From [Clostridium] hylemonae DSM 15053 (GTDB lineage Bacteria; Bacillota; Clostridia; Lachnospirales; Lachnospiraceae): DNA of 64,000 nucleotides. The stretch covers positions 3,038,001 through 3,102,000 of the forward strand of contig NZ_CP036524.1 in NCBI RefSeq assembly GCF_008281175.1, given 5' to 3'. This document shows, piece after piece, positions 1-64,000 of the stretch. Each line of letters starts with the position of its first letter. Positions within the stretch are counted from its first letter, which is position 1. A model generated the notes under the pieces. The model was not told the DNA's origin. It was given only the letters and a program-made list of their open reading frames with translations, and ran no database searches. A program made the position numbers and the translations under genes.

Positions 1-111
1 TATCAGGGGGTGCGGATGTACAGCAGATTAATGCCTGTTCACAGAGACATTCCCCGCGGGATCACAGGCCAGATCAGAAATCTATTATTATCAGAAAGTG
101 AGATACGTTAA
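1..111 (+). CDS. C-terminal end of an unrecognised upstream gene (partial)
   Basis: Reading frame 1 is open from the window edge to a TAA at 109-111 and encodes about 36 residues ending LLLSESEIR. Its stop overlaps the ATG of the nucleoside phosphorylase (TAATG), the arrangement expected for translational coupling in an operon. The phosphorylase has no strong Shine-Dalgarno sequence of its own, which fits coupling. Too little of the protein is present to name it; it could also be a chance open frame. Confidence 0.4.
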   Translation, partial: YQGVRMYSRLMPVHRDIPRGITGQIRNLLLSESEIR

Positions 112-875
112 TGAAAACAGTATTTTATGAAAGCAGAACATCCGCTCCCGCTTTGTTTGATCCTTCGGATACCACGAAACAAGCCGAGAATTTCCCCGAG
201 GTATGTATCTCCACTTTTTCCAGGCAGATCATAGACAGATTCGCGGCTTTAGATCATGTAAAAGTCATTGCGGACCTGTACAGTGCCAACGGGATCAACC
301 CTGTATACAAGCTGTCGTACGGCGGCAGGGAGATCGCATTTTACCTTTCCTTAGTCGGGGCGCCGGCGGCCGTATGCGGGCTGGAGGAAGTGATCGCTCT
401 CGGCGGACGGAAATTCGTATTCTTCGGCTCCTGTGGTATTCTCGATGATGAAAAGGTAAATGGCAGGCTTATCGTTCCGTCTGCAGCTGTGAGGGAGGAA
501 GGAACGAGCTACCACTATCTTGCCCCGGCCGCGGAAATTGAGCCGGCCGCGGAGGAAACGAAGCTTTTGAAAAACTGTCTGGAAAACTGCGGTTATCCGT
601 ATGTATCCGGTAAAATATGGACATCTGATGCCATTTACCGGGAGACAACAGATGCCATACAATATTACCGTGAGCTTGGCTGTCTCGGCGTTGATATGGA
701 ATATTCGGCGCTGCTCGCCGCAGCCGCATACAGGAACGTGCCATTCATCCAGTTCTTTTACGGCGCGGACAGCCTCGCCGGCGGGAAATGGCAGCCCCGG
801 GATCTGACCGATTACGGCCTGAGTAATTCGGAAAAGTATATGGCGCTTGCTCTGGAATGCGGACTGGCGATGTGA
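111..875 (+). CDS. Nucleoside phosphorylase (PNP/UDP family)
   Basis: A 254-aa cytosolic protein of the purine/uridine phosphorylase family, which splits nucleosides with phosphate into base and (deoxy)ribose-1-phosphate for salvage. Family hallmarks are visible: FFGSCGI near residue 105 (phosphate-binding glycine loop), REEGTSYHY near 128, and LGVDMEYSA near 195, the Met-Glu ribose-binding segment. The length is normal for the family. Sequence alone does not separate uridine from purine specificity; the REEGTS and VDMEY context resembles uridine phosphorylase-like proteins of clostridia. Translation probably couples to the upstream frame through the TAATG overlap. A strong bidirectional terminator follows. 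Confidence 0.85.
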   Translation: MKTVFYESRTSAPALFDPSDTTKQAENFPEVCISTFSRQIIDRFAALDHVKVIADLYSANGINPVYKLSYGGREIAFYLSLVGAPAAVCGLEEVIALGGRKFVFFGSCGILDDEKVNGRLIVPSAAVREEGTSYHYLAPAAEIEPAAEETKLLKNCLENCGYPYVSGKIWTSDAIYRETTDAIQYYRELGCLGVDMEYSALLAAAAYRNVPFIQFFYGADSLAGGKWQPRDLTDYGLSNSEKYMALALECGLAM

Positions 876-876
876 C

Positions 877-920
877 AGGAAAAGCGGCAGATTCCTTTTT
901 TTGAATCTGCCGCTTTTCCT
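877..920. terminator. Bidirectional rho-independent terminator
   Basis: A perfect 18-bp stem (AGGAAAAGCGGCAGATTC and its complement) encloses a T-rich loop and sits between two convergent genes, the nucleoside phosphorylase and the GNAT acetyltransferase. A-rich and T-rich flanks on the two arms allow it to work in both directions. Confidence 0.85.
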
Positions 921-927
921 GCCGCCC

Positions 928-1437
928 CTATATCATCATACCCATCACATATAGATCATAATACTTTCCGTCCAGCAAGGTGGCATTGCGCCTGCACCCT
1001 TCCACGATAAACCCGAACTTCATATACAGCTCAACTGCCTTTACATTATCGGCGCGGGTATCCAGGCTGATTCTTCTCGTAATGCCGTTTCCCTTCGCCC
1101 ATTCTGTAAGCTGCCGGATCAATTCTGTACCTACGCCCTGCCCCTGATACTTTTTTGCTACTACGATCCCAAGTTCCCCGTCATGGCGGGCTTTGATCTT
1201 GTGCGAGGAACTGATCGTCGCGATTCCCACGATCTCCTCGCCATCCATGGCCAGAAGCATAATATTTGTCATATTGTCCTCAAGGCCGCGTATAGACTCT
1301 GCCTGCGCTTTCACGTCCATCGGATACTCGTCTTTTTCAAAACTCAAATAACTCGTCTCGCCTCCAACATAGTTGTAAAACGCAACAATCTTTTCCGCAT
1401 CACTTTCCATTGCTCTTCGATAAGTAATCTTCACCAT
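928..1437 (-). CDS. GNAT family N-acetyltransferase
   Basis: A 169-aa GNAT acetyltransferase that would transfer acetyl from acetyl-CoA to an amine. The acetyl-CoA pyrophosphate-binding motif A is clear (GIVVAKKYQGQGVGTEL, about residues 90-106), followed by the C-terminal motif B segment NVKAVELYMKFGF. The overall pattern resembles the RimJ/RimL or diamine acetyltransferase-like branch, but the substrate cannot be inferred. The start has a good ribosome-binding site (GAAAGGAGATAATT before ATG). It lies just downstream of a small membrane protein gene and the two may be co-transcribed. Confidence 0.85.
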   Translation of the reverse strand: MVKITYRRAMESDAEKIVAFYNYVGGETSYLSFEKDEYPMDVKAQAESIRGLEDNMTNIMLLAMDGEEIVGIATISSSHKIKARHDGELGIVVAKKYQGQGVGTELIRQLTEWAKGNGITRRISLDTRADNVKAVELYMKFGFIVEGCRRNATLLDGKYYDLYVMGMMI

Positions 1438-1439
1438 AA

Positions 1440-1904
1440 TTATCTCCTTTCACATCTGTTTCTTGACATTGCCTGTTTTGCGGCAAATAACCCGTCAGCG
1501 CTTTTATCCGTCTCCTCCGCAGTTTCTTTCTCTTTATCCTCACCTGATCTGATGAGGACGATAAGCAGCACGAGCAGGCCTGTATACAGGATAGAATATA
1601 ACTTGAATCCGTATAAAATCATGACGGCGGCCTCAAAAACGGCGGCGGTAACTGCCGCATACACTGTAAAAGAACTCCTCCACACCTCTCTGACACTTTT
1701 TATACCATAAACGCCGGTCACCAGGCCTACGGCCCCTTTCAGAAAATAAAGCAGATATCGGAGAACCTCCCGGAACATACCGCCCTCTTCGCTGACCGCC
1801 GAAATGACAGATAATATCCTTGCGCCGCCCCAGAGCATACAGCACACACTGTAAAAGAGTATCAGAACACTGACAAACCTTATAGCCCTCTTCCTCATAC
1901 ACAT
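1440..1904 (-). CDS. Small integral membrane protein, unknown function
   Basis: A 154-aa protein I do not recognise. Four hydrophobic stretches are visible (about residues 9-32, 44-66, 78-98 and 102-118), then a charged tail rich in Glu, Lys and Asp. Its stop lies 3 bases before the start of the GNAT gene, so the pair is probably one transcription unit. Either the first ATG or the ATG two codons later could be the start: the GGGGGAT ribosome-binding site is 4 bases from the first and about 10 from the second. There is no functional evidence. Confidence 0.6.
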   Translation of the reverse strand: MCMRKRAIRFVSVLILFYSVCCMLWGGARILSVISAVSEEGGMFREVLRYLLYFLKGAVGLVTGVYGIKSVREVWRSSFTVYAAVTAAVFEAAVMILYGFKLYSILYTGLLVLLIVLIRSGEDKEKETAEETDKSADGLFAAKQAMSRNRCERR

Positions 1905-1918
1905 TATCCCCCTTTGCC

Positions 1919-1938
1919 TGTGGATAAGTTGTGGATAT
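1919..1938. promoter_or_regulatory. Pair of DnaA-box-like sequences
   Basis: TGTGGATAA (1919-1927) is the exact complement of the consensus DnaA box TTATCCACA, and TGTGGATAT (1930-1938) differs by one base; the repeats are 11 bp apart in direct orientation. They lie just upstream of the small membrane protein gene and beside a REP element. No replication genes or other boxes are nearby, so an origin is not proposed; DnaA titration, local regulation or chance are the alternatives. Confidence 0.3.
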
Positions 1939-1940
1939 TC

Positions 1941-1980
1941 GTTGGGGACGGAGGTTTTTTAAAAAACCTCCGTCCCCAAC
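1941..1980. repeat. REP-like palindrome, copy 1
   Basis: A perfect 40-bp palindrome whose left arm is GTTGGGGACGGAGGTTTTTT. It belongs to the window-wide family with cores at 23948, 28416, 31288, 42104, 46245, 47574 and 48359. The outlying motif GTGTCCCCTTTT follows at about 1992-2003, on the side where other copies carry CCCTGTCCCTTTT. It lies between the yitT-like gene and the small membrane protein gene; a strong cruciform or RNA hairpin is expected. Confidence 0.85.
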
Positions 1981-2001
1981 GAACCTTCAACGTGTCCCCT
2001 T

Positions 2002-2886
2002 TTAAAGACGCTTCTCAAAATTTCCTTTTACGGCGCATCCTTCTGTAAATATCATGAACGCATCGGGATCTATGCTGTGTACGATCCTTTTTATCTGTCC
2101 TACTTCGTATTTTGATATCATTACGAAAAGTATATATGAAGTCTTGTTCGTGTACGCGCCTTCGCCGTCCCAGTTCGTCACGCCCCGGCCGGTCTGTTCG
2201 ATAATCGCCTTGGATATGCCGAGCTTCTTGGTAAATATCATCACGCTGGTATTGATGTTCTGTATATGTACTCTGTCCAGCGCCATTGCAAGCACTGTCG
2301 TATAGATCAATGAGTAGATCACTATCTCGATATTGAACATAAACAGGCAGATCACGTACACGAGTACATTCATCATAATATTGATCCTGCCCACACTGAA
2401 GTTGGGATACTTCTTGGCACAGCAGAGGCCGATGATATCCTGTCCTCCGCCGGAGCTTCTTCCGCGCAGTACAAGTCCTGTGCCTGTACCCGCTATGAGG
2501 CCGCCGATAATACACGACGTAAGGAAATCGTCGATGATCGGAGCTGCCGGGATCGGCACAACGACTAGAAATATACTCTGTATCGTAACCGTGATCAACG
2601 TCTTTACGGCAAATTCTTTGCCGAGCACACGAAGCCCCATATAGAACAGCGGAATATTGATGATGAAGTAAATGACACCGGACATATCTATCCCTGAGGG
2701 CACCGGGAGCCTGCAGACTTCCACGAAGAAGGTCCGCAGCAGCTGAGCGATACCCATAAAGCCCCCGTTGTACAGTCCGAGGGGGACGATGATCAGATTC
2801 ACACCCAATGCAAACAGCAGGCTTCCCATGACAGCATAGACCGCCTGTATCAGTAAATCTTTCTTGTTTTCCTTAAACCTGCCCAT
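2002..2886 (-). CDS. YitT family membrane protein with C-terminal DUF2179 domain
   Basis: A 294-aa protein of the YitT/DUF161 family. About five hydrophobic segments occupy residues 12-200, including the conserved GLYNGGFMGIAQLL region and the glycine-rich RGRSSGGGQDI turn. The C-terminal 80 residues form the soluble DUF2179 domain (GVTNWDGEGAYTNK, then IDPDAFMIFTEG). The biochemical role of the family is not established. The start is well supported by CAGGAGG upstream of the ATG. The stop is close to REP copy 1. Confidence 0.88.
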   Translation of the reverse strand: MGRFKENKKDLLIQAVYAVMGSLLFALGVNLIIVPLGLYNGGFMGIAQLLRTFFVEVCRLPVPSGIDMSGVIYFIINIPLFYMGLRVLGKEFAVKTLITVTIQSIFLVVVPIPAAPIIDDFLTSCIIGGLIAGTGTGLVLRGRSSGGGQDIIGLCCAKKYPNFSVGRINIMMNVLVYVICLFMFNIEIVIYSLIYTTVLAMALDRVHIQNINTSVMIFTKKLGISKAIIEQTGRGVTNWDGEGAYTNKTSYILFVMISKYEVGQIKRIVHSIDPDAFMIFTEGCAVKGNFEKRL

Positions 2887-2982
2887 GGCAAAACCTCCTG
2901 TAATTTACTGCATATTCTCAAATAATCAAGACTCATTCTAGCACTTGCTTTAGTGATTTACAATAATAATCTAAAATATAAC

Positions 2983-3012
2983 AAAAAAAGGCCTAAGCTC
3001 CCGCTCAGGCCT
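2983..3012 (-). terminator. Rho-independent terminator of the alarmone synthetase gene
   Basis: Read on the minus strand, a 10-bp stem (AGGCCTGAGC / GCTTAGGCCT with one mismatch) is followed by seven U residues. The stem overlaps the stop codon at 3005-3007. Confidence 0.85.
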
Positions 3013-3712
3013 GTATCATACTGTCATTGTTCTTCCTGTTTTCAGTATCATTTTTTGTACGTTTATTAAACTCTTCCTGCTCTTCCAGGCACGCTTGTAT
3101 TGCCTCATTCAGCGACAGCATCTTCTCGTCCAGAGTGGACACCATCTCCGCACATTCCCGCAGTTCCCTGCTGATGTAATCCGGCGCGTTCCCTTCAAAT
3201 TTGTAATATATCTTATGCTCCAGACTTGCCCAGAAATCCATGGCAATTGTCCGGATCTGTATCTCTACTTTTGTATCTACTACACTGTCTGATAAAAAGA
3301 TAGGAACAGACACGAGCATATGATAGCTTTTATACCCGCTTTCTTTTGGATTCTTAATATAATCCTTTATGGACAATACCTTAAGGTCACTCTGGTTTCC
3401 TATCATCTCCGCCAGCCGGTAGATGTCAGATGTAAAGGAACAGATCAATCTGACCCCCGCGATGTCGTTCACATATTTTACCATATTTTCAATGGATGTC
3501 TCATATCCATATCTTCTTAACTTTTTAACTATACTTTCGGGTGTTTTAACTCTTGTTTTAATATGTTCAATTGGGTTATACTGATGCACATGCTGAAACT
3601 CATCATTCAGAATCTCCAGCTTTGTTCCTACCTCTTTTAACGCCGAAGTGTACAAAAACATAATTGTCTTCCAACTGTCAACATCCTCGTAGTTTTTAAT
3701 CGTTGCCGCCAT
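3005..3712 (-). CDS. Small alarmone synthetase, RelQ type ((p)ppGpp synthetase)
   Basis: A 235-aa stand-alone RelA/SpoT synthetase domain, without the hydrolase or ACT domains of long RSH proteins. It should transfer pyrophosphate from ATP to GDP or GTP to make (p)ppGpp. Family motifs are visible: IKTRVKTPESIVKKLRRYG (G-loop region, about 52-70), NDIAGVRLICSF (about 87-98), YIKNPKESGYKSYHMLV (about 122-138) and VEIQIRTIAMDFWASLEHK (about 153-171). The charged, helical tail fits the oligomerising C-terminus of RelQ. GAGAGGAG precedes the ATG. It is monocistronic, with its own terminator. Confidence 0.9.
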   Translation of the reverse strand: MAATIKNYEDVDSWKTIMFLYTSALKEVGTKLEILNDEFQHVHQYNPIEHIKTRVKTPESIVKKLRRYGYETSIENMVKYVNDIAGVRLICSFTSDIYRLAEMIGNQSDLKVLSIKDYIKNPKESGYKSYHMLVSVPIFLSDSVVDTKVEIQIRTIAMDFWASLEHKIYYKFEGNAPDYISRELRECAEMVSTLDEKMLSLNEAIQACLEEQEEFNKRTKNDTENRKNNDSMIQA

Positions 3713-3832
3713 GTTACTCCTCTCCTCTCACATGCGAAGAGTTATTTTCGTACATGGTTATTATATCATAATCTTTTTATATTGTCATAAACTTCACAGT
3801 TATTTAAGAAAGTGATTAAAATTACACACCGT

Positions 3833-4357
3833 CTAATATTCAATTCCTCCCCGCGCCATCTTCCCCTCGTCATAAGGATGTTTGACCTTGCGCATTTCAG
3901 TTGCATAATCCGCAAGTTCAAGCATACGCTCCGACACTTCATGGCCTGTCATAACGATCTCAAGCCCTCTCGGCTTATGCTCCAGAAAACGTATGAGCTT
4001 CTCCTCGCTCAGCACCCCAAGCTGCACAGCGCATAATATCTCGTCGAGGATAAGAACGTCAAACGGGCTGCAGAACTTCACTATCTCATCCAGCGCCTTT
4101 GTATTGTAATGCCTCAGCTCAGCCTTTTCGTCTCCGTTCATCTGGCTGACAAACTTTACATGCTCCCGCCCAGGCAGACATGTTATGTTTTCCGTCTTCT
4201 CCAGCACATTCCTTTCACTGGAAGAATTGTTCTTCAGAAATTGAAAGACAAGCACCTTAAGGCCAAATCCTGCCGCACGCACAGCCTGCCCCACCGCCGC
4301 TGTCGTCTTCCCTTTTCCGTTACCATAGTAAATGTGTATCCTTCCCGTTCCAGTCAT
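3833..4357 (-). CDS. cobO: Cob(I)yrinic acid a,c-diamide adenosyltransferase (CobA/BtuR family)
   Basis: This enzyme transfers the 5'-deoxyadenosyl group of ATP to cob(I)alamin or a corrinoid precursor. The P-loop GNGKGKTTAA is near the N-terminus, a DVLILDE Walker B-like segment lies mid-protein, and the protein ends in ARGGIEY, a variant of the usual ARKGIEY. I chose the ATG at 4355-4357 because ACAGGGAGGACTT directly precedes it; an ATG 8 codons upstream is open but lacks a ribosome-binding site. No cobalamin genes are adjacent, so it is probably a salvage enzyme. Confidence 0.9.
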   Translation of the reverse strand: MTGTGRIHIYYGNGKGKTTAAVGQAVRAAGFGLKVLVFQFLKNNSSSERNVLEKTENITCLPGREHVKFVSQMNGDEKAELRHYNTKALDEIVKFCSPFDVLILDEILCAVQLGVLSEEKLIRFLEHKPRGLEIVMTGHEVSERMLELADYATEMRKVKHPYDEGKMARGGIEY

Positions 4358-4510
4358 AAGTCCTCCCTGTGCTTCCGTCACGTATCAATTCAGCTGCCAA
4401 TATTATTATAATATCCACACACGCAAATGTATAGACGGTTTCACACTTTTATGCTTTTTCCCTTCGTCAGAACACACGAAGCCGCCTGTGAGATCTGTCC
4501 AAAATAAAAG

Positions 4511-4548
4511 AACAGCCGCGAATCACATGCGTGTGATCCACGGCCGGG
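4511..4548 (-). terminator. Terminator of the PfoR-like gene
   Basis: On the minus strand an imperfect inverted repeat (GGCCGTGGATCACAC / GTGATTCGCGGCT) is followed by TTCTTTTATTTT. It sits just downstream of the stop at 4556. Confidence 0.65.
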
Positions 4549-4555
4549 TCCTTTT

Positions 4556-5620
4556 CTACAATTCAAGCTTCATATCTCCAAATCTTATCCACTGGCGCTT
4601 CCGCATGAACTCAGAAATCACAAGTGTCACAACTGCCGGCAGAATGATCTGGATGAGCAGTATTTTGATCATGACAATGGATGCGGCTTCGGTCTGGATC
4701 ATCGTCTGCCACGTCATGATCTGCCCCACAAGCCCTGCCGTCCCCATTCCGGAACCTGTCGCGTTGCTCGTCATATGCAGCGCCATCGTGCCAACCGGAC
4801 CGAGTATGGCGCTGGACAGGATGGCAGGCAGCCAGATAACCGGCCTGCGCACTATGTTAGGCACCTGGAGCATGGACGTCCCGATCCCCTGGGCCAGCAG
4901 ACCTCCGATCTTGTTCTCCCGGTAACTGGCGACAGCAAAGCCTACCATGTTGCAGCAGCACCCGACGGTGGCTGCCCCGGCCGCAAGCCCCGACAGGTTC
5001 AGTATGATCCCGAGGGCCGCTGAACTGATCGGAAGAGTGAGTATCATACCCATCAGCACCGATACGACAATTCCCATCAGGAACGGCTGCTGTTCAGTTC
5101 CCCAGTTGATAAGAGAACCAAGCCATGCCATAAACCCGGATATGGGCGGTCCGAGCAGAAGGCCTACCGCCGAGCCTGTCCCTATTGAAACGATCGGCGT
5201 CACCAGAATATCCACCTTTGTCTTTCCTGACACAAGATGCCCAAATACGATTCCTATGTATGCGGCCACGAATGCTCCAAGCGGCTCACCAGGTCCCGCA
5301 TAGACCATTGCGCCGTCCACGAGCACCGCACCCGCCAGAAGCTTGCCTGCAAATGCCCCGACCATACCGGCAGTCGCCGCAGACACGACCACAAGCGGAC
5401 TCTCTTTGAATCTGTAGGCAACGGCAGCGCCGATTCCCGCGCCGGTCAGTGAGGCCGCCACCTTTCCGAGCGCATATATCATATCCCCCGCAGGGCCGCC
5501 TATGAGCGTACCGATCTGCTGGATGATCGTTCCGATGATCAGGGTGGCAAAAAGCCCCTGGGCCATTGCGCTCAGCCCGTCAATAAAAATCCGGTCAAGT
5601 ACCTTCTTTAATTTTTCCAT
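4556..5620 (-). CDS. PfoR/PTS EIIC-like integral membrane protein
   Basis: A roughly 354-aa polytopic membrane protein, almost entirely hydrophobic and glycine-rich, of the PTS_EIIC_2/COG3641 family that includes clostridial PfoR. Eight to ten membrane segments are likely. There is no EIIA or EIIB partner and no HPr or EI gene nearby, as usual for this family, so sugar transport is unproven. The start at 5620 (MEKLKK) is preferred over an in-frame ATG five codons upstream because GGGAGAAAATGAT precedes it. A long inverted repeat lies in the region upstream, between this gene and the divergent radical SAM gene. Confidence 0.8.
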   Translation of the reverse strand: MEKLKKVLDRIFIDGLSAMAQGLFATLIIGTIIQQIGTLIGGPAGDMIYALGKVAASLTGAGIGAAVAYRFKESPLVVVSAATAGMVGAFAGKLLAGAVLVDGAMVYAGPGEPLGAFVAAYIGIVFGHLVSGKTKVDILVTPIVSIGTGSAVGLLLGPPISGFMAWLGSLINWGTEQQPFLMGIVVSVLMGMILTLPISSAALGIILNLSGLAAGAATVGCCCNMVGFAVASYRENKIGGLLAQGIGTSMLQVPNIVRRPVIWLPAILSSAILGPVGTMALHMTSNATGSGMGTAGLVGQIMTWQTMIQTEAASIVMIKILLIQIILPAVVTLVISEFMRKRQWIRFGDMKLEL

Positions 5621-5687
5621 ATCATTTTCTCCCATTCCCGCTCACAATGTAATTACATCTGTCTTGTCACTTGCAAAGTCTATCACA

Positions 5688-5726
5688 ATACCGTGCTGAA
5701 ATCAAGTATTGATTTCGGCACGGTAT
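5688..5726. promoter_or_regulatory. Long inverted repeat in a divergent intergenic region
   Basis: A 39-bp near-perfect palindrome (ATACCGTGCTGAAATCAA, a 3-base spacer, then its complement with one mismatch) lies between the divergent PfoR-like and KamA-like genes. Neither side has a T-run, so a simple terminator is unlikely. It could be an operator or form a leader hairpin in the PfoR-like transcript. A short palindrome ATGTAATTACAT at 5647-5658 lies closer to that gene. Confidence 0.45.
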
Positions 5727-5896
5727 GATCGTCTGCGCTCTATAAATTTAATAATAGTTAATAATAATTTACTTTTTTTCTGTATTTCTCTCATGTTATA
5801 CTAAATTATATGTTGCTATTTCAGACCGGCAGGCCACGTTCTCCTTCCGCCTTGCCGGCTCAGAATATCGACAGGGAATGGAGGTGCACTGACTAT

Positions 5897-6991
5897 ATGA
5901 ACTGGCAGGATGAATTAAGACATAACATCACAACACTGGATGAATTGGCCGCATACATTCCCGGCATTGATACGGGCGACTGCAATGCGCGCAATATTCT
6001 GGAGAAATATCCGATGTCAGTACCCAGATATTATCTGTCATTGATCAATACAGACGATGAGGGTGACTGCATCCGCAAAATGAGTATTCCCTCTTTCTCA
6101 GAGATGGATATAACGGGTACTTTTGACACAAGCGGGGAATCATCCAACACAAAGCTTCGGGGACTGCAGCACAAGTATCCGCAGACTGTACTGCTCCTGT
6201 CTACAAACCGCTGTGCCATGTACTGCAGATACTGCTTCCGGAAACGTATGGTCGGAAGTCATACGGAAGAGATCGTGGAAGACATAGACAAGGCAGTTTC
6301 CTACATCGCGGAACATACGGAAATCAGCAATGTGCTCATCTCCGGCGGCGATTCATTTCTGCTTGACAATGCGGCCATAGAACATTATCTGTCCGCCTTA
6401 TGCTCCATCGGCCATATCGACTACATACGCTTCGGCACTAAAGTTCCGGTCGTCTTTCCGCAGCGCATTACTGACGACAGAGAACTTCAGGACATCTTAA
6501 AAAAATATTGTACCAAAAAGCAGCTCTATGTCATGACACAGTTCAACCACCCTTCCGAGCTTACGGAACATGCAGTTAACGCCGTAAACTGTCTTAAGAG
6601 TCTTGGCCTTATTGTCAAGAACCAGACCGTCCTTCTGAAGGGGATCAATGATGATCCAGCGGTTCTTGCCGGGCTGATGAAGCAGTTTACAAAGATTGGC
6701 ATACTTCCTTATTATGTGTTCCAGTGCCGGCCTGTAACAGGAGTAAAAAACCAGTTCCAGGTTCCGCTTCGGACAGGATACGATATTGTGGAACAGGCTA
6801 AAAGACTCCAGAACGGCAACGGAAAATGTTTCAGATACGCGCTCTCAAATCCGGACGGGAAAGTGGAGATCATCGGCAAAATGGATGACAGCCATATGAT
6901 ATTCAAATACCACCAGGCCAAAAATCCGGACAACATCGGCAGGATCTTTATAAAAGAAATAAGCGAGGACGCCTGCTGGGCGGAAGAATGA
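5897..6991 (+). CDS. KamA-family radical SAM protein (lysine 2,3-aminomutase-like)
   Basis: A 364-aa protein with the radical SAM cluster motif CAMYCRYCFRKR (three cysteines that hold the 4Fe-4S cluster), characteristic of lysine and glutamate 2,3-aminomutases. Other family features are LISGGDSFLLD, RFGTKVPVVFPQRI, MTQFNHPSELT, KNQTVLLKGIND and YYVFQCRPVTG. It is shorter than typical lysine aminomutases and the substrate is unknown. The start at 5897 is chosen because GGAGGTG lies 11 bases upstream; the frame is open 29 codons further but without a site. An extended -10 (TGTTATACT, ending 5802) is a candidate promoter. A bidirectional terminator follows. Confidence 0.82.
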   Translation: MNWQDELRHNITTLDELAAYIPGIDTGDCNARNILEKYPMSVPRYYLSLINTDDEGDCIRKMSIPSFSEMDITGTFDTSGESSNTKLRGLQHKYPQTVLLLSTNRCAMYCRYCFRKRMVGSHTEEIVEDIDKAVSYIAEHTEISNVLISGGDSFLLDNAAIEHYLSALCSIGHIDYIRFGTKVPVVFPQRITDDRELQDILKKYCTKKQLYVMTQFNHPSELTEHAVNAVNCLKSLGLIVKNQTVLLKGINDDPAVLAGLMKQFTKIGILPYYVFQCRPVTGVKNQFQVPLRTGYDIVEQAKRLQNGNGKCFRYALSNPDGKVEIIGKMDDSHMIFKYHQAKNPDNIGRIFIKEISEDACWAEE

Positions 6992-7008
6992 TCAGCTGTT
7001 AAAAAAGC

Positions 7009-7057
7009 AGAAGCCGGAGTACCGGCGGACCATCAGTCCGCCAGCACTCCGGCTTCT
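7009..7057. terminator. Bidirectional terminator between KamA-like gene and niaR
   Basis: A perfect 12-bp outer stem (AGAAGCCGGAGT / ACTCCGGCTTCT) surrounds a second inner stem (GGCGGAC / GTCCGCC). It separates convergent genes, with A6 upstream and TTT downstream. It overlaps the 3' end of niaR. Confidence 0.85.
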
Positions 7058-7551
7058 TTCAGCCTTTTTTCCGCCTCATCCAGTATCTCGCTGTCCGATG
7101 CTTCTATTGTATGGTAATGGACATTACCTGTCAGTTCTTTCAGAGGCCTGGCATTGTCTGAAAGTATCTTGGCCATAAATTCATCCACGTCTTTTCTGCT
7201 GTTAATAACTAAATCTACCGCAATCTGTCCATACACTTCATGCTCCACTATCACATCCAGGACTCTGGCCCCCGCATCTACGATACAATACAGCTCACCG
7301 GCCATTTTATCGTTGTCATGTTTCACCATGACCACCCTCTTACACGTTGCCGCTGCGCTGTCCTTGCCATACAGGATATATCCTTTATTTGTGGAAAGGA
7401 TATTCTTGTTCGTCGCGCGCAGAAGCGCGATATCCTGGACTATGATCTGCCGGCTCACCCCCAGCCTCCTGGCAAGAGCTGTTCCGGAAAGAGGCTCTTT
7501 CTCTGTCTCCAGCAGCTTCATGATCTCTTCTCTTCTTTTCTCTCCGTCCAT
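7033..7551 (-). CDS. niaR: NiaR-type transcriptional repressor of niacin/NAD metabolism (HTH_11 + 3H domain)
   Basis: A roughly 172-aa regulator with an N-terminal winged helix (REEIMKLLETEKEPLSGTALARRLGVSRQIIVQDI) and a C-terminal 3H domain, which in NiaR binds nicotinic acid with metal-coordinating histidines (VKHDND, VEHEVYG and GNVHYHTIEA are visible). The known family role is niacin-responsive repression of NAD biosynthesis and niacin uptake genes. None of those is adjacent, so it acts elsewhere. The start at 7551 is chosen for the AAAGGAAG site 5 bases upstream; an ATG six codons earlier lacks one. Confidence 0.88.
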   Translation of the reverse strand: MDGEKRREEIMKLLETEKEPLSGTALARRLGVSRQIIVQDIALLRATNKNILSTNKGYILYGKDSAAATCKRVVMVKHDNDKMAGELYCIVDAGARVLDVIVEHEVYGQIAVDLVINSRKDVDEFMAKILSDNARPLKELTGNVHYHTIEASDSEILDEAEKRLKEAGVLAD

Positions 7552-7763
7552 ATGTCTTCCTTTCATCATCGTCAGAATGCTCTCCCCTCCACTGTCAGGG
7601 GTATGTATATTTCATACACCATACTGCCATAAAATGCAAGTCCGGACGTATATTTTTTTCTATTAACAGACAGTTTATATATTTTATAAGTTTATAATCT
7701 TATCTTCATCTTTTCTTTAGAGCGCCGTCACATGTTAGACACAATTGTTTTATATACTATAAC

Positions 7764-7908
7764 TATCAAATGAAGCTGACGTTAGTACAGCGCAGATATA
7801 ACTTGTATTTCCGCCGGCTTCGCCTAAAGACAATAAGTTTCGTTTATTATAGATTGATTTTCCTTCCCTTTTCTCAAGATGCAGCTTCACCGGCTGCATC
7901 TTTTTTTC
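7764..7908 (+). ncRNA. Candidate small RNA in a gene-free interval
   Basis: The roughly 430-bp gap between niaR and the surface-protein gene contains a possible promoter (TAGACA at 7735-7740, 17 bases, TATAAC at 7758-7763) and, about 115 bases downstream, a clear plus-strand terminator at 7877-7908. No credible coding frame lies between them: the ATG at 7770 has no ribosome-binding site and its long frame runs antisense through the surface-protein gene. A transcript of about 140 nt is therefore inferred. It matches no RNA family I recognise. Confidence 0.35.
7877..7908 (+). terminator. Rho-independent terminator (plus strand)
   Basis: A 9-bp perfect stem, AGATGCAGC / GCTGCATCT, with a 7-base loop is followed directly by seven further T residues. 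It has no annotated plus-strand gene in front of it, which is the reason for proposing a small RNA here. Confidence 0.8.
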
Positions 7909-7985
7909 ATGATCTGAAGCCCCGTATGCCAAGCCCAAGAATAAATATTCAGCCGTTCGGACACGTCCCCGCCGTTTTCTCCAGT

Positions 7986-10260
7986 TTACTTATGACGTTT
8001 TGTGCAGCGGTGTTTCCGATAGAGCAGCAGGGAGACACAGCCCACAAGGGCCGCCAGCATTGTAAGCACCCAGGGCAGCGGAGTCTCTGTATCGCCCGTC
8101 TTCGGGATGCTGTTGGCTCCATCGCCGGCGGTACGGTCGTGCCAGCGGCTGTTTGTGTCATACACATGGATGTTCTGACCAGAGCCAGTATTTGGACCAG
8201 GGCCAGGACCGGGGTTAGAAGTGTCCTTCTTATAGGCAGCCGATACAGTTACATGGTCGGCGGGCATGACAAAGGTGGTGGAAGGGTCTGTTTCTTTAGT
8301 AAAACTCCCGCTCTTGTCTGTCGTCCACTTGTCGAACACGTAACCGGCAGGAGCAGGATCTGCCTGAATGGACACGCTGTCGCCTTCAAGATACAGGCCG
8401 CTATTTGTGTTATCTGTGCCGTTCTTCACCTCCAAGCGGTAGGCAGGCTGCAGCGTCCAGTTATTGTCAAGTTTTAGAGTATTTTTCTTCCAGTCTTCAG
8501 TGTAGTTCCCTTCCTGACCGGTGGGAAAATAGATTGTACCGGTGGGTGCAATACTTGCAAAGACCTGGAAATTCAAAGAGCCTATCTGAGGCGGGCTGTC
8601 TTTTTTAAAGGTCAAGTTTGTAAGGCTGGTACAGTCTCTAAATGCATAGTCTTGGATGGATTGCAGACTTTGTGGGAAAGTTACGCTTTCAAGGCTGGTG
8701 CAGCCTCTAAATGCATAGTTTTGGATGGATTGCAGACTTTGTGGGAAAGTTATGCTTTCAAGGCTGGTACAGCCCTGAAACGCGTGCATTCCAATGAATT
8801 GCAGGCTGTCTGGGAAGGACACGCTTTTAAGGTTCTTACAGTTATCAAACCCAGATGCGCCAATAGTTTGTACGCCTTTTGGCACAATAAAGCTGGTTTC
8901 CTCTTTTCCCAGTGGGTAAATAAGGAGAGTTTCCATTCTCTTGTCATACAGCACGCCATTTTCGCTAGTAAAGTTCGGGTTATTGTCCGGTACTGTAAAA
9001 GCGGTAATGCTATTGCAGCCAGTGAACGCATAACTTCCAATGGTTTCCAAACTTTCCGGAAAGTTTAGGCTTGTAAGGCCGGAGCAACCACTAAATGCAA
9101 AGTCTTGGATGGATTGCAGATTATTTTGGAAGGTTACGCTTTTAAGGCCCTTACAGTCCCTAAAGGCATTAGATCCAATGGTGTGCAATGCAAGGGGGAA
9201 AGACAGGCTTGTAAGGGCTTTGCAGTTCTTAAACGCATTGATTCCAATGGATTGCAGACTTTGCGGGAAAGAAGGGCTGGCAAGCCTTTTGCAGCCTTCA
9301 AACGCAGAGTCCCCAATGGATTGCAGACTCTCTGGAAAGGACACGCTTTTAAGGCTCCCGCAGTCCTTAAACACAGAGTACTCAATGGATTGCAGACTGT
9401 CTGGAAAGGACACGCTTTCAAGACTGGTGCAGCCTCTAAATGCAAACCACGCAATGGTGAGAGTTTTAGTGGAAAGGCAGTGCAGTTCTGTAATGTTTGA
9501 GCACTGTTGGAATGCCTGTTCACCAATGGAAGTGACGCTGCTGGGAATGGTCAGCGTGCCCGTCAGGTTTTGATTACTCTCAAAAGCACCGTTTACGATT
9601 TGCACAACATCGTAATTCCCGTTATTGTCTGGGTCGTTGTCCACGGTTATGGTTGAAGGGATGGACAGATTGTTTCCGTTATAGGATTGATTGACGCCCA
9701 CTTCCACTGTGCCGTTTTCCCCGCCGTCTGGCATCGTTAAAATGTTGTATTTCAGACCGTCCACTGTCACTGTACTGCCCGGGGCTTTGGCTGCTCTTGA
9801 CGGCGTAACGGTATCATCCATTTGCGCTTTTTCGGATTCGTGAACGGACTGCTCGGTCTTATCCGTTGTATTTTGAGATAGATTCTCCACCGTTACAGTA
9901 ACTGTAAGGTCGTCACCAAATACCCCCCCCCCCGGTATATTCTTCAGACAGCTTTGCCTTGAACACATAATTGCCGGGCTTGTCTGGGTCATAAGCTTCG
10001 CAGCGCCAGGCTGGGCTGTCCAGGGTAACTTTGCCACCGTCTGCCGTTAGCTCAGGGAAGGGAATAGCTTCTTTTGCTGTACCTAAGGGCACGGCAATAA
10101 CGTCCGCTCCCTGAGGAAGTGGGTCCACTGTTATGGGGGCGGGTGCATCCTGGGCCAGCGCCGGCAGACTGAATAACTGACAGACCAGCACCGCTGTCAT
10201 AACGGCACATAAAAACCGTTTCGTGATTCTAAGGCTGCAGGGCTTTTTTTTCTTTTTCAT
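7986..10260 (-). CDS. BspA-like leucine-rich-repeat surface protein, sortase-type anchor (frame broken at a poly-G tract)
   Basis: About 757 aa if the frame is joined. In order: signal peptide (MKKKKKPC to about ALA), an Ig-like Big_4-type domain (VPLGTAKEAIPFPELTADGG, ending PGNYVFKAKLSEEY), then at least twelve BspA/Treponema-type repeats such as LQSIGDSAFEGCKRL, an InlB-type B repeat (residues GYVFDKWTTDKSGSF), and a C-terminal anchor: IPKTGD, a hydrophobic segment and a basic tail. The N-terminus and body are in different frames, joined at 11 consecutive G residues (coding strand); 10 G would restore one frame. The N-terminus is homologous to that of the neighbouring upstream surface protein. 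Likely role: adhesion. GGAGG precedes the start. Confidence 0.85.
9923..9933. repeat. Homopolymer C11 (G11 in the coding strand) inside the surface-protein gene
   Basis: Eleven consecutive C residues. The upstream frame terminates 9 bases beyond the tract and the downstream frame continues for more than 640 codons, so one base less (or two more) gives a continuous protein. Such tracts are typical sites of slipped-strand phase variation but also of sequencing error. Confidence 0.9.
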
Positions 10261-10296
10261 TATTCTTCATCCTCCAACATTTCTTTTCTTTACGTA

Positions 10297-10416
10297 TTAC
10301 ATATCTTTGCCATCGAGATAGCTCTTGTCCGCCAGCGTGTCCAATATAAGCCCACCCCGCAGCACCGCGTTTTTGGGTGGGATTTTCTCGTACAACGCTT
10401 TCAGCTTCGGGCCGCG
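10297..10416 (-). pseudogene. Remnant of a mobile-element-type gene (C-terminal 39 codons)
   Basis: Between the two surface-protein genes a frame of 39 codons runs from an in-frame TGA to a TAA and reads like the end of a real protein: LKALYEKIPPKNAVLRGG, then a LILDTLADKSYLDGKDM tail. The DNA here is GC-rich and carries a perfect hairpin. I have the impression of sequence seen in Tn1549-like conjugative elements, but cannot confirm this without a search. It suggests that the island was brought in or rearranged by such an element. Confidence 0.4.
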
Positions 10417-10438
10417 TCACGGCAAACTTTGCTATATA

Positions 10439-10463
10439 ACTTCGGGCCAACTTGGCCCGAAGT
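10439..10463. repeat. Perfect GC-rich hairpin
   Basis: A 12-bp perfect inverted repeat around one central base (ACTTCGGGCCAA C TTGGCCCGAAGT). It has no T-run, so it is probably not a terminator. It lies inside the GC-rich interval next to the mobile-element remnant. Confidence 0.7.
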
Positions 10464-10556
10464 GCGCTCCGCTCCGTTGCCGTTCCTTTCCCCGTACGCT
10501 CGGCTGCGCAGGGCGTGCGGGGGCTCATTATCCGCTCGAAGTGGCGGCTGTCCGTT

Positions 10557-13500
10557 TTACTGATTCCTGTATTTCCGCTTTCTGTAAACCGCAAAGCCCG
10601 CGACGCATACCAGCACGATCCACAAGGCCATATTACTTTCGTCGCCCGTTTTTGCGCTGCCGCCGCCCGTTTTTGCGCTGCCGCCGCCCGTAGCCGTGGG
10701 CTTCGGTTCCTGTTGTTTTGGAACTGCAAATTGCAGGTCGCCCGTGCTCACGGAGCCGCCCGCATCATTAAACTCCACCGTCAGCGTGTATCTGCCCTCC
10801 GGGAGTGTTTTCAAAAACTCCTTGTACAGCGTCACAATCACGCTGCCTTTTTCCAGTTTACCAGCATTGCCGGGGTAGCCCGCCCATGTGAGGTCTGCCG
10901 ACGTCGGAGTTTTGTTCACCTGTCCCATTTCCTTGCCGTCCAGCAGGACGCGTCCAATCAGCGCAAAATCGCCGTTCAAGGTAAATGTGGCGTCCTTCGT
11001 TAAGTCAACGGGCGTGAGGTCGTCCGTGGCCCGCGTGAAGCTCGCGCTTGCGACAATGCTGTCCGCCATGCCCGCCTTGACGGCGATTGCTTTTACCGTC
11101 GCGGTCTTTGTCAGCGTAAACGTGCCGGTATAGCGCGTGCTGCCCGCATTTGGCGTGTTGCCGTCCAGCGTGTAGTAAATATCTGCGCCCGCCGTCGTGC
11201 AGGAGAGTGTTACGCTCTGCGCCCCGGTGAACGTCCCGCCGCTTGGAGAGATTGTGGGCGTGTGTACATCCAACAGCGGCAGCGTCACATTTGCGCCGGT
11301 GACAGCACCGGCGTTGTAGCCCGGTTTTGCCGCCAGCCGCGCGTAGCCCGTGACCGTTTCGCCCGGCTTGCAGCCGGTCTTGCTCCGCTCCGCGCCGAAG
11401 GTCGTTCCGTCAAAGCTGTACTCCGCGCCCGCAATTTCCGGTATCGTCACCGTATAATCCGTTTCACCGTTGGCGGTATACGCAAGCTCGAACGGGGCCG
11501 GGGCCGGTTGATCCTGGTCTTTGGCGTTGACTGTAAGCGTGGCGGTGAGGGCGATCGTCCCCGCGGAGGGCTGCGCCGCCGGGGTATAGACGGCGGTCGC
11601 CGCCGTGTCGTCGTCAAAGCTGCCCTCATTTGGGCTGGCCGTCCACTTCACGGTATCTCCCGCGGCCGTTTTGGTGAAAGATACCGTCACCGGGCCGTAT
11701 ATCACAACGCCGCCGCCCGCGGCTGTGCCGTCGATGGTGGGGCTTGTGCCGCCCGCCGAGCCGGTAACCGCCACGGTGAGCTTTACTCCCACCTGCAGGC
11801 GCGGTGAAGCCACGGGCCTTCCCCCAAAATTGGTTATCTCGCCCCGCGGGGTCGTCTCCACCCAGATATATTTGCCGAAATCCTCCCCGGTGGGGGTATA
11901 ATCTTTGGTGCGCGCGATCGGCGTTCCCAAGCCGGTTTCCCTGTCGGACCGGTACCATGTGTAGCGATGCTCGCCCTCCGCGCCCGCTTCGTTTGCCGTA
12001 TAGGTTCCGGGTGTGACGGTGACCGCGCCGCCCACCACCGGCACGGCCGTATCATAGCTTGCGGCGGTGATGGAGGGAGGCTCCAGCTGGCGGTTCACAG
12101 TGAACAGTTTCAGGTTGCCCAACGCGCCGCCGGTGAATTGATAGCCCTGCGGCAGAGCGACGGTCACGCTGCCCCCCCACATAGCCCTTATTTGCGGGCG
12201 TTACTACATTGCCGATCTCCAGCACCCAATCTGTTTTCAATTGCCCCTCGTCCACAAGGCGGATCACATCGGCCGCGCCGCCATCGTTGAATTTAAGCGC
12301 GACGCAGTTCTTTGTGAGCGGCACGGGCACGTCGAACCGCAGGTCGATCTGCGTGCTGGTATCCAGGTTTTGGGTTCCGTTCGCCTTTGCGGAAACAAAG
12401 CCGACCTGGGTGACGCCGGTTTCAAGCGCGACGTCGGCGTCCGTTCTGTCCCGGTCGGTCAGCTCAAATTCCCGGGTCGTTTGATAGTATTGAATGTCGC
12501 TGATGGTAGCGCCCATCACCGTCACCTGATACGTCCCGGCCGTAAGGCCGGAAAAAGTATATTTGCCGTCGGCGTTCGTGGCGGCACTCCCCACCCTTTT
12601 CCCGGCGGCGTTGTACAGCGTGACCTGCAGGCCGCCCGGCGTCGGGCGGCCGTTCGCACTCACCGTCCCGGATAGGCCGTACATGAGGGAAAAAACCGGC
12701 GTGACGACGACGTCCCGATCGGGCATGGAGAAAAAGGCTCCAGCATCGTATTGGTTTGTGCCGTCTAGCCATGTCACGGCGGGTTCCGTATCCCAGCGTA
12801 CGAAAGCGTAGCCGCTTTGCGGCTGTGCACCCAGGCTGACAATACCGCCCGCGCCGCCGGTGGAGCCAGAAGCTACCCAGCCCGTGCCGCCAACAGCACC
12901 GTTGACCGTCACGGTATGGATGTCGAGGTAATCCAGGCTCCACCCGCCGGAGAAAAGCCCGAGCACCTTTTCGTAGCCTGTCGCGCCCTTCGGGCAGTGA
13001 ATGTAACCGCCGCTTAAGCCGGCATCCTCAAACGTATCGTCGGGCAGCTTTGGCGCCTCGGCCTGCCCGAAAATGACGGTTGAAAGTCGTCGGCAATCCG
13101 AAAATACAGACTCGCCCAGCGTGCCCCGAAAGGCGGATAAATCAAGCACTTCGAGAGACTCACAGTTTTCAAAGGCGAGTGAACCGATCGAGGTGACGCC
13201 GCCGGGGATCGTAACCGTTCCCTTTATCCTGAGGTTGCTAAACGCAAATATCCCAATGGTCGTCAGTCTGGCGGCACCCTGCAAATTCAGCGCGAAAAAG
13301 TACCCACCCGCAAAAGCGCAGTTTCCGATACGGACCACATTGGCCGGGATGGTCAGGGGATTGGTTGCCCTGCAATCTGCAAAGGCGTATGCCCCGATTT
13401 CGGTCAGGTTATCCGCGCCGGAGAGATCCAGGTTTTTGATGGCACCGTCATTCTCAAAGGCGTTCGGGACGACCTCGGTCACCCGGTAGCTGCTGCCGCC

Positions 13501-14691
13501 GTTGCTCACGGCGGCGGGCACCTTGAGCGACACCTGCGGTGCGCCCGCCCAGCCCGCCAGGGCAACGGCGCCTTCGGGCGCTTCGGTGAGTATCCAGTAT
13601 TGCAGCCCGCCTGCGGCAAATTCATTATAAAGCACGACGGTGATCGTCGTCGTTTCCCCGGCGGCCGTATATCCCGCCGGAAGCGCCAGTTGAAACGTGT
13701 AGGTTCCCAGCGTGTCCGCGTTGAATGCCGCGCATTCCCATGTCACCCCGGCGATCTCGATCGTTTGATTCTTTTCATTCGTGCCCACGAGTGAATCGGG
13801 CAGCCCGAGGTCCGCCGCGGAATGGATTTCGTCCACGTCATAATATACGGGATTGTCCCACTTATCATCTCCAAGGTATACAGAGATTACGGTCACCGTT
13901 TCCTCCGCGCCGAACGCGGATACCGCAAGGGGCGGCTCCGTTACTGTCACGGTGATTTGCGGTGCTTCTGCTTCCGGCGCGGCTGCATACCCCTCCGGCA
14001 GCTTAGCCGTGAACACGTATTCGCCCGGCGTGTTTGCGTCAAAATTGTCGGCCTCCCATATCACGCCCTCGATGGCGATGGTTTCGCCGTCTGCGTCCGC
14101 TGCCTTAAGCATTTCAGGCAGCGCGGGCAGTCCTCCGCCTACGGCGATCTCGTAGGCTGCCGGTTCAATTTCGTCAAACGCCGACACCACTACGGGGGCC
14201 GTTTCCGGCGCGGATGGAGCAATGCCGTTCGGTGGCTGGCTGGGTTGCCCGGTTACCGTTTCCTCCGGCACGGGCGAGGGCGTTTCGTCGTTCGCCTGTA
14301 TTGTTTCCCCGGCTGTCCCTTGCGGCTCGGCTACCGTCACGGTCACGGAGATGTCCGCCTGTCCGTCCGGGGGCATATATCCCTCCGGCAGCGCGGCGGT
14401 AAATACATAACCGCCCGGTTGCTGCGCGTCGTATGTTTCAGCCTCCCACGTAACGCTGTCAAGCGATACGCCGCCCGCTGTCAGCAGGGGGAAGGGGATC
14501 GCATCCTGCATCGTTCCAAACGGCACCGGAATCACGTCCATCCCTTCCGAGATCGCGTCAACCGTTACGGCTGCACTCTCCATTGTAGGCGCGTCCTGCG
14601 CCAGCACTGCGGCGGGCACCAGTGTCACAACCAGCGCCAGCACGACCAGCAGGCTCACAAACCGTTTTGTTATTCTGTATTTTTTCTTCAT
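10557..14691 (-). CDS. Very large multidomain cell-surface protein (Big_4-like, LRR, CNA-B-like, chitobiase-type domains; frame broken at a G7 tract)
   Basis: About 1377 aa if joined. The frame changes at seven C residues at 12172-12178 (G7 in the coding strand; six would join the frames as KGYVGGSVTVALPQGY). Order of parts: signal peptide ending VLAQDA; three Ig-like Big_4-type repeats (each ending like PGGYVFTAALPEGY); BspA-like repeats (IGAYAFADCRA, IGNCAFAGGYF); an InlB-like segment; a carboxypeptidase-regulatory/CNA-B fold (SGTVSANGRPTPGG, then NADGKYTFSGLTAGTYQVTV); a chitobiase C-terminal-like domain (ISPSGGTFTGAQSVTLSC); and a GGGSAKTGDES spacer, membrane segment and basic tail. No canonical LPXTG is present. 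GAGGGGGAAAAATC precedes the ATG. Composition is clearly GC-richer than the flanks. Confidence 0.82.
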
Positions 14692-14757
14692 GATTTTTCC
14701 CCCTCATGTACCGTAACTTTTGGATGAAGTTGTCTTGACTATAACACAAAAACAATT

Positions 14758-14799
14758 AAAAAAGCCGAAGGTCGCAATTTTGTGACCTTCGGCTTTTTT
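14758..14799. terminator. Rho-independent terminator below the response regulator gene
   Basis: A perfect 16-bp stem, AAAAAAGCCGAAGGTC / GACCTTCGGCTTTTTT, with a 10-base loop and terminal T6 on both strands. It ends the response-regulator transcript on the minus strand and separates it from the large surface-protein gene. Confidence 0.9.
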
Positions 14800-14805
14800 C
14801 TGTGC

Positions 14806-15495
14806 CTATAGTACCTCTTCAAAACGGTAACCCTCGCCCCTGCGGGTCGTGATGGTGTAGCCGGAGCCTTCCAGCTTCTTGCGCAGACGATAGACTGTGT
14901 TTTTCACTGCGCTGTCATCATCTGCCATTGGCTGACGCCACACTGTTTCATAGAGCAGCTGTGGGCTGGTGTCTTTACTCCTGTTTTGCATGAGATACAT
15001 AAGCAGCGCAAATTCCTTTTGCGTCAGCAGCATATCCTGGCTGGACATATAGGCACGCTGGGCAATCACATCCAGCTCCAGGGCGCCGCAAGTCAGCAGG
15101 TGTTCCCGCCCGGCACTTTGCCGGACCCTCCGGGCAAGGTCATACTGCGCGCTGACCCGCGCTGCAAATTCATCCACACTGTAGGGCTTTGTGATATAGT
15201 CGTTTCCGCCGGACTTCAGCCCTTTGATAACCTCATGCTGTTCATCCAGCGCCGTCAAGAACAGCACCGGGGCGGCAGTATGCCTGCGAATCTCTCCACA
15301 GAAATCCAGACCGCTGCCATCCGGCAGCATGATATCCAGCACCAGCACATCTGGCTGGCTCTTGAGCTGTGTGCGCGCCTGTGCCAGAGTCTGGGCGCAC
15401 AGCACCCTAAAGCCGTCTCGTTCCAGTATGCGCCGGTTCGTGCGCATGATCGCTTTGTCATCCTCCACAAGAAGGACTGTGCCTTTGTCATCCAT
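14806..15495 (-). CDS. OmpR/PhoB-family response regulator
   Basis: A roughly 229-aa two-component regulator. The receiver domain shows LLVEDD (acidic pocket), LVLDIMLPDGSG with the phospho-acceptor Asp, LFLTALDE and DYITKPYS (conserved Lys). The C-terminal winged helix has LLTQKEFALLMYLMQN and the DNA-contacting TVYRLRKKLEGSGYTITTRRGEGYRF. The start at 15495 is chosen because GGAAGGAGG precedes it; a frame 12 codons longer lacks a site. Its kinase gene, normally adjacent, is present only as a short 3' stub overlapping this start. Its position upstream of two surface-protein genes makes them plausible targets, by location only. Confidence 0.9.
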   Translation of the reverse strand: MDDKGTVLLVEDDKAIMRTNRRILERDGFRVLCAQTLAQARTQLKSQPDVLVLDIMLPDGSGLDFCGEIRRHTAAPVLFLTALDEQHEVIKGLKSGGNDYITKPYSVDEFAARVSAQYDLARRVRQSAGREHLLTCGALELDVIAQRAYMSSQDMLLTQKEFALLMYLMQNRSKDTSPQLLYETVWRQPMADDDSAVKNTVYRLRKKLEGSGYTITTRRGEGYRFEEVL

Positions 15496-15562
15496 TCTGT
15501 TGCCCTCCTTCCTGCGGCAGGGTAAAATCATATCGCAGTTCCTTTATCCGCTCCGCTTGTTT
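15488..15562 (-). pseudogene. C-terminal stub of a sensor histidine kinase
   Basis: A 24-codon frame, ERIKELRYDFTLPQEGGQQ and flanks, overlaps the response-regulator start by a few bases and resembles the last residues of a histidine kinase ATPase domain (F-T-L-P). A TGA immediately precedes it and no other kinase sequence remains upstream. This is what a deletion of a regulator-overlapping kinase gene would leave. The identification rests on context and a short motif. Confidence 0.4.
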
Positions 15563-15805
15563 TCATCTGACTTACTCTTCATTGTATCGGATTATCCGCA
15601 TCATATCAAGCACAGGCAGCGCGGCCTTATACGAGTTGTTAACTTCTCAGATACTGCCGGCTGGAGGCTGTCCGGATTTCTTGGCAGGCAGCTTTTTCTG
15701 TCTGTCATTATTATACCGTATCGGCATTTACATTTTTATCTTCCGGTGCTATACTCAAGTTTACCGGCATTGAACAGATTTACAAGACAAAGGAGGGGCC
15801 TTTCC

Positions 15806-16069
15806 ATGTTCCGATTATGGGGAAAAGAATTTAAAGATAATAAGATGCTGCGGGATACTGTCATCTGTGATGACAGCGATGATACCCGCACACATAAGAT
15901 ATTCAGCGCTCTCGACGCCATCTGCTACGAATTTGACTTGAGCAAGCCGATCTGGTTTGACGCTACGGTTGAAGAATTCAGAAGACATGACAAAGCGAGA
16001 TTTTATCAGGACAATTTTGTAGATTCCATAGATTTTGACTACCTGGAGATCCATGTCATTGAAGAATAG
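15806..16069 (+). CDS. Small conserved-looking acidic protein, unknown function
   Basis: An 87-aa protein with a strong ribosome-binding site (AGGAGG at 15791-15796, 9 bases before the ATG). It is acidic, without signal peptide or membrane segment: MFRLWGKEFKDNKML at the start, EEFRRHDKARFYQDNF in the middle, YLEIHVIEE at the end. I do not recognise the family. It stands alone on the plus strand, is followed by a hairpin at 16085-16113, and faces the ABC permease gene convergently. Real coding is supported by the ribosome-binding site and terminator. Confidence 0.6.
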   Translation: MFRLWGKEFKDNKMLRDTVICDDSDDTRTHKIFSALDAICYEFDLSKPIWFDATVEEFRRHDKARFYQDNFVDSIDFDYLEIHVIEE

Positions 16070-16084
16070 CAACAGACAAAAACA

Positions 16085-16113
16085 GGGTCAGATGCTGATA
16101 ACAGCGTCTGACC
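16085..16113. terminator. Hairpin between convergent genes
   Basis: A 13-bp stem with one mismatch (GGGTCAGATGCTG / CAGCGTCTGACCC) and a 4-base loop, flanked by AAAAAC upstream and TTATCAT downstream. It probably serves as a terminator for the small plus-strand gene and the minus-strand ABC operon. Confidence 0.65.
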
Positions 16114-16135
16114 CTTATCATATGTCCGACTGTTT

Positions 16136-17554
16136 TTATTCGCTTCGTATCGCTGCCAGCGGACTTAGCCTCATGGCCCGCAGCGACGGGAAATATCCTG
16201 CGGCTACACCTACGAATACTGCAAAGCCCATGGAGAGCAGAACGAGCCACCACGGAATGTATGATATATTTCCGTCGATCCCCATAGCCGAACCGTTTCC
16301 GGTGAGAAAGTTGATGATTCCGGACATGATAAAACTCAGTATATTTCCCACCAATCCGCCGATCAGGCCAATGAATGCCGCTTCCAACAGAAACATCTGC
16401 TTTATATTCTTCAGACTGCACCCGAGCACTTTTATAACGCCTATCTCTTTCGTGCGCTCATAGATTGACATCATCATCGTGTTGGCGATTCCGATCGCCG
16501 CGACAAGAAGTGATACCGCGCCGATTCCTCCAAGTACAGCCTGCACGATGGCAAACTGGCTTTTCATGCTGTCCAGATACTCTGCATTTGTCTGTGTATT
16601 GTATCCCATCTCGCGTATGATGGACGATACTTCTTCTACCTTGTCTATATCATCCACTTTCACCTGTGCCGATGTATAGCAGAATTCTTTGTACGGTTTG
16701 CCTGATTTAGTCGTAGGCTGCCCGGGCACAGTTCTTCCGGAAAAATCTTTTTTCAGCACCTTTTTCAATGTCTCCAGATCACAAAAGGCGCTGTAAGCGT
16801 TGGCATTATAATCATCCGGACCGCCGGCAACAATACCGCTCGCCGTAACAGCATGTTTCTTGACCGGCTGGGACGGCTGGCTTTCACCGGGTCCCCCGGA
16901 TTCATTTCCACCGCTGTCCGAATTTCCAAAAGACTGTTCCTGGCTCCTGAAGTAGCCGTCCTGATCCAGAATAAGGAACACGGAGTCTTTCATAAGATCA
17001 ATTTCCGGCAGTTCTCCCGTATCCCAATAACTGCTCTGGGAATTTCTTTCCGAAAAGTTAGTTATCACTGTATTGCCGTACAGTATATCAAGCTGGCTTC
17101 CTCCCTGCTTCGGAAGGCTTCCTTCGCCGAGTTCAATGTTCTTGGCCTTGAGCCCCTCCGGGGTCATACCGACAAGCTGTATGTACGCCTCGTATTTTCC
17201 CTTAAGCATGATCACCGACATTTCATATACAGGGGCGGCCGTCGTTACATGCCCCAGCTCTGAAAGCTGCTTTATCGTCCGGTCTGTCACATACTGGGTA
17301 GATTCGTCAGAATTTTCCTGTCCGGAATAGGCCATCATAGACTGCCCCGCGTCTTTTCCCGTTACGGTTATGGTCGTGAGGCCCCCTGACTGCTCTACTT
17401 CTTTATATAACGACTGCTGCATTCCAAGTCCAAGAGAAATCATTACTACAATGGATGCTGTACCGATGACGACTCCGAGAACAGTCAGAAACGTCCTGAG
17501 CTTTCTTCTTTTGAGGTTACTCCCGCTCATCCTCAGAAGGTCCATCCAATTCAT
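16136..17554 (-). CDS. MacB-like ABC transporter permease (FtsX family)
   Basis: A 472-aa permease of the MacB/FtsX type. An N-terminal membrane segment (LRTFLTVLGVVIGTASIVVMISLGLG region, about 18-45) is followed by a periplasmic-type MacB_PCD domain (about 46-340, facing outside), then three membrane segments at the C-terminus carrying FtsX hallmarks (QAVLGGIGAVSLLVAAIGIANTM, YERTKEIGVIKVLGCS). With the neighbouring ATPase it would form a mechanotransmitting exporter. It is the last gene of a three-gene operon, and its start overlaps the 3' end of the preceding gene by 38 bases. Confidence 0.88.
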   Translation of the reverse strand: MNWMDLLRMSGSNLKRRKLRTFLTVLGVVIGTASIVVMISLGLGMQQSLYKEVEQSGGLTTITVTGKDAGQSMMAYSGQENSDESTQYVTDRTIKQLSELGHVTTAAPVYEMSVIMLKGKYEAYIQLVGMTPEGLKAKNIELGEGSLPKQGGSQLDILYGNTVITNFSERNSQSSYWDTGELPEIDLMKDSVFLILDQDGYFRSQEQSFGNSDSGGNESGGPGESQPSQPVKKHAVTASGIVAGGPDDYNANAYSAFCDLETLKKVLKKDFSGRTVPGQPTTKSGKPYKEFCYTSAQVKVDDIDKVEEVSSIIREMGYNTQTNAEYLDSMKSQFAIVQAVLGGIGAVSLLVAAIGIANTMMMSIYERTKEIGVIKVLGCSLKNIKQMFLLEAAFIGLIGGLVGNILSFIMSGIINFLTGNGSAMGIDGNISYIPWWLVLLSMGFAVFVGVAAGYFPSLRAMRLSPLAAIRSE

Positions 17555-19028
17555 TCAGCAATTCCTCCTCTTTATCCGCCATCTGTTTTTTCTTCTTTTT
17601 CTTTATGATAATGACTGCCGCCGCTGCCGCTGCCACAATGATGACCGCGATGGCGATCGGAATAACAGGCAAGCCCCCCTGCTCTGTCTCTTCCATCTCT
17701 GCCGCCGGCATATCATTCATCCCTTCAGGACCGACCTCGATCTGAAGGTCCTTTGTCATGGTAGAGACCTTTCCCGCCTCATCTTCATAACTCAGCGTCA
17801 TCGTCACTTTTTCACTGCCTGCGCTCTCTTTTGTCCCTTCCAGCGTGGCGTCTATGGAGGCGGTTGCTCCGGATTCCACATTCCCTATAAATGTCTCCGC
17901 CTTTTTGACGCATTTGCCCTCAAAGGAAGCTTTTACGTTATACAGCTTTATTCTGCCCAGATTGTACAGACTGCACATAACATTTGCCTCTTCTCCGACC
18001 GTGATCGTCTCCGGGCTGATCTCAAATTCACTGAATTCAAACCTGGCATCCTGCTTCACCGGTATGGAGATGCTGGACGCGCCTTCTATCTGCGCTGCAT
18101 TTCCGTCTTCGTATTTCATGCTCAGGTCTATGCTGTACGGCTTCTGGAGCAGATCAGCCTTGGCATTGAGCTGGATCGTTATATCCGCAGCGCCGCCGGC
18201 CTTTATGCCGTCCAGATAGATAGAACTGGAGCCGGAGGACGGAAGAAAGGCCGGTGACGTTGTCTGCTCATCCGCGCCTTCTGTAGGAGCCTTCAAATCA
18301 AAAAGCATATTGCTCACACGTGTCGCCTTGGATGTATTTTTCAAATGCACCGTCAGCTTAAAGTTGCTGCCTGCCCGCACCTCCGCAGGGTCTGTGTCAA
18401 AACCCGTCACTATCACTCTCGGAACAGACCCGGTGCTGCCGGAACCTTCTTCTCCGCCGCCGCTGTAGGATGCGCCCCCGTTGCTGAATCCGCCCGCATC
18501 GGCAGATGCCGGAACCCCTTCCCCGCTGCCGGAGCTGGTCTGCACCTGAGCCGGCCGACGCTGTTCGTCCTGTCCGGAATTATTTTTCTTATCCTCAGGC
18601 TTAGCCGTTGTCAGTACATAAAAAGACTGGCTTCCTGAAATGCCGCCGTCTGCCGTAAAGTTAAACAGCAGCGTGTAACGTGTGCTTGGCACATCGTCCC
18701 GCTCGGTAAAGTTGAATTCAACCGGTTTCGTCTCCTTTGCAGCCAACGCATCTATTTTGGCCGTATATTTCTGTGCTTCTGTCTTAAACGGCCACTGGCT
18801 GACATCATCTTTCATATCAGGAGACACAACAATATTCTTGATCTCCGAATCAGTATTATTTTTCACATTCACTACAAACTTCTGCGGCTTCTGATACTGG
18901 TAAGTCAGAACCCCCGACGTCTCCAATGTTATCTGATCACCCGCAGCTTTCGCCGGAAACGGCAGAAATGTGGAAGCCGTTACGGCGGATACGATCAGCG
19001 CGGCCAGCAGTTTCTTTATTGTCTTCAT
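17517..19028 (-). CDS. Secreted, membrane-anchored CARDB-type protein (COG1361-like) of the ABC exporter operon
   Basis: A 503-aa protein with a signal peptide (MKTIKKLLAALIVSAVTAS to about PAKA), repeated Ig-like/CARDB beta domains (about 35-135, 195-300, 320-440), a Gly/Ser-rich linker (about 165-195) and a C-terminal membrane segment followed by a poly-Lys stretch and an acidic cytosolic tail. The topology places the domains outside the cell. It overlaps the ATPase gene by 4 bases at its start and the permease at its end, so it is an obligate operon partner. A role as an extracellular adaptor or stabiliser of the exporter is inferred from position only. Confidence 0.75.
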   Translation of the reverse strand: MKTIKKLLAALIVSAVTASTFLPFPAKAAGDQITLETSGVLTYQYQKPQKFVVNVKNNTDSEIKNIVVSPDMKDDVSQWPFKTEAQKYTAKIDALAAKETKPVEFNFTERDDVPSTRYTLLFNFTADGGISGSQSFYVLTTAKPEDKKNNSGQDEQRRPAQVQTSSGSGEGVPASADAGGFSNGGASYSGGGEEGSGSTGSVPRVIVTGFDTDPAEVRAGSNFKLTVHLKNTSKATRVSNMLFDLKAPTEGADEQTTSPAFLPSSGSSSIYLDGIKAGGAADITIQLNAKADLLQKPYSIDLSMKYEDGNAAQIEGASSISIPVKQDARFEFSEFEISPETITVGEEANVMCSLYNLGRIKLYNVKASFEGKCVKKAETFIGNVESGATASIDATLEGTKESAGSEKVTMTLSYEDEAGKVSTMTKDLQIEVGPEGMNDMPAAEMEETEQGGLPVIPIAIAVIIVAAAAAAVIIIKKKKKKQMADKEEELLNELDGPSEDERE

Positions 19029-19747
19029 AATGATAATCCTCCCTCAACAGTTTCTTTTCTTCTGTTTTCTTCTATGTTTATAATATTTCCGTCTCTTATA
19101 TGAAAGATCCGGTCAGCGTATGTCGCCAGATGGGAATCGTGCGTCACCATCACAAGCGTCTTTTTCTGCTCCCGCACGACCTGCTGCATAAGGCTCATGA
19201 CCTCCTCGGATGTGTGGGAATCCAGATTCCCGGTCGGCTCGTCGGCAAATATGATCTTCGGGTCCACCACGAGCGCCCTCGCCACCCCGACCCGCTGCTG
19301 CTGCCCGCCCGACATCTGGTTAGGTCTGTGATTCTTGTGTTTTTTCAGCTTGACCAGGTCGAGCATCTCATCTGCCTTTTTCAGTCTCTTTTCCTTGGAC
19401 ATTCCCCGGAAACTTAACGGAAGCGCCACATTTTCCAGAGCATTCAATGTACCGAGAAGATGAAATGACTGGAAGATAAACCCTACATTTTCGCGGCGGA
19501 ACTTTACGAGCTGTTCTTCATTCAGCGTCTCGATATGCTGTCCGCCGATCACGACGCTGCCTTTTGTGGGCTTTTCAAGTCCCGCCAGCATGTTAAGCAA
19601 TGTCGACTTTCCGGAACCTGACGTGCCGACGATGGCGCAGAACTCTCCTTCATAGATACTGAAATCAAGGCCGTCAAGAGCACGTACAATCTCATCTCCT
19701 ACCCGGTATAATTTGTACAAATCCCTTACCTCAATTACCTTTGCCAT
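19025..19747 (-). CDS. ABC transporter ATP-binding protein, LolD/MacB type
   Basis: A 240-aa ATPase: Walker A GTSGSGKST (about 42-50), Q-loop region NVGFIFQSFHLLG, signature MSGGQQQRVGVARAL, Walker B IIFADEPTGNLD and the H-loop VTHDSHLA. It is the first gene of the operon ATPase, CARDB protein, permease. The start is supported by TAGGAGGGACAT. It is divergent from the PadR operon, with a 178-bp gap between them, so shared regulation is possible. The substrate is unknown; peptides, lipids or cell-envelope stress ligands are typical of this class. Confidence 0.92.
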   Translation of the reverse strand: MAKVIEVRDLYKLYRVGDEIVRALDGLDFSIYEGEFCAIVGTSGSGKSTLLNMLAGLEKPTKGSVVIGGQHIETLNEEQLVKFRRENVGFIFQSFHLLGTLNALENVALPLSFRGMSKEKRLKKADEMLDLVKLKKHKNHRPNQMSGGQQQRVGVARALVVDPKIIFADEPTGNLDSHTSEEVMSLMQQVVREQKKTLVMVTHDSHLATYADRIFHIRDGNIINIEENRRKETVEGGLSL

Positions 19748-19862
19748 ATGTCCCTCCTATTCTACTCTATAGTCTACAATATAAAAGGAAAGACTTACCA
19801 TAGGAAATTCTGAAGTTTTTCTTAAGTATGATGATTTTATATGCTTTTTCAAAATATATATA

Positions 19863-19891
19863 TTGACATTATATATTATACGTCATATAAT
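19863..19891 (+). promoter_or_regulatory. Consensus sigma-A promoter with overlapping inverted repeat upstream of the PadR operon
   Basis: TTGACA (19863-19868), 17 bases, TATAAT (19886-19891): a perfect vegetative promoter. An inverted repeat ATTATAT (19869-19875) / ATATAAT (19885-19891) spans the spacer and -10, a natural site for autorepression by the PadR protein. AGAAAGGGTGAGG precedes the first gene. Confidence 0.8.
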
Positions 19892-19925
19892 ATGCTTATA
19901 AAAAACATATAGAAAGGGTGAGGAA

Positions 19926-20246
19926 ATGATATTCCCAATGAATACACCAATGTTTGACTTGCTTGTCCTCGCGGTAGTAGAAAAGGAAGACTCCTACGGA
20001 TACCAGATAAGCCAGGTGATAAAGCAGGTTTCAAACACAAAGGACTCCACACTGTACCCGGTCCTGCGCAGGCTTCAGGAACAGCGGTATCTGACAGCTT
20101 ACGACCAGCCCTACCAGGGCAGAAACCGGAAATACTACAGGATTACAGACGAAGGAAGACAGACTTTTGAAATGCTCAGCGAGGAATGGTCACTGTATAA
20201 AAATGCAGTCGACGATATAGTTAAGGGAGGTATGAACATTGAATAG
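19926..20246 (+). CDS. PadR family transcriptional regulator
   Basis: A 106-aa winged-helix regulator of the PadR group: LLVLAVVEKEDSYGYQISQVI, STLYPVLRRLQEQRYL and RKYYRITDEGRQ form the classical PadR helix-turn-helix and wing, followed by a short dimerising helix. It is the first gene of an operon with DUF1700 and DUF4097 proteins, a frequently seen Firmicute arrangement. The inverted repeat over its promoter suggests autorepression. Its stop overlaps the start of the next gene. Confidence 0.92.
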   Translation: MIFPMNTPMFDLLVLAVVEKEDSYGYQISQVIKQVSNTKDSTLYPVLRRLQEQRYLTAYDQPYQGRNRKYYRITDEGRQTFEMLSEEWSLYKNAVDDIVKGGMNIE

Positions 20247-20829
20247 GGCAGATTACATGAAGAGCCTGGAGCATGGCCTTAAGCGGCTTCCAAAAGAGGA
20301 CTATGACCGGGCCATCAGCTATTTTGAAGAATATTTTGAGGAGGCAGGGCCGGATAATGAGAAACAGGCAATCGAAGATCTTGGGTCGCCCGCGATGGCC
20401 GCAGACCAGATCATCCGGGATTTCGCCGTGGAGAACGCTGAAAAACCGACGAAGAATGTTAAGAGAAGTTTCTCCGCCGTATGGGTGGGTATTCTGGCCG
20501 TCTTTGCGGCGCCTGTAGGGCTTCCGCTTGCATTTGCGGCCGCGGCGTTGGGCCTGGCTTTTATCCTCGTGATCGTATCACTTATATTTGCAGTGTTCTG
20601 TACTGCTCTGGCATTTGCAGCTTCGTCTGTTCCTGCTGTTATGGCCGGCATATGGTTCCTCTTTACCTCACCCGCCAGCGGGATCGCTACGATAGGCGCA
20701 GGGCTCATCGGCGCAGGCATCGGTATCTGGGTCATCATCGGCTGCATCACACTTTGCAGATGGTTCCTAAATACAATGACAAAACTATTCGGAAGGATCG
20801 CTAAGGGAGGAAACAGACATGAAAAATAA
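20239..20829 (+). CDS. DUF1700 (HAAS-domain) membrane protein
   Basis: A 196-aa protein. The N-terminal 75 residues carry the DUF1700/HAAS signature (YMKSLEHGLKRLPKEDYDRAISYFEEYFEEA, then IEDLGSPAMAADQII). The rest is three or four Gly/Ala-rich membrane segments. The start is a TTG at 20239 inside the 3' end of padR, placed after AAGGGAGG; an ATG six codons later is possible. Family proteins typically sit with PadR regulators and are thought to sense or transmit envelope signals, but the mechanism is not established. It overlaps the next gene by 11 bases. Confidence 0.85.
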   Translation: MNRADYMKSLEHGLKRLPKEDYDRAISYFEEYFEEAGPDNEKQAIEDLGSPAMAADQIIRDFAVENAEKPTKNVKRSFSAVWVGILAVFAAPVGLPLAFAAAALGLAFILVIVSLIFAVFCTALAFAASSVPAVMAGIWFLFTSPASGIATIGAGLIGAGIGIWVIIGCITLCRWFLNTMTKLFGRIAKGGNRHEK

Positions 20830-21757
20830 GAGAAGAATATGGTTGATATCTTTTCTCTGCGTCGGAGCGGGGATCGTGATACTGATACTTGGATTGATGC
20901 TGGGGGGCCGCCCCGGCTTCTATATCGACGGCAGCGGAATCCATTCTGCGGCAGAAAACGGCGGAAAACGCAACTACGTCAAAAACGAGAAAGAACTGCA
21001 GGAATTTACCGATATTGACATAGACCTGGATTATGCTGACTTCCAGATCATTCCATCTGATACTTTCAAAATCGAATACTGTCTGGACGGGACAAAGGAT
21101 CCGGTATGTACTGTCAAAGACGGACGGCTGACAGTAAGAGAAGCCGATTACAAACGCATTTTCAACTTTACATTTATTTCTCCGATGTCAGACGATTTTA
21201 CCGACAGCTATGTAAAGCTTTATATCCCGGAGAATGCGGTATTTGACACGATAAAGATACTGACAGAAGACGGCGACATTCTGCTGCCGGCCTTAAAGTC
21301 AGATACGCTGGACCTTGAATCAGACTACGGGGACATAACTGTGAAAGATTTTGAAGGCAGAAGACTCTTTGCGGAGCTTGAGGATGGTTCTTTTTCCAGT
21401 AAAGGGATAAAAGTGGATGAATTAAAGCTTTCCAATGAATACGGTGATATCGCGCTTCAAGATGCAAAGTGCGCTTATCTTGAAGCCGGCTTAACCGACG
21501 GTGACTTTACGGCAGACAGTCTCTCTTCCGACAGGCTGGAGATCGACAGTGAATACGGGGATGTTTTTCTCGGTCTATCCAGTACGGTCAAAGAATATGA
21601 TCTGGACCTTTCAACAGAATACGGCAGTATTCAAGTGCCGCAATATGATGTGATATACGGGGACGACGGAAGTCAGTGCCGTGTGGCTAACTCATCTGGA
21701 AAAACCGTGAAGGTAAGCTCCGAAGACGGGGATATCCAGGTGTTTGACGCCAGATGA
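20819..21757 (+). CDS. DUF4097 beta-strand-repeat protein
   Basis: A 312-aa protein with one N-terminal membrane segment (about residues 6-30) and an extracytoplasmic domain built from repeated short beta units with the rhythm ESDYGDI, SNEYGDI, DSEYGDV, STEYGSI, SSEDGDI: the DUF4097/DUF4098 beta-solenoid pattern. It is the last gene of the PadR operon, preceded by AAGGGAGG. The biochemical function of the family is unknown; placement suggests an envelope-associated partner of the DUF1700 protein. Confidence 0.85.
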   Translation: MKNKRRIWLISFLCVGAGIVILILGLMLGGRPGFYIDGSGIHSAAENGGKRNYVKNEKELQEFTDIDIDLDYADFQIIPSDTFKIEYCLDGTKDPVCTVKDGRLTVREADYKRIFNFTFISPMSDDFTDSYVKLYIPENAVFDTIKILTEDGDILLPALKSDTLDLESDYGDITVKDFEGRRLFAELEDGSFSSKGIKVDELKLSNEYGDIALQDAKCAYLEAGLTDGDFTADSLSSDRLEIDSEYGDVFLGLSSTVKEYDLDLSTEYGSIQVPQYDVIYGDDGSQCRVANSSGKTVKVSSEDGDIQVFDAR

Positions 21758-21782
21758 TCTGTACCGTCCGCACCGTAAATTC

Positions 21783-21814
21783 AAGCCCGCCGGCTTTGTC
21801 AATCCGGCGGGCTT
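21783..21814. terminator. Bidirectional terminator
   Basis: An 11-bp perfect stem AAGCCCGCCGG / CCGGCGGGCTT with a 10-base loop lies between the convergent DUF4097 and Na/Pi cotransporter genes. The T-run is short. Confidence 0.8.
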
Positions 21815-21820
21815 TATATA

Positions 21821-23461
21821 TTATGCGATCTGCTCTAATACTTCTTCTGCAATATTTCTGGCGTGGTCCGAGATACGTTCCAGACAGACGAGCGTGTCCA
21901 GGAAAACGATTCCTGCCTCTGTATTACACTGGTTGTTCGTCAGCCGTTTGATATGTCTGCTTCGGAGTGTGATCTCCAGATCATCTGCCTTTGTCTCTTT
22001 TTCGATCACCTTCAGGGCCATTTCCCTGCTTCCTTCCACAAATGCCCGCAGTGCGTATTTGTAACTGTCAATACACACATCCAGCATCTCTTCCAGCTGT
22101 TCTTTTCCGATATCGGAAAAGGTCACTTTTTTCTCGTAAAGTGTCTCAGCGAACTCGGATATATTTTCACAATAATCGCTGATTCTTTCTATATCTGATA
22201 CCATCTGTAGCAGATGGGCCACATCCTGATGCTCCCTCTCGCTGATCTGAAGGGAACTTAGTTTAATGGAATATGCGGTGATCCCTGCGCTCAGCCTGTC
22301 CACCGTGGATTCTTCGTCTTTCAAAAACTGGATATCGTCATGGCTTTTCGTAAACAGAACATTTCTTGCCACATCCAGTGAGTCTTCCACTATCCTGCCC
22401 ATACGCGCGACTTCCTTTACGGTTGACTGAAGTGCTATGACAGGTGTTTCCAGAATACGGTCGTCCAGAAGAACTTTGCTCTTGTCCTGCTCAGCCTCTT
22501 CCACCCTTCCGATCTTCTTGGCCAGCCTGATGATCCAGTTGGACATTGGGAACAGAAGCACTGTGGTTCCGATATTGAATGCCGTATGCACCATACTTAT
22601 CTCTGTCTGAGTGATCACTCCCGTACCTGCAGATGGATTCAGCACCTCAAAGTATATGATGGCGATCACGCTGAATATCACTGTGCCGATTATATTAAAC
22701 AGCAGATGCATAAGAGCTGCTGTCTTCGCATTCTTCTTTGCCCCCATACTGGAAAGCATGGCAGTCACGCATGTTCCGATGTTCTGCCCCATTATGATGT
22801 ATATTGCCGCGCTGAACGGCACGAGCCCTGCCGCCGCAAGACTCTGCAGGATACCGACAGAGGCGGATGAACTCTGGATGACCGCCGTGACGAGCGCGCC
22901 GGCCAATATGCCAAGGATCGGGCTGCTGCCAAGTGTCACAAATATATTTCGGAAACTCTCGGAATCCTGAAGCGGTGCGACCGCAGAAGACATGGTCGTT
23001 ATACCGATGAACAGCAGACCAAAGCCTACGATAATACTAGCTATTTCCTTTGAGGAGCGTCTTTTTCCAATGAGCATGATGACCACACCGAGCATGACCG
23101 CGATCGGCGCGAGCTTTGACGGGCTTAAAAATTCCGCCCACTCTACAGAGGACACGAGCCAACCGGTCACTGTCGTACCTACGTTGGCCCCCATGATAAC
23201 GCCCATTGCCTGACTCAGGTTCATGATACCTGCGTTTACAAAACCTACGACCATGACTGTCGTGGCCGAAGAGCTCTGTATCACCGCCGTGATCGCCGCG
23301 CCGAGCAGAACTCCCATCAGCTTGTTTTTTGTCAATACCTCCAGCAGAGACTTCATCTTGTTTCCCGCTGCATTTTCCAGGCCCTGTGCCATTATCTGCA
23401 TTCCGTAGATGAACATGCCGAGACCGCCGACAAAGGGAATGATAATATTTACGTAGTCCAT
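21821..23461 (-). CDS. Na+/phosphate cotransporter, NptA-like, with C-terminal PhoU domain
   Basis: A 546-aa membrane protein of the Na/Pi cotransporter II family. The two inverted repeats carry the diagnostic QSSSATTVM (about 62-70) and QSSSASVG (about 193-200) motifs, each preceded by an alanine/glycine-rich helix. The C-terminal 210 residues are a PhoU-like helical regulatory domain (ERISDYCENISEFAE and ERISDHARNIAEEVLEQ). It imports phosphate with sodium. GAGGAAATCA lies before the start. No pho regulators are adjacent. Confidence 0.92.
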   Translation of the reverse strand: MDYVNIIIPFVGGLGMFIYGMQIMAQGLENAAGNKMKSLLEVLTKNKLMGVLLGAAITAVIQSSSATTVMVVGFVNAGIMNLSQAMGVIMGANVGTTVTGWLVSSVEWAEFLSPSKLAPIAVMLGVVIMLIGKRRSSKEIASIIVGFGLLFIGITTMSSAVAPLQDSESFRNIFVTLGSSPILGILAGALVTAVIQSSSASVGILQSLAAAGLVPFSAAIYIIMGQNIGTCVTAMLSSMGAKKNAKTAALMHLLFNIIGTVIFSVIAIIYFEVLNPSAGTGVITQTEISMVHTAFNIGTTVLLFPMSNWIIRLAKKIGRVEEAEQDKSKVLLDDRILETPVIALQSTVKEVARMGRIVEDSLDVARNVLFTKSHDDIQFLKDEESTVDRLSAGITAYSIKLSSLQISEREHQDVAHLLQMVSDIERISDYCENISEFAETLYEKKVTFSDIGKEQLEEMLDVCIDSYKYALRAFVEGSREMALKVIEKETKADDLEITLRSRHIKRLTNNQCNTEAGIVFLDTLVCLERISDHARNIAEEVLEQIA

Positions 23462-23544
23462 TGATTTCCTCCTAATGTACCCATATCCTTTTAAACCATC
23501 ATTTTTACAATACCATTATCATAAGGAGAAAACAACAAGATTTT

Positions 23545-23901
23545 TTACTTTTTCATTTTTGGCTCGAATATCAAAGATGCCAGATATCCAAAGATGAGAG
23601 CCGCGGAGATTCCCACTGCACTGGCCTTGAATCCTCCCATGAAGATGCCGATGAACCCGTGGCTGTCTACCGCCTCCTTGACACCCTTCCAGAGCACATT
23701 TCCAAAACCGAGCAGCGGTACACTTGCGCCCGCGCCGGCAAACTTAAGAAAAGGCTCATATATCTGAAGCGCTCCGAGCACCGCGCCCGAGCATACGAGC
23801 AGCACCATGATGCGGCCCGGCATCAGTTTCGTCCTGTCCAGCAGGATCTGCACAAGAGCACAGATCAGACCCCCAATCCAGAATGCATTAACATAATCCA
23901 T
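23545..23901 (-). CDS. spoVAE: Stage V sporulation protein AE (SpoVAE)
   Basis: A 118-aa protein with four membrane segments and the SpoVAC/SpoVAE family signature (AFWIGGLICALVQILLDRT and GAGASVPLLGFGNVLWKG). In spore formers it forms, with SpoVAC and SpoVAD, the channel that moves dipicolinic acid into the developing spore and out on germination. It is the last gene of the spoVA cluster and is separated from spoVAD by REP copy 2. CAAGGAGGTAGGAT precedes the ATG. Expression in the forespore is expected from the family. Confidence 0.9.
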   Translation of the reverse strand: MDYVNAFWIGGLICALVQILLDRTKLMPGRIMVLLVCSGAVLGALQIYEPFLKFAGAGASVPLLGFGNVLWKGVKEAVDSHGFIGIFMGGFKASAVGISAALIFGYLASLIFEPKMKK

Positions 23902-23921
23902 ATCCTACCTCCTTGTGTGAA

Positions 23922-24020
23922 TTGGGGACGGGGCGAATCGATAAATCGGGGACGGGGGTATTTTAAAAATACCCCGTCCCAAACTAAATTCTCCCTGTCC
24001 CTTTTTTATTTTGCCGTGTC
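23922..24020. repeat. REP-like element, copy 2
   Basis: A half-repeat TTGGGGACGGGG (23922-23933) is followed by a palindrome at about 23948-23980 (GGGACGGGGGTATTTT and its near complement) and then by CCCTGTCCCTTTTTT and GCCGTGTCCCTG, the outlying motifs shared with other copies. It fills nearly the whole gap between spoVAD and spoVAE, inside what is normally one transcription unit. Confidence 0.8.
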
Positions 24021-24025
24021 CCTGA

Positions 24026-25030
24026 TCAGCAGTGTTCCAGCACGATACCGTGTGCGATCCCCGGCACGCTTTCGCCTTCGTTGAAGCTTACCGTGGACAT
24101 GAGCGCTCCTGTCGGTACAAAGAGAATGCGCTTCCATTCCCCCCGCGCAAGTTTTGGCAGTATATAAGATGAAAGTGTGACCGCCGCACACCCGCAGCCG
24201 CTCCCCCCGGCGTGGGTGTCCTGTGTTTTCTGATCATAGATTGTCATTCCGCAGTCCATATGATTCTTCTTTATATCAACATTTTTTCCCCTCATAAGGT
24301 CGAACAGGATGCTTTGGCCTACATAACCCAAATCTCCCGTGACGATGCGGTTGTAGTCGTCCGGCGTACGTCCGAAATCTTCCAGGTTTCTCAGTATCGT
24401 GTCACAGGCCGCCGGAGCCATGCATGCTCCCATGTTCTGTGAATCTTTCAGTCCGTAATCCACTATCTTTCCTACAGTTATGCCAGTCACCCTTACGTGG
24501 CTGCGTTTTGTTCCCACTACGAATGCTCCGCTGCCCGTTACTGTCCAGTGCGCGGAAAGTGGTCTCTGATTAGCGTATCCGAGGGGAAAACGGAATTCTT
24601 TTTCCGCACTTCCAAAATGACTGGACGTTACTGCCAGCATATTGTCGCCATATCCCGCAGCGACGCTCATGGATGCAAGTGCAATGGCTTCTCCTGATGT
24701 GGAGCAGGCTCCGTAGAGACCGAACATCGGTATGTTGAGTTCCTCAACCCCCATGGAAGTCGCCACTCCCTGCCTCAGGAGGTCTCCTCCAAACAGATAC
24801 CTTATTTCTCCCGCTTCCATATGCGCCTTGCCAAGAGCAAGAACACAGGCCTGTTTCTGCATCGTGCTCTCCGCGGCCTCCCATGTATCTTCACCGAAGA
24901 GGTCATTTTCTTCCACCATATCGAACATACTGCCAAGCGGGCCTTCTCCCTCTTTTTTTCCGACAACGGATGCACTTTCGACAATATAAGGCGAATTTTC
25001 AAATGCAATACTTTGTAATCCCTGAATCAT
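24026..25030 (-). CDS. spoVAD: Stage V sporulation protein AD (SpoVAD)
   Basis: A 334-aa protein with the thiolase-like fold typical of SpoVAD, the soluble dipicolinate-binding component of the SpoVA channel. Characteristic segments: FENSPYIVESASVVGKKEGEG, FGLYGACSTSGEAIALASM, TSSHFGSAEKEFRFPLGYANQ, HWTVTGSGAFVV and DTHAGGSGCGCAAVT. The length is close to the usual 335-340. The upstream neighbour is a P-type ATPase gene rather than spoVAC, which is unusual. The reading frame is intact. Confidence 0.93.
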   Translation of the reverse strand: MIQGLQSIAFENSPYIVESASVVGKKEGEGPLGSMFDMVEENDLFGEDTWEAAESTMQKQACVLALGKAHMEAGEIRYLFGGDLLRQGVATSMGVEELNIPMFGLYGACSTSGEAIALASMSVAAGYGDNMLAVTSSHFGSAEKEFRFPLGYANQRPLSAHWTVTGSGAFVVGTKRSHVRVTGITVGKIVDYGLKDSQNMGACMAPAACDTILRNLEDFGRTPDDYNRIVTGDLGYVGQSILFDLMRGKNVDIKKNHMDCGMTIYDQKTQDTHAGGSGCGCAAVTLSSYILPKLARGEWKRILFVPTGALMSTVSFNEGESVPGIAHGIVLEHC

Positions 25031-25072
25031 CCTAGTTTACCTTCCTATCTTACTATTCCTTAATTACATAAA

Positions 25073-25100
25073 AGAACCGATAGGATTACCTATCGATTCT
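25073..25100 (-). terminator. Hairpin at the 3' end of the P-type ATPase gene
   Basis: A 13-bp stem with one mismatch (AGAATCGATAGGT / ACCTATCGGTTCT on the minus strand) is followed by TTTATG. It overlaps the last codons of the ATPase and lies 43 bases before the spoVAD start, so it may partially uncouple the two. The T-run is weak. Confidence 0.6.
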
Positions 25101-27809
25101 TATGCTTTCCATTTTCACCTGATTACATACATCTTTTTCCGGCTTTTGCAAAAACACCATAAACTCATGGGCCAGTATCGGAAATGCAGCCAGTATTGTA
25201 AGTCTGAGCCACTCGTGGAACTCCAGATGGACTGTCCCGAATGCTTTGATAAGAACCGGTACTTCTGTAACGGAGATTTGAAGTACAAACCCCAAGACGA
25301 AAGCGGCGATCATCCATTTATTTTCAAAATGGTTCATCCGGAATACGGACTTGTGAATATCTCTCATTCCGACCGCGTGGAACAGCTGTGACATTCCGAG
25401 CACTGTAAATGCGTATGTCTGTGCACGCATGAGTATGTCACTGTTCTGAAGCGCAAGCGCAATGTTGCTGATGGAAAAGGAAGCGCCTTTACTCATGATC
25501 AGTTCATAAGGGACTGTAAAAAATGCAGTCAGGCTGATTCCGGCGATGAGAAGTCCGTAGAAACAGGTACACGCCAGTCCTCCTCTGGCAAAAAGGCTTT
25601 CCTTCGGCTTTCTCGGCGGCTCTTCCATCAGGCTGTCGCCGTCATTTTCATCAACACCGAGAGCCAGCGCAGGCAGAGAGTCTGTGATCAGGTTGATCCA
25701 GAGTATATGACTTGACTTAAGCGGTGATGCTATATCACAGAGTACGGCCAGGAACATTGTCATGATTTCCCCAAGATTGGAGGAGAGAAGAAATATGACT
25801 GTTTTGCGGATATTCTCGTACACACCTCTGCCTTCTTCTATTGCCTTTTCGATCGTGGCAAAATTATCGTCCGTCAAAATGATGTCTGACGCCTGCCTTG
25901 CCACATCCGTCCCGGTCATCCCCATTGCGATGCCTACGTCTGCTGATTTAAGCGACGGCGCATCATTCACTCCGTCACCGGTCATGGCAACAATATTTCC
26001 TTTTGTCTTAAATCCTTTTACGATACGGACTTTATGCTCAGGCGACACACGGGCAAATACACGGACATCGTCTAATTTCCTCAAAAATTTCTCATCCGGC
26101 AGACTCTGGATCTCTTCCCCTGTCATGCACTGCTCCTGACGCTCTACTATGCCGAGCTGTCTGGCAATTGCAAATGCGGTATCTACATGATCCCCGGTGA
26201 TCATAACAGTTGTGACACCGGCCTGCCTGAATCTGGCAACGGCCCCCTTTGCCTCTGGCCTGGCCGGGTCTCTCATGCCGACCATCCCGACAAAAGTAAG
26301 TTCCCGCTCCACCGGCGCATTGCCGCCGGTCCGCATGGCCACTGCAAGCGTTCTCAGCGCCTGTGAGGACATTTTTTCGATCGCCTCCTGGATCTGCCTC
26401 CTGTGTGTATCTGTCATCGCCGTTACCTTGCCCCGTATGAGTATACGGCTGCATCTTTTCAGAACTACATCCGGGGCGCCCTTTGTGTAGGTGATATTTG
26501 TTGAACCATTTTTATGCATGGTGGACATCATTTTTCGTTCGGAATCAAAGGGCAGTTCTTTTTTTCTCGGCATCTCCCGCTCTAATGTCTCTCTGCGGAT
26601 ACCATATTGCCCGGCCAGATTCAAAAGTGCAAGCTCTGTAGGGTCTCCAATGCTGCTGCCGTCTTTTTGGACCGCGTCATTACACAGAGTCATTCCTTGC
26701 AGCAGTTCACTGTGTTCCCTCAATTTCAGTTCACTGCTGTCTACGATCTTCTCGTCAATATAACACCCTTCTACCGTCATCCTGTTCTGTGTCAGTGTCC
26801 CTGTCTTGTCTGAGCAGACTACACTGACGGCACCGAGCGTCTCCACGGAAGGCAGCCTTCTCACGATCGTATGTACTTTGACCATCCGCGTCACGCTGAG
26901 CGCAAGACAGATAGTAACTACGGCGGGAAGCCCTTCCGGCACGGCCGCCACCGCAAGTGAAATAGCTGTGATGAGCATTTCTGCCATATTGCGGTGCTGC
27001 AGTACCGCTATAAAAAATAATGCGGCGCACAGACCAAGTGAAAGTATGCTCAGCATCTTACCAAGCTCTCCGAGCCGTTTCTGCAGAGGCGTTATCTCTT
27101 CCTGACTGTCATTGATGAGCGCGGCAATTTTACCGATCTCCGTGTTCATCCCTGTTGCCGTAACTATGCCAAGCCCCCGCCCGTTTGTCACTATCGTAGA
27201 CATATACGCCATATTTTTCCGGTCGCCGAGGGGAACGGAGGAGGCTTTGTATCCACGCCCCATTCCTTTTCCCGCTATAAAATCCACATTTTTTTCAATT
27301 GGTAGCGACTCACCTGTCAGTGCAGATTCCTCTACTTTCAGATTATTCGCCTTGACAAGTCTTAAGTCCGCAGGTATCTGACAGCCAGCGTCCAGACATA
27401 CAATATCTCCTGGTACGAGGGAGGATGCCTGTACTTCCTGCTCTTTTCCTTCCCGGATCACGACCGCTCTCGGACTTGTAAGTTTCTTCAGAGAGTCAAG
27501 CGCTTTTTGAGCCTTTCCCTCTTGTATGATGCCGACAAAGGCATTCATCAGCACTACTACAATGATAATGATAGCGTCGCTGACTTCCTGAAGCAAAATA
27601 GAAACTGCCGCCGCGGCCAGCAGAACATAGATGAGCGGGTCATTAAGCTGCTCGAAGAAAGATTCTACCTTTGTTTTCTTCTTTGCAGACTTAAGCTCAT
27701 TTGCACCGTTGTCCTGCAGACGCTGGGCCGCTTCCGTATAAGACAGCCCGTACTCGGAATCCGTCTGCAGTTCCTCGCAGGTCTCCCTCACTGTTTTGTT
27801 TTCAAACAT
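25086..27809 (-). CDS. P2-type cation-transporting ATPase (Ca2+-ATPase-like) embedded in the spoVA cluster
   Basis: About 907 aa with the complete P-type ATPase plan: N-terminal cation ATPase domain, TGES actuator loop ([11 protein letters not shown]), PEGLP in membrane helix 4 ([18 protein letters not shown]), phosphorylation site [14 protein letters not shown] nucleotide-domain motif, [21 protein letters not shown] hinge, helix 6 [15 protein letters not shown], and a C-terminal cation ATPase domain. This pattern fits the P2A/P2B Ca2+ pumps; exact ion choice is inference. The start at 27809 (MFENKT) follows GGAGAGGGAATATT; eight more codons are open upstream. It sits between spoVAC and spoVAD on the same strand. 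The reading frame is fully intact. Confidence 0.9.
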
Positions 27810-27929
27810 AATATTCCCTCTCCTTATCCACATTAACCCCTTAAAACGGAATTTAACAGGCCTGTACTTCCTGTCCTAGTACAACCTTATGCGGTAAGAA
27901 GCGGGAATATGTTGTCTATCACGAAAAAT

Positions 27930-28381
27930 CTATTTGACGATATCTGCCAGCTTTAAAACCCAGTATCCAAGCCCGATGAGCCAACTCGTGAATATACCGT
28001 ACAGGATGACCGGCCCTGCGATCGTAAATATCTTACAGCCGATCCTCATGACCTGTCCTTCTTCTTATACTCTATCGCAGGCGCCGCCACGGAATTGGCA
28101 AATCCGGTGATAGGCACAAGCGCCCCGCGCCTCCCCATTTTGCAATGCTCGGATACAGATTAAACCCGGTCAGCAATACGCTGAGCAGAATGAGAATGAG
28201 AGACGTCCAGCCGGCTCGTATCCTTATCAAGCCCCGCCTTCTCACAATAGTTCAGAATCGCCTGATCACACAGATAATACCTCCCACGACAAAAGCCTTT
28301 GCCATATTGGCCGGTAAGTTGTGCATCGGAGTTTTCTGTTTTACGTAGTTTTCATACGCCTGCTGCTGTTTTGCTTATCCA
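27930..28381 (-). CDS. spoVAC: Stage V sporulation protein AC (SpoVAC), frameshifted
   Basis: Pieces in different frames add up to a normal 150-aa SpoVAC: NYVKQKTPMHNLPANMAKAFVVGGIICVI, then LTGFNLYPSIAKWGGAG, then PITGFANSVAAPAIEYKK, and finally IFTIAGPVILYGIFTSWLIGLGYWVLKLADIVK before TAG at 27930. Four membrane segments are expected. At least three single-base breaks occur, each explained by one missing or extra base. AAAGGAGG precedes a probable TTG start near 28379. It is a membrane component of the dipicolinate channel. Frame breaks are more likely sequencing indels than decay. Confidence 0.8.
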
Positions 28382-28415
28382 AATAATTCCTCCTTTTGGG
28401 GATATCTTCGGCTGC

Positions 28416-28498
28416 AGTGGTTGGGGACGGGGTTTTAAAAACCCCGTCCCCAACCACTCACTGCCCTATCCCCGATTCATTTTGTCCTGTCCCCTTTA
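28416..28498. repeat. REP-like element, copy 3
   Basis: A palindrome at 28416-28458 with arm AGTGGTTGGGGACGGGGTTT, followed by CCCTATCCCC and TTTTGTCCTGTCCCCTTTACC, the outlying motif. It occupies the space between spoVAC and spoVAB; the spoVAB stop falls in its last bases. Confidence 0.85.
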
Positions 28499-28908
28499 CC
28501 ATCGGTTTATAAAGAAAATGAGTGCGCCGATTCCTTTGCCCAGCGCCATCCCGGCTATCAGATACGGGATATATCTCAATAATTTTACCCGGCGGATAAA
28601 GATAGGGAATACGTTTAATATTTCTGCCAGCCATAGACCAGCAGCCTACAAATATACCTGCGACCAAGCCAAATACAGGCAGCAAAAACCACCATGCGGT
28701 ATGGCTATTTTATAAATAAAAATATATTTCCGAGCATCCCGCCAAGTGCCACACAATCCTCATACAGCAGGACATGCTCGCCCGTATGCGTCCGGTCTGC
28801 AAAATCGGACACGACTCCAAGTCCGATGATAAAGGAAAACAGACCGCCCGCAACGACTACACCGGCGCTAAGTCCGATGAGTGCCAGAAGTATTTGTGCT
28901 GCCCACAT
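28496..28908 (-). CDS. spoVAB: Stage V sporulation protein AB (SpoVAB), frameshifted
   Basis: The start MWAAQILLALIGLSAGVVVAGG and the segments GVVSDFADRTHTGEHVLLYEDCVALGG, VFGLVAGIFVGCW and IPYLIAGMALGKGIGALIFFINRW are recoverable in different frames and give a protein of about 137 aa, close to the usual 140. Four membrane segments are visible. It overlaps the end of spoVAA by 41 bases as the sequence stands; this long overlap may itself be a frameshift artefact in spoVAA. SpoVAB is a component of the SpoVA membrane assembly of unclear individual role. Confidence 0.75.
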
Positions 28909-29542
28909 CCTGCTCTTTGCCCTTTCTGGAATATGTTTCTATCAATGTCGTCTGAATATCATTTTCATACAGACGCATCTCTACTTCCATTGGAGTCGGA
29001 TCTACGGTGAATTTCTTCTTTCCAAAGTGATTAAAGAATATGAGTATACCTATAATAATTCCAATACAGTACGTAAGTTCAAGTACCGTAAAGCCATCTG
29101 ACTTCTGACCTGTCACAAGCTCATATATCTGGGAAAATAGTTTGACCGTATCAACGTCATTGTTAAAGGCCATAATAGAAAATGCGGCACCTATGAACGT
29201 AATGACGATCACACAAGCCGCCTTCAGAAGATGTACTAGTCCTCCGGCCGTCTGCTGCTGTTCATACGTTACGATAAAATCCTGTTCACCGAGATTCTGT
29301 ATATCCATGTTCGGGAACTGTTCATGGATAATTTCTATGACCTTTAAGATAGATATTGCTACTCTGTTCTGATTTTTCTTATCTGTGTGATGAAACTTCA
29401 GAAGCTTCAGCGTATTAAGCTTCGGGACGACCGAAGGGTTGGAACACTCCATGGTCAGAACATCGCCAAGCGTAACGTCTGGTTTGGTAACTTCCACGTT
29501 TCTGTCTGCTTTTATATATACTGTCTCGCTGTTTGCCGCCAT
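28868..29542 (-). CDS. spoVAA: Stage V sporulation protein AA (SpoVAA)
   Basis: A 224-aa protein: an N-terminal soluble domain of about 105 residues (VYIKADRNVEVTKPDVTLGDV, QDFIVTYEQQ), then two membrane segments (LLKAACVIVITFIGAAFSIMAF and LTYCIGIIIGILIFFNHFG) and the PTPMEVEMRLYENDIQTTLIE tail conserved in SpoVAA. It is the first spoVA gene and follows a tiny membrane protein gene downstream of sigF. The last 13 residues after KGKEQD may be a frameshift extension into spoVAB. Confidence 0.88.
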   Translation of the reverse strand: MAANSETVYIKADRNVEVTKPDVTLGDVLTMECSNPSVVPKLNTLKLLKFHHTDKKNQNRVAISILKVIEIIHEQFPNMDIQNLGEQDFIVTYEQQQTAGGLVHLLKAACVIVITFIGAAFSIMAFNNDVDTVKLFSQIYELVTGQKSDGFTVLELTYCIGIIIGILIFFNHFGKKKFTVDPTPMEVEMRLYENDIQTTLIETYSRKGKEQDVGSTNTSGTHRT

Positions 29543-29544
29543 GC

Positions 29545-29699
29545 CTACACCCTGCTTTCCATTTCAGTCATGATCAAAGTACCCTCGCTGACATCGCTTT
29601 TGCTTCTTACATCATTAAAATAATAGATACAGCCGATGATCACGGCTGCTGCAACAACACAAATCAAGCATACCCGGAGTTTTTCCTGGCCTCATCCAT
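29545..29699 (-). CDS. Tiny single-pass membrane protein between sigF and spoVAA (frameshifted)
   Basis: GGAGGGTGTCAGT precedes an ATG reading MDEARKNSG; after one frame change the sequence continues CLICVVAAAVIIGCIYYFNDV, then RSKSDVSEGTLIMTEMESRV and TAG at 29545. About 51 aa: a short basic N-terminus, one membrane helix and a charged tail. The stop is 2 bases from the spoVAA start, which strongly suggests a real co-transcribed gene. It is not a protein I can name. Its place in the spoIIA-spoVA cluster suggests a sporulation role. Confidence 0.55.
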
Positions 29700-29772
29700 A
29701 CTGACACCCTCCTTATACTTCTTTTGTGGGTTAGTATGGATATATTTCAGGAAAATATACGCGGGTATGCTT

Positions 29773-30480
29773 TTATATTCTTTCTCGCAGACGTTTTAAA
29801 ATTTTCTTTTCCAGACGCGATACCTGTACCTGGGATATACCAAGTTCCTGACCTACCTGCGACTGCGTCTGGTTGGCAAAATACCGCAGATAGATAAGCT
29901 GTCGTTCATCTTTGTTCAGATATTCCAGCAGCTGCTGAAGCAACATATGATTCAGAATCTTCTCCTCTCCGCCTTCCTTTTCCGGCAGCTTGTCCATAAG
30001 ACGGATCTCCTGTCCCTCTTTCTGGTAGATCGGTTTGTGAAGCGACTCAATGTCTCCGCTTGCGTCCAGCGCCATCGTGAGTTCTTCCCTGTCAACCTCG
30101 AGATATTCCGCTATCTCCGTGATGGTCGGTTCTCTCCCCAGTGCTTCCTGAAGCTTTTCCTGGCAGAGATATGCCTTGTAGGAAAGCTCCTTTAATGAAC
30201 GGCTCACCTTTATCATGCCGTCGTCTCTGAGGAAACGTTTTATTTCCCTGATATCATCGGAACCGCATAGGTCGAGAACTTGACTTCATAAGACATATCA
30301 AATTTATCGATCGCTTTCAGGAGCCCTATATTTCCGACTTGAAACAAATCCTCCGCTTCAGCCCTGATTGTAAAACGTTTTACAATGCACCATACAAGTC
30401 CTGCATTTTCCTCTACTAACTGTGCTCTCGCTTTTCATCCCCTGGTGAGATTTCTTGATCAAAGCGATTGTGTGGTCCAT
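29773..30480 (-). CDS. sigF: RNA polymerase sporulation sigma factor SigF, frameshifted
   Basis: The C-terminal 147 residues are intact, including region 3 (EALGREPTITEIAEYLEVDREEL) and region 4 (DERQLIYLRYFANQTQSQVGQELGISQVQVSRLEKKILKRLR). The N-terminal part, from MDHTIALIKKSHQG through the region 2 segments AEDLFQVGNIGLLKAIDKFDM and KFSTYAVPMISGEIKR, is spread over other frames. The total of 708 bp equals 235 codons, normal for SigF. It is the first forespore-specific sigma factor, held inactive by SpoIIAB. AAGGACGTAAGGT lies before the ATG. Third gene of the spoIIA operon. Confidence 0.88.
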
Positions 30481-30492
30481 ACCTTACGTCCT

Positions 30493-30909
30493 TTACCAAT
30501 AGTTTTTCCATTTTACGGTCGTTCCTTTTCCTGGTTCAGATACAACATCGAGATGGTCCATGAAGGCTTCCATAAATGAAAAGCCCATACCCGAGCGGTC
30601 CAGTTCCGGCTTTGTGGTAAAAGCGGTTCCATGGCCTTTTCTACATCCGGGATCCTTTTCCTTGTCCTCGATCTCCAGATACAGCGTCTTTCCTTCTGTT
30701 CTGCATCGGATATAAATATTATGTACTTCATTTTCATACCCATGGATAATAGCGTTTGTTACTGCCTCCGACACGGCAGTCTTCACATCCGATACCTCTT
30801 CCACTGTCGGATTCAGCGAGGTCATAAACGCCGCTACCGTGACCCTGGCAAATGATTCATTAGATGAACGGCTGTCAAAGATTAACTGCATTTCATTCGT
30901 ATTTTCCAT
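30493..30909 (-). CDS. spoIIAB: Anti-sigma F factor / serine kinase SpoIIAB
   Basis: A 138-aa GHKL-type kinase that binds SigF and phosphorylates SpoIIAA. The ATP-binding motifs are present: the N-box region VSEAVTNAIIHGYEN (about 44-58), the G1 region LEIEDKEKDPG and the G2-like SGMGFSFMEAFMDHL. Intact frame and usual length. The start is immediately adjacent to the spoIIAA stop, and 12 bases separate its stop from sigF. Confidence 0.92.
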   Translation of the reverse strand: MENTNEMQLIFDSRSSNESFARVTVAAFMTSLNPTVEEVSDVKTAVSEAVTNAIIHGYENEVHNIYIRCRTEGKTLYLEIEDKEKDPGCRKGHGTAFTTKPELDRSGMGFSFMEAFMDHLDVVSEPGKGTTVKWKNYW

Positions 30910-31217
30910 CTACTTATCCTCCTCATATATCTTCATAATTTTGTTGCTCCGGACATCGTCAATATTTTTTCATTCTTTCATTGGTGTGGACTGCACACAC
31001 CTCTCCTCTAACATATAGATTCGCTTGTAGCGTCCCATAATCACGCCAATCCCCGAACTGTCGCAGAAAACTGTATCCGCAAAATCAAAATCACATAACG
31101 GATATGGTTCTTTTCGATCAAATGGTCAGCCTCGCGCCTGATGCTCTCTGCATTGTGATGGTCCAGTTCTGTCGGCAGGAATATGGTAAGACAATTCTCC
31201 TGCACTTCATACTTCAT
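30910..31217 (-). CDS. spoIIAA: Anti-anti-sigma factor SpoIIAA, frameshifted
   Basis: The start MKYEVQENCLTIFLPTELDH and the later segments FADTVFCDSSGIGVIMGRYK (with the phosphorylatable Ser of the DSSG motif), RVHTNERMKKILTMSG and ATKIMKIYEE give a STAS-domain protein of about 102 aa. At 308 bp the gene is one or two bases off a multiple of three, with the break around the FDFADT segment. GAGGAGTAAC precedes the ATG. It is the first gene of the spoIIA operon and releases SigF when dephosphorylated. Confidence 0.85.
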
Positions 31218-31248
31218 GTTACTCCTCCTCTTTTCTACGTTTTATATA

Positions 31249-31324
31249 GGGACAGGGCAAATACAATTGGGGACAGGAATTTTTTAATTGGGGACGGAGG
31301 AAATTTAAAAACCTCCGTCCCCAA
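31249..31324. repeat. REP-like element, copy 4
   Basis: GGGACAGGGCAAATACAATT, then a half-repeat TTGGGGACAGG, then a palindrome at 31288-31324 with arm TTGGGGACGGAGG. The outlying motif is on the left here, opposite to copies 2, 3 and 5, so the element is asymmetric and inserted in the other orientation. It lies upstream of the spoIIA operon. Confidence 0.85.
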
Positions 31325-31341
31325 CCCCTCCACGGTCACAA

Positions 31342-31372
31342 AAAGGACATGCAATCTAATTGCATATCCTTT
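31342..31372 (-). terminator. Terminator of the TPR-protein operon
   Basis: On the minus strand AAAGGATATGCAAT / ATTGCATGTCCTTT with one mismatch and a short loop, followed by TTTTTG. It lies 24 bases below the TPR-gene stop. Confidence 0.75.
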
Positions 31373-31395
31373 ATCTTCTGTAACCCTGTTTTTCC

Positions 31396-32752
31396 TTATT
31401 CAGTTTGACTGTCGTCTTTCTTATCCCCGCCGGCTTTCTGTGCATCCAGCTTCCTGTGCGCTGGCTGCCGCCTCGGTATTCGGATAATCTTCGATAATCT
31501 TCTGGTACTCGATATTCGCCTTATCCTGATCGCCTTTCTTTTCATAGGACTGGGCGAGCAGCAGTTTACGCCGCCGTCAGAATATCCCTCATCCATCTGC
31601 ATTACTCTTTCGAGATTACTGATCGCAGTGTCATAGTTGGCAACTTCAAAGTTATTCTTTGATGTGGAATACAGGTTCTCACACATCTTCGGATATAGTT
31701 CTCCCGTTATCTCGTCAAAGCGTTCCCGCCCTACTGTTCCGAGAGACTCTGCGTTCACTTTCAGAAGCTCATCCAGCATGGCATCGTCACTCATATCTTT
31801 TGCACTGTAATGCTTTGATATGTTCATAACGATCTCATAACTCTCCTGAGTGGAAGTCGCTGTCGCTTTGGCGTTCTCTGTCTCTTCGCTCGTGGAGCGG
31901 TAATCCTCAAGCTCTTTCTTCAACGCGCTTATCTGTGCCTTCTGCGTTGCTATCTGATCGCTGAAAGCCACGGTCTGCTTATTGAGCTTATCCTGCCTGG
32001 AGGCATTGATCGCAGGCATGATCATAAACCACATGACTGCAACACCTACCAACACACCGATCGCTATGTTCACAACCGTATGCAGTCCTGTATGCTCTTT
32101 AAAACTCGATGACACAGGCTGGATGATCGTTTCATTTCCAATATTGTAAGTGACAGTCTGCTGCTGTTCCTCTGCATCCTTTTCTTTGATCCGCGCGTTT
32201 TTTGATTTGCGCACCTGATTCAGCTCATGCATATACCTGAGCGTGATGTCATCCGTCGTATCCAGCTTGTGGGCGATCCTCAGGCACTGCCTCGCCTTGG
32301 AATACTGCTCCGTCTGGAGATACAGCAGCGCGAGAAGCTGATATGCCTTCACAAATGTCGGGTGGGCGGCAACCACTTTCTTAAGCTGTATGATCGCAAG
32401 ATCCTCCCGTTCTGCCGGGCATATCCAAGGGCCTGATTAAACTTCTTTATTGCCTGGTTCAGCCCATCAAGTTCCCCGGCGTCTCCTGAAGCTTCTGGAT
32501 ATAGTAATTAGAAATATTTTCATGAGACTGAAAATTCTTGCTCAGTATCCACTCCACCAGAGCCTCACCGATATCTCCCCTGCCGTAATATACAAGACCG
32601 AGAAGATTCCGGGCCGCAATGTTGGCTCTATTATATTGTAAGCTGCGCCTTAAGGATGTTATCGCGCCGGATAAATCCCGGATATTGGCTTTTTAAGTCC
32701 GTCGTTATACCAATAATTGGACTGGTATAAGAGTTTCATTGAATAATCCATA
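31396..32752 (-). CDS. Membrane-anchored TPR-repeat protein, frameshifted
   Basis: The N-terminal part (from MDYSMKLLYQSNYWYND, with LRRSLQYNRANIAARNLLGLVYYGRGDIGEALVEW as a TPR pair) continues in another frame with HPTFVKAYQLLALLYLQTEQYSKARQCLRIAHKLD, a membrane segment (INIAIGVLVGVAVMWFMIMPA-like), a coiled coil (LNKQTVAFSDQIATQKAQISALKKELEDY) and further C-terminal TPR units around NNFEVANYDTAISNLERVM. About 450 aa in total. The role is unknown; it follows folC and a 44-aa protein and ends the operon. Frame breaks occur near 32400 and 31570. Confidence 0.7.
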
Positions 32753-32771
32753 TATCTTTGTAACCCTTCTT

Positions 32772-32906
32772 CTACTTCGTCTGTTCTATCATTTCCTTCA
32801 GTATATCTGTCATATCAGTCAAATCTTCCTGATAAACGGCATCCTCTATATCTTCCACTTCCACACTGGGCTGAAATTTCTTCAATTCTTCTTCAAAATC
32901 AAGCAT
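32772..32906 (-). CDS. 44-aa acidic protein between folC and the TPR gene
   Basis: The ATG overlaps the folC stop (CATGCTTGA), and GGCGGAGGCGAGG precedes it. It encodes MLDFEEELKKFQPSVEVEDI, continuing with a highly acidic stretch and ending DILKEMIEQTK, all in one intact frame. Its stop lies 20 bases before the TPR-protein start. No membrane segment. I do not know the family, but the tight spacing, codon-like composition and position argue for a real gene. Confidence 0.6.
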   Translation of the reverse strand: MLDFEEELKKFQPSVEVEDIEDAVYQEDLTDMTDILKEMIEQTK

Positions 32907-34204
32907 GTTCCTCGCCTCCGCCAACAACTTTTTTTACCATGCCCGCCAGATACAGAGAGCCAAGACAGTATATCTCACCTTCCCCTCTCATATCCCGGGC
33001 CGCGTCAAGGGCATCCCTCAACTCTTTTTTTATGATCACTTTTTTATCCGTATATTTTTCAAATACCTGTCCCAATTCCAGAGCCGGCACTCTGCGTTTA
33101 TCTTCAATCTCTGTGACAATATAGGCTGATGCGTCCAGACTGCCGCACAGACAGGATATCATCTGTTCATAGTTCTTATCTTCCACCGCTGAAAATACGA
33201 TGACTGGCCTGGCAGTTTTCCCTTCTTCCAGCACCCGCACCGTCTCTGCAAATGCCTCCTCAGCCGGGATTGTGAGCCCCGTCGATCGTCACATGGGGCG
33301 CGGCTTCTTCCATCCGCCCCTGCCACTTTACAGAGGCAAGCGCTTTCTGCCATTTCTCCTGCTGACGTGTTGATCGGAAAAGATATTCTGCCGCTTCCAG
33401 CGCAAGCACTGCATTCATAACCTGATAGATACCACACACCGGCATCTTCCATGTAACATCTTTATCATACGCATTCGACCTGCAAAAGCAATAGATTTAC
33501 GTCCAACTTCCAGGATTTCGTACGCATTTTTCGAGATTTCTCTACAGGGTGCGTTCTTCTCTTCTGCCGTCTTTCGCAGAATATTTGAAGCAGCACGGCT
33601 GTTTCCGTCGAAGATCAGCGGCACACCCTCCTTGATGATCCCCGCCTTTTCCGCCGCGATCTTCTCAATTGTATCCCCGAGGATGTCCGTATGATCCAGA
33701 CTGATGGAGGTGATAACAGTAAGGCACGGATGACCGGCAGAATTCGTCGCATCCAGTCTTCCGCCAAGTCCAGTCTCAAGTACGATGTACTCCACATCCG
33801 CCGCCGCAAATGCTTTCATTGCCATTCCGTACAGGAACTCAAAATAGGACGGATGGGCAATCCCATCTTTCTTCATTCCTTCCACCGCCTCCATGACCTG
33901 ACAGAACACGCCGAGAAAGGCTTCATCGTCCACAGGCACATTGTCCACCCGTATCCGCTCGTTTATGGATACAAGATGAGGGATGTAAAGAACCCTGTCT
34001 TTTCCCTCCGCCATCAGTATCGCCTGTATATATGCACACACCGACCCTTTCCCGTTCGTCCCGGCCACATGGATGATCTTCCGGTCCTTCCCGGATTCCC
34101 GAGCCTTTAAGGAATTCACGGGTATGGTCAAGTGTATGCTTTTTTGTAAATTTCGGTAATTCTTCTATATAAGCTGCCGCCTGTTCATAATTCACTGTGC
34201 TCAC
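32899..34204 (-). CDS. folC: Folylpolyglutamate synthase / dihydrofolate synthase (FolC), frameshifted
   Basis: Fragments in several frames form a normal protein of about 435 aa: VNYEQAAAYIEELPKFTKKHTLDHT at the start, the P-loop HVAGTNGKGSVCAY, the DHTDILGDTIEKIAAEKAGIIK motif, FEFLYGMAMKAF, TIDGAHNPG, and a C-terminal domain with PVIVFSAVEDKNYEQM. FolC adds glutamate to dihydropteroate or folate. Breaks lie near 34105, 33465 and 33270, each consistent with a single-base indel. It overlaps the end of the sulfatase gene upstream and the start of the 44-aa protein downstream. Confidence 0.88.
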
Positions 34205-36405
34205 CCTTATTCTTCTGAACTGTCTGTCTGCTCTGTCCAGGATTTCTCCGGGTCTGTTCCAGTCCCTTCCTCACCGTCAGTGTACCGTCCTGGTAAACGT
34301 ATTCATTGGAGGTGCGGAACGGCGTATTGCTGGACCCCATCTGCACAACTGTGATAACGTCTCCGTCCTCCGGCACTGTCTCAGGCAGATCGATACGGGT
34401 ATTGTTCAGAAATGTACTCTTCTGCTTCTCCCCGTTTATGAATATCTTGCTGTGCCTCGTAAAGTTCTCACCGTACAGACTGCAGCCCTCGTTCAGATGC
34501 TTCACTACATTTGTCAGCGTGACATCTTTAACGCCCATCTGCATATGTCCCTCTGTGATCGGCTCCTTCCCGTTATAAACGTATTGCTTGCCATACAGGA
34601 TATCATACTGCAGAAGTTCCAGGTCAGACAGGTAGTTCTTTGTCTTTCTCCGTTCCTGGTGATAGTTGAACACCGTACCGGAATGGATATCAAGACGGTC
34701 AAATACATCCGCCATGATCTGATAGGACGGTATGTTGCGGTCTTCTTTCTGAAGTCCGATATTGTCCCAGATCACATAGTTCGTATTGTACAGATACCGG
34801 CTTTTCAGATCCTCGGCTTTCAGCCCCATAGTCGGCAGGTGGTCGCCGTAAATACAACTACCGTCGGCTCTCCTCTTTCCTCAAGCGTTTTCACAAGGTC
34901 GCCGGCAAATTTGTCCATCTCATAGACCTGGTTCACATAGTATTCCCATTTATTCTTCAGGCCCTCGTCCTCAATGCCCTCCACTTTAATCTTCGGGTTT
35001 TCTATGATCTGCTCCTCCGGATAATCCCCGTGTCCCTGCACGCTGACACCAAATACAAAATCCCTCTGCTCCGTCGTATTCATGGCGTCGATAATATGCT
35101 GGATGAGGATATCATCCTTTGCCCAGCCATTCTCTGTTGTCTGGAGTATATTCATGAATTCCTTACTCGTAAAGCTGTCAAATCCAATGTTGTTAAATAC
35201 ATTTGCCCGGCTGTAGAAATTTCCCCGTTGTTGTGCAGGGCATGCGCCCCATAACCGAGGGCGGCCAGAGCTGTGGCGGCTCTCAGCTGTCTGGTTCTTC
35301 AGCACGGTCTTGTACGGATACTCTCCCGGCCCAAAATACCTGAGATTCATACCTGTCAGCACTTCAAACTCTGTGTTTGCAGTTCCGGCACCAACGGAAG
35401 GTACCTTGAAGTAACCGGATGAATATTTCTTATACATCTCATGAAGGTTTGGACTGGCATCCTCGGAAGTGGTGAAAAATTCTGCCTCCGCCACATCAAA
35501 ATAAGATTCCAGCTGGATAAAAATTATGTTCGGAAGTTCATCCTCGGAACGCCCGGTCTCATTTTCGTGATCTCGCCGTTGTTGCTGATTTTCTCTATTG
35601 TTTTCTTATTATAGTCATTAGGTTCCGTGATGCCTGTATTGAACACGCTGGCCATAAAGCAGTATGGAAGGCCGTAATCTTCGTATGCAAACGCTATATT
35701 TCCAAAGTAGGTGGACACGACTCTTTTCTCTACCGCAAGATTGGAAAAGAGCCCATATGCCGCGAAGCATACAATTATACCGAGCAATGCCCACACATGG
35801 TGTACCTTTCCTTCAAACTGCCCGCCGCGCTTCCACATGGACACGACCCATATGACGACCGACACGATACCGATGGCAAGAACAATAAGTTCAAATCCGT
35901 TAAAGTAATTGTTGATAAGACTCAGACCGTCCTTTGCCACCTTCAAATCCTGCGCGTTGAACGGCGTGACTCTCTTGAGCAGCATATATCCGTTCGCTAC
36001 ACCGAGGATCAGCCAGAATACGCTGATCAAGATCCTGACAAATACTCTTCTCCTGAACAGATATACAATGGAAAATGTAATGAATATCATAAATGCATTG
36101 TACAAAAATACCATCGGCGTGCCTGTCATATAATCCAATGCTTCAAACAGCGAATGCCTTGATATGGCCTCGATCACAATGTTGAGCACACAGGCAAGAA
36201 GCGCGTGGAACAGGAGAGAAAACCGGTTCATAAACTTATACACCGGCTTCATCTTCCTCGCAAAAGCACTGTTGCGCCGCTGTTCTATGATCATGGCGCG
36301 CCGTTCCTTTCTCGCCTTCCAGTATGCCTTCACATCTTCCTTGTTCATATTTTTTAATTTATGAAATGTACCTTTAATGTCAGGTCTCTTAATCTGAATC
36401 TTCAT
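34185..36405 (-). CDS. LTA synthase family membrane sulfatase (phosphoglycerol transferase-like), frameshifted
   Basis: The N-terminal 293 residues carry a charged cytosolic leader and about five membrane segments (FSLLFHALLACVLNIVIEAI, MVFLYNAFMIFITFSIVYLF and others). The extracellular sulfatase-fold domain follows in two further frames: NIIFIQLESYFD (nucleophile region is usually a Thr downstream), GYFKVPSVGAGTANTEFEVLTGMN with the GTANTEFE motif, FVFGVSVQGHGDYPEE, then YGDHLPTMG. About 740 aa, usual for the family. It probably transfers glycerol-phosphate groups onto an envelope polymer. AAGGGATATT precedes the ATG; it follows valS closely. Confidence 0.85.
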
Positions 36406-36413
36406 AATATCCC

Positions 36414-39059
36414 TTATGACTGTCTGGACTTAAGCCCTTCCAGTCTTTCTTTTACCTGTTCCAGCATCTGCTGATATTTTACAAGTTTGTCTTTTCCTCC
36501 TGAACCTTTGCCTCCGGCCTTGCTCATAAACTTCTCATTATTCAGCATTCCTGTGGCACGCGCAATTTCTTTCGTAAGACGTGCCTCTTCCTTTGTAAGA
36601 CGCTCTATTTCCTGTTCAAAATCTACCAGCTCGCTGAGCGGCACATAGGCGGTCGCGTCCGGCACTACGACAGAGACTGCGTCTTCCGCGATACCGTCTT
36701 TGTTATGCTGAATGATAAAGTCGCTTGCGCAGGACATTCTTATAATAGAATCCTTGAGCATGTCAAGGCCGTGGCACAGCTTCTCATCCTCGCTCACAAC
36801 GTAGATCTTTGTTTTCCTTGCCGCAGGCACATTCATCTCCGCACGGATGTTCCGCACGCCGGAAATGACCGCTTTCAGATGTTCTGCTACATCCTCTGCC
36901 TCCGGATAGTTCCTGTCCTCCCGGTACTTCGGCCATGCAGACATCATAAGTGACTCTTCCTCCGGCACAAGCTTGCCATAGATCTCTTCTGATACGAAAG
37001 GCATAAACGGATGAAGAAGCTTAAGCGCGTCTTTCAGCACCGTTTTCAATACCCACAGCGCAGCATTGGCTGATTCCGGCTCTTCCTCTGCGCGGTAGAT
37101 TCTCTGCTTCGCGATCTCAATATACCAGTCGCAGAATTCATCCCAGATGAAATCATATACCTTCTGAAGCGCAATACCGAGTTCAAATTTATCCATATTT
37201 TCCGTCATTTCACGGATCAGACGGTTACATTTGGATAAGATCCATCTGTCGCCTGGCAGAAGTTCAGACGCCTCAGGCTCTGTTATCTCTTTCCCTTCAA
37301 TATTCATCAAAATAAAGCGGGACGCGTTCCATACCTTGTTTGCAAAATTACGGCTTGCTTCCACTCTCTCGTTATAAAACGCATATCATTGCCCGGCGCG
37401 TTCCCGGTCACAAGCGTCATACGCAGAGCGTCCGCTCCATACTGTTCAATGATCTCCAGCGGGTCAATGCCATTTCCAAGTGATTTACTCATCTTACGTC
37501 CGAGAGAATCTCTCACGAGACCGTGGATAAATACAGTGTGGAACGGTGATTTTCCGGTATGCGCGTATCCGGAAAATACCATACGTATCACCCAGAAGAA
37601 GATAATATCATATCCTGTGACGAGCACATCGGTAGGATAGAAGTAATCCAGATCTTCATTCTGCTTTGGCCAGCCGAGTGTAGAAAACGGCCACAGCGCA
37701 GAGCTGAACCATGTATCAAGCGTATCTTCATCCTGTGTAAAATGTGTGCATCCGCAGTGCGGGCATGTCTCCGGCATCTGTCTGGCCACTACAAATTCGC
37801 CGCATTCATCACAGTAATAAGCAGGAATCCTGTGTCCCCACCAAATCTGACGGGAAATACACCAGTCTCGTATGTTTTCCAGCCAGTGCAGATATATTTT
37901 GTCAAAACGCTCCGGCACGAACTTCAATTCACCTGTCTTTACCGCTTCTATGGCCGGCTTCGCAAGCTCTTCCATCTTAACGAACCACTGCTGCTTGATG
38001 AGCGGCTCCACTGTTGTATGGCACCGGTCATGTGTTCCTACATTATGTGAGTGAGGAACGACCTTCACCAGATACCCCTGCTCTTCAAGATCTCTGACGA
38101 TGCGCTTTCTCGCCTCATACCGCTCCAGACCCGCATATGCTCCGCCATTTTCATTGATGGTCGCGTCGTCATTCATCACATTGATCTCCGGCAGATCGTG
38201 GCTTTCCGACCTCAAAGTCATTCGGGTCGTGAGCCGGCGTGATCTTCAGAGCGCCGGTACCAAATTCTTTGTCCACATAATAGTCGGCGACGATCGGTAT
38301 CTCTCTGTTCACAAGCGGAAGAAGCGCCGTCTTCCCTACAATGTCTTTGTACCGCTCGTCGTCCGGATGTACCGCGATCGCAGTATCGCCGAGCATCGTC
38401 TCCGGCCGGGTAGTCGCTATCTCAAGAAAGTCCTCTGTTCCCACGATCGGATACTTCAATGCCAGAAGGAACCGTCCTGTTCCTCATGTTCAACCTCCGC
38501 ATCCGAAAGAGACGTCTTGCAGACCGGACACCAGTTGATGATTCTGGAACCTTTGTAAATATATCCTTCCTCATACAGCTTGATGAACACTTCTTCTACC
38601 GCCTCGGGCAGCCGTCATCCATTGTAAACCGTTCTCTGTCCCAGTCGCATGACACGCCAAGCTTCTTAAGCTGTCCTTCTATTGTCCCCGCATATTCTTC
38701 TTTCCACTGCCATGTTCTCTCCAGGAACTTTTCGCGTCCAAGTTCTTTTTATCTATCCCTTCTTCTTTCAGCTGGTTTGTAACTTTAACTTCCGTCGAAA
38801 TGGCCGCATGGTCTGTCCGGGGATCCACAGTGCATTGTATCCCTGCATCCTCTTATACCGGATCAATATATCCTGCAGTGTATTATCAAGTGCATGTCCC
38901 ATATGAAGCCTGCCTGTGATATTCGGCGGCGGCATCACGGTCGTAAACGGCTTTCTGCTTCTGTCTACTTCAGCATGAAAATACTTGCTCTCACACCATT
39001 TTCATATAATTTCGGCTCAATCTCTTTCGGATTGTAAGTTGTTTCAGATTCTGACTCAT
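36414..39059 (-). CDS. valS: Valyl-tRNA synthetase (ValS), frameshifted
   Basis: Frames together span 882 codons, the normal ValS length. Class I signatures: [20 protein letters not shown] near the N-terminus (HMGH as HIGH), the editing domain ([25 protein letters not shown]), zinc-type [36 protein letters not shown] (KMSKS) and a C-terminal coiled coil ([23 protein letters not shown]). Breaks are near 39020, 38840, 38610, 38460, 38200 and 37340. ATGAGGAGGAAACT precedes the start. A T-box riboswitch lies directly upstream. As an essential gene, its frame breaks argue for sequencing errors. Confidence 0.93.
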
Positions 39060-39109
39060 AGTTTCCTCCTCATACTCCTTCGTAAATATTTCACACTTAT
39101 TTCACAAAT

Positions 39110-39390
39110 CGGGGTATAAAAATCACCCCTTACCAGCATGTAAAGGGCGAAATAAAATCCGCGGTACCACCTTCATTATATAGAAGAAACAACTTCCATA
39201 TATCTCATCATATTCTTTAACGGGAACGACTCCGGGGTGGCCTACTCATCTTTCAGCCATCCGGCTCCAAAGCTACCTTCCGCCACTCCTTCTTGAAACC
39301 ACCTTCCAGCCTGTGAATGGTTCTCTCTTGCAAGGGCAGTGCCGTACTCTTCTTCTTCAACGCCTTTATCTTCATAAACTAATGAATATC
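39110..39390 (-). ncRNA. T-box riboswitch controlling valS
   Basis: On the minus strand the conserved T-box AGGTGGTACCGCGGA is at 39158-39172 (complement), followed by an intrinsic terminator (CCCTTTAC / GTAAGGGG stem at about 39127-39148, then TGATTTTT). Upstream, GAAGAAGAAGAGTAC and CAAGAGAGAACC are typical stem I elements. Uncharged tRNA-Val should pair with the T-box and allow valS transcription. I could not place the specifier codon with certainty; it should be a Val codon. Confidence 0.92.
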
Positions 39391-39483
39391 ATAGCCATCC
39401 GGGCCCGGTTTGTCAAGGTGTTTAAGGAATTTTCAGAATATCTTAAGGAGTTAAAATTAATGGTTTTCATCGCTCTGATCTTG

Positions 39484-39492
39484 TGTTATAAT
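39484..39492 (+). promoter_or_regulatory. Extended -10 promoter of the tRNA-Ala gene
   Basis: TGTTATAAT (extended -10, hexamer at 39487-39492) ends 8 bases before the first tRNA base. No good -35 hexamer is visible, which the TGn extension can compensate for. Confidence 0.6.
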
Positions 39493-39500
39493 CTTGCCAT

Positions 39501-39573
39501 GGGGTATTAGCGCAGTTGGGAGCGCGCCACACTGGCAGTGTGGAGGCCACGGGTTCAAGTCCCGTATACTCCA
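39501..39573 (+). tRNA. tRNA-Ala (anticodon GGC)
   Basis: A cloverleaf folds completely: acceptor GGGGTAT / ATACTCC with discriminator A, D stem GCGC/GCGC, anticodon stem CCACA/TGTGG with loop CTGGCAG (anticodon GGC, reads GCC), variable loop of five, T stem ACGGG/CCCGT with loop TTCAAGT. The third acceptor pair is G3:U70, the alanine identity element. The CCA end is not encoded (TGT follows). Confidence 0.95.
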
Positions 39574-39591
39574 TGTCGCGAAAGATAGTTA

Positions 39592-39630
39592 AAATCCGCA
39601 ATCCCTTTAATATCAAGGGATTGCGGATTT
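39592..39630. terminator. Bidirectional terminator after tRNA-Ala
   Basis: A perfect 16-bp stem AAATCCGCAATCCCTT / AAGGGATTGCGGATTT with a 7-base loop. It serves the tRNA on the plus strand and the phage-like gene on the minus strand. Confidence 0.85.
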
Positions 39631-39657
39631 ACGCTCCAGGCTTCGTTGCATATATTC

Positions 39658-40169
39658 TTACGATAATCTGAACAGTCTGCTCCATGTCTTCTCTCCGACA
39701 CTACCATCTGCCGCGAGTCCGTGCGCTTTCTGGAATGCTCTGATTGCCGCCTATATCTTTGGTCCGCTAATCCCGTCAACAGCTCCATAATATTACCTAT
39801 GGGAATTAAGCAGCTCTTGTACAAATACTGTTATATTGTCCCTGCTCATCTGACCAGGCTGCGGGCGTCCGACCAGCGAGTTCTTGCCGGCGATTCCATC
39901 TCCAATCTGATAACTGATGCCCGAACGTGAAGTCGCAAATACGCCACAGTGAGTCTGTTTCCAAGCCCTCCACATTTTTTAGAATTTTGCCAGATAACAT
40001 CCTGAAAAGATAGCGTCAAACCCGACCCTGTCACAAAATCTTGAGATGCCATATTGGCCCAAGTTCTTCCACCAAAAGTATCCGCAAACTTTATTGAACT
40101 ATTTTCGATGTAGGGGATATATGGTCTCTGTTTTATATTTGTTAGAGTAGATACTCCAAGTCCAAGCAC
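39658..40169 (-). CDS. Phage-type protein ending in a peptidoglycan-binding domain (frameshifted, limits uncertain)
   Basis: From about 40169 a frame reads VLGLGVSTLTNIKQRPYIPY, then FADTFGGRTWANMASQDFV. After frame changes it continues GISYQIGDGIAGKNSLVGR and VFVQELLNSHRYNIGAVDGI, and ends with AAIRAFQKAHGLAADGSVGEKTWSRLF, a clear PG_binding_1 repeat of the kind found in endolysins and cell-wall hydrolases. An in-frame TAG interrupts the repeat and is probably another indel. It may be a separate lysin gene or the C-terminal part of the collagen-like protein upstream; I cannot decide. It lies next to tRNA-Ala. Confidence 0.45.
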
Positions 40170-40961
40170 TGCTGTATTTTGGCTTTCATAGGGAGGCCTT
40201 GCAAGGACATAATACTACTTGATTGTGAACTGTGCAGCAACTTACAAGTGCAATATACATACACTAATCTGCCCACCTTTATATAGTGCGATGATGTAAC
40301 CTCCGTCACCCCAAGTTATGCAGTTTACTTATAGGTGTCCATGTCCCCACTTCAAAATCTAATTTATCTTTTAAAATCTTTCCCTGCCGCGCATCCAGCG
40401 CATAGCCCTCTTCCGTCGTCTCAAGGTTGTTCGCGATATTTACCGGACCGGACGGTCCCTGATCTCCTTTATCTCCCTTTGGTCCCTGGATTCCCTGCGG
40501 ACCCTGTGGGCCAGCTGCGCCGGTATCTCCCTTGTCACCTTTTGGTCCTTGTACGCCGGATGCTCCCGGGTCGCCTTTTGGTCCTGTCGCGCCGGTTGGT
40601 CCCTGCGGTCCGGCAGCACCGGTATCACCTTTGGTCCAGTTGCCCCTGCGGACCTGTCGCACCTGTCGGCCCTTGAGGCCCTGTCAGTCCCTGTGGGCCG
40701 GTCAGTCCCTGAGGACCTGTGGCCGGTCGCGCCCTGAGGGCCCATCGGACCAGCCTCTCCTCTGTCACCCTTATCGCCTTTCGGACCCGTTGCCGATACA
40801 CCTGAGTCGGTGTCACCAATGTACCAATTGCCGCTGGCACCGATATGCGGTGTGATACCGTCGTCACCTCTTGCTTTGACCCCTGTATCATAATTGTTAA
40901 TAAACCAGTTGCCATTTTCACCAATATAAATTTCCGGTATAAAGCTTGTGTTTTCTTCCAT
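40170..40961 (-). CDS. Collagen-like (Gly-X-Y) phage-tail-fibre-type protein, frameshifted
   Basis: The start [19 protein letters not shown] follows GGGAGGAACAAAAGA. Two short repeats ([35 protein letters not shown]) lead into about 40 or more Gly-X-Y triplets such as [19 protein letters not shown], spread over three frames. After them comes [19 protein letters not shown], a segment common in tail-fibre and structural proteins of prophages in this bacterial group. This suggests a phage or tail-derived fibre. The frame breaks lie within the repeats, where indels are also biologically plausible. The C-terminal limit is uncertain. Confidence 0.65.
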
Positions 40962-41147
40962 TCTTTTGTTCCTCCCTTTGATTTGATAACTGTATCTTAT
41001 CAATATCTTGTGGGACAAATAGGGACATGCCGATAGTTTTTCAGTTCGTTCATCACGGACACAAGACCGGAAGAATATTTACCGCCTGCAGAGCTGCTTC
41101 TGCATTGATACATTCCTTATCCGCTGCCTCCTTTTTCCATACAGACT

Positions 41148-42083
41148 TTAGAGCATTCCCAGTGACTTTAAGATATATAACCAGCCGGTCAGCGTAAACG
41201 CACTCAAAAATGTTGTCAGCATAATAACGCTGGATGACAATACGCCCTCATGCCCCATATTCTTTGCCATAACAAAACAGCTGACCGTCGTGGCAGAACC
41301 GAGCATGACCAGTATTGCAACCAGTTTCTCTTCCCGGAAGCCCATCTGTATGGCGACAGGCAGAAACAGACTGCAAAATCCTATCAGCTTCAATGCAGCT
41401 GCGGTAAGCGAAGGCTTCACTTTGGCGAAAGCCTTCTTTATATCAAAGGAAGCTCCCATAGCAATAAGTCCCATCGGCGTTGCCATTCCCGCAACATTTG
41501 AAACCGTTTTTCCATAACATGAGGCATTGGGATCTTGAGCACAGACCACATAAGACCTGCGGCTATACCGATGATGATCGGATTTGTTATGATCCCCGCA
41601 GTGTCTGCCTCCACACCGTGCCATTTAACTTTCCCCGCTCGGGACTGAACGTAGAAAGCATTGCGACTGCCATGACGTTGTATAATGGTACACTGCCGAT
41701 GATCATAAGAGGGCCATCCCTGCCGTCCCATATATATTTTGAATAAAAGCTATTCAAGAAGTGCCGCGCTGCTCCGGTAAGAAGACTGTATAAATTCTCC
41801 TGTATAGATCTGTCTCTCCACAAAAGAAACCGCAGTAGAGATGGCGATACTGACAACCGTTGCCAGAAGACAGAATAATACAAACCGCACATCCCATACC
41901 TGCCGGAAATCCACTGTGGCAAGGTCATTAAAACAAGTACCGGCAGGGGAACAAGAAACACAAACCGGTTCATCTTCGCCGCGAAATCATCATCGATCCA
42001 TCCTATATATTTGAGAAACAGTCCCAGAAGCATTAGCAAAAATACCGGAACGGTAGCATTTAGACTAAAACCAAGTTATCCAT
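41148..42083 (-). CDS. Auxin efflux carrier (AEC) family transporter, frameshifted
   Basis: About 311 aa over several frames with the AEC/MdcF plan of ten membrane segments: MLMLLGLFLKYIGWIDDDFAAKMNRFVFLVPLPVL, then PLYNVMAVAMLSTFSPERGK, then ITNPIIIGIAAGLMWSVLKI and MATPMGLIAMGASFDIKKAF, ending GWLYILKSLGML. Family members export or import small organic acids such as malate. Breaks lie near 42060, 41860, 41600 and 41480. The next element upstream is REP copy 5. There is no adjacent enzyme to suggest a substrate. Confidence 0.8.
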
Positions 42084-42103
42084 AATATCTCCCTGCTGGG
42101 GTT

Positions 42104-42141
42104 GGTTGGGGACGGGGATTTTAAAATCCCCGTCCCCAACC
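42104..42141. repeat. REP-like palindrome, copy 5
   Basis: A perfect 38-bp palindrome (arm GGTTGGGGACGGGGATTTT), followed by ACCCTGTCCTTTT, the outlying motif. It lies between the AEC transporter and macro-domain genes. Confidence 0.85.
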
Positions 42142-42158
42142 CGTTTTACCCTGTCCTT

Positions 42159-42959
42159 TTACTGAAATAATTTTTTGTAAATATAATAATCTTCATTTTT
42201 ATACACATTTATAACGATACGTTCCACTTCGGATGTGGATAAGTATTTATCGATCACTTGTACTGCAATTTCTGCTGCCAGTTTATTCGGGAAGTGAAAT
42301 TCTCCTGTTGAAATACAGCAGAATGCGATTGACCTTAAGCCTTGTTTTCTGCCAGCTTCAGACAGCTTTTATAGCATGACTTTAACTGCTCCTTTTGTTC
42401 TTCAGTCACCTGCACGCCGACTATCGGTCCGACTGTATGTATCACATGTTCTGCCGGGAGGTTATATCCGCCCGTGATCTTTGCTTTTCCTGTCGGCTCT
42501 TCATGTCCCTGCTCTTCCATGATCTGTGCACATTCATTGCGAAGCTGAAGACCTGCCGCCGAGTGAATCGCATTATCTATGCATCCGTGGCATGGGACAA
42601 AGCACCCCATCATCTGCGAATTGGCGGCATTGACGATCGCGTCTGCTTTCAGCCTCGTAATATCCCCTGCCAGAGAACGATACGGCGGGAATTTTTAATC
42701 TCTGTGCACGGATATTCGTCCTGGATCACAGGAAGTTCCATAACATCTACAATCCCTTTTTCTTCCAGCTCTTCCTGAAGCAGTTCGTCCTGCACTTTCA
42801 ATATTTCCGGAGATACCGGCCCCGGAAAGCGGACATTCATCAGACTTCTCAAAAGCCTTCTTTTCCCGGGTAAATCAACCGGCATGGAAAGCGCTTCGTA
42901 CCCTGCATTTTCTGCTCTGAGCTGATCTATCAGATACTCTGTTTTTCTTCTTTATTCAT
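42159..42959 (-). CDS. Zinc-type macro-domain protein (probable protein-ADP-ribose hydrolase), frameshifted
   Basis: About 266 aa in three frames. An N-terminal helical region of about 90 residues ([10 protein letters not shown]-like start, then [19 protein letters not shown]) precedes a macro domain: [65 protein letters not shown], and a C-terminal [22 protein letters not shown]. The Cys/His-rich GCFxPCHxCIDNxIH segment is the zinc-site signature of the zinc-dependent macro-domain subgroup, which removes ADP-ribose from proteins. No SirTM or lipoate ligase partner is adjacent. GAGAGGTGCCAT precedes the start. Confidence 0.8.
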
Positions 42960-42984
42960 ATGGCACCTCTCATTATCTTATCCG

Positions 42985-43474
42985 TTATAAATACTGTTTG
43001 ATAACTGAATATGCTTCAAACAGCTCCTCATATGTCATTCTGCAGTTTGCCGGGCTTTGGACGGCAAAGTAACCACACTGATCCCATTCTTTGGAAGACA
43101 ATATTTTTATACAGCTGTCCTGCCTTTGTTCCTGTAGTGAACACTGCCTGTATCTTTGCATGTTTCAATATCACATCCAGATCATTTGCCACGGGATTCC
43201 GGATACTGCTGTCATCCGCGCCCTTGATCTCACAGCCGGCCAGCACGTCCCACACTGCAATTTTATATTCCAGTGCAAATGCTGTCTTCTCTTCCGGCGT
43301 CTGCGGAAGCGGCGCCGGCACACATCTGACACTACTTTCCAGAAACGGTTCCGCGGATGTCCGTAGTAAAACCGACCTCCCTCGATTTAGGGACGGCATG
43401 GTCCCGAGCATTAATATGCGGGAATGTTCATTATATATAGGCTGAAAGTTATGAACAATATATTCCGTCTGCAT
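42985..43474 (-). CDS. Uracil/deoxyinosine-DNA-glycosylase-family protein, frameshifted
   Basis: About 163 aa. MQTEYIVHNFQPIYNEHSRILMLGTMPS is the typical N-terminus of clostridial DNA-deoxyinosine glycosylases (UDG superfamily); the following GFYYGHP-NRFW region lies in a second frame across 43330-43390. Later parts: VWDVLAGCEIKGADDSSIRNPVANDL, AVFTTGTKAGQLYKN, and TYEELFEAYSVIKQYL before TAA at 42985. It would excise deaminated purines from DNA. The start at 43474 follows GGAGAAATAAAG; nine codons more are open upstream. Confidence 0.7.
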
Positions 43475-43571
43475 CTTTATTTCTCCTGTCTGCATAATCA
43501 TTCATACTATACAGCATCAGACGGGAAGCGTCAAATGCAGGCGTTTATTTTCGTGAAAACTTAAACTTTTA

Positions 43572-43600
43572 TTGAGTAAATTTATTCATTATGCTATACT
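43572..43600 (+). promoter_or_regulatory. Promoter of the hydEGF operon
   Basis: TTGAGT (43572-43577), 17 bases, TATACT (43595-43600), close to the sigma-A consensus. Transcription should start near 43607, leaving a leader of about 140 nt before hydE. Confidence 0.75.
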
Positions 43601-43606
43601 TTCTTT

Positions 43607-43717
43607 AAACGTACTAATCACAAAGGAACATCCTGAGTGAAAAGGCGCACGGAAAGTTCAACAAATAAAGGGGATACTATACCCTTATGGAAATCTGCGC
43701 CGCCTGGCGCAGATTTT
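43607..43717 (+). ncRNA. Structured leader with terminator upstream of hydE (candidate riboswitch or attenuator)
   Basis: Between the promoter and hydE: TCAC (43618-43621) can pair with GTGA (43637-43640), and GAAC in that loop (43626-43629) with GTTC at 43656-43659, a possible pseudoknot. A second hairpin around AAGGGG...CCCTT follows (43668-43686). A perfect 10-bp stem AATCTGCGCC / GGCGCAGATT (43692-43715) with T4 looks like an intrinsic terminator. I compared it by eye with common riboswitch classes and found no match. It could equally be a short independent RNA. Confidence 0.45.
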
Positions 43718-43748
43718 AATTCATACATAATTCTTCCGGAGGTGATAT

Positions 43749-44784
43749 ATGAAAGAGCTCATTGATAAACTGAAGGAAAACCGGACATTATCAAAACGGG
43801 AATGGGTGGCGCTGATCGAAGGGCGTTCTCCTGCCCTGGCTGATTATCTGTATGATGCGGCACGCAGTGTGCGGCACAGGTATTACGGGCATGACGTGTA
43901 TGTCCGGGGACTGATCGAATTTACAAATTATTGCAGAAACGACTGTCTTTACTGCGGCATACGAAAAGTAACTCTAATGTGTCCCGTTACCGTCTGACAG
44001 AGGAACAGATACTATCATGCTGCGATACAGGCTACCAATTAGGATTCCGTACATTTGTGCTCCAGGGCGGAGAAGACGGCTGTTACGACGACTCCCGGCT
44101 GGGCAGTATCATATCTGACATAAAACACGCTGGCCGGACTGCGCACTCACGCTGTCCATCGGCGAACGAAGCTATGACAGCTATCAGTATCTCTACGATG
44201 CAGGCGCGGACCGTTATCTCCTTCGGCACGAGACGTTTAATGCCGGGCATTATGCAAGACTCCATCCGCCACTGCTGAAAGCAGAAGTTCGCCAGGAATG
44301 CCTCTGGAACCTGAAAAAGATTGGCTATCAGGTGGGAACCGGCTTTATGGTAGGCTCCCTTACCAGACCGCAGAACACCTCGCAGAAGATATGCTTTTAT
44401 AAAGAAACTGGATCCGCAGATGATCGGTATCGGCCCTTTTATCTCACACCATGACACTCCATTTGCCGGACACCCTTCCGGCACACTGGAACTTACGTTA
44501 TTTATGCTTGGCCTTCTGAGGCTTATGATACCAAAGGTGCTGCTTCCGGCCACCCCGCCCTCGGAACGATCCACCCAAAGGGGCGGGAACTCGGTATTCT
44601 GGCCGGTGCAAATGTCGTGATGCCGAATCTTTCGCCAACCACGGTCCGAAAAGATTATGCGCTCTATGACAATAAAATCTGTACCGGGGATGAGGCCGCA
44701 GAATGCAGGAACTGTCTGGAACGCCGGATGGAATCTATCGGATATCACGTAGTTACCGCACGTGGTGACTCACTGAATATATAA
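43749..44784 (+). CDS. hydE: [FeFe]-hydrogenase maturase HydE (radical SAM), frameshifted
   Basis: About 345 aa over several frames. MKELIDKLKENRTLSKREW leads to the radical SAM cluster motif CRNDCLYCG (about residues 63-71). After a frame change comes YRLTEEQILSCCDTGYQLGFRTFVLQGGED, typical of HydE, then LTLSIGERSYDSYQYLYDAGADRYLLRHET-type sequence, MIGIGPFISHHDTPF and a C-terminus ending VTARGDSLNI. HydE takes part in building the H-cluster subcluster. TTCCGGAGGTGATAT precedes the ATG. It is the first gene of hydE-hydG-hydF. Breaks are near 43965, 44135, 44285, 44385 and 44510. Confidence 0.9.
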
Positions 44785-44820
44785 ACCAAAAATATCATAA
44801 AATTATGGAGGAAATGTACT

Positions 44821-46240
44821 ATGTATGATGTCAATTCTAAACACGCGGACGACTTTATCAATCATGACGAGATTCAGGCAACTCTCGATTATGCAGACGA
44901 GAACAAAAACAATCTGGAATTAATCGAATCACTCATTGAAAAGGCAAAACTGCAGAAAGGGCTTACTCACCGGGAAGCTTCTGTTCTGCTCGCCTGTGAA
45001 GACGCGGATATGAATGAAAAGATATTCCGTCTGGCTGAACAGATCAAAAAGATTTTTACGGAAACCGTATCGTTCTCTTTGCCCCGCTTTATCTCTCCAA
45101 CTACTGTATTAACGGATGTACATACTGCCCTTACCACATGAAGAACAAACATATTGCCCGCAAGAAACTGTCCCAGGATGAGATCCGCAAAGAAGTCATC
45201 GCCCTCCAGGACATGGGACATAAGCGCCTTGCCCTTGAAGCAGGAGAAGACCCGGTACATAACACGATGGAGTATTATCTGGACTGTATTAACACGATTT
45301 ACAGCATCAAACATAAAATGGGGCGATCCGGAGAGTAAACATCAATATTGCCGCGACTACGGTGGACAATTACCGGCTGTTAAAAGAGGCCGGAATTGGC
45401 ACGTATATTCTCTTCCAGGAGACTTATCACAAAGAGAGTTACCTGCAGCTGCATCCTACGGGACCAAAGCACGATTATAACTATCACACAGAGGCAATGG
45501 ACCGGGCGATGGAAGGCGGCATTGATGACGTAGGTGTCGGTGTACTGTTCGGACTTGACAAGTTCCGCTATGAATTTGCAGGCCTGCTCATGCATGCTGA
45601 GCATCTGGAAGCTGCATTTGGTGTGGGACCTCATACCATCAGCGTACCCCGCCTGAGAAACGCAGACGATATTGACGCCGATTCATTTACAAACGGAATT
45701 GATGACGATACCTTTGCCAAAATCGTTGCATGTATCCGTATCGCAGTACCATACACCGGCATGATCATATCTACACGTGAAAGCCAGAAAACGCGGGAGC
45801 GGGTACTGCATCTCGGGATATCTCAGATCAGCGGCGGCTCACGGACAAGTGTGGGCGGTTACTGCGAGCCGGAGCCGGAAGATGAAAAATCAGAACAATT
45901 TGACGTCATAGACAACCGTACGTTGGATGAAGTCGTACGCTGGCTTATGGAAATGGATTACCTTCCAAGCTTCTGTACTGCCTGTTACCGGGAAGGCCGC
46001 ACCGGCGACCGGTTCATGTCACTGTGCAAGAGCGGGCAGATACAAAACTGCTGCCATCCGAACGCCCTGATGACACTGGAAGAATATCTCATGGATTATG
46101 CATCCCCTGAGACAAAGGCAATTGGAGATAAATTGATAGATAAAGAAGTATTAAATGTACCAAACGAGAAAGCACGGCAAGTTGTGCTCGAAAATCTTCG
46201 CCTCATCCGCGAAAACAACCGGCGGGATTTCCGGTTCTAA
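44821..46240 (+). CDS. hydG: [FeFe]-hydrogenase maturase HydG (tyrosine lyase, radical SAM), frameshifted
   Basis: Pieces give 473 aa, the normal length. NYCINGCTYCPYHMKN carries the CxxxCxxC radical SAM motif; KKLSQDEIRKEVIALQDMGHKRLALEAGEDP follows; the last 290 residues are in one frame (TYHKESYLQLHPTGPKHDYNYH, GGIDDVGVGVLFGLDKFRYE, QISGGSRTSVGGY, then SFCTACYREGRTGDRFM with the second C-terminal cluster cysteines). HydG cleaves tyrosine to supply CO and cyanide for the H-cluster. GGAGGAAATGTACT precedes the ATG. Breaks lie near 45060 and 45330. Confidence 0.92.
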
Positions 46241-46244
46241 CTCT

Positions 46245-46318
46245 AATTGGGGACGGGGTTTTCTAGAAAACCTCCGTCCCCAATTAAAATATCCCTGTCC
46301 CTTTTCAATTTACCATGT
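46245..46318. repeat. REP-like element, copy 6
   Basis: A palindrome at 46245-46285 (arm AATTGGGGACGGGGTTTTCT, one mismatch pair) is followed by ATCCCTGTCCCTTTT and ACCATGTCCCTG, the outlying motifs. It lies between hydG and hydF, within the operon, directly after the hydG stop. Confidence 0.85.
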
Positions 46319-46340
46319 CCCTGACGGAAAGGAATCATAT

Positions 46341-47552
46341 ATGAGCTTAAACAGCACCCCTTCTTCCGAACGCATCCATATTGGTATCTTCGGAAAACGC
46401 AACGCAGGTAAATCAAGTGTTATCAATGCCCTTACGGGTCAGGATCTGGCCATTGTATCTGACATAAAAGGTACTACCACAGACCCTGTATTAAAGGCAA
46501 TGGAACTTCTTCCCCTCGGCCCGGTCGTCATGATAGATACTCCAGGGCTCGACGATGAAGGCGAACTGGGAACCCTCCGAGTTCAAAAGGCTTATCAGAT
46601 ACTAAACAAAACAGATATTGCCGTGCTTGTAGTAGACGGAACTGTCGGTATGACAGAGGCAGATCATGCTATTTTAAAACGGATCAAAGAAAAAAGCTGC
46701 CTTCTGTCGTCGTACTCAACAAGGCAGATATTGCCGTTCCCGACAGGTACAAGGACGCTGCATCGCTTGGACTTGCGCCGGACGATTATTTTATGTGGGT
46801 GAGCGCATCAGATAACAGCAATATATACGAATTGAAAGAGTTGATCGCAAGACTCGTGCCTGCTGATGATCCCAAATCCAAGATCGTCGGCGGCCTTATC
46901 AGGCCTTCTGACTTTATAATTCTCGTTGTGCCTATAGACAAGGCCGCTCCAAAGGGACGTCTCATACTGCCCCAGCAGCAGACAATACGCGATATATTGG
47001 AAGCCGATGCAGCTGCGATCGTTATTAAAGAAAACGAATTGTCCAATACACTCATGACTCTCGGCAAAAAACCGGCAATGGTCATTACTGACAGTCAGGT
47101 ATTTGACAAAGTATCCAAAGAGACACCAGCCGATATACCACTTACCTCATTCTCAATCCTGTTTGCAAGATATAAGGGTAATTTAAGTACAGTAGTTGAC
47201 GGTGCAAGGACTTTGGAATGTCTGAAAGACGGAGATACGGTTCTCATCGCAGAGGGTGCACACATCACAGACAGTGCGACGATATCGGTACCGTAAAGCT
47301 TCCCCGGCTGATTCAAAATATACAGGTAAACAAATAAACTTTGAATTTACGAGCGGCACAGAATTTCCACTTGACTTATCCACATACAACCTGATCATCC
47401 ACTGCGGAGGCTGCACTTTGAATGAACGTGAAATGAAATATCGTCTGAAATGTGCTGAAGACGCCGGGATACCGATCACGAATTACGGCATAGCGATTGC
47501 GCAGATGAACGGAATTCTGGAACGAAGCATAGAACTATTTCCTGAATTTTGA
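46341..47552 (+). CDS. hydF: [FeFe]-hydrogenase maturation GTPase HydF, frameshifted
   Basis: 404 codons in total. The N-terminal GTPase has the P-loop GIFGKRNAGKSS, switch segment KGTTTDPV and DTPGLDDEGE; the middle has SKIVGGLIRPSDFIILVVPIDKAAPKGRLILPQQQ; the C-terminal cluster domain has HCGGCTLNEREMKYR (HxxxC/CGGC motif) and GIPITNYGIAIAQMNGIL. HydF is the scaffold that receives the cluster and delivers it to HydA. ACGGAAAGGAATCATAT precedes the ATG. Breaks lie near 46700 and 47270. No hydA gene is in the window. Confidence 0.92.
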
Positions 47553-47557
47553 AAAAG

Positions 47558-47612
47558 GGACACCTTTATTTTAATTGGGGACGGAGGAAAACGAAAAACC
47601 TCCGTCCCCAAT
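47558..47612. repeat. REP-like element, copy 7
   Basis: AAAGGGACACC (outlying motif, left side) then a palindrome at 47574-47612 with arm ATTGGGGACGGAGG and an A-rich, non-complementary loop, unlike the T/A-symmetric centres of other copies. It starts right after the hydF stop and may serve as its terminator. Confidence 0.8.
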
Positions 47613-47745
47613 ATCTTCATTAAATCTAAAATTTACACTATAATTCTTTATAAATTCTTCAGAATTGCTACAATACATCTTTATTTCTTTCCGTTAGAAT
47701 TATCATATCAAAATAAAATGTTATCTAATCCGAGGGGATTCCGAT

Positions 47746-48331
47746 ATGAATACTACGGCAAAGAAAATTGAAAATACAGTGTTATCACTCCATCCATTTC
47801 AGAATTAAATTATGAACGCTCATATTCCATCGATTCTTTAATCTTGATGTTTTTTGCATTCTCAGGCATAGGATGGATCTGGGAAGTGATTTTACATATA
47901 ATTGAAGACGGTATGATCATAAACCGGGGCGTTATGACAGGCCCATGGCTTCCTATTTATGGAATGGGGAGTCTTAATTCTAGTTGTCCTGAAAAAATTC
48001 AGAGCCCGGCCTATGCAGCTGTTCGGAACTATCATGTGCTTATGTGGAGTGATCGAATATGTGACAAGTATCGTGCTGGAATCTTTATTTGGCCAGATGG
48101 TGGGATTACAGCGATATGCTTCTCAGCATAGACGGCCGTGTATGCCTGGAAGGTCTTATGATATTTGGAATCGGCGGACTTTTCTTTATATATATTATTG
48201 CGCCGAAAATGGACGACCTGCTGACGCGTTTTTCTTCAAAGTCTAAAATAATCGTATGTGTGTTTTACTTGCTGTATTTCTCGGAGATCTTGTACACATG
48301 TTTATTGCTCCTAACATGGGCTTCGGAATAA
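47746..48331 (+). CDS. Putative ABC-type membrane permease, CmpB-like (PF06541 type), frameshifted
   Basis: About 195 aa from several frames with five membrane segments: LMFFAFSGIGWIWEVILHIIEDG, the conserved NRGVMTGPWLPIYGMG, LFGTIMCLCGVIEYVTSIVLESLFG, then LMIFGIGGLFFIYIIAPKMDD and VCVFYLLYFSEILYTCLLLL. The INRG-GPWLPIYG segment is the hallmark of this common but uncharacterised Firmicute membrane family. GAGGGGATTCCGAT precedes the ATG. Monocistronic, between REP copies 7 and 8. Confidence 0.75.
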
Positions 48332-48342
48332 CTTCTTAAAAG

Positions 48343-48397
48343 GGACAGGGTAAATGCAGGTTGGGGACGGAGGTTTTTAAAACCTCCGTCCCCAACC
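48343..48397. repeat. REP-like element, copy 8
   Basis: AAGGGACAGGGTAAATGCA (outlying motif, left) followed by a palindrome at 48359-48397 (arm GGTTGGGGACGGAGGTTTT). It separates convergent genes and overlaps the 3' end of the small minus-strand gene. Confidence 0.85.
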
Positions 48398-48401
48398 CAT
48401 T

Positions 48402-48662
48402 CTATAACCCCTTTCCACAATTTGTGGATCAAGTATTCTTTAGCATCTTTACAGTCATTTATTTGTATCGTGTTATTTCCGATTATATAACCCACCGTCT
48501 CCTGCCATTCTTTTAAGTCGTATTCGTTTTCGTCTATGGACTCGATGGCTGCCAGCACTTTTCACTGTAGATAGGCAAAATTACATCTGACAGGTAATTG
48601 CATCCGGCTTTGGATGCTATCACTGCCAGCAGCTCTTCCTTCGTATTCTTTTCATCTTTCAA
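48402..48662 (-). CDS. Small soluble hypothetical protein (probable frameshift at its end)
   Basis: A frame reads LKDEKNTKEELLAVIASKAG, CNYLSDVILPIYSEK, then after one frame change VLAAIESIDENEYDLKEWQETVGYIIGNN and DAKEYLIHKLWKG, about 86 aa. As the sequence stands the frame runs through REP copy 8; a one-base change would end it at 48402. The start is uncertain (a TTG at 48662 is the best in-frame candidate). Family not recognised. Confidence 0.4.
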
Positions 48663-48793
48663 TCCCTTCCTATGCCTCGCCGCAACTGCATCCCCTCATA
48701 ATTATGTGGATATAAAATCAGACTTTATTTTCCACAAAATATTAACGCAATCGCATGTATTTTATAACGAATCCTACTTAATAAAAGCATTTA

Positions 48794-49477
48794 CTAAAAT
48801 AATAGTATCATTGATGGATAAAAAAGTCTACATTTCCATCCAATTTTATATCGTTTTGTCCCCAGAAAGATATCGTTTTCTTTCATGTAGAGCTTTATCC
48901 ATTTTGAAACTGTCGTATGGTTTGTACCCATGATCTTAGCGGCTCTGCGCATGCTTATCTTGCCCTGCCTCCAAAGCTCAAACACATGGGGAAACTCTTC
49001 AGGTATTTCCTTTGCCGGTCTTCCGAACGAAACTCCTTTGACTTTGCCCCGCATTCCTTCAGCCTGTCTCTGCCTTATGTTTTCCCGTTCTATCTGGGCA
49101 ACGTACGATAATATCTGCAGGACGATATCTGCAATAAACTTACCGGTAAGTCCGTTCACCTGATTCCTCGTGTCCAGCAGCGGAAAATCTATCACAACGA
49201 TATCTACATCTTTTGCCTTAGTCAGCACCCTCCACTGTTCTATAATTTCATCGTAATTTCTTCCGAGCCGGTCGATCGACTTCACAAACACCACGTCTCC
49301 CGCACACAGTTTGTCGATCATTTTCTGGTAATTAGGACGGTCGAAGTCTTTGCCTGACTGCTTGTCTATGAAAATGTTTTCCGGCGGCACCGGTATCTTT
49401 TCCAGTGCCGCGATCTGCCGCCCAATATTCTGTTCTTTGCTTGACACTCTGACATATCCATAGCATTTTTTATTCAT
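48794..49477 (-). CDS. Serine recombinase (resolvase/invertase type)
   Basis: A 227-aa protein with an intact frame. The catalytic domain starts KCYGYVRVSSKEQNIGRQIAAL with the nucleophilic Ser in RVSS, followed by FVKSIDRLGRNYDEIIEQW (conserved Arg residues) and the long E-helix region QILSYVAQIERENIRQRQAEGM. The C-terminus has a Hin-type helix-turn-helix (GKISMRRAAKIMGTNHTTVSKWIKL). The last 20 residues may be an extension by readthrough. No transposase or invertible repeats are evident beside it. The 257-bp AT-rich region upstream holds no gene I can see. Confidence 0.88.
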   Translation of the reverse strand: MNKKCYGYVRVSSKEQNIGRQIAALEKIPVPPENIFIDKQSGKDFDRPNYQKMIDKLCAGDVVFVKSIDRLGRNYDEIIEQWRVLTKAKDVDIVVIDFPLLDTRNQVNGLTGKFIADIVLQILSYVAQIERENIRQRQAEGMRGKVKGVSFGRPAKEIPEEFPHVFELWRQGKISMRRAAKIMGTNHTTVSKWIKLYMKENDIFLGTKRYKIGWKCRLFYPSMILLF

Positions 49478-49734
49478 TATTTTCTCTCCTTCTCCGTATA
49501 TAATATCGTAAAAGAGTATTATTAATTTCCAAATATTACCATATGTAATGATTTTAAATAGTCATATTAATATAATAATACTATAATAAAAATACCCTTG
49601 CCTATTATATGTTTCTGCACAACAGCACAACTTACACAAGGATAACTCAATTTCACGATCAAAATTCTGGTAAGCACTAAGTAAGTTAAAAGCGCCTGCC
49701 GGCTCCGCAAATTGGTTCCGTGTTAAATTATTCC

Positions 49735-50456
49735 TTATTCGTGCACTTCTATCTGCCCGAGCACCTCTCCGATAGGCGCAGCGATAGTCAAGTCAGCCCC
49801 TACCTCCTTCGCCGTAGCACTCTTGTTGATCACAACAAGATGTCTGCCGTGAAGTAATCTATAAAACCGGCTGCCGGGTACACAATAAGAGAAGTGCCGC
49901 CGATGATCAGCGTATCAGCCTCACTGATCGCCTGTACACTTCTTGATATAACTGTTGAATCAGACTTTCTTCATAAAGCACAACATCCGGCTTGATCAGC
50001 CCGCCGCACTCGCATTTGGGAACACCGCCGGCATGTTTGACATACGAGCATCAAAAAACTTTCCGCATTTCCTGCAGTAGTTTCTGTGGATGCTTCCGTG
50101 CAGCTCCAGCACGTTCCGGCTTCCGGCCGCCTGATGCAGCCCGTCAATGTTCTGCGTCACAACAGCAGTCAGCTTTCCGGCCGCTTCAAGTTCCGCCAGC
50201 TTCAAATGTGCCGGGTTCGGCTCTGCGTCCAGAAACATCATCTTCTCCCGGTAAAATTCATAGAAGTCCTCTGTGTTCTTCACAAAAGCTGTGGCTTACG
50301 ATCTGTTCAGGGAATATTTATATTTCTGCCTGTACAGTCCGTCCGCGCTTCTGAAATCCGGTATATTACTCTCCGTTGACACACCTGCTCCTCCGAAAAC
50401 ACGATCCGGCTGCTTTCATCAATAATATCCTGGAGCTTCTTTACTGCCTCGTCCAT
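49735..50456 (-). CDS. NAD-dependent protein deacylase, SIR2 family, frameshifted
   Basis: MDEAVKKLQDIIDESSRIVF starts the gene; the middle reads NTEDFYEFYREKMMFLDAEPNPAHLKLAELEAAGKLTAVVTQNIDGLHQAAGSRNVLELHGSI, including the diagnostic TQNIDGLH and the catalytic His in ELHGS. HRNYCRKCGKFF holds the first pair of the zinc cysteines. The end (ADTLIIGGTSLIVYPAAGF, then VVINKSATAKEVGADLTIAAPIGEVLGQI) lies in other frames. About 240 aa, normal for CobB/SrtN-type sirtuins. GGGAGGTTAACAGA precedes the ATG. Breaks occur near 50290, 49995 and 49890. Confidence 0.88.
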
Positions 50457-50560
50457 TCTGTTAACCTCCCATCCATTTGCCATGCAAATCATACGATCTC
50501 CCGGATGTATGATCTGGACATATATGTTTGTTCCTGCTGCAATTCTATTATAACGAAAAA

Positions 50561-50592
50561 ACCGTACTGCAATTGATTAATTACAGCACGGT
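50561..50592 (-). terminator. Terminator of the HAD phosphatase gene
   Basis: On the minus strand, a 14-bp stem with two mismatches (ACCGTGCTGTAATT / AATTGCAGTACGGT) is followed by TTTTTTCG. It lies between the HAD gene and the sirtuin gene. Confidence 0.75.
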
Positions 50593-50606
50593 CTCTTTTC
50601 CGCTGT

Positions 50607-51271
50607 TTATCTCTCCCTTTTCCTGTTCACTGCCTTTATCCAGCCAATCACATCAAGAAGGCTGTCCATACGCCCGGTTATCCCATCCAGGACTTCTGCG
50701 GGCACATCGGTCTCGTCCGGGATATAGATGATATAACCGCCCGCAGCCTTACCGGCCAGAACGCCGGCGGTACTGTCTTCCAGAACAAGGCACTCCTTAG
50801 GGCTGCACCCGAGTTCTTCGGCTGCCTTCCAGAATATGTCCGGCTCCGGTTTGCTCTTTTCCACCGCGTCACCGCAGACACAGGCGGACAGATATTCATA
50901 AGCTCCCGCGCGCCGGATGATGTTTTCGGCACGTGCGCGGGCAGTCGACGTGGCGACCGCCATCGGGATCTTTTCCTCTCTCAGATAGTCCATCAGCTCA
51001 AACAAACCCTTTTGATTGGTATTCCGTCTTTTCAGTAAGCATTTCAAAAAACGCATGCTTTACTTCCTTCACATGATCATAATCCACATCCGGCCCAAGC
51101 GCCTCATGAAATAACTTTCTTATCTGGGCCGGGTTCCCGCCCCGAAAGCTTTCAATAAACTTGTCATTGATATCCAGCTTCAGTTTCTCCCCGGTCATCT
51201 GCCATGTTACGGTAGATAAATGCTCTGTGTCGAACATCGTACCGTCCATATCAAAATTACGCCTTTACCAT
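50607..51271 (-). CDS. HAD-superfamily phosphatase (beta-phosphoglucomutase-like), frameshifted
   Basis: The nucleophile motif FDMDGTMFDTEHLS is near the N-terminus, IPMAVATSTARARAENIIRRAG is motif II, KSKPEPDIFWKAAEELG is motif III with the conserved Lys, and CLVLEDSTAGVLAGKAAG is motif IV. About 221 aa, with breaks near 51250 and 51015. The cap type and DTEHLS resemble beta-phosphoglucomutase and sugar-phosphate phosphatases; the substrate is unknown. The start is placed at 51271 (MVKA). It lies downstream of the MarR gene across a tandem-repeat region. Confidence 0.82.
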
Positions 51272-51300
51272 TTTGCTCTCTCCTGCCCATCTCCCGATGA

Positions 51301-51404
51301 TTCTGCTGCTTTAACGCCCTTCTGCCTTAACGCTCCTTCTGCCTTAACGTCCTTCTGCCTTAGCGTCTCTTCTGCCCTAACGCTCCTTCTGCCCTAACGC
51401 CGCC
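51301..51404. repeat. Short tandem repeat, about 17-bp unit
   Basis: Six imperfect units of the type TTCTGCCTTAACGCTCC start at 51301, 51320, 51337, 51353, 51370 and 51387, of 16-19 bases each. The unit length is not a multiple of three and no frame stays open through it meaningfully, so it is a DNA-level repeat. It lies between the MarR stop and the HAD start. Confidence 0.8.
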
Positions 51405-51430
51405 TCTGTCTGGCCGCCGTCTCCGCCGCC

Positions 51431-51904
51431 TTAACCTTCCCGGCCTTCCGCCTGACTGTCCCGGCTGGCTGTAACCACAGAAAATTCGTCCAGCGCATCC
51501 AGCGTCTTCACAAGAACAGGTATCTCGTCTTCACCAAGCTTGTCGAGTATGGCCTGTGTCATTTGACGGTGGTAATCTTCGTGATGCCGGTATGCGCCGA
51601 CGCCCTTATTCGTCAGCTTTACATACACGACCCGTCTGTCTTCCTCACTTCTTCTGCGCTCCACGTATTTTTTATTCACAAGACTGTTCATGGCTGTCGT
51701 GAGAGAACCTACTGTGATGCCAAGCTTTCGGGCTATGGCGGACATATTATTGCCTTCCCCGAGGCCGACCGCCTCTATCACATGCATGTCATTGTTCGTC
51801 AGGTCCTTAAACTCTTCCGTAATGATCGCCTTTTCTTCCAGCTCCCATATTTCATTGATCAAGTTTACAAGAATATGGTTAATTGTCTTATAAGCGTTTT
51901 CCAT
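51431..51904 (-). CDS. fabT: MarR-family regulator, probable FabT of the fatty-acid operon
   Basis: About 157 aa with an intact frame. The winged helix (NNDMHVIEAVGLGEGNNMSAIARKLGITVGSLTTAMNSLVNKKYVERRRSEEDRRVVYVKLTNKG) is typical MarR, and the N-terminus and position at the fab/acc cluster match FabT, the repressor of fatty-acid synthesis that uses acyl-ACP as corepressor. Two TTTGA-N3-TCAAA boxes flank the operon promoter at 62.2 kb. Unlike in streptococci, where fabT leads the cluster, it is the last gene here. AGAGGAGCGTAAG precedes the start at 51904; ten codons more are open. Confidence 0.8.
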   Translation of the reverse strand: MENAYKTINHILVNLINEIWELEEKAIITEEFKDLTNNDMHVIEAVGLGEGNNMSAIARKLGITVGSLTTAMNSLVNKKYVERRRSEEDRRVVYVKLTNKGVGAYRHHEDYHRQMTQAILDKLGEDEIPVLVKTLDALDEFSVVTASRDSQAEGREG

Positions 51905-51948
51905 CTTACGCTCCTCTTTGAATACCATCAACATTTACCTGCTTAATA

Positions 51949-53008
51949 TTATACCTTCTCAGGCAGAAGAGAATCAATCACTTCTTTTACGGTTTCTATC
52001 CGATCTGCTTTATATGCGTTGGCCGCAGAATAAAGGGCATCCTCCACCTCTCCTTTGGCCGCATGGACGAGCGCATCTGTAATGCAGTACGGGATCTCAT
52101 CCGGTCTGCATTTGTGAAGGCAGCCGTGGCACGGACTGTGCGGGATCTGCTCCCTGACATCACCCGTTCCATAAATGCATTCTTTATCGCTCTTCCCGGC
52201 ATTCCTACAGGACTTTTCACTATGACAACATCTTCCCGCTCTGCCTTCAGGTATGCCTCTTTATAGCGGATATCTGCGTCACACTCTTCTGTGGTGACAA
52301 ATCTGCTTGCCACCTGTACCGCGTCTGCGCCGAGGGAAAATGCATGCGCAGCCTGTGCTGCAGTCTCTATCCCTCCTGCGACAGCAACCGGTATCTTCCT
52401 GCCATATTTATGCTCATATTTTTTACCGTATCCAAGATCTTCAAAATCTCGGCATCGTAAGCCTCGCTGTCATACATCTCAAGCTGCTCCTTCGTGAAGC
52501 CGAGGTGGCCGCCGGCCTGCGGCCCTTCTATGACAAGCAGGTCCGGGACGCGGGCATATTTCCTGTCCCAATACTTTAAGATGACCTGAGCGGATTTGTC
52601 CGTGGAAACGATGGGGCCAGTTTTATCTCTGCGTCACCGGCGATCCTCGGAAGCTCCGTCGGCAGGCCGGCGCCGGATATGATCAAGTCCGCTCCCGCCT
52701 CTATCGCCGCGCGCACATAAGCATCATAGTGACGCATCGCCACCATGATATTAAATCCGATCACACCCTCCGGCGCGATCCGGCGCGCTTTACGTACTCC
52801 TTCTTCATTGCCCTTAAGTTGGCTTCCAGCGTGTTCCTGTCAAAATCAGCTTCCGGAAGCCGATCTGAGCGGCAGATATGATACCGACGCCGCCTTCCTT
52901 TGCCACAGCTGCGGCCAGGCCGCCCAGACTGATCCCGACGCCCATGCCGCCCTGTATGACCGGCAGCTCTGCTTTGATATTCCCCATGATCAACGGTGCT
53001 GTTTTCAT
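51949..53008 (-). CDS. FabK-like / nitronate monooxygenase-family flavoenzyme, frameshifted
   Basis: A second FMN TIM-barrel protein, related to FabK but distinct from the fabK gene of this operon. Seen: MGNIKAELPVIQGGMGVGIS, GFNIMVAMRHYDAYVRAAIEAGADLIISGAGLP, ARVPDLLVIEGPQAGGHLG, VAGGIETAAQAAHAFSLGADAVQVASRFVTTEECDA, then a C-terminal part ending in LLPEKV. About 353 aa, typical of the nitronate monooxygenase/2-nitropropane dioxygenase family. It begins 10 bases after accDA, so it is probably in the operon. It could be an auxiliary enoyl reductase or a nitronate-detoxifying enzyme. Confidence 0.75.
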
Positions 53009-53018
53009 ATGACCTCTC

Positions 53019-54721
53019 CTACATTCTGCGGAAACGCATGTACCTGTGCTCCGTCAGTTCTTCCTCCGACATCTGCCCGTACGTTCCGAGAAATCTCTCC
53101 ATATATTTCTTAAGCTTTGACGTAACCTCTTTCATATTCTGGACCGTATAGTGACCCGGCTCTTTCACGATTTGTTCCACAATACGCGCCTGAAGCAGAT
53201 CGCCTGCCGTAAGCTTCATCACTTCCGCCGCTTCTTTTGCCCGCGTGCTGTCCTTCCAGAGAATACTGGCAAATCCTTCCGGCGACAAGATAGAGTACAC
53301 TGAGTTTTCCAGCATCCACACCTCATCTGAAGTAGCCATGGCGGCGTCCTCCGCTTCCGCCTTCTCCGATGATGATCGATAATACGGGAACTCTAAGGGC
53401 GGACATTTCATATATGCTTCTGGCGATCGCCTCGCCCTGCCCCCGCTCCTCCGCTTCCAGACCGCAGAACGCCCCGGCGTATCTACAAAACAGATGACCG
53501 GGCGGCCAAACTTCTCCGCCTGCTTCATAAGCTGCAGCGCTTTCCGGTACCCGTCCGGAGACGGCATGCCGAAATTACGCTCAATATTTTCCTTTGTGTT
53601 CGTCCCTTTCGCCTGAGCGATAACGGTTACCGGGCGTCCATTAAATCTTCCAACTCCACCGATGACCGCTTTGTCGTCTGCAAAGCACCTGTCTCCGTGA
53701 AATTCGATAAAGTCTGTAAACATGGCCTGAATATAGTCTTCACCGACCGGACGGTCTTTCATCCGTGACAGTTCCACTCTGTCCCAGGCAGACGCCACCT
53801 TGTTGTGCTGCGCCGTACTTACTTCCGCCCCGGCAGTATCGTCCGCACAGCTTCCAGCCGTTTCAGTCCCGGACGCATGAAGCTTTAATATACGTGAAAG
53901 CGTATCCTTCATCTGCGGACGCTCTACAATGCCGTCGATGAAGCCATGTTCAAGAAGAAACTCCGAACGCTGGAATCCTTTGGCAGCTTCTGCCCGATCG
54001 TCTGCTCTATGACCCTGGGTCCTGCAAATCCGATCAGCGCGCCCGGCTCTGCCAGTATAATATCGCCCAGCATGGCAAAGCTTGCCGTCACGCCGCCGGT
54101 CGTCGGGTCGGTCAGCACACTGATGTACAGCCCGCCCGCATCGCTGTGTCTTTTCAGCGCAGCCGACGTCTTGGCCATCTGCATCAGGGACGTGATCCTC
54201 CTGCATCCTGGCTCCGCCCGAACAGGCAAATAAAATGACCGGAAGTTTTCCTTCGTGGCGCGTTCCACCGCTCTTGCTATCTTCTCTCCGACAACCTCTC
54301 CCATACTCGCCATGAGAAAACGGCCGTCGCACACGCCGATCACCGTCTCTGTGCCGTCGATGCACGCTTTGCCGGTGACCACAGCCTCCTCGAGTCCTGT
54401 CTTCTCCTTAAGCTGATCCAGTTTCTCTTCATACCCTTTGTAGTCCAGCGGATTCTCGTTGTAAGTCCCCTGTCCCATTCTTCAAATGTACCTTCGTCGG
54501 CAGTCATCTCTATCCTGCGGTATGCGTGTACACGGAAATAACCGCCGCATTTCGGACAAATGTAGCTGCCTGCCTTTACATCTTCGGTAATGATCGCCCG
54601 CCGCATTTATTACATTTTCTCAAAGTCCCTGCGGCACTTCCGGCCTCGCTTCTTTCAGAGAAATATAACTCTTCCGGCTGGAAGAAAGCCTTGTCTTCTT
54701 GAACATATTTTCTAATTTCAT
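53019..54721 (-). CDS. accDA: Acetyl-CoA carboxylase carboxyltransferase, AccD-AccA fusion, frameshifted
   Basis: An N-terminal C4 zinc finger (KCNKCGG, later [20 protein letters not shown]) and the beta domain ([40 protein letters not shown]) belong to AccD. Without a stop the frame continues ([20 protein letters not shown], a 45-residue linker, then ARNxxRP-type sequence [20 protein letters not shown]) into the AccA alpha domain ([67 protein letters not shown]). About 567 aa. It transfers the carboxyl group from biotin-AccB to acetyl-CoA. Breaks lie at about 54620, 54220, 53970, 53480 and 53340. Confidence 0.88.
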
Positions 54722-54733
54722 AGGAGCTCACCT

Positions 54734-56057
54734 TTACATTTTCTCGATAAATTCAATGTCAATATTGCCTGCCTGATAATCCGGGTGGCTTAAAATATCA
54801 TACTGATAGTCTACGTTCGTATCAATTCCTCGATGATCACTTCTCCGAGAGCTCTGCATCTTTCGTATGGCCTCTTTTCTGTTCTTGGCCCACACGATGA
54901 GCTTTGCCACCATGGAGTCATAATACGGCGGAATCGTGTATCCGCTGTAGATCGCAGAATCGATCCGGATGCCTTTGCCGCCCGGGAGATACATATCTGT
55001 GATCGTTCCCGGTGACGGCCGGAAGCCTTTGGAAGGATTTTCTGCATTGATCCTGCACTCGATCGCGTGGCCTGTAAGCTGTATCTCATCCTGTGTGTAA
55101 GAAAGAGGCCTGCCGGACGCAATGCGGATCTGCTCTTTGATCAGGTCAATGCCTGTGACCCACTCGGTCACCGGATGCTCCACCTGGATCCGCGTATTCA
55201 TTTCCATAAAATAAAAGTTCCCGCTTTTCTCCAGCAGAAATTCGATGGTCCCTGCATTGACATATCCGGCCGCCTTCGCCGCTTTCACTGCCGCGTCGCC
55301 CATCTTCTTCCTGAGCCCGTCGTCCAGCGCCACAGAAGGCGATTCCTCGATCATCTTCTGGTGATTCCGCTGGATCGAACAGTCGCGCTCTCCGAGATGG
55401 ATCACATGACCCTGGCTGTCCGCCAGTATCTGGAACTCTATGTCCTTGGCTGCTGTACAAAGTGTTCAATATACATTGTATTGTCGCCAAACGCCATCTG
55501 GGTCTCCTTCTGGGCCGTCTGAAACGCCTGTAAAGTCCGCCGGCGTCTCCGCCACACGCATCCCTTTGCCGCCTCCGCCGACGCCGCCTTTACAATGACC
55601 GGATAACCGATCTCATCTGCTGCCGCGGCCCCGGTTTCCGCGTCGAATATGGGCTCTGTGCTGCCCGGTATCACCGGAACGCCCGCCGCCGTCATCGTAT
55701 TTCTCGCCTCCTGCTTGTTGCCAAGCCGGGCGATCACTGGAATCGGACCTATGAATGTGATACTGCACTGTTCACACAGTTCGGCGAACTTACTGTTTTC
55801 AGACAAAAGCCAAATCCCGGATGGATCGCGTCCGCGCCTGTGATGATCGTCGCACTGATGATCCGGTCCATGCTCAGATAGCTGTCGCTTGAAGGCGCGG
55901 GACCGATACAGACAGCCTCATCGGCAAGCTGGGTGTGAAGGGCATCCTTATCCGCCTCTGAATATACCGCCACCGTCTCAATTCCCATTTCCCGGCATGC
56001 ACGGATAATACGCACCGCGATCTCACCGCGGTTGGCAATCAATATTTTCTTAATCAT
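54734..56057 (-). CDS. accC: Biotin carboxylase subunit of acetyl-CoA carboxylase (AccC), frameshifted
   Basis: [35 protein letters not shown] at the N-terminus; [90 protein letters not shown]; and the C-terminal [16 protein letters not shown] and [26 protein letters not shown] sequence are all diagnostic. 441 codons, the usual length. It carboxylates the biotin on AccB. Breaks are near 55800, 55530, 55450 and 54830. GGTGAGTTAC precedes the ATG at 56057; fabZ ends 9 bases upstream. Confidence 0.92.
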
Positions 56058-56066
56058 GTAACTCAC

Positions 56067-56494
56067 CTATCCAATCATAAATGTCAGTTCTGCGCTTACC
56101 ACTGTTTTGCCGTCCACGGAAGCTGTCGCTTCTCCAACGCCGACAGGACCTTTCTGCTTGATGATCTTCGTCTCCAGGCGTACCTTGTCCCCGGGAACGA
56201 TCTTCCCTTTGAACTTGCATTTGTTGATCCCGCCGAAGTATGCGATCTTCCCTTTGCACTCCTCCTGGCTCAAAATAGCCACAGCGCCTACCTGCGCAAG
56301 CGCCTCCACGGTAAGGACTCCGGGCATCACAGGCTCCTGCGGAAAATGTCCGGCAAAAAATCCTCTCTGTAAGTGACGCATTTATAGCCGACCGCGTACT
56401 GCCCCGGCTCATAATCCTCGATATAGTCAACCAGAAGAAACGGATGACGGTGAGGAATGATCTCCTTGATCTGACTGATGTCCAAATGATTCAT
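56067..56494 (-). CDS. fabZ: 3-hydroxyacyl-ACP dehydratase FabZ, frameshifted
   Basis: [31 protein letters not shown] is the typical FabZ start with the HRxPFL motif. The catalytic [24 protein letters not shown] (His, then Glu in the helix) follows after a break near 56355, then [17 protein letters not shown]. About 142 aa. It dehydrates 3-hydroxyacyl-ACP in fatty-acid elongation. GAAGGAGGAAATAT precedes the ATG. Confidence 0.92.
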
Positions 56495-56515
56495 ATTTCC
56501 TCCTTCAGAACGTGA

Positions 56516-56978
56516 TTAACAGATACGGAATAACGGCTGGCCATATTCTACCGGCTGGCCGTTTTCTGCCAGGATTTCCGTGACGGTACCGTCATAATCG
56601 CTCTCTATCTCATTCATTAATTTCATTGCTTCCACTATCGCCAGCGTCTGGCCCTTTTTCACGTATCTCCGACGCTTACAAACGCCGGAGACTCCTCTGA
56701 CGGCGCGGTATAGAATGTTCCTACAAGAGGAGATTCCACGATACTGCCGTCCGCTCTTGCCGGCATCTTGGCCTCGTTCTGCGCCGCGGCGCCCAAAGTG
56801 CTCCGCCTTCACTGTCTGCTGCGGCCGTCCGGTTACAGCGGCAGGTTCTGCCGTAACCACCTGTATTTTATCCTGCTTTTGGTGAGGTGCAGCCGCACCC
56901 GTTTTCTTCGTATTTTAATCCGGTCAGTTCTGACTCTGATACGGCTTCTATAAGTGATAAGAGATTTTCAAATTCCAT
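56516..56978 (-). CDS. accB: Biotin carboxyl carrier protein of acetyl-CoA carboxylase (AccB), frameshifted
   Basis: [21 protein letters not shown] is an AccB N-terminus; a low-complexity linker follows in other frames; the C-terminal biotinyl domain has [38 protein letters not shown] with the biotinylated Lys in EAMKLMNE. About 154 aa. Breaks lie near 56910, 56800 and 56670. AAAGGACTTGAAGATC precedes the ATG. Confidence 0.9.
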
Positions 56979-56994
56979 GATCTTCAAGTCCTTT

Positions 56995-58227
56995 CTAACC
57001 TTCGTATTTCCTGACTAATAAGGTTGCATTGTGCCCGCCGAACCCGAGGGAATTCGTGAGGACATATGTGAGATCTTTCTCCACCGGCGCACCGACCGCA
57101 TAGTTCAGGCCGCAGTTCTCATCCACATTCTCTGTGCCGACTGTCTGATGGATATATCCGTCCTGTATGGATTTGACACAGGTGATAAATTCCACACCTC
57201 CGGCCGCTCCGAGAAGATGCCCGATCATAGATTTTGTGGAATTGACCACGACGTCTTTTGCCGCATCTCCAAGCGCCAGCTCAATCGCCCTCGTCTCAAA
57301 GAGATCGTTGTGATGTGTGCTCGTTCCGTGTGCATTGATATAGTCTACCTGCGCCGGTTCGATCCCGCCTTCTTCCATTGCAAGGCTCATCGCCTTTGCA
57401 GCCGCTTCCGTCCTCTGCCGGAGATGTGATATGATAGGCGTCTCCAGTGGAGCCGTAGCCCACAACTTCAGCGTATATGTCTGCCCCGCGTCTCTTTGCA
57501 TGCTCCAGTTCTTCCAGCATGACGACGCCGGCCCCTTCTCCGAGAACAAAGCCGTCTCTGTCCCTGTCAAACGGTATGGACGCCCGCTTCGGATCTGTGG
57601 ACGTAGAGAGCGCAGTCAGACTCGTGAATCCCGCGACACCTGTAGGACAGATGCAGCTCTCGGTCCCGCCTGCGATCATCATATCGGCGTCACCGTACTG
57701 GATCGCCCGATAGGCATCTCCGATACAGTTGGTCCCTGAGGCGCACGCAGTCACTACATTCGTGCATTTTCCTTGAAACCAAGCTGTATGGAAATATTTC
57801 CAGCCGCCATGTTGGATATCATAAGCGGGACCATAAGCGGATTCACCCGTCCGGGCCCCTTTCCCTGATCTTAGTATGTTCCTGCTCGACCCGCTGCAGG
57901 CTGCCTATGCCTGAACCTACGATCACGCCCGCCCGGTAGGGATCTTCTTTTCTATATCAACCCCGAATCTTCATATGCCTCCAGAGCGGCGGCTACCGCA
58001 TACTGGGAGAATAACTCCATCCGCTTGGCAGCTTTAAAATCCATGTATTCTTTTGCAGAGAAGTCCTTCACCTCCGCAGCAAGCTTCACTTTATATTCTG
58101 TTGTATCAAATTTCGTTATCTCACCGATCCCTACCTTTGATTCCTTGACACCGGACCAGAATTCTTCCACCGAATTGCCTATCGGCGTCACTGCTCCCAG
58201 TCCTGTAACCACAACTCTTTTCTTCAT
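56995..58227 (-). CDS. fabF: 3-oxoacyl-ACP synthase II (FabF), frameshifted
   Basis: [35 protein letters not shown] at the start; [32 protein letters not shown] with the nucleophilic Cys; [44 protein letters not shown] and [16 protein letters not shown] with the two catalytic His residues; [19 protein letters not shown] at the end. 411 codons, normal. AGAGGAGACAGTCGAT precedes the ATG at 58227. Breaks lie near 57955, 57755 and 57420. Confidence 0.93.
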
Positions 58228-58258
58228 ATCGACTGTCTCCTCTATCATTTCACTTATG

Positions 58259-58990
58259 TTACATTACCATGCCGCCGTCCACATGAATGACCTGTCCGGT
58301 AATATATCCGGCCGCCTCTGACGCGAGAAATGCCGCCAGCGCCGCGACCTCCTCTGCTTTGCCGAATCGTGCGAGCGGTATCTGGGACACGGACGCTTCT
58401 TTTACCTTTTCCGGCAGAGCGTCTGTCATATCTGTCTCGATAAAACCAGGCTATGGCATTGACTGTGATTCCCCGGGACGCCAGCTCTTTTGCCGCGGCT
58501 TTTGTAAGGCCGATGACTCCGGCTTTGGAAGACGCATAGTTTGCCTGGCCTGCATTGCCCGCGACACCCACGACAGAAGACAGATTGATGATCCTTCCGC
58601 TCTTCTGCTTCAGCATCTGCCGGGAGGCAAAGCGGATCGTATTGAACGCGCCTTTTAAATTGACATCGATCACTTGATCAAAATCTTCTTCCGTCATCTT
58701 CATAAGCAGTCCGTCTTTCGTAATGCCGGCATTATTCACAGAATGTCCAGACTGCCGAACTGCTTTACGATTCCTGGATCAGCTCTTCGCATTTTGCAAA
58801 ATCAGACACATTGCACTGGTATATCTCTGCCCTGCCGCCTTTGCTTTCGATCTCCTGCTTTAAGTCCATTGCCTTATCCGGGAGCCGTTATAGTTGATCA
58901 CTACTGTCGCCCTCCGTCGGCAAGTGCAAGCGCGATCGCCCTTCCTATGCCGCGGGAACCTCCTGTCACAAGTGCTACTTTTCCTTCCAT
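58259..58990 (-). CDS. fabG: 3-oxoacyl-ACP reductase FabG, frameshifted
   Basis: [27 protein letters not shown] gives the NADPH-binding TGxxx[82 protein letters not shown] contains the Ser, Tyr and Lys catalytic set (YASSK). The C-terminus lies in a second frame and ends GGMVM at 58259. About 243 aa. It overlaps the corrected end of fabD by 16 bases. GAGAAGGAGAGACGGC precedes the ATG. Confidence 0.92.
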
Positions 58991-59947
58991 GCCGTCTCTC
59001 CTTCTATCTCACTGATCACTTTTTCTATATCAGACCACTCTGCGATGTTGTATACCTCGACATCCCGGTTTATTTTTTCATAAATCCGGCCAGTGTCCTG
59101 CCCGGTCCGATCTCAATAAAGGTATCCACTTTGTCCGCCGTCATGGTCTCCACGCACTGCTGCCACCGCACCGGCATGCTCACCTGCCTGGCCAGCAATG
59201 CTTTCGTATCTGCTATATCCGCCACCTTTTCTGCCGTTACGTTCGTCACATACGGTATCCTAAGTTTGGAAAGCTCCACCGCTTCAAGTTCCTCTGCAAG
59301 CCTGTTTCCTGCGTCTCTGAGCATCGGAGAGTGAAATGGTCCGCTTACATTAAGCGCGACCGCTCTCTTTGCCCCGCCTCTTTTAACGCTGCACATGCAG
59401 CTTCCACTGCTTTTGTCTCACCGGTGATCACGATCTGCCCCGGACAATTGTAGTTGGCTATCGTAACGTTGTCCATGCCGTCGAGCACGTGTTCAATAGC
59501 TTCCCCTGTCATACCGAGGATGGCCGCCATAGCTCCTTCGCCTGCCGGCACGGTATTCTGCATCAATATGCCGCGCTTTCGCACAAGACGGACCGCATCT
59601 ATAACGTCCATCCCTCCTGCCGCGGCGATGGCGCAATACTCCCCGAGACTGAGGCCTGCCGTTACAGACGGGGTCAGATTCCCGCTGCCGTACGTGTGGC
59701 CTGCGCCTTCTGTCACATCCTTCAATGCCTCCGTGATCGTAAGACACGTCGTCACGAGTGCCGCCTGTGTATATTCTGTCAGATCAAGTTTTCATTTTCC
59801 TCAAAGCACAACGCCTTCATGTCTAATCCAAGCGCGTCGGATGCTCTGTCGTATATGTCCCGGGCGACGGGGCTCTTTTCATAGAAATCAGCCCCATTCC
59901 GGCCTTCTGCGCACCCTGTCCCGGATAGATAAATGCAATCTTACTCA
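58975..59947 (-). CDS. fabD: Malonyl-CoA-ACP transacylase FabD, frameshifted
   Basis: MSKIAFIYPGQGAQKAGMG is the FabD start; SVTAGLSLGEYCAIAAAGGMDVIDAVRLVRKRG holds the catalytic Ser in GLSLGEY; ISGPFHSPM-type sequence (NVSGPFHSPMLRDAG) holds the His; TFIEIGPGRTLAGFMKK near the end. The frame as written stops at 59070, but one base more gives NRDVEVYNIAEWSDIEKVISE, ending inside fabG at 58975. About 323 aa. The ATG overlaps the fabK stop (ATGAGTAA), indicating coupling. Confidence 0.9.
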
Positions 59948-60871
59948 TAAACCTCTGCTCCTTTTATAAGCGCGTCTGTCTCACTTACCAGCTTCTGGAT
60001 CAGCTCTTTGCAGGACATTCTCTCTTTCACCATACCGGCGATCTGCCCGCCATGACGCTTCCGTTTTCACATCACCGTCCACCACTGCTTTCCTCAGTCC
60101 GCCGAGCGTAAGATGCTCCAGTTCTTCAAAACTTGCTCCGCTGTTTTCAAGTTCAATATATTTCTTCGTCATTTCATTGCGAAGCGCACGCACCGGATGT
60201 CCGGTCGTTCTTCCTGTAACTCTGGAATCAATATCCTTCGCTTTGATGATTCTTTCTTTATAATTGTCATGTACAATGGACTCATCTGTCACCACAAAAT
60301 GTGTCCCCATCTGTATTCCTGTGCTCCGAGCATAAATGCCGCGGCCGCGCCTCTTCCGTCCGCGATGCCGCCTGCCGCTATGACAGGGATATTCACCGCG
60401 TCCACGATCTGCGGCACGAGCACCATAGTCGTATTCTCACCGATATGCCCGCCGGCCTCACAGCCTTCTGCCACGACCGCGTCTGCGCAGCGCTCCATCC
60501 GTTTTGCAAGGGCCACAGAAGCAACCACAGGAATCACCTTCACTCCTGCTTCTTTCCACATTTTCATGTATTTCTCAGGATTGCCCGCTCCGGTCGTGAC
60601 AACCTTCACGCCTTCTTCTACGATCACTTTTGCCACCTCGTCCGCATACGGACTCATAAGCATGATATTTACCCCAAACGGTTTATCTGTCAGCTTTTTT
60701 GCCTCTCTGACCTGGTCTCTCACCCAGTCAGCGGGGCGCTGCCGCACCGATAAGTCCCAGTCCGCCGGCCTCGGATACACCTGCCGCCAGATGGTACTCT
60801 GCGACCCATGCCATGCCTCCCTGAATGATCGGATATTCAATTCCCAATAACCTGGTTACTTCTGTCTTCAT
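59941..60871 (-). CDS. fabK: Enoyl-ACP reductase II (FabK), frameshifted
   Basis: An FMN-dependent enoyl reductase: MKTEVTRLLGIEYPIIQGGMAWVAEYHLAAGVSEAGGLGLIG, PFGVNIMLMSPYADEVAKVIVEEGVKVVTTGAGNP, AVVAEGCEAGGHIGENTTMVLVPQIVDAVNIPVIAAGGIADGRG with the typical GCEAGGHIG loop, then MGTHFVVTDES and HPVRALRNEMTKKY. About 310 aa, normal for FabK. It replaces FabI in this organism, so triclosan insensitivity would be expected from family knowledge. Breaks are near 60750, 60315 and 60050. Confidence 0.92.
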
Positions 60872-60898
60872 ACTGCCAACCTCGCTTTTTCGTTCTGA

Positions 60899-61123
60899 TT
60901 ATTTGTGTGCTTCTACGTATTTGATAACATCTCCGACCGTCACGATCTGCTCTAAGTCTTCTGTCGGGATCTCTACGCCGAATTCTTCTTCCAGTGCCAT
61001 CATTAACTCAAATAAGTCAAGAGAATCTGCGCCCAGGTCATCTTTGAAGGAAGATGCCTCTGTGATCGTGCTCTCCTCTACTCCTAAATTGTCTGCTACC
61101 ATTGATTTAATCTTTTCTAACAT
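60899..61123 (-). CDS. acpP: Acyl carrier protein (AcpP)
   Basis: A 74-aa acyl carrier protein with intact sequence: [20 protein letters not shown], then the phosphopantetheine site in [24 protein letters not shown] (Ser of DSL). The start at 61123 is chosen because AAAAGGAG lies 8 bases upstream; an ATG two codons earlier is too close to the site. As written the frame is open back into fabH, giving an apparent fusion, but a one-base correction in fabH ends that gene at 61210. Confidence 0.95.
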
Positions 61124-61209
61124 TGTCATTCTCCTTTTACTCATATTATTTTTCTTTTCATCTATAGCTTCACCCGGGATCATGCCATTGGCTTCCCGTG
61201 TGTAACTAA

Positions 61210-62164
61210 CTACCATTCCAGCACGGAAGCCCCCCAGGACAACCCGGCCAAACCCTGCAAGAACAATTTTCTGGCCTTTTTTCAAAGCGCCGCTTTGGTT
61301 CAGCTCATCCAGCAGTATGGGGATGCTGGCGGAAGAGGTGTTTCCATACTCCTGCAGGTTCATGGGAAATTTCTCGACCGGTTCGCCAAGCCTCTTTGCC
61401 ACTGCCTCTACGATCCTGCGGTTTGCCTGGTGCAGAATGTAGCAGCTTATATCGCCTGGGGCAACGCTGTTTGCCTCAAGTACCTCCCCGATCACTTCCG
61501 GCACACGGCGCACGGCAAACTTAAATACCGCCTGACCGTCCATCTTCATGTATGTATTCTCCTCTGAATCTCTTTCCAGTTCTTTGTGTATCTGCTCTCA
61601 CATGTAAGCGCGGCCCTTTGCTCCGTCGGAATGGTCACCGGCCTATACATCTGTCCTTCCGAAGCCTTAAGCACCGCAGCGCCTGCTCCGTCGCCGAAAA
61701 GGATACAAGTCCCGCGGTCTTTCCAGTTTGTTATATTAGATAATGTCTCGCTGCCTATGACGAGTACCGTCCGGTACACGCCGGAGGCGAGGAAAGCCAT
61801 GGCTGTGTTGTATGCAAAGACAAACCCGCTGCAGGCGGCGCCTCCCAGGTCAAACCCTGTGGCTTTAACCGCGCCAAGTTCTTTCTGTACTTCACAGGCC
61901 GCACAGGGCAGAAGCACGTTGGATGAAATGGTGGACACAAGGATCAGATCCACTTCCTCAGGTGCAGTTCCGGCATTGGCAAGCTCTGCGCCCTGCTTCC
62001 ACCGCCATGGAGACCGTCGTCTCCTTGCCGGCAATATGCCGCCTCTCAACGCCTGTCCGTTCTCTGATCCATTCATCGCTCGTCTCTACAAGCTTTGCAA
62101 TATCATTGTTGTCCATTGTGTAAGACGGCGCATACGATCCCGTCCCGCATATTGTTCCTGTCAT
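61210..62164 (-). CDS. fabH: 3-oxoacyl-ACP synthase III (FabH), frameshifted
   Basis: [44 protein letters not shown] at the start; [39 protein letters not shown] with the nucleophilic Cys; [35 protein letters not shown] with the His and [18 protein letters not shown] with the Asn. A one-base change near 61245 restores the usual ending [14 protein letters not shown] before TAG at 61210. About 318 aa. It starts fatty-acid synthesis and is the first gene of the operon. Confidence 0.93.
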
Positions 62165-62229
62165 ATGATTGTCCTCTTGAATTTATTCAGACGATTTCGT
62201 CCGTGGCAAATGATTTGAATTTAAATTAA

Positions 62230-62286
62230 TTTGACTTTCAAAGTATATAGGTAAAAAAGAAAATGTCAAGTAGTTTGAGTATCAAA
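62230..62286 (-). promoter_or_regulatory. fab operon promoter flanked by two FabT-type operators
   Basis: On the minus strand TTGACA (complement of 62264-62269), 16 bases, TATACT (complement of 62242-62247). Two palindromes TTTGA-N3-TCAAA flank it: TTTGACTTTCAAA at 62230-62242 over the start region, and TTTGAGTATCAAA at 62274-62286 just upstream of -35. This matches the known FabT operator pattern (TTTGATTATCAAA) and fits the MarR gene at the end of the operon. Confidence 0.8.
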
Positions 62287-62325
62287 ATATTTCGACATAA
62301 ACTGCCAGACATGATCGTCAACAAA

Positions 62326-63709
62326 CTACTTTCTAAATAATAAGTTTCGAATTTCTTTGACTTCACCTCTGAAAATGAATAAGAAAAGTATGTACATCAC
62401 TGTGAACAATACTACACCCGACCATGCCATCAAACTTCCGCTTAATACAAATGTAACTACCATAACAGTCTCTGTTATCATAGATTTTGCACAATTTTTT
62501 TCATAATCTTACTAATTTTTATTTCCCCGGCACAACATCGGTATGCCAATACAATCAGAATAGAAAGCATTGCTCCAATCAGACTGTCCATGATATAAAT
62601 AGTAACAATAGACAATATGGCTGCCAGCACGACAGACACCAGATTGATTCTGAATAATATTTTTCTTCTCGTAATGTTTTAAATATGTAGATACAAGTAT
62701 CGAGCTCTTACATTCGTACACACAGATTGGCATAAAATGCGGCATATCCCATACTCGCCTCATACTGTGGCAGCCACCAAATAAGCAGTTTAGTCATTGG
62801 ATAATAAAAATCATACAGCCAAATAAACCCATAACAACAACACTGTTAATAACAGGGTATAATTTGAACAATTCATTTTATCTGTCCTTCGTAAAGCAGG
62901 AAAAGTGTAACTGCAACGGCATTAATGCATTGCAGGAATACATTCGCAATACTGATCGTAAGCGTAACTTCTGCAAATGTTGTAATGTTCCAGTGATTCT
63001 CAATACACCATCTTGTTATGCCAATTATTACTGTTCCTGCCAGAGTGGCAAACAAAAGCTTATAGCCACTTTGAATTGCCTTTTCCCTTCGGTAACTGCC
63101 AATGGATGTTTCTTTTAAAAACATAATATCTTTACAACAAAACATCACATAAACCAATGACAATACTCTCCTGCTACATCTAATAAAATTAACATAATAT
63201 AACTTTTCATCCCACAGAGTACTGCCAAAATGCTAAATCCAACAGAAACCAATCTCCATAATACAATCGTCAGACTATACTCTTTTATCCTGTTTGTAGC
63301 CTGTATGATAAATTGAAGATAACGCCAAATATTTACTACTGCTCCGGCAAGACAGGAAAAGAAAAAACAATTTTTTTATCATAAGTTAATGGACTAAAAT
63401 TACTATTACTAATAAGACAGTAAAAACGGTTATCATGGAAATCGAAAGCAGCCGATACTGTGCCGAAATGCTCTCTGTTAATATTCTGATAGGACATTCC
63501 CCTATTTCCAGATAAGTCTCTCCGGCCACCCTAATGCTGCAATCGAACTGTATGTGACATAAAAAATATATAACTGATAATATCCGTATGAGTCCACCTA
63601 TAAATTTGGGAATAATCAGCATTGCCGCCATTCCGAGGACTACAGAGAGAATATTTGCTCCTACACTATATGAAAGATTTGTTAATAACTTACTGTATTT
63701 TATCTTCAA
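62326..63709 (-). CDS. Oligosaccharide flippase (Wzx-like), heavily frameshifted
   Basis: MKIKYSKLLTNLSYSVGANILSVVLGMAAMLIIPKFIG is a classical Wzx/MATE-type start; YIFYVTYSSIAALGWPE follows in another frame; LQCINAVAVTLFLLYEGQ and IGAMLSILIVLAYRCCAGE are later membrane parts; it ends FRGEVKEIRNLLFRK and TAG at 62326. About 460 aa, ten or more membrane helices expected. It flips lipid-linked sugar repeat units across the membrane. More breaks than in neighbouring genes (at least six), so genuine decay cannot be excluded. Confidence 0.65.
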
Positions 63710-63723
63710 TTGTCTTACCTTTA

Positions 63724-64000
63724 CTATCCCTTTTGTGTATTACTGCGTAAATACTGTAGTGAATGTTCCCGCTGAATTCTTAACTGTTCATCAATATATG
63801 ACCAATCTATTTCTTTGTTTAATATTTTTCAAAATTATCAAGACTTGCATTTGTCTTATGTTCTAATAGCCCTACTTTTCCAATAATCCCTGTTGGCGGT
63901 TATTATTGACCGTCTTTCTTCCAGAAGTATCTGTTCTGTCAAGAACAACAAACTGCCTGTGTAACAGAAGCGAAAAGCACAATCCGTGAAAGCTGTCTGT
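63724..64000 (-). CDS. Polysaccharide pyruvyl transferase family protein, C-terminal part (partial, frameshifted)
   Basis: At the window edge the minus strand reads TDSFHGLCFSLLLHRQFVVL, the strongly conserved C-terminal motif of polysaccharide pyruvyl transferases, then SGRKTVNNNRQQGLLEKVGL. After one frame change it continues EIDWSYIDEQLRIQREHSL and ends QYLRSNTQKG before TAG at 63724. It would add pyruvate ketals to an exopolysaccharide. It lies 14 bases before the flippase start, so both belong to an exopolysaccharide operon that continues beyond the window. Confidence 0.75.

Follow-up and report, generated by a model that had tools for sequence, protein, structure and literature searches.

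The leader in front of the [FeFe]-hydrogenase maturation genes hydE, hydG and hydF of [Clostridium] hylemonae DSM 15053 probably represents a hitherto undescribed family of attenuators that act on transcription in cis and are most likely riboswitches. This strongly conserved RNA family appears to control genes that make, or apparently import, the metal cofactor of [FeFe]-hydrogenases in many gut-type bacteria. The leader would be an orphan riboswitch, probably an off-switch, which senses something in the H-cluster supply route. Positions given below refer to the analyzed stretch of 64,000 nucleotides (the window) unless marked as genome positions.

Organization of the leader and the hyd operon

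The initial annotation had described a promoter, a structured leader, a second hairpin, a 10-bp terminator followed by T4 and a Shine-Dalgarno sequence of hydE, and all of these elements were recovered in the sequence or the predicted fold (Table 1). Based on the promoter position, transcription is expected to start at approximately position 43607. A TATAAT-like box precedes the core at the same place in nearly all relatives, and hairpins resembling the second hairpin occur in several of them. The predicted fold of the leader had a free energy of −41.2 kcal/mol compared with −26.7 ± 3.5 kcal/mol for shuffled sequences (z = −4.2, 0/200). The switching strand, which is common to P1 and the antiterminator, had not been singled out in the initial annotation.

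Table 1 Features of the hydE leader and the hyd operon in the window
Feature	Position	Strand	Description
Sigma-70-type promoter	43572-43600	+	−35 TTGAGT (43572-43577), 17-nt spacer with TG extension, −10 TATACT (43595-43600); from sequence
Conserved core hairpin P1/P2/P3	43610-43647	+	Anti-antiterminator / putative aptamer; 68-locus alignment A4
P1	43610-43615 with 43643-43647	+	43613 is a bulged, variable base
Internal loop P1-P2	43616-43617/43641-43642	+	
P2	43618-43621 with 43637-43640	+	
Internal loop P2-P3	43622-43623/43635-43636	+	
P3	43624-43626 with 43632-43634	+	Variable loop 43627-43631
Switching strand AGGCGCACGGA	43643-43653	+	Pairs within P1 as its 3' strand or, with 43694-43705, as the 5' strand of the predicted antiterminator
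Second hairpin AAGGG/CCCTT	43668-43684	+	From the fold; enclosed by the antiterminator
Intrinsic terminator	43692-43717	+	10-bp stem AATCTGCGCC/GGCGCAGATT, perfect arms 43692-43701/43706-43715, loop GCCT, T4 at 43714-43717; from sequence
Shine-Dalgarno sequence GGAGGTG of hydE	43738-43744	+	From sequence
hydE	43749-44800 (end approximate)	+	ATG at 43749; frameshifted in this assembly; HydE pieces at genome 3081758-3082769
hydG	44821-46240	+	Frameshifted in this assembly
hydF	46300-47552 (start approximate)	+	Frameshifted in this assembly

In this assembly, hydE, hydG and hydF (43749-47552) and one hydrogenase gene (genome 3129365-3130216) are each split over several frames, and hydE is intact in congeners. 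The broken frames of these genes look like assembly indels rather than decay. Elsewhere in the window, a collagen-like G-x-y repeat protein is also split over frames (40306-41018, minus strand), and a T-box leader is located at 39140-39369 on the minus strand (Rfam RF00230, 116 bits).

Covariation in the core hairpin

The core is a 38-nt hairpin, which in 68 distinct loci has the consensus P1 CGUnCU/AGGCG, an internal loop, P2, a second internal loop RA/GM, P3 AGG/CCU and a variable loop. Both internal loops are conserved and purine-rich. P2 consists of three base pairs of free sequence (CG/UA/UG/GC; AU/GC/CG/GU/UA; CG/UG/AU/GC/UA), and its fourth pair, U-A, is often C.A; P3 shows exchanges of AU to GC and of GC to AU. 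In alignment A4 of the 68 loci, 95.7% of the cells were paired. Changes on both sides of a pair affected 59 cells compared with 12.9 ± 2.7 after shuffling (0/500), indicating strong covariation of P2 and P3, although the underlying alignment model has the same P2 and P3 and leans towards them. Every slid register scored far lower than the chosen one, and a first MAFFT alignment of 28 sequences revealed the same covariation. As the initial annotation had proposed, leaders upstream of hydE in relatives were aligned, and their structure was found to be kept with compensatory changes. Judged by these alignments, the core is under selection at the RNA level.

P1 is nearly invariant and shows a single compensatory change (C-G to U-A, locus L064). 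The assignment of P1 is based on near-complete pairing, this one change, the freely varying bulge and the predicted mutual exclusion with the antiterminator, broad covariation being absent. Another P1 register, G-U-n-C with G-n-A-C, was dropped in favor of CGUnCU/AGGCG, in which the pairing is better and the variable base is bulged out. A pseudoknot between a GAAC loop and GTTC, which had been suggested for the leader, was abandoned as well, because the sequence and length of the apical loop vary freely in relatives, including the congeners that keep GTTC. A short UUCGA-like motif is often found 3' of the core in Lachnospiraceae (ACAGATTCGA; region of 43656-43660 in the window).

The variation in P2 bears on leader-peptide or translation-coupled attenuation, in which AAAGG...GUGAAAAGGCG would represent the ribosome-binding site and the first codons of a short peptide (VKRR...). 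Many relatives, like the window, indeed have a GTG plausibly spaced behind AAAGG, and its reading frame encodes VKRRT. However, this GTG lies in P2, whose 3' strand becomes GUA, GCA, GGG, GUC, CGG or UGG with compensating changes on the 5' side. The start codon is lost while the P2 pairing is kept, which refutes a leader peptide as the general mechanism, and no conserved short ORF with a start codon was found. We regard this explanation as exceedingly improbable.

Distribution of the RNA family

A search of the leader against Rfam 15 yielded no match at the gathering score and, up to an E-value of 10, only unrelated families at chance level. Divergent family members had no Rfam match either, so that the class, which the initial annotation had not recognized, is still an unrecognized one.

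When 195 relatives were searched at the DNA level, the core was detected ahead of hydE in three congeners and in another genus, ahead of a TM1266-family gene with hydE behind it, and ahead of an SsuABC-like transporter. Extibacter muris and Dorea sp. D27 are among the element-bearing congeners. From 84,980 species, a pattern scan retrieved 16 stretches, each of which carried a Lachnospiraceae genus, Clostridia or Bacillota in its title. Covariance models found the element in 45 of 397 genomes of the family sample (38 genera), in 14 of the 392 genomes sampled from the order (including L041, judged false) and in 8 of 391 genomes of the class sample, some of these by chance. Loci L041, L047 and L048, which are without hyd context, were judged to be chance matches of the covariance models, and L008 was a chance match to a terminator. 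In total, 68 distinct loci of the RNA family were found, which belong to Lachnospiraceae and other Clostridia. A single copy is present in the window genome, where the next best match had E = 4.8. Searches of the open-access literature retrieved neither a description of a comparable element nor one of H-cluster supply through an importer, and the RNA family with its H-cluster regulon is apparently undescribed.

Target genes

The sequence and covariance-model searches were blind to gene context. The genes behind the element were metabolically related. The first downstream gene was hydE at 26 of the 68 loci, TM1266 followed by hydE or hydG at 23, and an SsuABC-like importer at 16 (nine directly, seven after TM1266). 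One locus each had hydF, a contig end, and a gene for a binding protein (SBP) followed by a HydE-like radical SAM protein (142.7 bits, HydE cut-off 254.6) and a nitrilase-family protein. Going by these sequence assignments, every classifiable target concerns the H-cluster, the linked importer included. A link to H-cluster metabolism, offered as speculation in the initial annotation, is now backed by searches that arrived at such targets independently of context.

One genome with zero H-cluster-domain matches, G900, has the element twice (L087/L156, G900:C7; L092/L157, G900:C4), the contexts being a binding protein with a HydE-like radical SAM protein and a nitrilase, and a fused permease-ATPase. 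Operons of hydE and hydF without hydG between or beside them were observed at L063 (G864), L068 (G1020) and L159 (G135:C7), and HydG was not found in these three genomes.

A predicted three-state attenuator

A terminator-like hairpin follows the core at 65 of the 68 loci. The P1 3' strand, together with the bases that follow it, is complementary to the 5' arm of this hairpin, as in the window (AGGCGC.CGGA with UCUG.G.CGCCU), at L035 (GGCGAAG/CUUUGCC) and at L015 and L031 (AAGGCG..CAG/CUG.CGCCUU). The computed duplex of the switching strand with the terminator 5' arm had a mean energy of −11.3 kcal/mol versus −5.6 kcal/mol for the 3' arm, and matched partners paired more stably than permuted ones (−11.3 versus −10.6 kcal/mol, p = 0.005). 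When the RNA was folded up to the terminator loop, the antiterminator had a probability above 0.5 at 53 of 65 loci and P1 at 2 of 65, whereas in full-length folds with the whole terminator the terminator exceeded 0.5 at 56 of 65 loci and P1 at 30 of 65; at about a dozen loci the predicted antiterminator was weak or the terminator call took another hairpin. In these computations, the expression platform is mutually exclusive with the core, and P1, antiterminator and terminator are modeled as a three-state attenuator. If P1 is stabilized in time, termination should result and the operon should be off, a direction taken from the computed thermodynamics of the fold states before and after the terminator 3' arm.

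According to the proposed mechanism, the sensor would be the P1-P2-P3 hairpin with its two internal loops. The 3' strand of P1 (AAGGCG and following bases) could alternatively pair with the terminator 5' arm to form the antiterminator. Without ligand, the nascent RNA would form this antiterminator before the terminator 3' arm exists, leading to read-through into hydE-hydG-hydF. A ligand bound at the internal loops would stabilize P1, free the terminator and switch the operon off; we infer both this direction and the direct binding of a small molecule.

Terminators without a sensor can exist in 5' leaders, and the element might be an ordinary constitutive terminator or mRNA leader that senses nothing. 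This is very unlikely, because the core is conserved across 38 Lachnospiraceae genera in the 397-genome sample and in other families, and because it precedes genes of related function and its alternative pairing is conserved as well.

Riboswitch or protein-dependent attenuator

That a riboswitch or attenuator of an unrecognized class precedes the hyd maturation genes, as the initial annotation had suggested, is supported by the covariation among relatives and the lack of an Rfam family. A PyrR-type mechanism would instead require a regulatory protein, for example the TM1266-family "iron-only hydrogenase system regulator", to bind and stabilize the core hairpin as an anti-antiterminator. Protein binding would fit the architecture of the core, which is one hairpin with a variable apical loop and two symmetric internal loops of purines. 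Moreover, TM1266 was present in 18 of 18 element-bearing genomes tested and is often the first controlled gene, as in autoregulation. However, this co-occurrence is not specific because TM1266 was also detected in a control genome outside the RNA's group (Thermotoga maritima), and the approximately 20 core positions that were invariant in the first 28 sequences exceed the needs of many protein sites. We consider protein-dependent attenuation plausible in principle but rather unlikely, and a riboswitch the likely reading. The putative ligand of such a riboswitch most likely arises in H-cluster supply, as a product or an intermediate, given that one RNA controls both the maturases and an importer that occurs mostly where HydG is missing.

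HydG-less genomes and the co-regulated importer

HydG, HydF, HydE and the H-cluster domain were looked for in 17 genomes, most of which have importer targets. HydE and HydF without HydG over the cut-off were found in G051 and in five genomes that all belong to one genus of another family. HydE, HydF and HydG were all absent over the cut-off in G022, G887, G995, G997, G1015, G1040 and G066, the absence being weakest for G1040 and G066 (completeness 59% and 89%, respectively); two to six H-cluster-domain matches were obtained in each of these genomes. By this profile search, six or seven genomes have [FeFe]-hydrogenases yet no recognizable HydE, HydF or HydG. The H-cluster motifs L2 and L3 are preserved in representative hydrogenases of G022, G887, G995, G997, G1015 and G1040, and L1 could be matched in each of them apart from G887. 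Both HydEFG and the importer are present in G036 and G1054.

In most importer loci read, a hydrogenase-domain gene was located close by, often divergently. Within the family sample, HydG was lacking in 9 of 11 importer-type genomes versus 3 of 34 other element-bearing genomes (Fisher p = 1.2e-5), an association that is partly expected because a maturase-less genome cannot have maturases as targets, and that concerns gene content and not the imported substrate. A sequence search of two importer binding proteins against solved structures matched taurine, sulphonate, formylaminopyrimidine and "nitrate" binding proteins and was uninformative on the substrate.

HydG makes Fe(CO)2(CN)Cys, and the three maturases have all been described as essential (PMC6212873), against which the maturase-less genomes stand out. 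Living E. coli and Synechocystis given synthetic [2Fe]adt matured the enzyme (PMC6984386). Based on this published chemistry and in vivo maturation, salvage of a precursor is conceivable. The RNA might then sense an organometallic building block of the H-cluster, such as the [2Fe] unit or the HydG product Fe(CO)2(CN)Cys, while uptake of such a precursor from other cells might be the role of the SsuABC-like importer, enabling HydG-less and even HydEFG-less bacteria to mature [FeFe]-hydrogenases; this scenario is speculative, and we hold it to be doubtful. The family exposes [FeFe]-hydrogenase genomes without recognizable maturases but with a co-regulated importer, often near hydrogenase genes, and turns the external acquisition of cofactor or precursor into a directly testable question. 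The switch class, which is apparently undescribed and has a narrow, legible regulon, also gives access to the way in which bacteria sense H-cluster supply, a subject absent from the literature searched.

Comparison with known systems

Like transcription-terminating riboswitches of the Firmicutes, the element is a 5' leader with a covarying aptamer-like core, a P1 strand common to the antiterminator, a downstream intrinsic terminator and metabolically coherent targets. It differs from known riboswitch classes by the absence of Rfam matches at gathering or relaxed thresholds and by its single short hairpin as putative aptamer, and its targets, H-cluster maturases and a linked importer, have not been reported for any riboswitch class in the literature searched. 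With PyrR-type attenuation of pyr operons it has in common the anti-antiterminator/antiterminator/terminator logic and a conserved hairpin, but there is no match to an Rfam leader family, the targets are unrelated, and a hairpin-binding protein would be a candidate such as TM1266. The ribonucleic antiterminator (RAT) of LicT/SacY is also a short hairpin with two internal loops that adjoins a terminator. The RAT overlaps the terminator itself, and its stabilization leads to read-through; in the element described here, in contrast, the 3' strand of the core is common to the antiterminator, and stabilization of the core would free the terminator.
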